This document shows, in pieces, positions 1 through 9,916 of a stretch of DNA of 9,916 nt. How positions within the stretch are numbered: the first letter of the stretch is position 1; every line of letters starts with the position of its first letter. Source of the DNA: JBFJWU01 sp041623475 [NCBI: bacterium] (lineage in GTDB: Bacteria > J088); contig JBFJWU010000103.1 of assembly GCA_041623475.1 (NCBI GenBank), positions 1 to 9,916 of the forward strand, read 5' to 3'. The notes under the pieces were generated by a model. It made no database searches. It saw only the letters and a list, made by a program, of their open reading frames with translations, and had not been told where the DNA came from. The position numbers and the translations under genes are program-made.

Positions 1-1148
1 ATCAGGCCCAGCAGCAACGGCACTGACATTGTTGTCATGAATGCCATCAGGACCAGAATCGAAAATACTTCCTGGGTGATCAGCCCCATGGACAATCCAA
101 TTTCGGCAACGATGACCTCAACGGCGCCGCGGCCATTCATCCCGGCCCCGACGGCAACGCCCTCGCGCCAACCGTTACCGCTGGGCAGATAGAACAGTGC
201 TGTGCCGACGATCTTGCCAACGGTTGCCAGGGCGACCACCGCTGCAAACAGCGCGGTGTCTGTCCAAATCACATCCAAAGATACATGAAAACCTGCAGTT
301 ACGAAAAAGATCGGGGCCAGGAATCCGACAGACAGGTCATGGACGACCTCGGTCAGTTCGTGTGACCACTTGCGCTGTACGATCCCTTCTTGCAGGAACA
401 GCCCCGCGATGAATGCGCCGAGGATACCGTGCAGGCCAGCCAGGTGGGCCAGTTCGCCAAAAATCAACGCAACAAGGACAACCAGAGTAAAATTGGCCGT
501 GCGTTTGTCGACGCCGATCGTGTCCAGCCGCGCCCCCAGCCAGGGAAATACACGCAGGCCCAGGGTCCCGGCGACGCCGAAAAACAGGATCGCTTTTCCA
601 GCGGTCAGGCTGATTTCGACAGCGTCAAAGCTGCCGGTGGACGCGAAACCCATGATCGCCGCGAACAGGACGAGCGCCAGCGTGTCGGCAAACAGGGCAC
701 CAACCAGCATGACGCTGGATATCCGGGTGCCGACCAGGTTCAGGTCGACAAGGATTCGCGATTTTGTGGCCAGGGACGTCACGCCCATCGCCATGCCCAT
801 AAACATCGCGGCGACCGGCGGATACCCGGCATACAGCATCAGGCCGATTCCCAGTCCAAAGGGCACAACGAATCCACCAATGGCGGCCAGCAAGCCAGCG
901 CCTGATGCCCGCAGTAGTTGACGTGGCTGGATTTCCATGCCGATGTACAGCATCAGCAGGTAGACACCGACCTCGGCCAGGACCTTGAGCGCGTCGCTGG
1001 GTTCCAGCCAACCCAGGATTGCCGGCCCCATGACCATGCCAACAGCAAGTTCCCCGAGAATTGCTGGAAGTCCGACGCGAACCGCCAGCAGGCCGGCAAC
1101 CCAGGCGGCACCGAGTACCATCAACAACTGCACAAAATCAAGGGTCAT
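1..1148 (-). CDS. CPA2/Kef-type cation:proton antiporter, C-terminus cut by window edge
   Basis: Integral inner-membrane protein expected to exchange K+ or Na+ for protons (CPA2 family, Na_H_Exchanger domain). The frame reads 382 codons from ATG at 1148 to the window edge with no stop, so the C-terminus, including any RCK/TrkA-N domain, is not visible. Almost the whole visible length is hydrophobic helices. Family hallmarks are VTSLATKSRIL (about 123-133), a single membrane Asp in FADTLAL (D155), HGILGAFIAGL (240-250), GKIVG with conserved Lys (K312), and the diagnostic GMNGRGAVEVI (336-346). The Asp is preceded by Ala, not by the Asp of electrogenic DD antiporters or the Gln of KefC, so ion and stoichiometry cannot be assigned. 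No Shine-Dalgarno is visible before 1148. The start was chosen as the first ATG giving a normal family N-terminus, and no other ATG lies closely upstream in frame. The gene is transcribed away from the solute-binding gene's 3' end, 177 bp apart. The family call is firm; the substrate is unknown. Confidence 0.93.
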   Translation of the reverse strand, partial: MTLDFVQLLMVLGAAWVAGLLAVRVGLPAILGELAVGMVMGPAILGWLEPSDALKVLAEVGVYLLMLYIGMEIQPRQLLRASGAGLLAAIGGFVVPFGLGIGLMLYAGYPPVAAMFMGMAMGVTSLATKSRILVDLNLVGTRISSVMLVGALFADTLALVLFAAIMGFASTGSFDAVEISLTAGKAILFFGVAGTLGLRVFPWLGARLDTIGVDKRTANFTLVVLVALIFGELAHLAGLHGILGAFIAGLFLQEGIVQRKWSHELTEVVHDLSVGFLAPIFFVTAGFHVSLDVIWTDTALFAAVVALATVGKIVGTALFYLPSGNGWREGVAVGAGMNGRGAVEVIVAEIGLSMGLITQEVFSILVLMAFMTTMSVPLLLGL

Positions 1149-1205
1149 AACTGTATTGTGCAGTATTTTGTGGTCTTGTTGCCGACGGTTCTCCGGGAAG
1201 GCGCG

Positions 1206-1234
1206 CAGTTCGAGGCGTTTCGTGCCTCGAACTG
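1206..1234. other. Perfect 11-bp stem-loop between two minus-strand genes
   Basis: CAGTTCGAGGC (1206-1216) and GCCTCGAACTG (1224-1234) are perfect inverted repeats around the 7-nt loop GTTTCGT. No T-run follows on either strand, so it is not a canonical intrinsic terminator. It lies 92 nt past the solute-binding gene stop and 57 nt before the antiporter start. It could be a transcript 3' end, an operator, or part of the antiporter leader. A second small perfect hairpin, CGAAAC-CTC-GTTTCG, follows at 1240-1254. Confidence 0.55.
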
Positions 1235-1325
1235 ACCAGCGAAACCTCGTTTCGATGGCGTCATCCAAAGACCGACTCGATGGCAGCGATCAAGGGCCAG
1301 TTGATCTGGACGCCGGACCGAATCC

Positions 1326-2090
1326 TTACCGGGTTTCCAGCTCCGCGCACGTGACACAACGGATGTCAGGGAGCTGCAAGTTTGGCAGGTGCTTGTGCAT
1401 GATGTCCTCCAGGATGCCGGCCTGTTTCAGACGGGCCATTTCGGCATCGAGCCTGGGGATCAGCGGGCGCAGTTCGCGTCGCAGGATGGTGTACAACGGC
1501 ACAACCGCCAACGGCGGGGTCCATTCGCTTATCTCGGAATTGCCGTCTTTGCGAGCCTGTTCCTGGATCAATCCGCGAACGCCGACGATCACGTCGGCGC
1601 GATCGCGGGCGATTAATTGCAGCAACGCAGACAATGTTGGTGCGCTGACCTGTTCGGCAGGCTCGATCTGCTGCAGCATTAATTGCGGTAATCGCGTGCC
1701 GCGACGGTATCCGACGCGAAGTGACTTCAAGTCCTGCCAGCCGGCTGGTACGTAGCGCGGCTGCCGGCCAAACGCAGAAAAAACGATATCGACCAGCGGC
1801 TCCCGCGTTCGGATCAGTTCCTGATGTTCCATCGAAACCAACTCGGTACGGGCGATGTCCCCGTCCAGTTCTCCTTTGGTCAGCAGGAACAGGGCGCGAT
1901 CCGCTGGCAGGGCGACAATCCGGACTGGCTGGCCGATGTTGTTGAACATCAGCGTCGTAACCTCTACGGCTACAGCGCTTATGGACGGTGGCAGGTCATC
2001 CATGATCGCCAGGCGCAACGGGCCAGGCTCGGCAATGGAAGCGGTGGGGATCAGCAGGAACAGCACGAATCCGTGAATAACGGTGCGCAT
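1326..2090 (-). CDS. Periplasmic solute-binding-like protein (SBP_bac_3-type)
   Basis: Predicted exported protein of 254 aa resembling family 3 extracellular solute-binding proteins, the periplasmic receptors for amino acids or other small polar solutes. From ATG 2090 the N-terminus is a classical Sec signal: a short basic segment, a hydrophobic core FVLFLLIPTA (8-17), and a likely cleavage after SIA (about residue 20). The mature part shows the family pattern: LRLAIMDDLPP near the start, a KGELDGDIAR element (72-81), and LKSLRVGYRRGT opening the second lobe. A CVTC pair (C245, C248) near the C-terminus could form a disulfide. A TTG (2129) or ATG (2102) further upstream also reads through in frame, but TTG 2129 falls inside the terminator of the preceding gene. 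ATG 2090 has AGGG just upstream and starts the signal peptide cleanly. No permease or ATPase gene is adjacent, so it is an orphan receptor whose ligand is unknown. It might instead serve a sensory role. Confidence 0.75.
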   Translation of the reverse strand: MRTVIHGFVLFLLIPTASIAEPGPLRLAIMDDLPPSISAVAVEVTTLMFNNIGQPVRIVALPADRALFLLTKGELDGDIARTELVSMEHQELIRTREPLVDIVFSAFGRQPRYVPAGWQDLKSLRVGYRRGTRLPQLMLQQIEPAEQVSAPTLSALLQLIARDRADVIVGVRGLIQEQARKDGNSEISEWTPPLAVVPLYTILRRELRPLIPRLDAEMARLKQAGILEDIMHKHLPNLQLPDIRCVTCAELETR

Positions 2091-2127
2091 AACCCTGAGC
2101 ATAGGCGAGTTGGCACGTTTTTTCAAC

Positions 2128-2157
2128 AAAAAAGCCGGGACTCATCCGGTCCCGGCT
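2128..2157 (-). terminator. Intrinsic terminator of the acyl-CoA synthetase/SDR operon
   Basis: On the minus strand AGCCGGGAC pairs with GTCCCGGCT (9 bp, 7-nt loop, 2133-2157) and is followed directly by six T residues (plus-strand A run 2128-2133). It sits 28 nt past the stop of the short-chain dehydrogenase. This is the best-formed terminator in the window and marks the end of the transcription unit that begins near 5800. Confidence 0.88.
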
Positions 2158-2184
2158 GTACCGATTTCAGAGCAACCCTTTGAC

Positions 2185-2952
2185 TCAGGCAGTGCCTTCG
2201 ATCTTGTGCATATTCTTCCAGATCAGATTGGGCATCCAACGTGCAGCACGGATCGCCCATTTCGCTTCCCCCGGAGTAATCCAGAAGTCGCCCTTGGCAA
2301 CACCTTTCTCGATCTCGTCCAGGATAAAACCGGGTTCAACCGGGCCCTTGCCCTCATCCATGACCTTTGGATTGGATTGCACCTGATTCAGCAATGGCGT
2401 ATTCACCATCGGCGGGCAGACGCAAAAGAAATCGACACCCGTGTGGCGATTCTCGTGGTACAGAATGTCAGCGTAGGATCGAACGGCAAATTTAGAGGCG
2501 CAGTACGCACCGAAATGCATAACAGGCATCCAGCCAACCAACGAAGCAAATATGATTTGTTGACCCTGGCCGCGCTTGATCATCTGCGGCAACGTTGCAT
2601 GGACAGTGTTCACGACACCATTGAAATTCACGTCCATTACCTTGACAGTCAGTTCCGGGCTCATGTCCATGATCAAGTCACTGGGCATGATCGCAGCTGC
2701 GGTCATGACGCGATCAATCTGCCCCAGATCAGATTCGATCTTACCCACGGAATCTTTTACGGCTTCCAGGTCCGTTACGTCACATACATAGGTGGTAACG
2801 TTTTCGCTGCTGGCTGCGGTCTTTTGCAGGCCTTCCTCGTTAACATCCAGGGCAGCAACCTTTTTGCCGGCCTTGGCCATTCGCTCGCAGGCCAACTGGC
2901 CCATTCCGCTGCCGCCACCAGTGACCAGTGCCACTTGTCCATCAAAACTCAT
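2185..2952 (-). CDS. Short-chain dehydrogenase/reductase (SDR)
   Basis: Cytosolic NAD(P)-dependent oxidoreductase of 255 aa, the usual length for classical SDRs, expected to interconvert a hydroxyl and a keto group. The Rossmann glycine motif is TGGGSGMG (11-18). Asp36 at the end of beta-2 (AALDV) suggests NAD(H) preference, and the D59-V60 pair (CDVTD) contacts adenine. The catalytic tetrad is visible as N109 (DVNFNG), S137 (FASLVG), Y150 and K154 (YCASK). The usual NNAG structural motif is replaced by TAAA (84-87). The start at 2952 is supported by GAGGAAAGGA about 7 nt upstream. It follows the saccharopine-dehydrogenase-like gene after 107 nt and precedes a strong terminator, so it is probably the last gene of the acyl-CoA synthetase operon. 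The substrate is unknown; the context favours a lipid, steroid or hydroxyacyl compound. Confidence 0.93.
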   Translation of the reverse strand: MSFDGQVALVTGGGSGMGQLACERMAKAGKKVAALDVNEEGLQKTAASSENVTTYVCDVTDLEAVKDSVGKIESDLGQIDRVMTAAAIMPSDLIMDMSPELTVKVMDVNFNGVVNTVHATLPQMIKRGQGQQIIFASLVGWMPVMHFGAYCASKFAVRSYADILYHENRHTGVDFFCVCPPMVNTPLLNQVQSNPKVMDEGKGPVEPGFILDEIEKGVAKGDFWITPGEAKWAIRAARWMPNLIWKNMHKIEGTA

Positions 2953-3014
2953 GATCGAATCCTTTCCTCAGGTTTGGGCGATCCCGGTCGGGTGCCTTGA
3001 TTCAGGGTTATCCA

Positions 3015-3042
3015 GGTTGCCCCGGGACAGACCCTGGCAACC
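3015..3042. other. Inverted repeat in the gap between reductase and SDR genes
   Basis: GGTTGCC (3015-3021) and GGCAACC (3036-3042) form a 7-bp stem. Inside it, GGG/CCC (3024-3026/3032-3034) can add 3 bp around a small bulge. There is no T-run on the minus strand, so termination is unlikely. The repeat may be a transcript-processing or stability element between the second and third genes of the operon, or chance. Confidence 0.35.
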
Positions 3043-3059
3043 GCATTTTGTCTGAAAAA

Positions 3060-4151
3060 TCAATGTATGTGCCATTCGAGCCCGCGGAATTTCAACGCGT
3101 CCAGGAACGGTACGGGCTCCAGGGTTGCCCCGGTCGTGCAGACACCAGTCTGTCGACCACGACCGTCAGCCAGCCAGCAGGCACCAAGGGCCGCTACTTC
3201 GCCAGTTGTGTCATAAACATCGGGCCCGGAGATCGTCAGGTCGTGGATGTCGCCGGATTCGCCTGTCCCGCGAACGACCACCGTCCAGCGTGCGGCCGAC
3301 CGGGTTGCCTCGTCGGGATCGGGCATCGTCCGGCTGATCCGATCTTCCAGCCAGTGGACCAGCCGGTTGGTCATAATTCGCCGAAAGACCGGTTTCAATG
3401 CGCTAAATGCTGCAAATCCCCAGGCCTGTCCAGCCGGAAGTACCAGGTTGTTCGTCACCGATTGCAGGGTCGCGATCTCTGCCGGCAGCAGGATCGCGTC
3501 ACCGCCTGGAAAGGGTACACTACGCCGCACGTGCCGTTCCCCGGAAAACGTGACCTTGTCTGGACGCAGGGGGGCGGGCAGGGGGCCATAGGTACCGTCC
3601 CGATACTCATAAAAATCTTCGCTGACCATACCCAGCGCGCTGATCGCCGTCCCCCGGCTGGTTTTGTAGTCATCCAGCCAATGGTACGAATCCACAGCGG
3701 TCAAGGGCCCAAACCTGTCCTCGAGGATCCGCGCGCCACAATAGGCGAATGCGAAATCAACTGCCTGGCCTGTAATGACCGTGACATCGGCATCTTTGGC
3801 CCGCCGGTCAAATTGCTCATACGCGGCCTTCTGGAATGATTGTTCCGCGGTGGTATCGACGTAATGGGTGCCGGTCGAAATCGCAGCCTCGACAACAGGC
3901 AGACCATAACGTACAAACGGGCCGATTGTGTTGGCGACTGCGCCGCATCCGTCCATCGCGCTGGTCAAGCTGCCGGGTTCGGCCAGGTCAATCCTGCGAA
4001 CGTCCTGACAGTGACCGACCTGTTCAGCAAGTTCGGTTAATTGCTGAACATTGCGGCCGACCGCGAACCACGGGCGTCCGGAACGTGCCAGCGCACCAGC
4101 GACCAGCCGACCGGTGTAGCCATTGGCCCCGAATACGGCGACGGGTTCCAT
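3060..4151 (-). CDS. Saccharopine-dehydrogenase-like NAD(P)-binding reductase (trans-acting enoyl reductase type)
   Basis: Protein of 363 aa from the saccharopine dehydrogenase NADP-binding superfamily. In mycobacteria, relatives annotated as trans-acting enoyl reductases act on lipid intermediates; other relatives have no known substrate. The Rossmann motif VFGANGYTG is at residues 6-14. Further family signatures are NTIGPFVRYGLPVVEAA (74-90), a HYVDTTAEQ segment (97-104) and an ITGQAVDFAFAYCGA stretch (126-140). ATG 4149-4151 immediately follows the TGA of the acyl-CoA synthetase (TGAATG on the minus strand), so the two are almost certainly translationally coupled. The SDR follows after 107 nt. 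It is unlikely to be a true lysine-pathway saccharopine dehydrogenase, because the neighbours are lipid-type enzymes. The likely role is reduction of an acyl or steroid-type intermediate in the same pathway. The fold call is strong; the reaction is inferred. Confidence 0.88.
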   Translation of the reverse strand: MEPVAVFGANGYTGRLVAGALARSGRPWFAVGRNVQQLTELAEQVGHCQDVRRIDLAEPGSLTSAMDGCGAVANTIGPFVRYGLPVVEAAISTGTHYVDTTAEQSFQKAAYEQFDRRAKDADVTVITGQAVDFAFAYCGARILEDRFGPLTAVDSYHWLDDYKTSRGTAISALGMVSEDFYEYRDGTYGPLPAPLRPDKVTFSGERHVRRSVPFPGGDAILLPAEIATLQSVTNNLVLPAGQAWGFAAFSALKPVFRRIMTNRLVHWLEDRISRTMPDPDEATRSAARWTVVVRGTGESGDIHDLTISGPDVYDTTGEVAALGACWLADGRGRQTGVCTTGATLEPVPFLDALKFRGLEWHIH

Positions 4152-5720
4152 TCAGATCGCCCGGTCGCGGCCTTCCCAATATGGATCCCGGAGTTTGCGC
4201 TTCATCAGTTTGCCATTTGCCTCACGTGGCAGTTGGTCTACAAAGTCAATGGTCCGGGGCATCTTGTATTTGGCAATCCGATCCTGACAAAACGCCATGA
4301 TCTCATTGCGCGTATCTTCGTCGTCGGCGACACCAGGAACCAGTTCAACCACCGCCTTCACCTCTTCTCCCCAGTCATCGTGGGGAATTCCGAAGACAGC
4401 GACGTCCTGGACCTTGTCGTGCAGGATCATTTCACATTCGATTTCTGCAGGATAAATGTTGACGCCGCCTGAAATAATCATGTCGGATTTCCGGTCACAG
4501 AGAAACAGGAAACCGTCCTCGTCCAGATAACCGGCATCGCCGACCGTAAAATAGTCGTCCTGCCAGGCTTTGCTGGTCTTTTCCTTGTCGCCGTGGTATT
4601 CGAACTTCATCCCGTCCATATACATATAGACTGTGCCGATCTCTGTTGGCGGCAATTCATTGCCGTCGTCATCGCAGATCTTGATTTTGGATATCGGCCA
4701 GGGATTTCCGACCGTTCCGGGTTTCTTCAGCCAGTCGTGCGGTGTTGCCAGTGTGCCGCCGCCTTCGGTGGCCCCATAGTATTCGTAGATAACCGGTCCC
4801 CACCAGTCCATCATCTGCTGCTTGACGGGAACGGGGCAGGGGGCGGCACTGTGGATCATGTTGCGTACCGACGAAACGTCGTACTTGCCGCGTACGTCCT
4901 CGGGAAGCTGCAGCATGCGCGAAAACATCGTCGGAACCATGTGCGAATGGGTTACTTTGTACCGGTCAATCATCTCCAGGCAGCCCTCAGGGGTCCATTT
5001 ATCCATCAGGACGACGGTGTGACCGAAGTTCAGTGAGCTTTGGGAAAAACTGGTTACGGCCGTGTGATAAAGCGGTGCAACAACCAGATGAACGTTGTCG
5101 CCCTGGGGCATGATCCCGAACAGCATCAGGAACATTCCGAGTTGTCCGCCCTGGTCATCAGGGTTTGCGCCTGTCAGTGGTCTGCGAACCCCTTTCGGCT
5201 TGCCAGTGGTGCCGGATGTATAGGTCATGACTGCGCCCGCCTGCCGATCTGACGGCTCGTCTGCGGGAAACGCCGCGATCCAGTCTGCGAACGGTTGAAA
5301 ACCCCCGGCCTGGCCAAACACATAGCGTCGGTCGGATGGAAAATCCAGCTTGTCTGCCGCCTCGGTGCCTTCGGATGTAAATCGTTCGGAAACAAAAAAC
5401 GCTTTTGCACCGCAATCCCCCAGGATGTACGACGCTTCGTGCGGGGTCAGGTGCCAGTTGATCGGCGTGATGTAAATTCCACTTTGCAAACAGGCCAGCG
5501 TGGTCGTAACCATATCGATGACGTTGTGGGATAACAGGGCGATCGTGTCGCCCGCAGAAACACCGATATCCCGCAAGGCTCTGGTGGTCTGGTTGGTTCG
5601 CGCCGCCAGGTCTCCGAAGGTGATGGAATCGCCATGCTCGTCGACGATGGCGATCTTGTCCGGGTCGGCTGCAGCCATTCGCCAGAATCCCAGCGGTGGC
5701 AGGTCAGGCATCTGGTCCAT
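4152..5720 (-). CDS. Acyl-CoA synthetase (AMP-forming, FadD-like)
   Basis: Adenylate-forming ligase of 522 aa that should activate a carboxylic acid to its acyl-AMP and then acyl-CoA. Motifs numbered from the chosen start: ATP-binding P-loop TYTSGTTGKPKG (166-177), acyl/adenine-binding YYGATEGGG (314-322), the GDAGYLDEDG segment with its conserved Asp (394-403), hinge and A8 region DRKSDMIISGGVNIYP (409-424), and the C-terminal catalytic Lys in EANGKLMKRKL (K504). All core residues are present, so it should be active. ATG 5720 was chosen because GGAG lies 9 nt upstream (5730-5733). ATG 5735 and TTG 5744 are in frame but lack a ribosome-binding site. The N-terminus DLPPLGFWRMAA leads straight into the family fold. 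It is the first gene of the operon, with a KstR-like palindrome upstream. The substrate class (fatty acid, steroid side chain or other) cannot be read from the sequence. Confidence 0.94.
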   Translation of the reverse strand: MDQMPDLPPLGFWRMAAADPDKIAIVDEHGDSITFGDLAARTNQTTRALRDIGVSAGDTIALLSHNVIDMVTTTLACLQSGIYITPINWHLTPHEASYILGDCGAKAFFVSERFTSEGTEAADKLDFPSDRRYVFGQAGGFQPFADWIAAFPADEPSDRQAGAVMTYTSGTTGKPKGVRRPLTGANPDDQGGQLGMFLMLFGIMPQGDNVHLVVAPLYHTAVTSFSQSSLNFGHTVVLMDKWTPEGCLEMIDRYKVTHSHMVPTMFSRMLQLPEDVRGKYDVSSVRNMIHSAAPCPVPVKQQMMDWWGPVIYEYYGATEGGGTLATPHDWLKKPGTVGNPWPISKIKICDDDGNELPPTEIGTVYMYMDGMKFEYHGDKEKTSKAWQDDYFTVGDAGYLDEDGFLFLCDRKSDMIISGGVNIYPAEIECEMILHDKVQDVAVFGIPHDDWGEEVKAVVELVPGVADDEDTRNEIMAFCQDRIAKYKMPRTIDFVDQLPREANGKLMKRKLRDPYWEGRDRAI

Positions 5721-5798
5721 TGTCCAGGTCTCCATTTCGATCAATTAAAAGTGATGTGCCCCGGCGGGGCAATTCCGGTCCTTACTGAGCACACCGGA

Positions 5799-5814
5799 GT
5801 AGAACGTGTTCTAC
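5799..5814. promoter_or_regulatory. KstR-like TetR-family operator palindrome
   Basis: GTAGAACGTGTTCTAC is symmetric except for its central dinucleotide. On the minus strand it reads GTAGAACACGTTCTAC. It matches TnnAACnnGTTnnA, the published operator pattern of KstR, the TetR-family repressor of steroid catabolism in actinobacteria, at every fixed position. It lies 78 nt upstream of the acyl-CoA synthetase ATG and covers a plausible -10 box, the expected place for a repressor. The palindrome is seen; binding by a KstR-type protein is inferred. Another TetR-family lipid regulator with a similar site is possible. Confidence 0.72.
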
Positions 5815-5836
5815 CATTTCCGCTGAAAGTGCGCAA
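5808..5836 (-). promoter_or_regulatory. Putative sigma70 promoter of the acyl-CoA synthetase operon
   Basis: On the minus strand TTGCGC (5836-5831), a 17-nt spacer and TAGAAC (5813-5808) form a -35/-10 pair. The -10 matches the consensus at 4 of 6 positions and the -35 at only 3. The -10 lies inside the palindrome, so repressor binding would block polymerase. It would give a leader of about 80 nt. Confidence 0.45.
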
Positions 5837-5903
5837 ATCAGCATTTGCCCTGGTCCTGAAGTACAACAGTATGAAAATAAGGTAAACCTTTGTTAATAAA
5901 TGT

Positions 5904-5933
5904 AAAAAATGGATTCAACAAGGTCAATCCATT
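5904..5933 (-). terminator. AU-rich intrinsic terminator of the yaiI unit
   Basis: On the minus strand AATGGATT pairs with AATCCATT (5933-5926 with 5915-5908, 10-nt loop), and the adenine run at 5904-5909 on the plus strand gives a U-tract. It sits about 90 nt past the yaiI stop and upstream of the next promoter, so it separates the two minus-strand units. The stem is AU-rich and so of moderate strength. Confidence 0.55.
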
Positions 5934-5986
5934 GTCCCGTAAGTCATTTACCATTTGGTCAATTTTGTCGCCGGGACCGCATCGTA

Positions 5987-6000
5987 TGGAACGTGTTGCA
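5987..6000. promoter_or_regulatory. Second, weaker match to the KstR-like operator pattern
   Basis: TGGAACGTGTTGCA fits TnnAACnnGTTnnA and shares the AACGTGTT core with the site at 5799-5814, but its outer arms are less symmetric. It lies between the yaiI stop and that unit's terminator, about 170 bp upstream of the main site. It may be an auxiliary site bound together with the main one, or chance. Confidence 0.3.
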
Positions 6001-6020
6001 GGGCGGTCGGGCGCCCGGAC

Positions 6021-6482
6021 TTATCTGAGTCGACGTGCCAGGAACGTGTCGAGGGCGTTGGCGAACGCCTGTTTGTCCCGTGGACCATATTCAGCCGGGC
6101 CCCCGAACTCGCCGCCGGCGTCCCGCATGTCGGCCATGAAATCGCGGACACTCAGCAGGCTGCCGATATTCTCGGTTGTATACAGTTCGCCCCGCGGATT
6201 CAAGCCGGTTGCCCCTTTCTTGACCACCAGATCAGCCAGCGGAATGTCGGCGGTAATAACCAGGTCGCCCGATTGTGCCAGCTCGACAATCCTGGCATCC
6301 GCGACATCGAAACCCTGGCCAACCTGAAGCGTCTTTAACCCGGGGATTTCCGGAATCGTCAAGTACTGGTTTGATACGAGCGTTACGGGAATCCTGCGCC
6401 GTTCGGCGACGCGATACAGCAATTCCTTGGCCAACCGGGGACATGCATCAGCGTCGACGAGAATCTGGAATTTGTCCGTCAC
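6021..6482 (-). CDS. yaiI: YaiI/YqxD (UPF0178, DUF188) family protein
   Basis: Protein of 153 aa, full length for the YaiI/YqxD family, which has a PIN-like fold and no established biochemical role. It is expected to be cytosolic. Family blocks appear in order: VDADACP (9-15), VSNQ (36-39), GFDVAD (58-63), DLVITADIPLA (73-83), NPRGELYT (95-102), RDFMADMR (113-120), GGP (127-129) and RDKQAFANAL (135-144). The acidic residues of VDADACP and the ITAD segment resemble a metal-binding nuclease site, but activity is unproven. The start is GTG 6482, preceded by an excellent GGAGG 8 nt upstream. It overlaps the stop of the CPxCG gene by 4 nt (GTGA), which points to translational coupling. It is the last gene of a three-gene unit with the GNAT gene. 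Identity is firm; function is unknown. Confidence 0.93.
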   Translation of the reverse strand: MTDKFQILVDADACPRLAKELLYRVAERRRIPVTLVSNQYLTIPEIPGLKTLQVGQGFDVADARIVELAQSGDLVITADIPLADLVVKKGATGLNPRGELYTTENIGSLLSVRDFMADMRDAGGEFGGPAEYGPRDKQAFANALDTFLARRLR

Positions 6483-6664
6483 TGATTCTCCCTCCAGGCT
6501 TCGACGTGTGGCTGGTCACGATCATCGATCTGGATCCTGAGGTCAATCGGACGACAACAGACCTCGCAGTCCTCGACATACTGCTGTTGGGGCACGGAAC
6601 AGTCGATAACGACTTCGATCGGCTCGAAACACCAGGGGCATTGAACGGTGACGGTTTCCAGCAC
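6479..6664 (-). CDS. CPxCG-type small cysteine-rich protein (zinc-ribbon-like)
   Basis: Small acidic protein of 61 aa matching the CPxCG-motif cysteine-rich family found widely in proteobacteria. Two CxxC knuckles are visible, CPWC (C9, C12) and CEVC (C33, C36) followed by C37-R-P, with a further DCS at 21-23. They could hold one zinc or another metal. The family has no known function. GTG 6664 was chosen over GTG 6688 because it gives the typical family length and overlaps the GNAT stop by one base (TAGTG). The site at 6688 would overlap the GNAT gene by 25 nt and has no ribosome-binding site. Its stop overlaps the yaiI start. Being sandwiched and overlapped on both sides implies co-expression with both neighbours. 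Family call good; start moderately sure. Confidence 0.85.
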   Translation of the reverse strand: MLETVTVQCPWCFEPIEVVIDCSVPQQQYVEDCEVCCRPIDLRIQIDDRDQPHVEAWRENQ

Positions 6665-7080
6665 TAGATTTTGCGCCTGTAGAAGCACCGGCTGTGTCCG
6701 TCCGGGTAATTATCGAGCCTGGCAAATTGCTCGAATCCCAATTTTTCGTAAAAACCAGGGGCCTGGAAGGTAAACGTGTCCAGGTGGACATCTATACATC
6801 CACGGCGATTGCCGACCTGCATCAATTCATTCAACAGGCGGCTGCCCAGCCCGGCATTGCGCTGGTCCGGGGAGACCCACAACGTTGATACATACAGCCA
6901 GTTCCAATTGATCAGGCCAACCGCGCCACCGACAACTGAGTTATCAATACGCGCAAACACGGCGGTCTGGTTGAACCCCGGAACCTGGGTAATAGGCAGG
7001 GCGTGCGTTGACAGGCCATTGTTTAATACGGCCAGATCTGCGGACTGGGCGTCATCAACGAAATCAAGGTTGACGGTCAT
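6664..7080 (-). CDS. GNAT family N-acetyltransferase
   Basis: Cytosolic acetyl-CoA-dependent acyltransferase of 138 aa, a single GNAT domain. The acetyl-CoA pyrophosphate loop (motif A) is clear as VSPDQRNAGLGSRLL (69-83), with QRNAGLG as the Q/RxxGxG/A core. Beta-4 is LYVSTLWV (62-69). Motif B is PGFYEKLGFE (108-117), a common GNAT C-terminal signature. ATG 7080 was chosen because GAGG lies 6 nt upstream. ATG 7128 would add 16 residues without a ribosome-binding site and would lie upstream of the predicted transcription start. It is first in the overlapping trio with the CPxCG gene and yaiI. The substrate (small molecule, antibiotic or protein N-terminus) is not predictable. Confidence 0.9.
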   Translation of the reverse strand: MTVNLDFVDDAQSADLAVLNNGLSTHALPITQVPGFNQTAVFARIDNSVVGGAVGLINWNWLYVSTLWVSPDQRNAGLGSRLLNELMQVGNRRGCIDVHLDTFTFQAPGFYEKLGFEQFARLDNYPDGHSRCFYRRKI

Positions 7081-7107
7081 CGCCGGCCTCGCGTGATGCA
7101 GATCACC

Positions 7108-7136
7108 AGCATACGACAGGACTGACATTGTTTGAA
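7108..7136 (-). promoter_or_regulatory. Weak putative promoter for the GNAT-CPxCG-yaiI unit
   Basis: On the minus strand TTCAAA (7136-7131), a 17-nt spacer and TATGCT (7113-7108) each match sigma70 consensus at 4 of 6 positions, about 28 nt upstream of the GNAT ATG. The geometry is right and the match is weak. Confidence 0.3.
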
Positions 7137-7150
7137 GGGGCCATTAATTC

Positions 7151-7173
7151 AAAACGTCCGGCAGGAGCGCCGG
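7151..7173 (-). terminator. Weak putative terminator after the thioesterase gene
   Basis: On the minus strand CCGGC-GCTCCT-GCCGG (7173-7158) is followed by ACG and four T residues. An alternative outer stem, ACGTCC/GGACGT (7185-7180 with 7159-7154), also ends at the T-run. It lies about 16 nt past the thioesterase stop. The stem is short, so confidence is low. Confidence 0.38.
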
Positions 7174-7188
7174 TTGACGGGACGTGTT

Positions 7189-7569
7189 TCAACGATTGGT
7201 AGCGGGCGTGAAAATCGAAAAAGTTCCCGACGCTTTGGCAACCAGTGTGTCGCCATTGAGGATCTCGGATTCGAGAAAGGCGATGGTCTTGCCCTTGTTG
7301 ACGACACGGGAATTGCAAACCAGTCGCCCGTCAACAACATATTTGAAGTAACTCAGCTTGATCTCGAGCGTGGCGCAGTATTCGCCGTCGGCCAGCATCG
7401 GATACAGTGCGCCACCCATACCCGTGTCGGCAAGGGCATAGATTGCCGCACCGTGGACCACTTCCTGGGGATTCAGCAGTTTGTCCGTGACTTCCAGGCT
7501 GCAGGTGCACGTGCCCTGTGCCTGATTGTCCAACTCGAGCCCGATCAGCGTCGCAAAAGGGTGTTCCAC
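7189..7569 (-). CDS. PaaI-type hotdog-fold thioesterase
   Basis: Protein of 126 aa from the PaaI/YdiI branch of the hotdog superfamily, expected to hydrolyse acyl-CoA thioesters in the cytosol, usually as a tetramer. The signature segment NPQEVVHGAAIYALADTGMG (33-52) carries the conserved His-Gly (H39, G40; HGA here where many members have HGG) and the conserved Asp (D48) on the central helix. The later strands, ATLEIKLSYFKYV and GKTIAFLESEI, fit the family's beta-sheet. The start is GTG 7569 with AGGA 8 nt upstream. It begins 18 nt after the stop of the acidic protein gene and is clearly in the same transcript. A thioesterase near an acyl-CoA synthetase suggests acyl-CoA turnover, but the two lie in separate transcription units. 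The substrate is unknown. Confidence 0.9.
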   Translation of the reverse strand: MEHPFATLIGLELDNQAQGTCTCSLEVTDKLLNPQEVVHGAAIYALADTGMGGALYPMLADGEYCATLEIKLSYFKYVVDGRLVCNSRVVNKGKTIAFLESEILNGDTLVAKASGTFSIFTPATNR

Positions 7570-7587
7570 AGCCTGGATCCTGTCGAC

Positions 7588-7947
7588 CTATTCGGCGCGG
7601 GTGTAGTGATTGTCAAAAAACTGCTTCCACGCCTCCCAGCGGACTTCATCCGACGGGTAGTCAGGATGGTCGAACCTGGCAATCAGGAATCCCCCGCTGG
7701 CCTCGGCGTATTCAACCGCCTCGACCAGTTCCAGTTGCTCGCCATATGCGGGCCGCAGTTCGTCGGGCACGTGTTTGGGTTCTTCGGCCGACCACAGTTC
7801 CGCAGTGACCATCTCCGTGATGACATCGTCACTGTCGATCCCTGATTCGCCGCTCAGCGGTTCACAAAGGTACAGGCTGTTGTTCGAGGGGTCACCCGGG
7901 TCAAAAATAAGGTCGTACTCGCCAACGATCGTGTCTGCCGACGTCAT
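7588..7947 (-). CDS. Acidic protein of unknown function, paired with the thioesterase
   Basis: I do not recognise this 119-aa protein. It is markedly acidic, with about 28 Asp/Glu against 6 Lys/Arg. It has no signal peptide or membrane segment and a single cysteine. It is tryptophan-rich near the C-terminus (VRWEAWKQFFDNHY) and has a central acidic helix-like stretch (GEQLELVEAVEYAEASGG). It appears soluble and cytosolic. The reading frame is supported by ATG 7947 with GGAG 9 nt upstream, a stop 18 nt before the thioesterase start, and protein-like composition. The gene order suggests co-expression with the thioesterase, but no function can be assigned. A protein-protein interaction role is possible. 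Confidence 0.75.
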   Translation of the reverse strand: MTSADTIVGEYDLIFDPGDPSNNSLYLCEPLSGESGIDSDDVITEMVTAELWSAEEPKHVPDELRPAYGEQLELVEAVEYAEASGGFLIARFDHPDYPSDEVRWEAWKQFFDNHYTRAE

Positions 7948-7949
7948 TC

Positions 7950-7963
7950 AATGGATCTCCATT
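7950..7963. promoter_or_regulatory. Palindrome over the ribosome-binding site of the acidic protein gene
   Basis: AATGGATCTCCATT has perfect 6-bp arms around a 2-bp centre and includes the GGAG ribosome-binding sequence of the gene starting at 7947. It could be an operator for the divergent TetR-family regulator or chance. The 2-nt centre makes a stable RNA hairpin unlikely. Confidence 0.3.
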
Positions 7964-8161
7964 CAGGGCACACAGAACATCTGGATTTCTGCCGCCGGGG
8001 ATTGTTGCGGATTGCATTGTCTGCGTACCAGTTGTATCAAAACCGACCGGCATCCGTCGAACCGGGGCAGGGCGCGCGCGGTCTGCAGACAACGCCCGGC
8101 CCAGTCAGGCCAGGCCTTAATAGATAAGCTATTTTTTAAATTGTTGATATAAAAGGGGAAA

Positions 8162-8189
8162 TATACATAAAAAAACAATAATGTATAAT
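8162..8189 (+). promoter_or_regulatory. Putative promoter of the TetR-DUF3604 operon
   Basis: TATACA (8162-8167, 4 of 6 matches), a 16-nt spacer and a perfect TATAAT (8184-8189) lie in a conspicuously AT-rich stretch (8118-8200) between GC-rich flanks. Transcription would start near 8196, so the mRNA would be nearly leaderless at ATG 8199. A second option is TTGATA (8144-8149) with CATAAA (8166-8171). Divergent minus-strand promoters for the 7947 gene probably lie here too, but I cannot pinpoint them. Confidence 0.5.
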
Positions 8190-8198
8190 AGATGCTCA

Positions 8199-8858
8199 AT
8201 GTTTGGACCACAGGTACATTTTCCACACCCGGCGGTTGACCCGCGGGCACGAAACCGACCCGGGCCCCAGGTCCAGCGGCAGCGTATCGTTGCCGCTGCC
8301 ATCGATGTCCTTGGTCGGCAAGCGGTCGAGGACACGACAGTTGCGGATATCATTGCGCAGGCGAGAATGTCCCGCGGTACGTTTTATCGTTGTTTTGACA
8401 GCCTGGAGTCTGTTCTGGACGAGATTTACGGTCTCTGGCACGCCGAACTGACCGGTGCAGTTGCCAGGGTTCTGGAAATGTATGATGATCCGCGTCAGAT
8501 GATTGTCTCGCGATTGGACGACGCGCTGTCAATGGCGGTCGAAGTCGGGCCGGTGTTACGCACACTGTATCGCGAGGAAATGCGGCCCGGCTCGCCATTT
8601 TTTGGCGCCCAGCAAGCACGCCAGCGCGCTCAGGCCGAGATGGTTGTCGTCTGGTGGCGAAAACGGTATGGCAATGACATCGACCCGGTTGCGGTACAGG
8701 TACTGATCATGTCGGTGCTGAAGATCGCCGTACACGTTTGCGACTCCGGAAACCTTCAACCCGGAGAACTGGACACGATCAAAACAGCCGCACGGGCGAT
8801 GTGCCTGGGTGCGCTGGAGTCCGTAATTTCGAGCGAACAACCCAGGGGGGATACGTGA
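8199..8858 (+). CDS. TetR/AcrR family transcriptional regulator
   Basis: DNA-binding repressor-type protein of 219 aa. The N-terminal TetR helix-turn-helix is evident: QRIVAAAIDVLGRQAVEDTT followed by VADIIAQARMSRGTFYRCF and DSLESVL, at about residues 28-73 from ATG 8199. The remainder is a helical ligand-binding and dimerisation domain with little sequence signature. ATG 8181 is in frame and adds six residues, but it lies upstream of the perfect TATAAT, and neither start has a ribosome-binding site; 8199 fits near-leaderless initiation. About 25 residues of proline/arginine-rich tail precede the HTH, longer than usual. The stop overlaps the DUF3604 GTG by 4 nt, so the two are co-translated. 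It may regulate this operon, the divergent acidic-protein/thioesterase unit, or both. No KstR-like site is seen at its own promoter. The effector is unknown. Confidence 0.9.
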   Translation: MFGPQVHFPHPAVDPRARNRPGPQVQRQRIVAAAIDVLGRQAVEDTTVADIIAQARMSRGTFYRCFDSLESVLDEIYGLWHAELTGAVARVLEMYDDPRQMIVSRLDDALSMAVEVGPVLRTLYREEMRPGSPFFGAQQARQRAQAEMVVVWWRKRYGNDIDPVAVQVLIMSVLKIAVHVCDSGNLQPGELDTIKTAARAMCLGALESVISSEQPRGDT

Positions 8859-9916
8859 ATATTCCAAAAATAATCCCGATGGCCGTGGTGATTGCCATCG
8901 TCGCCGGCTCTACCGCTGTCGGGCAGGAGGTCAAGCGCGACAAACAGATCTATTTTGGAGATCTGCATACCCATACCAATCTGAGTGCCGATGCCGTTGT
9001 CATGCAGCTGGCCCACGGCGTTGAACGCGGTCCCGAGGCTGCCTGCATGTACGCTGCTGCATGTGCACAGGTTGATTTTTACGGTCAGTCGGACCACGCG
9101 GAAATGACAGATATCGAAGACTGGCAGCGCATCCAGGCAGCCGTGACATCCTGCAATGAAATGGGTCGGACGCGGGCTGGCGAGGGTCAGGACCCGACGA
9201 TTGTCGCGTTTCAGGGATTCGAATGGACGTCGGGGATGCAGGATATCTACTGGGGACACAAGAATGTCTTCTTTCGCAGTGATGCCGTACCGGAATTGCC
9301 GATTGCGTCGGGCGCGATCGGGGAAATAGAGGCCCGCCGGCTGAAAGGCACGATGGTTGTCAACCGGCTGATGAAACCCCTTGAACCGACCTGGGGGCAG
9401 CGATGGCGCGCGTTCAAACGGGCAGTTGCCGTCAACGGGCGCGAACGCTGCGAAGGGATGGAAGTCGAACCTGGTTGTATCCGGGTCGCGAACGAACCCC
9501 GGGATCTGTTTGCCCTCCTGAACGGCTATTACGACCAGCCAGGATTTGTCGAAAACGGTTACGACACGATGGTCATTCCCCACGGGACGGCCTGGGGAAT
9601 GGCAAAGGTCGGCACCGACTGGGATATCCAACTGAATTCGGAACAGCACGATCCGTCATTTCAGACGCTGATCGAAGTCTACTCCGGGCATGGGAACAGC
9701 GAGGAGTACCGTGATTTCGAACGCGATGACAGCGGCTATCAATCCTGCGCAGACCGGGCCGCTGAACTGACCCGCGAATACTGTCAGCGCGAAGAAATCG
9801 ATGCAGGGGATTGCGACGAAGACATTGAACGGGCACTGGCGACCGGCCAGGTTGACTTTGACACGGTACCCGGGGACTGGGGCCACTGTGGGCAGTGCAC
9901 AGACTGCTATCAACCC
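8855..9916 (+). CDS. DUF3604 family protein (PHP-like), secreted; C-terminus cut by window edge
   Basis: Exported protein with 354 codons visible and no stop before the window edge; full-length family members are considerably longer. The N-terminus has a Sec-type signal (IIPMAVVIAIVAGSTAVG, with cleavage likely near Q24). Next come PHP-superfamily metal-binding elements: YFGDLHTHTNLSADA with H38 and H40, YGQSDHAE with D80 and H81, QGFEWT (120-125), VIPHGT with H243, and VYSGHGN with H279. Together these form a likely multinuclear metal site of a phosphoesterase-type hydrolase, but the activity of DUF3604 is not established. Cysteines are frequent, including CGQC near the edge, which fits disulfide formation in an oxidising compartment. 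The start is GTG 8855 with AGGGGGG 4 nt upstream, overlapping the TetR stop by 4 nt. It is the likely structural gene controlled by, and translated with, that regulator. Family call strong; substrate unknown. Confidence 0.9.
   Translation, partial: MNIPKIIPMAVVIAIVAGSTAVGQEVKRDKQIYFGDLHTHTNLSADAVVMQLAHGVERGPEAACMYAAACAQVDFYGQSDHAEMTDIEDWQRIQAAVTSCNEMGRTRAGEGQDPTIVAFQGFEWTSGMQDIYWGHKNVFFRSDAVPELPIASGAIGEIEARRLKGTMVVNRLMKPLEPTWGQRWRAFKRAVAVNGRERCEGMEVEPGCIRVANEPRDLFALLNGYYDQPGFVENGYDTMVIPHGTAWGMAKVGTDWDIQLNSEQHDPSFQTLIEVYSGHGNSEEYRDFERDDSGYQSCADRAAELTREYCQREEIDAGDCDEDIERALATGQVDFDTVPGDWGHCGQCTDCYQP

What the first reader, a model, noticed from the sequence alone, without database searches (positions are those of the whole stretch)
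5799..5814. KstR-type operator upstream of a lipid operon in an apparent proteobacterium
The palindrome GTAGAACGTGTTCTAC fits every fixed position of TnnAACnnGTTnnA, the known pattern of the actinobacterial steroid repressor KstR, and overlaps a plausible -10 box 78 nt before an acyl-CoA synthetase. The full 8-position pattern is expected only about once per 65 kb by chance, and this copy extends to a 16-bp palindrome. It suggests a KstR-like regulon in this organism and points to steroid or related lipid catabolism for the operon.
Basis: partly seen in the sequence, partly recalled or inferred. Interest (0 to 1): 0.62.

Follow-up and report, generated by a model that had tools for sequence, protein, structure and literature searches.

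The report
KstR-type operator before acyl-CoA synthetase
A short palindrome in front of a lipid-activating gene has the sequence of the switch that controls steroid breakdown in actinobacteria; the same switch, its repressor and steroid genes also occur together in Myxococcota, so this is probably a real control site, although the repressor itself could not be looked for in this organism.

Summary
The palindrome is real: GTAGAACGTGTTCTAC at 5799-5814 contains the TAGAAC-N2-GTTCTA operator of mycobacterial KstR, 78 nt before the likely ATG of an acyl-CoA synthetase (ACS). A weaker site lies at 5987. Beyond chance: 21 of 80 ACS relatives carry the box just upstream; 8 of 13 relatives' genomes (titled Myxococcota or Deltaproteobacteria, one Proteobacteria) hold more boxes than the reversed control, up to 61 against 5, while three Pseudomonadales do not; those eight encode one KstR homolog each, and proteins behind their boxes include KstD-, KshA-, P450-, EchA19- and FadD-type enzymes. 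One genome has box-kstR-kshA-aldehyde dehydrogenase followed by a relative (32%) of the window's second operon gene. A KstR homolog is present in 20 of 21 genomes whose ACS bears the box and 22 of 40 whose does not. Limits: the window's genome is not held, its lineage is unresolved, its nearest ACS relative (70%) lacks box and KstR, and 0 of 274 sampled Gammaproteobacteria have KstR. I read it as a KstR-family operator of a steroid- or isoprenoid-type operon; the regulator in this organism is inferred.

The parts
5799..5814 (.). KstR-type operator GTAGAAC-GT-GTTCTAC, 78 nt before the likely ACS start (ACS is on the minus strand)
5987..6000 (.). second, weaker match TGGAACGTGTTGCA in the same intergenic stretch
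   Evidence: matrix score 11.2 bits, 7 of 200 simulated windows reach it
4152..5720 (-). acyl-CoA synthetase (AMP-binding; nearest NCBIfam models PRK12406 and FadD4, both below their cut-offs); ATG at 5720 with GGAG 9 nt upstream; a longer TTG start at 5744 is possible
3060..4151 (-). saccharopine-dehydrogenase-like NADP-binding protein directly after the synthetase; a relative (32% over 370 aa) lies behind kstR and kshA in genome G010
2185..2952 (-). short-chain dehydrogenase, third gene of the presumed operon; best relatives in 12 genomes searched: 50% (G007) and 41% (G002), both with KstR homolog and boxes, but with no box in the stretches read around them

Best explanation
The palindrome at 5799-5814 is the operator of a KstR-family TetR repressor that controls the operon acyl-CoA synthetase - saccharopine-dehydrogenase-like protein - short-chain dehydrogenase. 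A KstR dimer bound there would block transcription, either at the promoter or as a roadblock just downstream of it; a CoA thioester of a steroid (or similar polycyclic isoprenoid) side-chain acid would release it, so that the ligase and two reductases are made only when such a substrate is present. Shown: the site, its match to the experimentally defined KstR operator, its recurrence before related synthetases, the co-occurrence of box, KstR homolog and steroid-type genes in other genomes. Inferred: that this organism has a KstR homolog, that it binds here, the ligand (by analogy with M. tuberculosis KstR, PMC6678751, passage), that the three genes are one operon, and the operon's substrate.
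For: TAGAAC-N2-GTTCTA is the palindrome of the mycobacterial kstR promoter (PMC1995591, abstract and passages). 21 of 80 ACS relatives have TRRAACNNGTTYYA (at most one mismatch) within -300..+60 of the ACS match; 23 of 63 hits lie in these 28,505 of 937,183 bases (binomial 3.7e-19, which takes related loci as independent). In a tree of 120 ACS rows all 21 box rows (20 loci and the window) fall in one part (88 rows), none among the other 32; 8 label changes against 19.7 shuffled, 0 of 500 as low. Box counts against reversed-pattern control: 61/5, 30/0, 27/0, 19/1, 17/1, 17/2, 16/1, 7/2 in G002, G010, G004, G006, G003, G009, G007, G005. NF033703 (KstR): one full-length match of 99-149 bits in each of G002-G010, the best other match in these being 56 bits. 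Box within 350 bp upstream of the kstR-like match in 5 of 9 loci (all exact) and 17 of 30 (6 exact); background about 0.04 per 350 bp. KstR homolog (>=80 bits) in 20 of 21 genomes whose ACS has the box, 22 of 40 without (one-sided Fisher 8.5e-4). Of 57 proteins encoded behind boxes: KstD-type 4, KshA_C 3, P450 3, EchA19 3, AMP-binding 4. Box-box-kstR-kshA-aldehyde dehydrogenase-SacDH relative in G010; box-kstR-kshA also in G003, G007, G002.
Against: The window's genome is not held, so no KstR gene, no second boxed operon and no ring-degradation gene of this organism was seen. Nearest ACS relative L001 (70%) has no box (best matrix score -6.9); its genome has no KstR homolog above 37 bits and hardly a box excess (5 against 3). 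KstR at E<=1e-15 in 0 of 274 Gammaproteobacteria. 59 of 80 ACS relatives lack a box directly upstream; of 20 ACS loci read from the phylum of G007 (54 matches in 48 genomes) only L127 has one, and that is the place already known as L021. Streptomyces genomes tested have KstR homologs but no box at this ACS. The SDR relatives L174/L225 and L175/L224 have no box in their stretches. G008 has a KstR homolog but no box excess (2 against 9).
Confidence: 0.72

Rival explanations
1. The site is an operator of a different TetR-type repressor of lipid or acyl-CoA breakdown that shares the AAC-N2-GTT core, in a lineage without KstR.
For: No KstR at E<=1e-15 in 274 sampled Gammaproteobacteria; of the groups sampled, window YaiI is nearest to Gammaproteobacteria (62%); the host of the closest ACS lacks KstR.
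Against: In relatives the box at this ACS co-occurs with a KstR homolog (20 of 21), and boxes stand before many of those kstR-like genes themselves; the window site scores like the Myxococcota-type sites.
Confidence: 0.15
2. The TetR-type regulator encoded in the window itself (8181-8858) binds the site.
For: It is the only TetR-type gene found among the window proteins scanned, 2.4 kb away.
Against: No KstR model hit at E<=1e-3, no TetR_C_20 domain; no site before its own gene (after 5798 and 5985 the best matrix score in the window is 1.3 bits, at 7176); only one weak relative (25%, G010) in 12 genomes; it is followed on the same strand by a DUF3604-like protein (name recalled).
Confidence: 0.06
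3. Chance palindrome without function.
Against: 0 of 200 simulated windows reach its matrix score; it stands before the gene family whose relatives carry the box far above background.
Confidence: 0.07

Closest known systems
KstR operator of Mycobacterium (TAGAAC-N2-GTTCTA, core TnnAACnnGTTnnA; PMC1995591, abstract and passages)
   Same: Identical 14-base palindrome; stands before lipid genes including fadD genes; in relatives the kstR-like genes often have the box before their own start.
   Different: Described from Actinobacteria; here in a lineage that is not clearly actinobacterial; sites in Myxococcota-type genomes often carry a TGAAAC half (TGAAACATGTTCTA).
KstR repressor (TetR family, NCBIfam NF033703; PDB 5cw8, 3mnl, 5aqc)
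   Same: The G003 protein L186:3673-4263 finds KstR entries as best solved structures (E 3.7e-15); the G010 homolog has the TetR_C_20 domain.
   Different: The homologs counted score 84-235 bits, below the family cut-off of 280: distant members; none was seen in the window.
KstR2 regulon (second steroid repressor of Actinobacteria; PMC6678751 and PMC8399759, passages)
   Same: Also TetR-type and steroid-linked.
   Different: Its operator was not looked up or tested here; one boxed gene (L189:3581-5152) passes the FadD3-family cut-off, and FadD3 belongs to KstR2 in mycobacteria (recalled), so the division of labour may differ.

Membership tests
KstR operator | Core TnnAACnnGTTnnA | tested here: met
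   motif from PMC1995591
KstR operator | Full palindrome TAGAAC-N2-GTTCTA | tested here: met
KstR operator | Intergenic, upstream of a lipid or steroid catabolic gene | tested here: met
   78 nt before an acyl-CoA synthetase
KstR operator | Overlap with the -10 region | tested here: inconclusive
   scan finds no promoter over the box; two weak candidates upstream
KstR operator | Box conserved before related genes | tested here: inconclusive
   21 of 80 relatives, far above background, but not the nearest one
KstR operator | KstR homolog in the same genome | not testable with these tools
   no genome held for the window; 20 of 21 genomes with the box at this ACS have one
KstR operator | Binding by the repressor and release by a steroid-CoA | not testable with these tools
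   needs a binding assay
KstR (window TetR 8181-8858) | Match to NF033703 | tested here: not met
   absent at E<=1e-3
KstR (homologs in relatives) | NF033703 over the curated cut-off of 280 bits | tested here: not met
   those counted score 84-235 bits: KstR-like, not annotated equivalogs
KstR (homologs in relatives) | Box before its own gene | tested here: met
   5 of 9 and 17 of 30 loci; not met in the other 17
KstR (homologs in relatives) | Boxed genes of steroid type | tested here: met
   KstD-type (below model cut-offs), KshA_C, P450, EchA19, FadD-type

The most novel reading that the evidence does not exclude
A KstR-controlled steroid (or related isoprenoid) regulon exists outside Actinobacteria: it is well developed in Myxococcota, with kstR under its own box and next to kshA, and has reached the lineage of this window, where it commands an acyl-CoA synthetase operon with a saccharopine-dehydrogenase-like enzyme as a new pathway member.
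Probability: 0.5. Interest if true: 0.6.

Novelty: new member of a known kind. Interest (0 to 1): 0.5.

Why it matters
[quoted passage not shown] Genomes examined here show the same operator, a KstR-like gene and KstD/KshA-type genes together in genomes titled Myxococcota or Deltaproteobacteria. That would make these uncultured bacteria likely aerobic steroid degraders with a predictable regulon, give a DNA motif that finds such genes in metagenomes, and raise the question of which way the regulon travelled. It also names a candidate new pathway enzyme family (the saccharopine-dehydrogenase-like protein).

Tried and rejected
Window genome: not held. Placing the organism: YaiI is nearest to sampled Gammaproteobacteria (62%), 58% in the class of G001 (3 genomes) and 51% in 140 genomes of the phylum of G007; the antiporter is 57% identical to one of G434 in that phylum but 31-35% in the gammaproteobacterial matches listed; the SDR is nearest to G007 (50%, 12 genomes); no decision. 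SacDH-like protein in 369 Gammaproteobacteria: three genomes at E<=1e-20, 26-30% identity. ACS in 398 Pseudomonadota: 30 genomes at E<=1e-120, only G026 in the close range (54%), with no box before it or in its genome. ACS in 282 genomes of the phylum of G007: 48 at E<=1e-150, 20 loci read, only L127 (the place of L021) with a box. Plasmid searches with YaiI, the DUF3604-like part and the SDR gave no placement. My own rough gene caller is wrong in places (it missed the kstR-kshA operon of L222), so the 22 'intragenic' of 76 boxes is unsure; in the four genomes with all boxes read, 44 of 68 boxes have a called gene start within 160 bp against 13% of random positions. No unboxed control set was scanned with Pfam or NCBIfam beside.

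Rows dropped: 5 of 62 first-gene proteins were left out of alignment A1 (L185:6290-6535, L204:3685-3948, L206:3137-3622, L206:8766-9113, L218:3-182; list checked). L127 was dropped from the tree as a duplicate of L021. Of 90 ACS relatives the tool kept the best 80. 19 of 59 boxless ACS genomes were not tested for KstR. The 21-of-80 count includes L060, which the slightly different window does not. Genomes compared are related to one another, so the binomial and Fisher figures are optimistic.

Full report
OBSERVATION. GTAGAACGTGTTCTAC is at 5799-5814. It is two 7-base arms around GT. The core pattern TnnAACnnGTTnnA has two matches in the window, the second at 5987-6000, both between the YaiI gene (6021-6482, minus) and the acyl-CoA synthetase (ACS, minus); shuffles give 0.15 on average. 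A sigma-70 scan found no promoter over the box and two weak ones 54 and 85 bp upstream of it, so the -10 overlap is not established.

GENES. Operon-like, all minus: ACS (AMP-binding; best NCBIfam models PRK12406 520 bits and FadD4 512 bits, both below cut-off), a saccharopine-dehydrogenase-like protein (SacDH) directly after it, and a short-chain dehydrogenase (SDR). The TetR-type gene at 8181-8858, plus strand, does not match the KstR model at E<=1e-3 and shows no TetR_C_20 domain.

KNOWN MOTIF. In Mycobacterium, KstR binds 29-bp probes with a 14-bp palindrome TAGAAC(N2)GTTCTA in its own promoter, core TnnAACnnGTTnnA; its regulon holds lipid genes including fadD8, fadD12, fadD17 and fadD19 (PMC1995591, abstract and passages). 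The window site contains that palindrome exactly.

RELATED SYNTHETASES. One scan of the collection of 84,980 species genomes with six peptide patterns gave 90 ACS relatives, of which 80 were kept. 21 of 80 have TRRAACNNGTTYYA with at most one mismatch within -300..+60 of the ACS match; 23 of all 63 hits lie in these 28,505 of 937,183 bases (binomial 3.7e-19). By title they are Actinomycetota, Myxococcota or Deltaproteobacteria, and one 'Proteobacteria' (L021, genome G007). In a 120-row tree all 21 box rows (20 loci and the window) lie in one part of 88 rows, none in the other 32; 8 changes against 19.7 shuffled, 0 of 500 as low. Some relatives counted as boxless have exact boxes farther upstream: L019 and L032 about 2.1 kb, L055 about 0.9 kb. 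In L265 (contig of L019) a MlaE-type permease and an SDR lie between the boxes and the ACS. The window's sister, L001 at 70%, has no box, and 19 further ACS loci from the phylum of G007 have none.

GENOME-WIDE. In 13 genomes the box was counted against the same pattern reversed: G002 61/5, G010 30/0, G004 27/0, G006 19/1, G003 17/1, G009 17/2, G007 16/1, G005 7/2; little or no excess in G001 5/3, G008 2/9, and Pseudomonadales G011 3/5, G012 1/7, G013 8/19. Four more genomes of the phylum of G007 have 9/1, 8/1, 7/0, 6/1; G026 of the Gammaproteobacteria 0/2.

REGULATOR. NCBIfam NF033703 (transcr_KstR) finds one full-length match of 99-149 bits in each of G002-G010; the best other match in these is 56 bits; the best in G011 and G001 are 55 (partial) and 37 bits. 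All are below the family cut-off of 280. The homolog of G003 finds KstR as best solved structure, E 3.7e-15. A box (at most one mismatch) lies within 350 bp upstream of the kstR-like match in 5 of 9 loci (all exact) and 17 of 30 (6 exact); background in all fetched loci about 0.04 per 350 bp. Several of the 17 are close kin (Streptomyces, Catenulispora). A homolog of 80 bits or more is in 20 of 21 genomes whose ACS bears the box (L024 is the exception; L004 is partial) and in 22 of 40 whose does not (one-sided Fisher 8.5e-4; 19 boxless genomes untested). These genomes are related to each other, so the test is optimistic. 0 of 274 Gammaproteobacteria have a homolog at E<=1e-15 (that call's own controls were empty, but the same model matched G002-G010).

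WHAT THE BOXES CONTROL. All 68 boxes of G003, G004, G005 and G009 were read, with 8 more in G010, G002 and G007. 44 of 68 have a called gene start within 160 bp; random positions 13%. Of 57 proteins encoded behind boxes, Pfam/NCBIfam give KstD-type 4 (those shown singly are below the model cut-offs), KshA_C 3, P450 3, EchA19 3, AMP-binding 4, enoyl-CoA hydratase 4, acyl-CoA dehydrogenase 3, TetR_C_20 3 (no unboxed control was scanned). One, L189:3581-5152, passes the FadD3-family cut-off (716 against 657). Box-kstR-kshA stands in G003, G007, G002 and G010. In G010 the order is box, box, kstR, kshA, aldehyde dehydrogenase, SacDH-like; that last protein is the best relative of the window's SacDH in the loci fetched by then (32% over 370 aa, 156 bits). 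In L002 a box lies between a reductase gene with the domain order of KshB (recalled) and an SDR.

SCORE OF THE SITE. With a matrix from the 68 sites the window site scores 22.7 bits (median of sites 24.9), 0 of 200 simulated windows reach it; the second site 11.2, 7 of 200.

ORGANISM. Not resolved: YaiI 62% to a sampled gammaproteobacterium, antiporter 57% to G434 of the phylum of G007, SDR 50% to G007, ACS 70% to an unclassified MAG. That the phylum of G007 is Myxococcota is inferred: G010 and G518 belong to it, and their records are labelled Myxococcota in the tree output or by title.

READING. The site is most likely a KstR-type operator. The link to steroids is strong for the relatives and inferred for the window. 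KstR outside Actinobacteria in print: KstR with Myxococc gave 3 papers, seen as a listing, none on this subject by title; KstR, Myxococcota, steroid degradation (two of three) gave 27, of which the 20 listed never hold Myxococcota; KstR with Proteobacteria terms, steroid catabolism with Deltaproteobacteria and KshA, cholesterol degradation with Myxococcota and a sponge query (no paper) showed no such report in the listings. This library is open-access only. [quoted passage not shown] Passages only were also seen of PMC4810484, PMC7593942 and PMC6678751.

Noticed in passing
window 5757-5771, minus strand: A terminator-like hairpin (TGCCCCGCCGGGGCA then CATCACTTTT) lies between the box and the ACS start, i.e. 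in its presumed leader; possible attenuator or leftover terminator.
   Followed up: no
window 8181-9916, plus strand: A TetR-type gene not of the KstR kind is directly followed on the same strand by a DUF3604-like protein (name recalled) that runs off the window; likely its own unit.
   Followed up: partly
window 3-1268, minus: The CPA2-type antiporter is 57% identical to one of G434 (phylum of G007) but 31-35% in the gammaproteobacterial matches listed, while YaiI points to Gammaproteobacteria: mixed ancestry or an unsampled lineage.
   Followed up: partly
L222/L270 (G010), L267 (G003), L268 (G007), L269 (G002): A recurring box-kstR-kshA gene pair, with KstD-type genes beside it in G003.
   Followed up: partly
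L265:2492-3325: A MlaE-type permease lies between boxes and an SDR and the ACS in G006, a possible counterpart of the Mce4 steroid importer (the Mce4 comparison is recalled).
   Followed up: no
Streptomyces loci L232, L233, L236, L240, L241: KstR-like genes of five Streptomyces genomes have a box-like site with TT/AA centre (TGAAACTTGTTCTA, TAGAACAAGTTACA) 225-250 bp upstream, although the Streptomyces ACS relatives have none.
   Followed up: no
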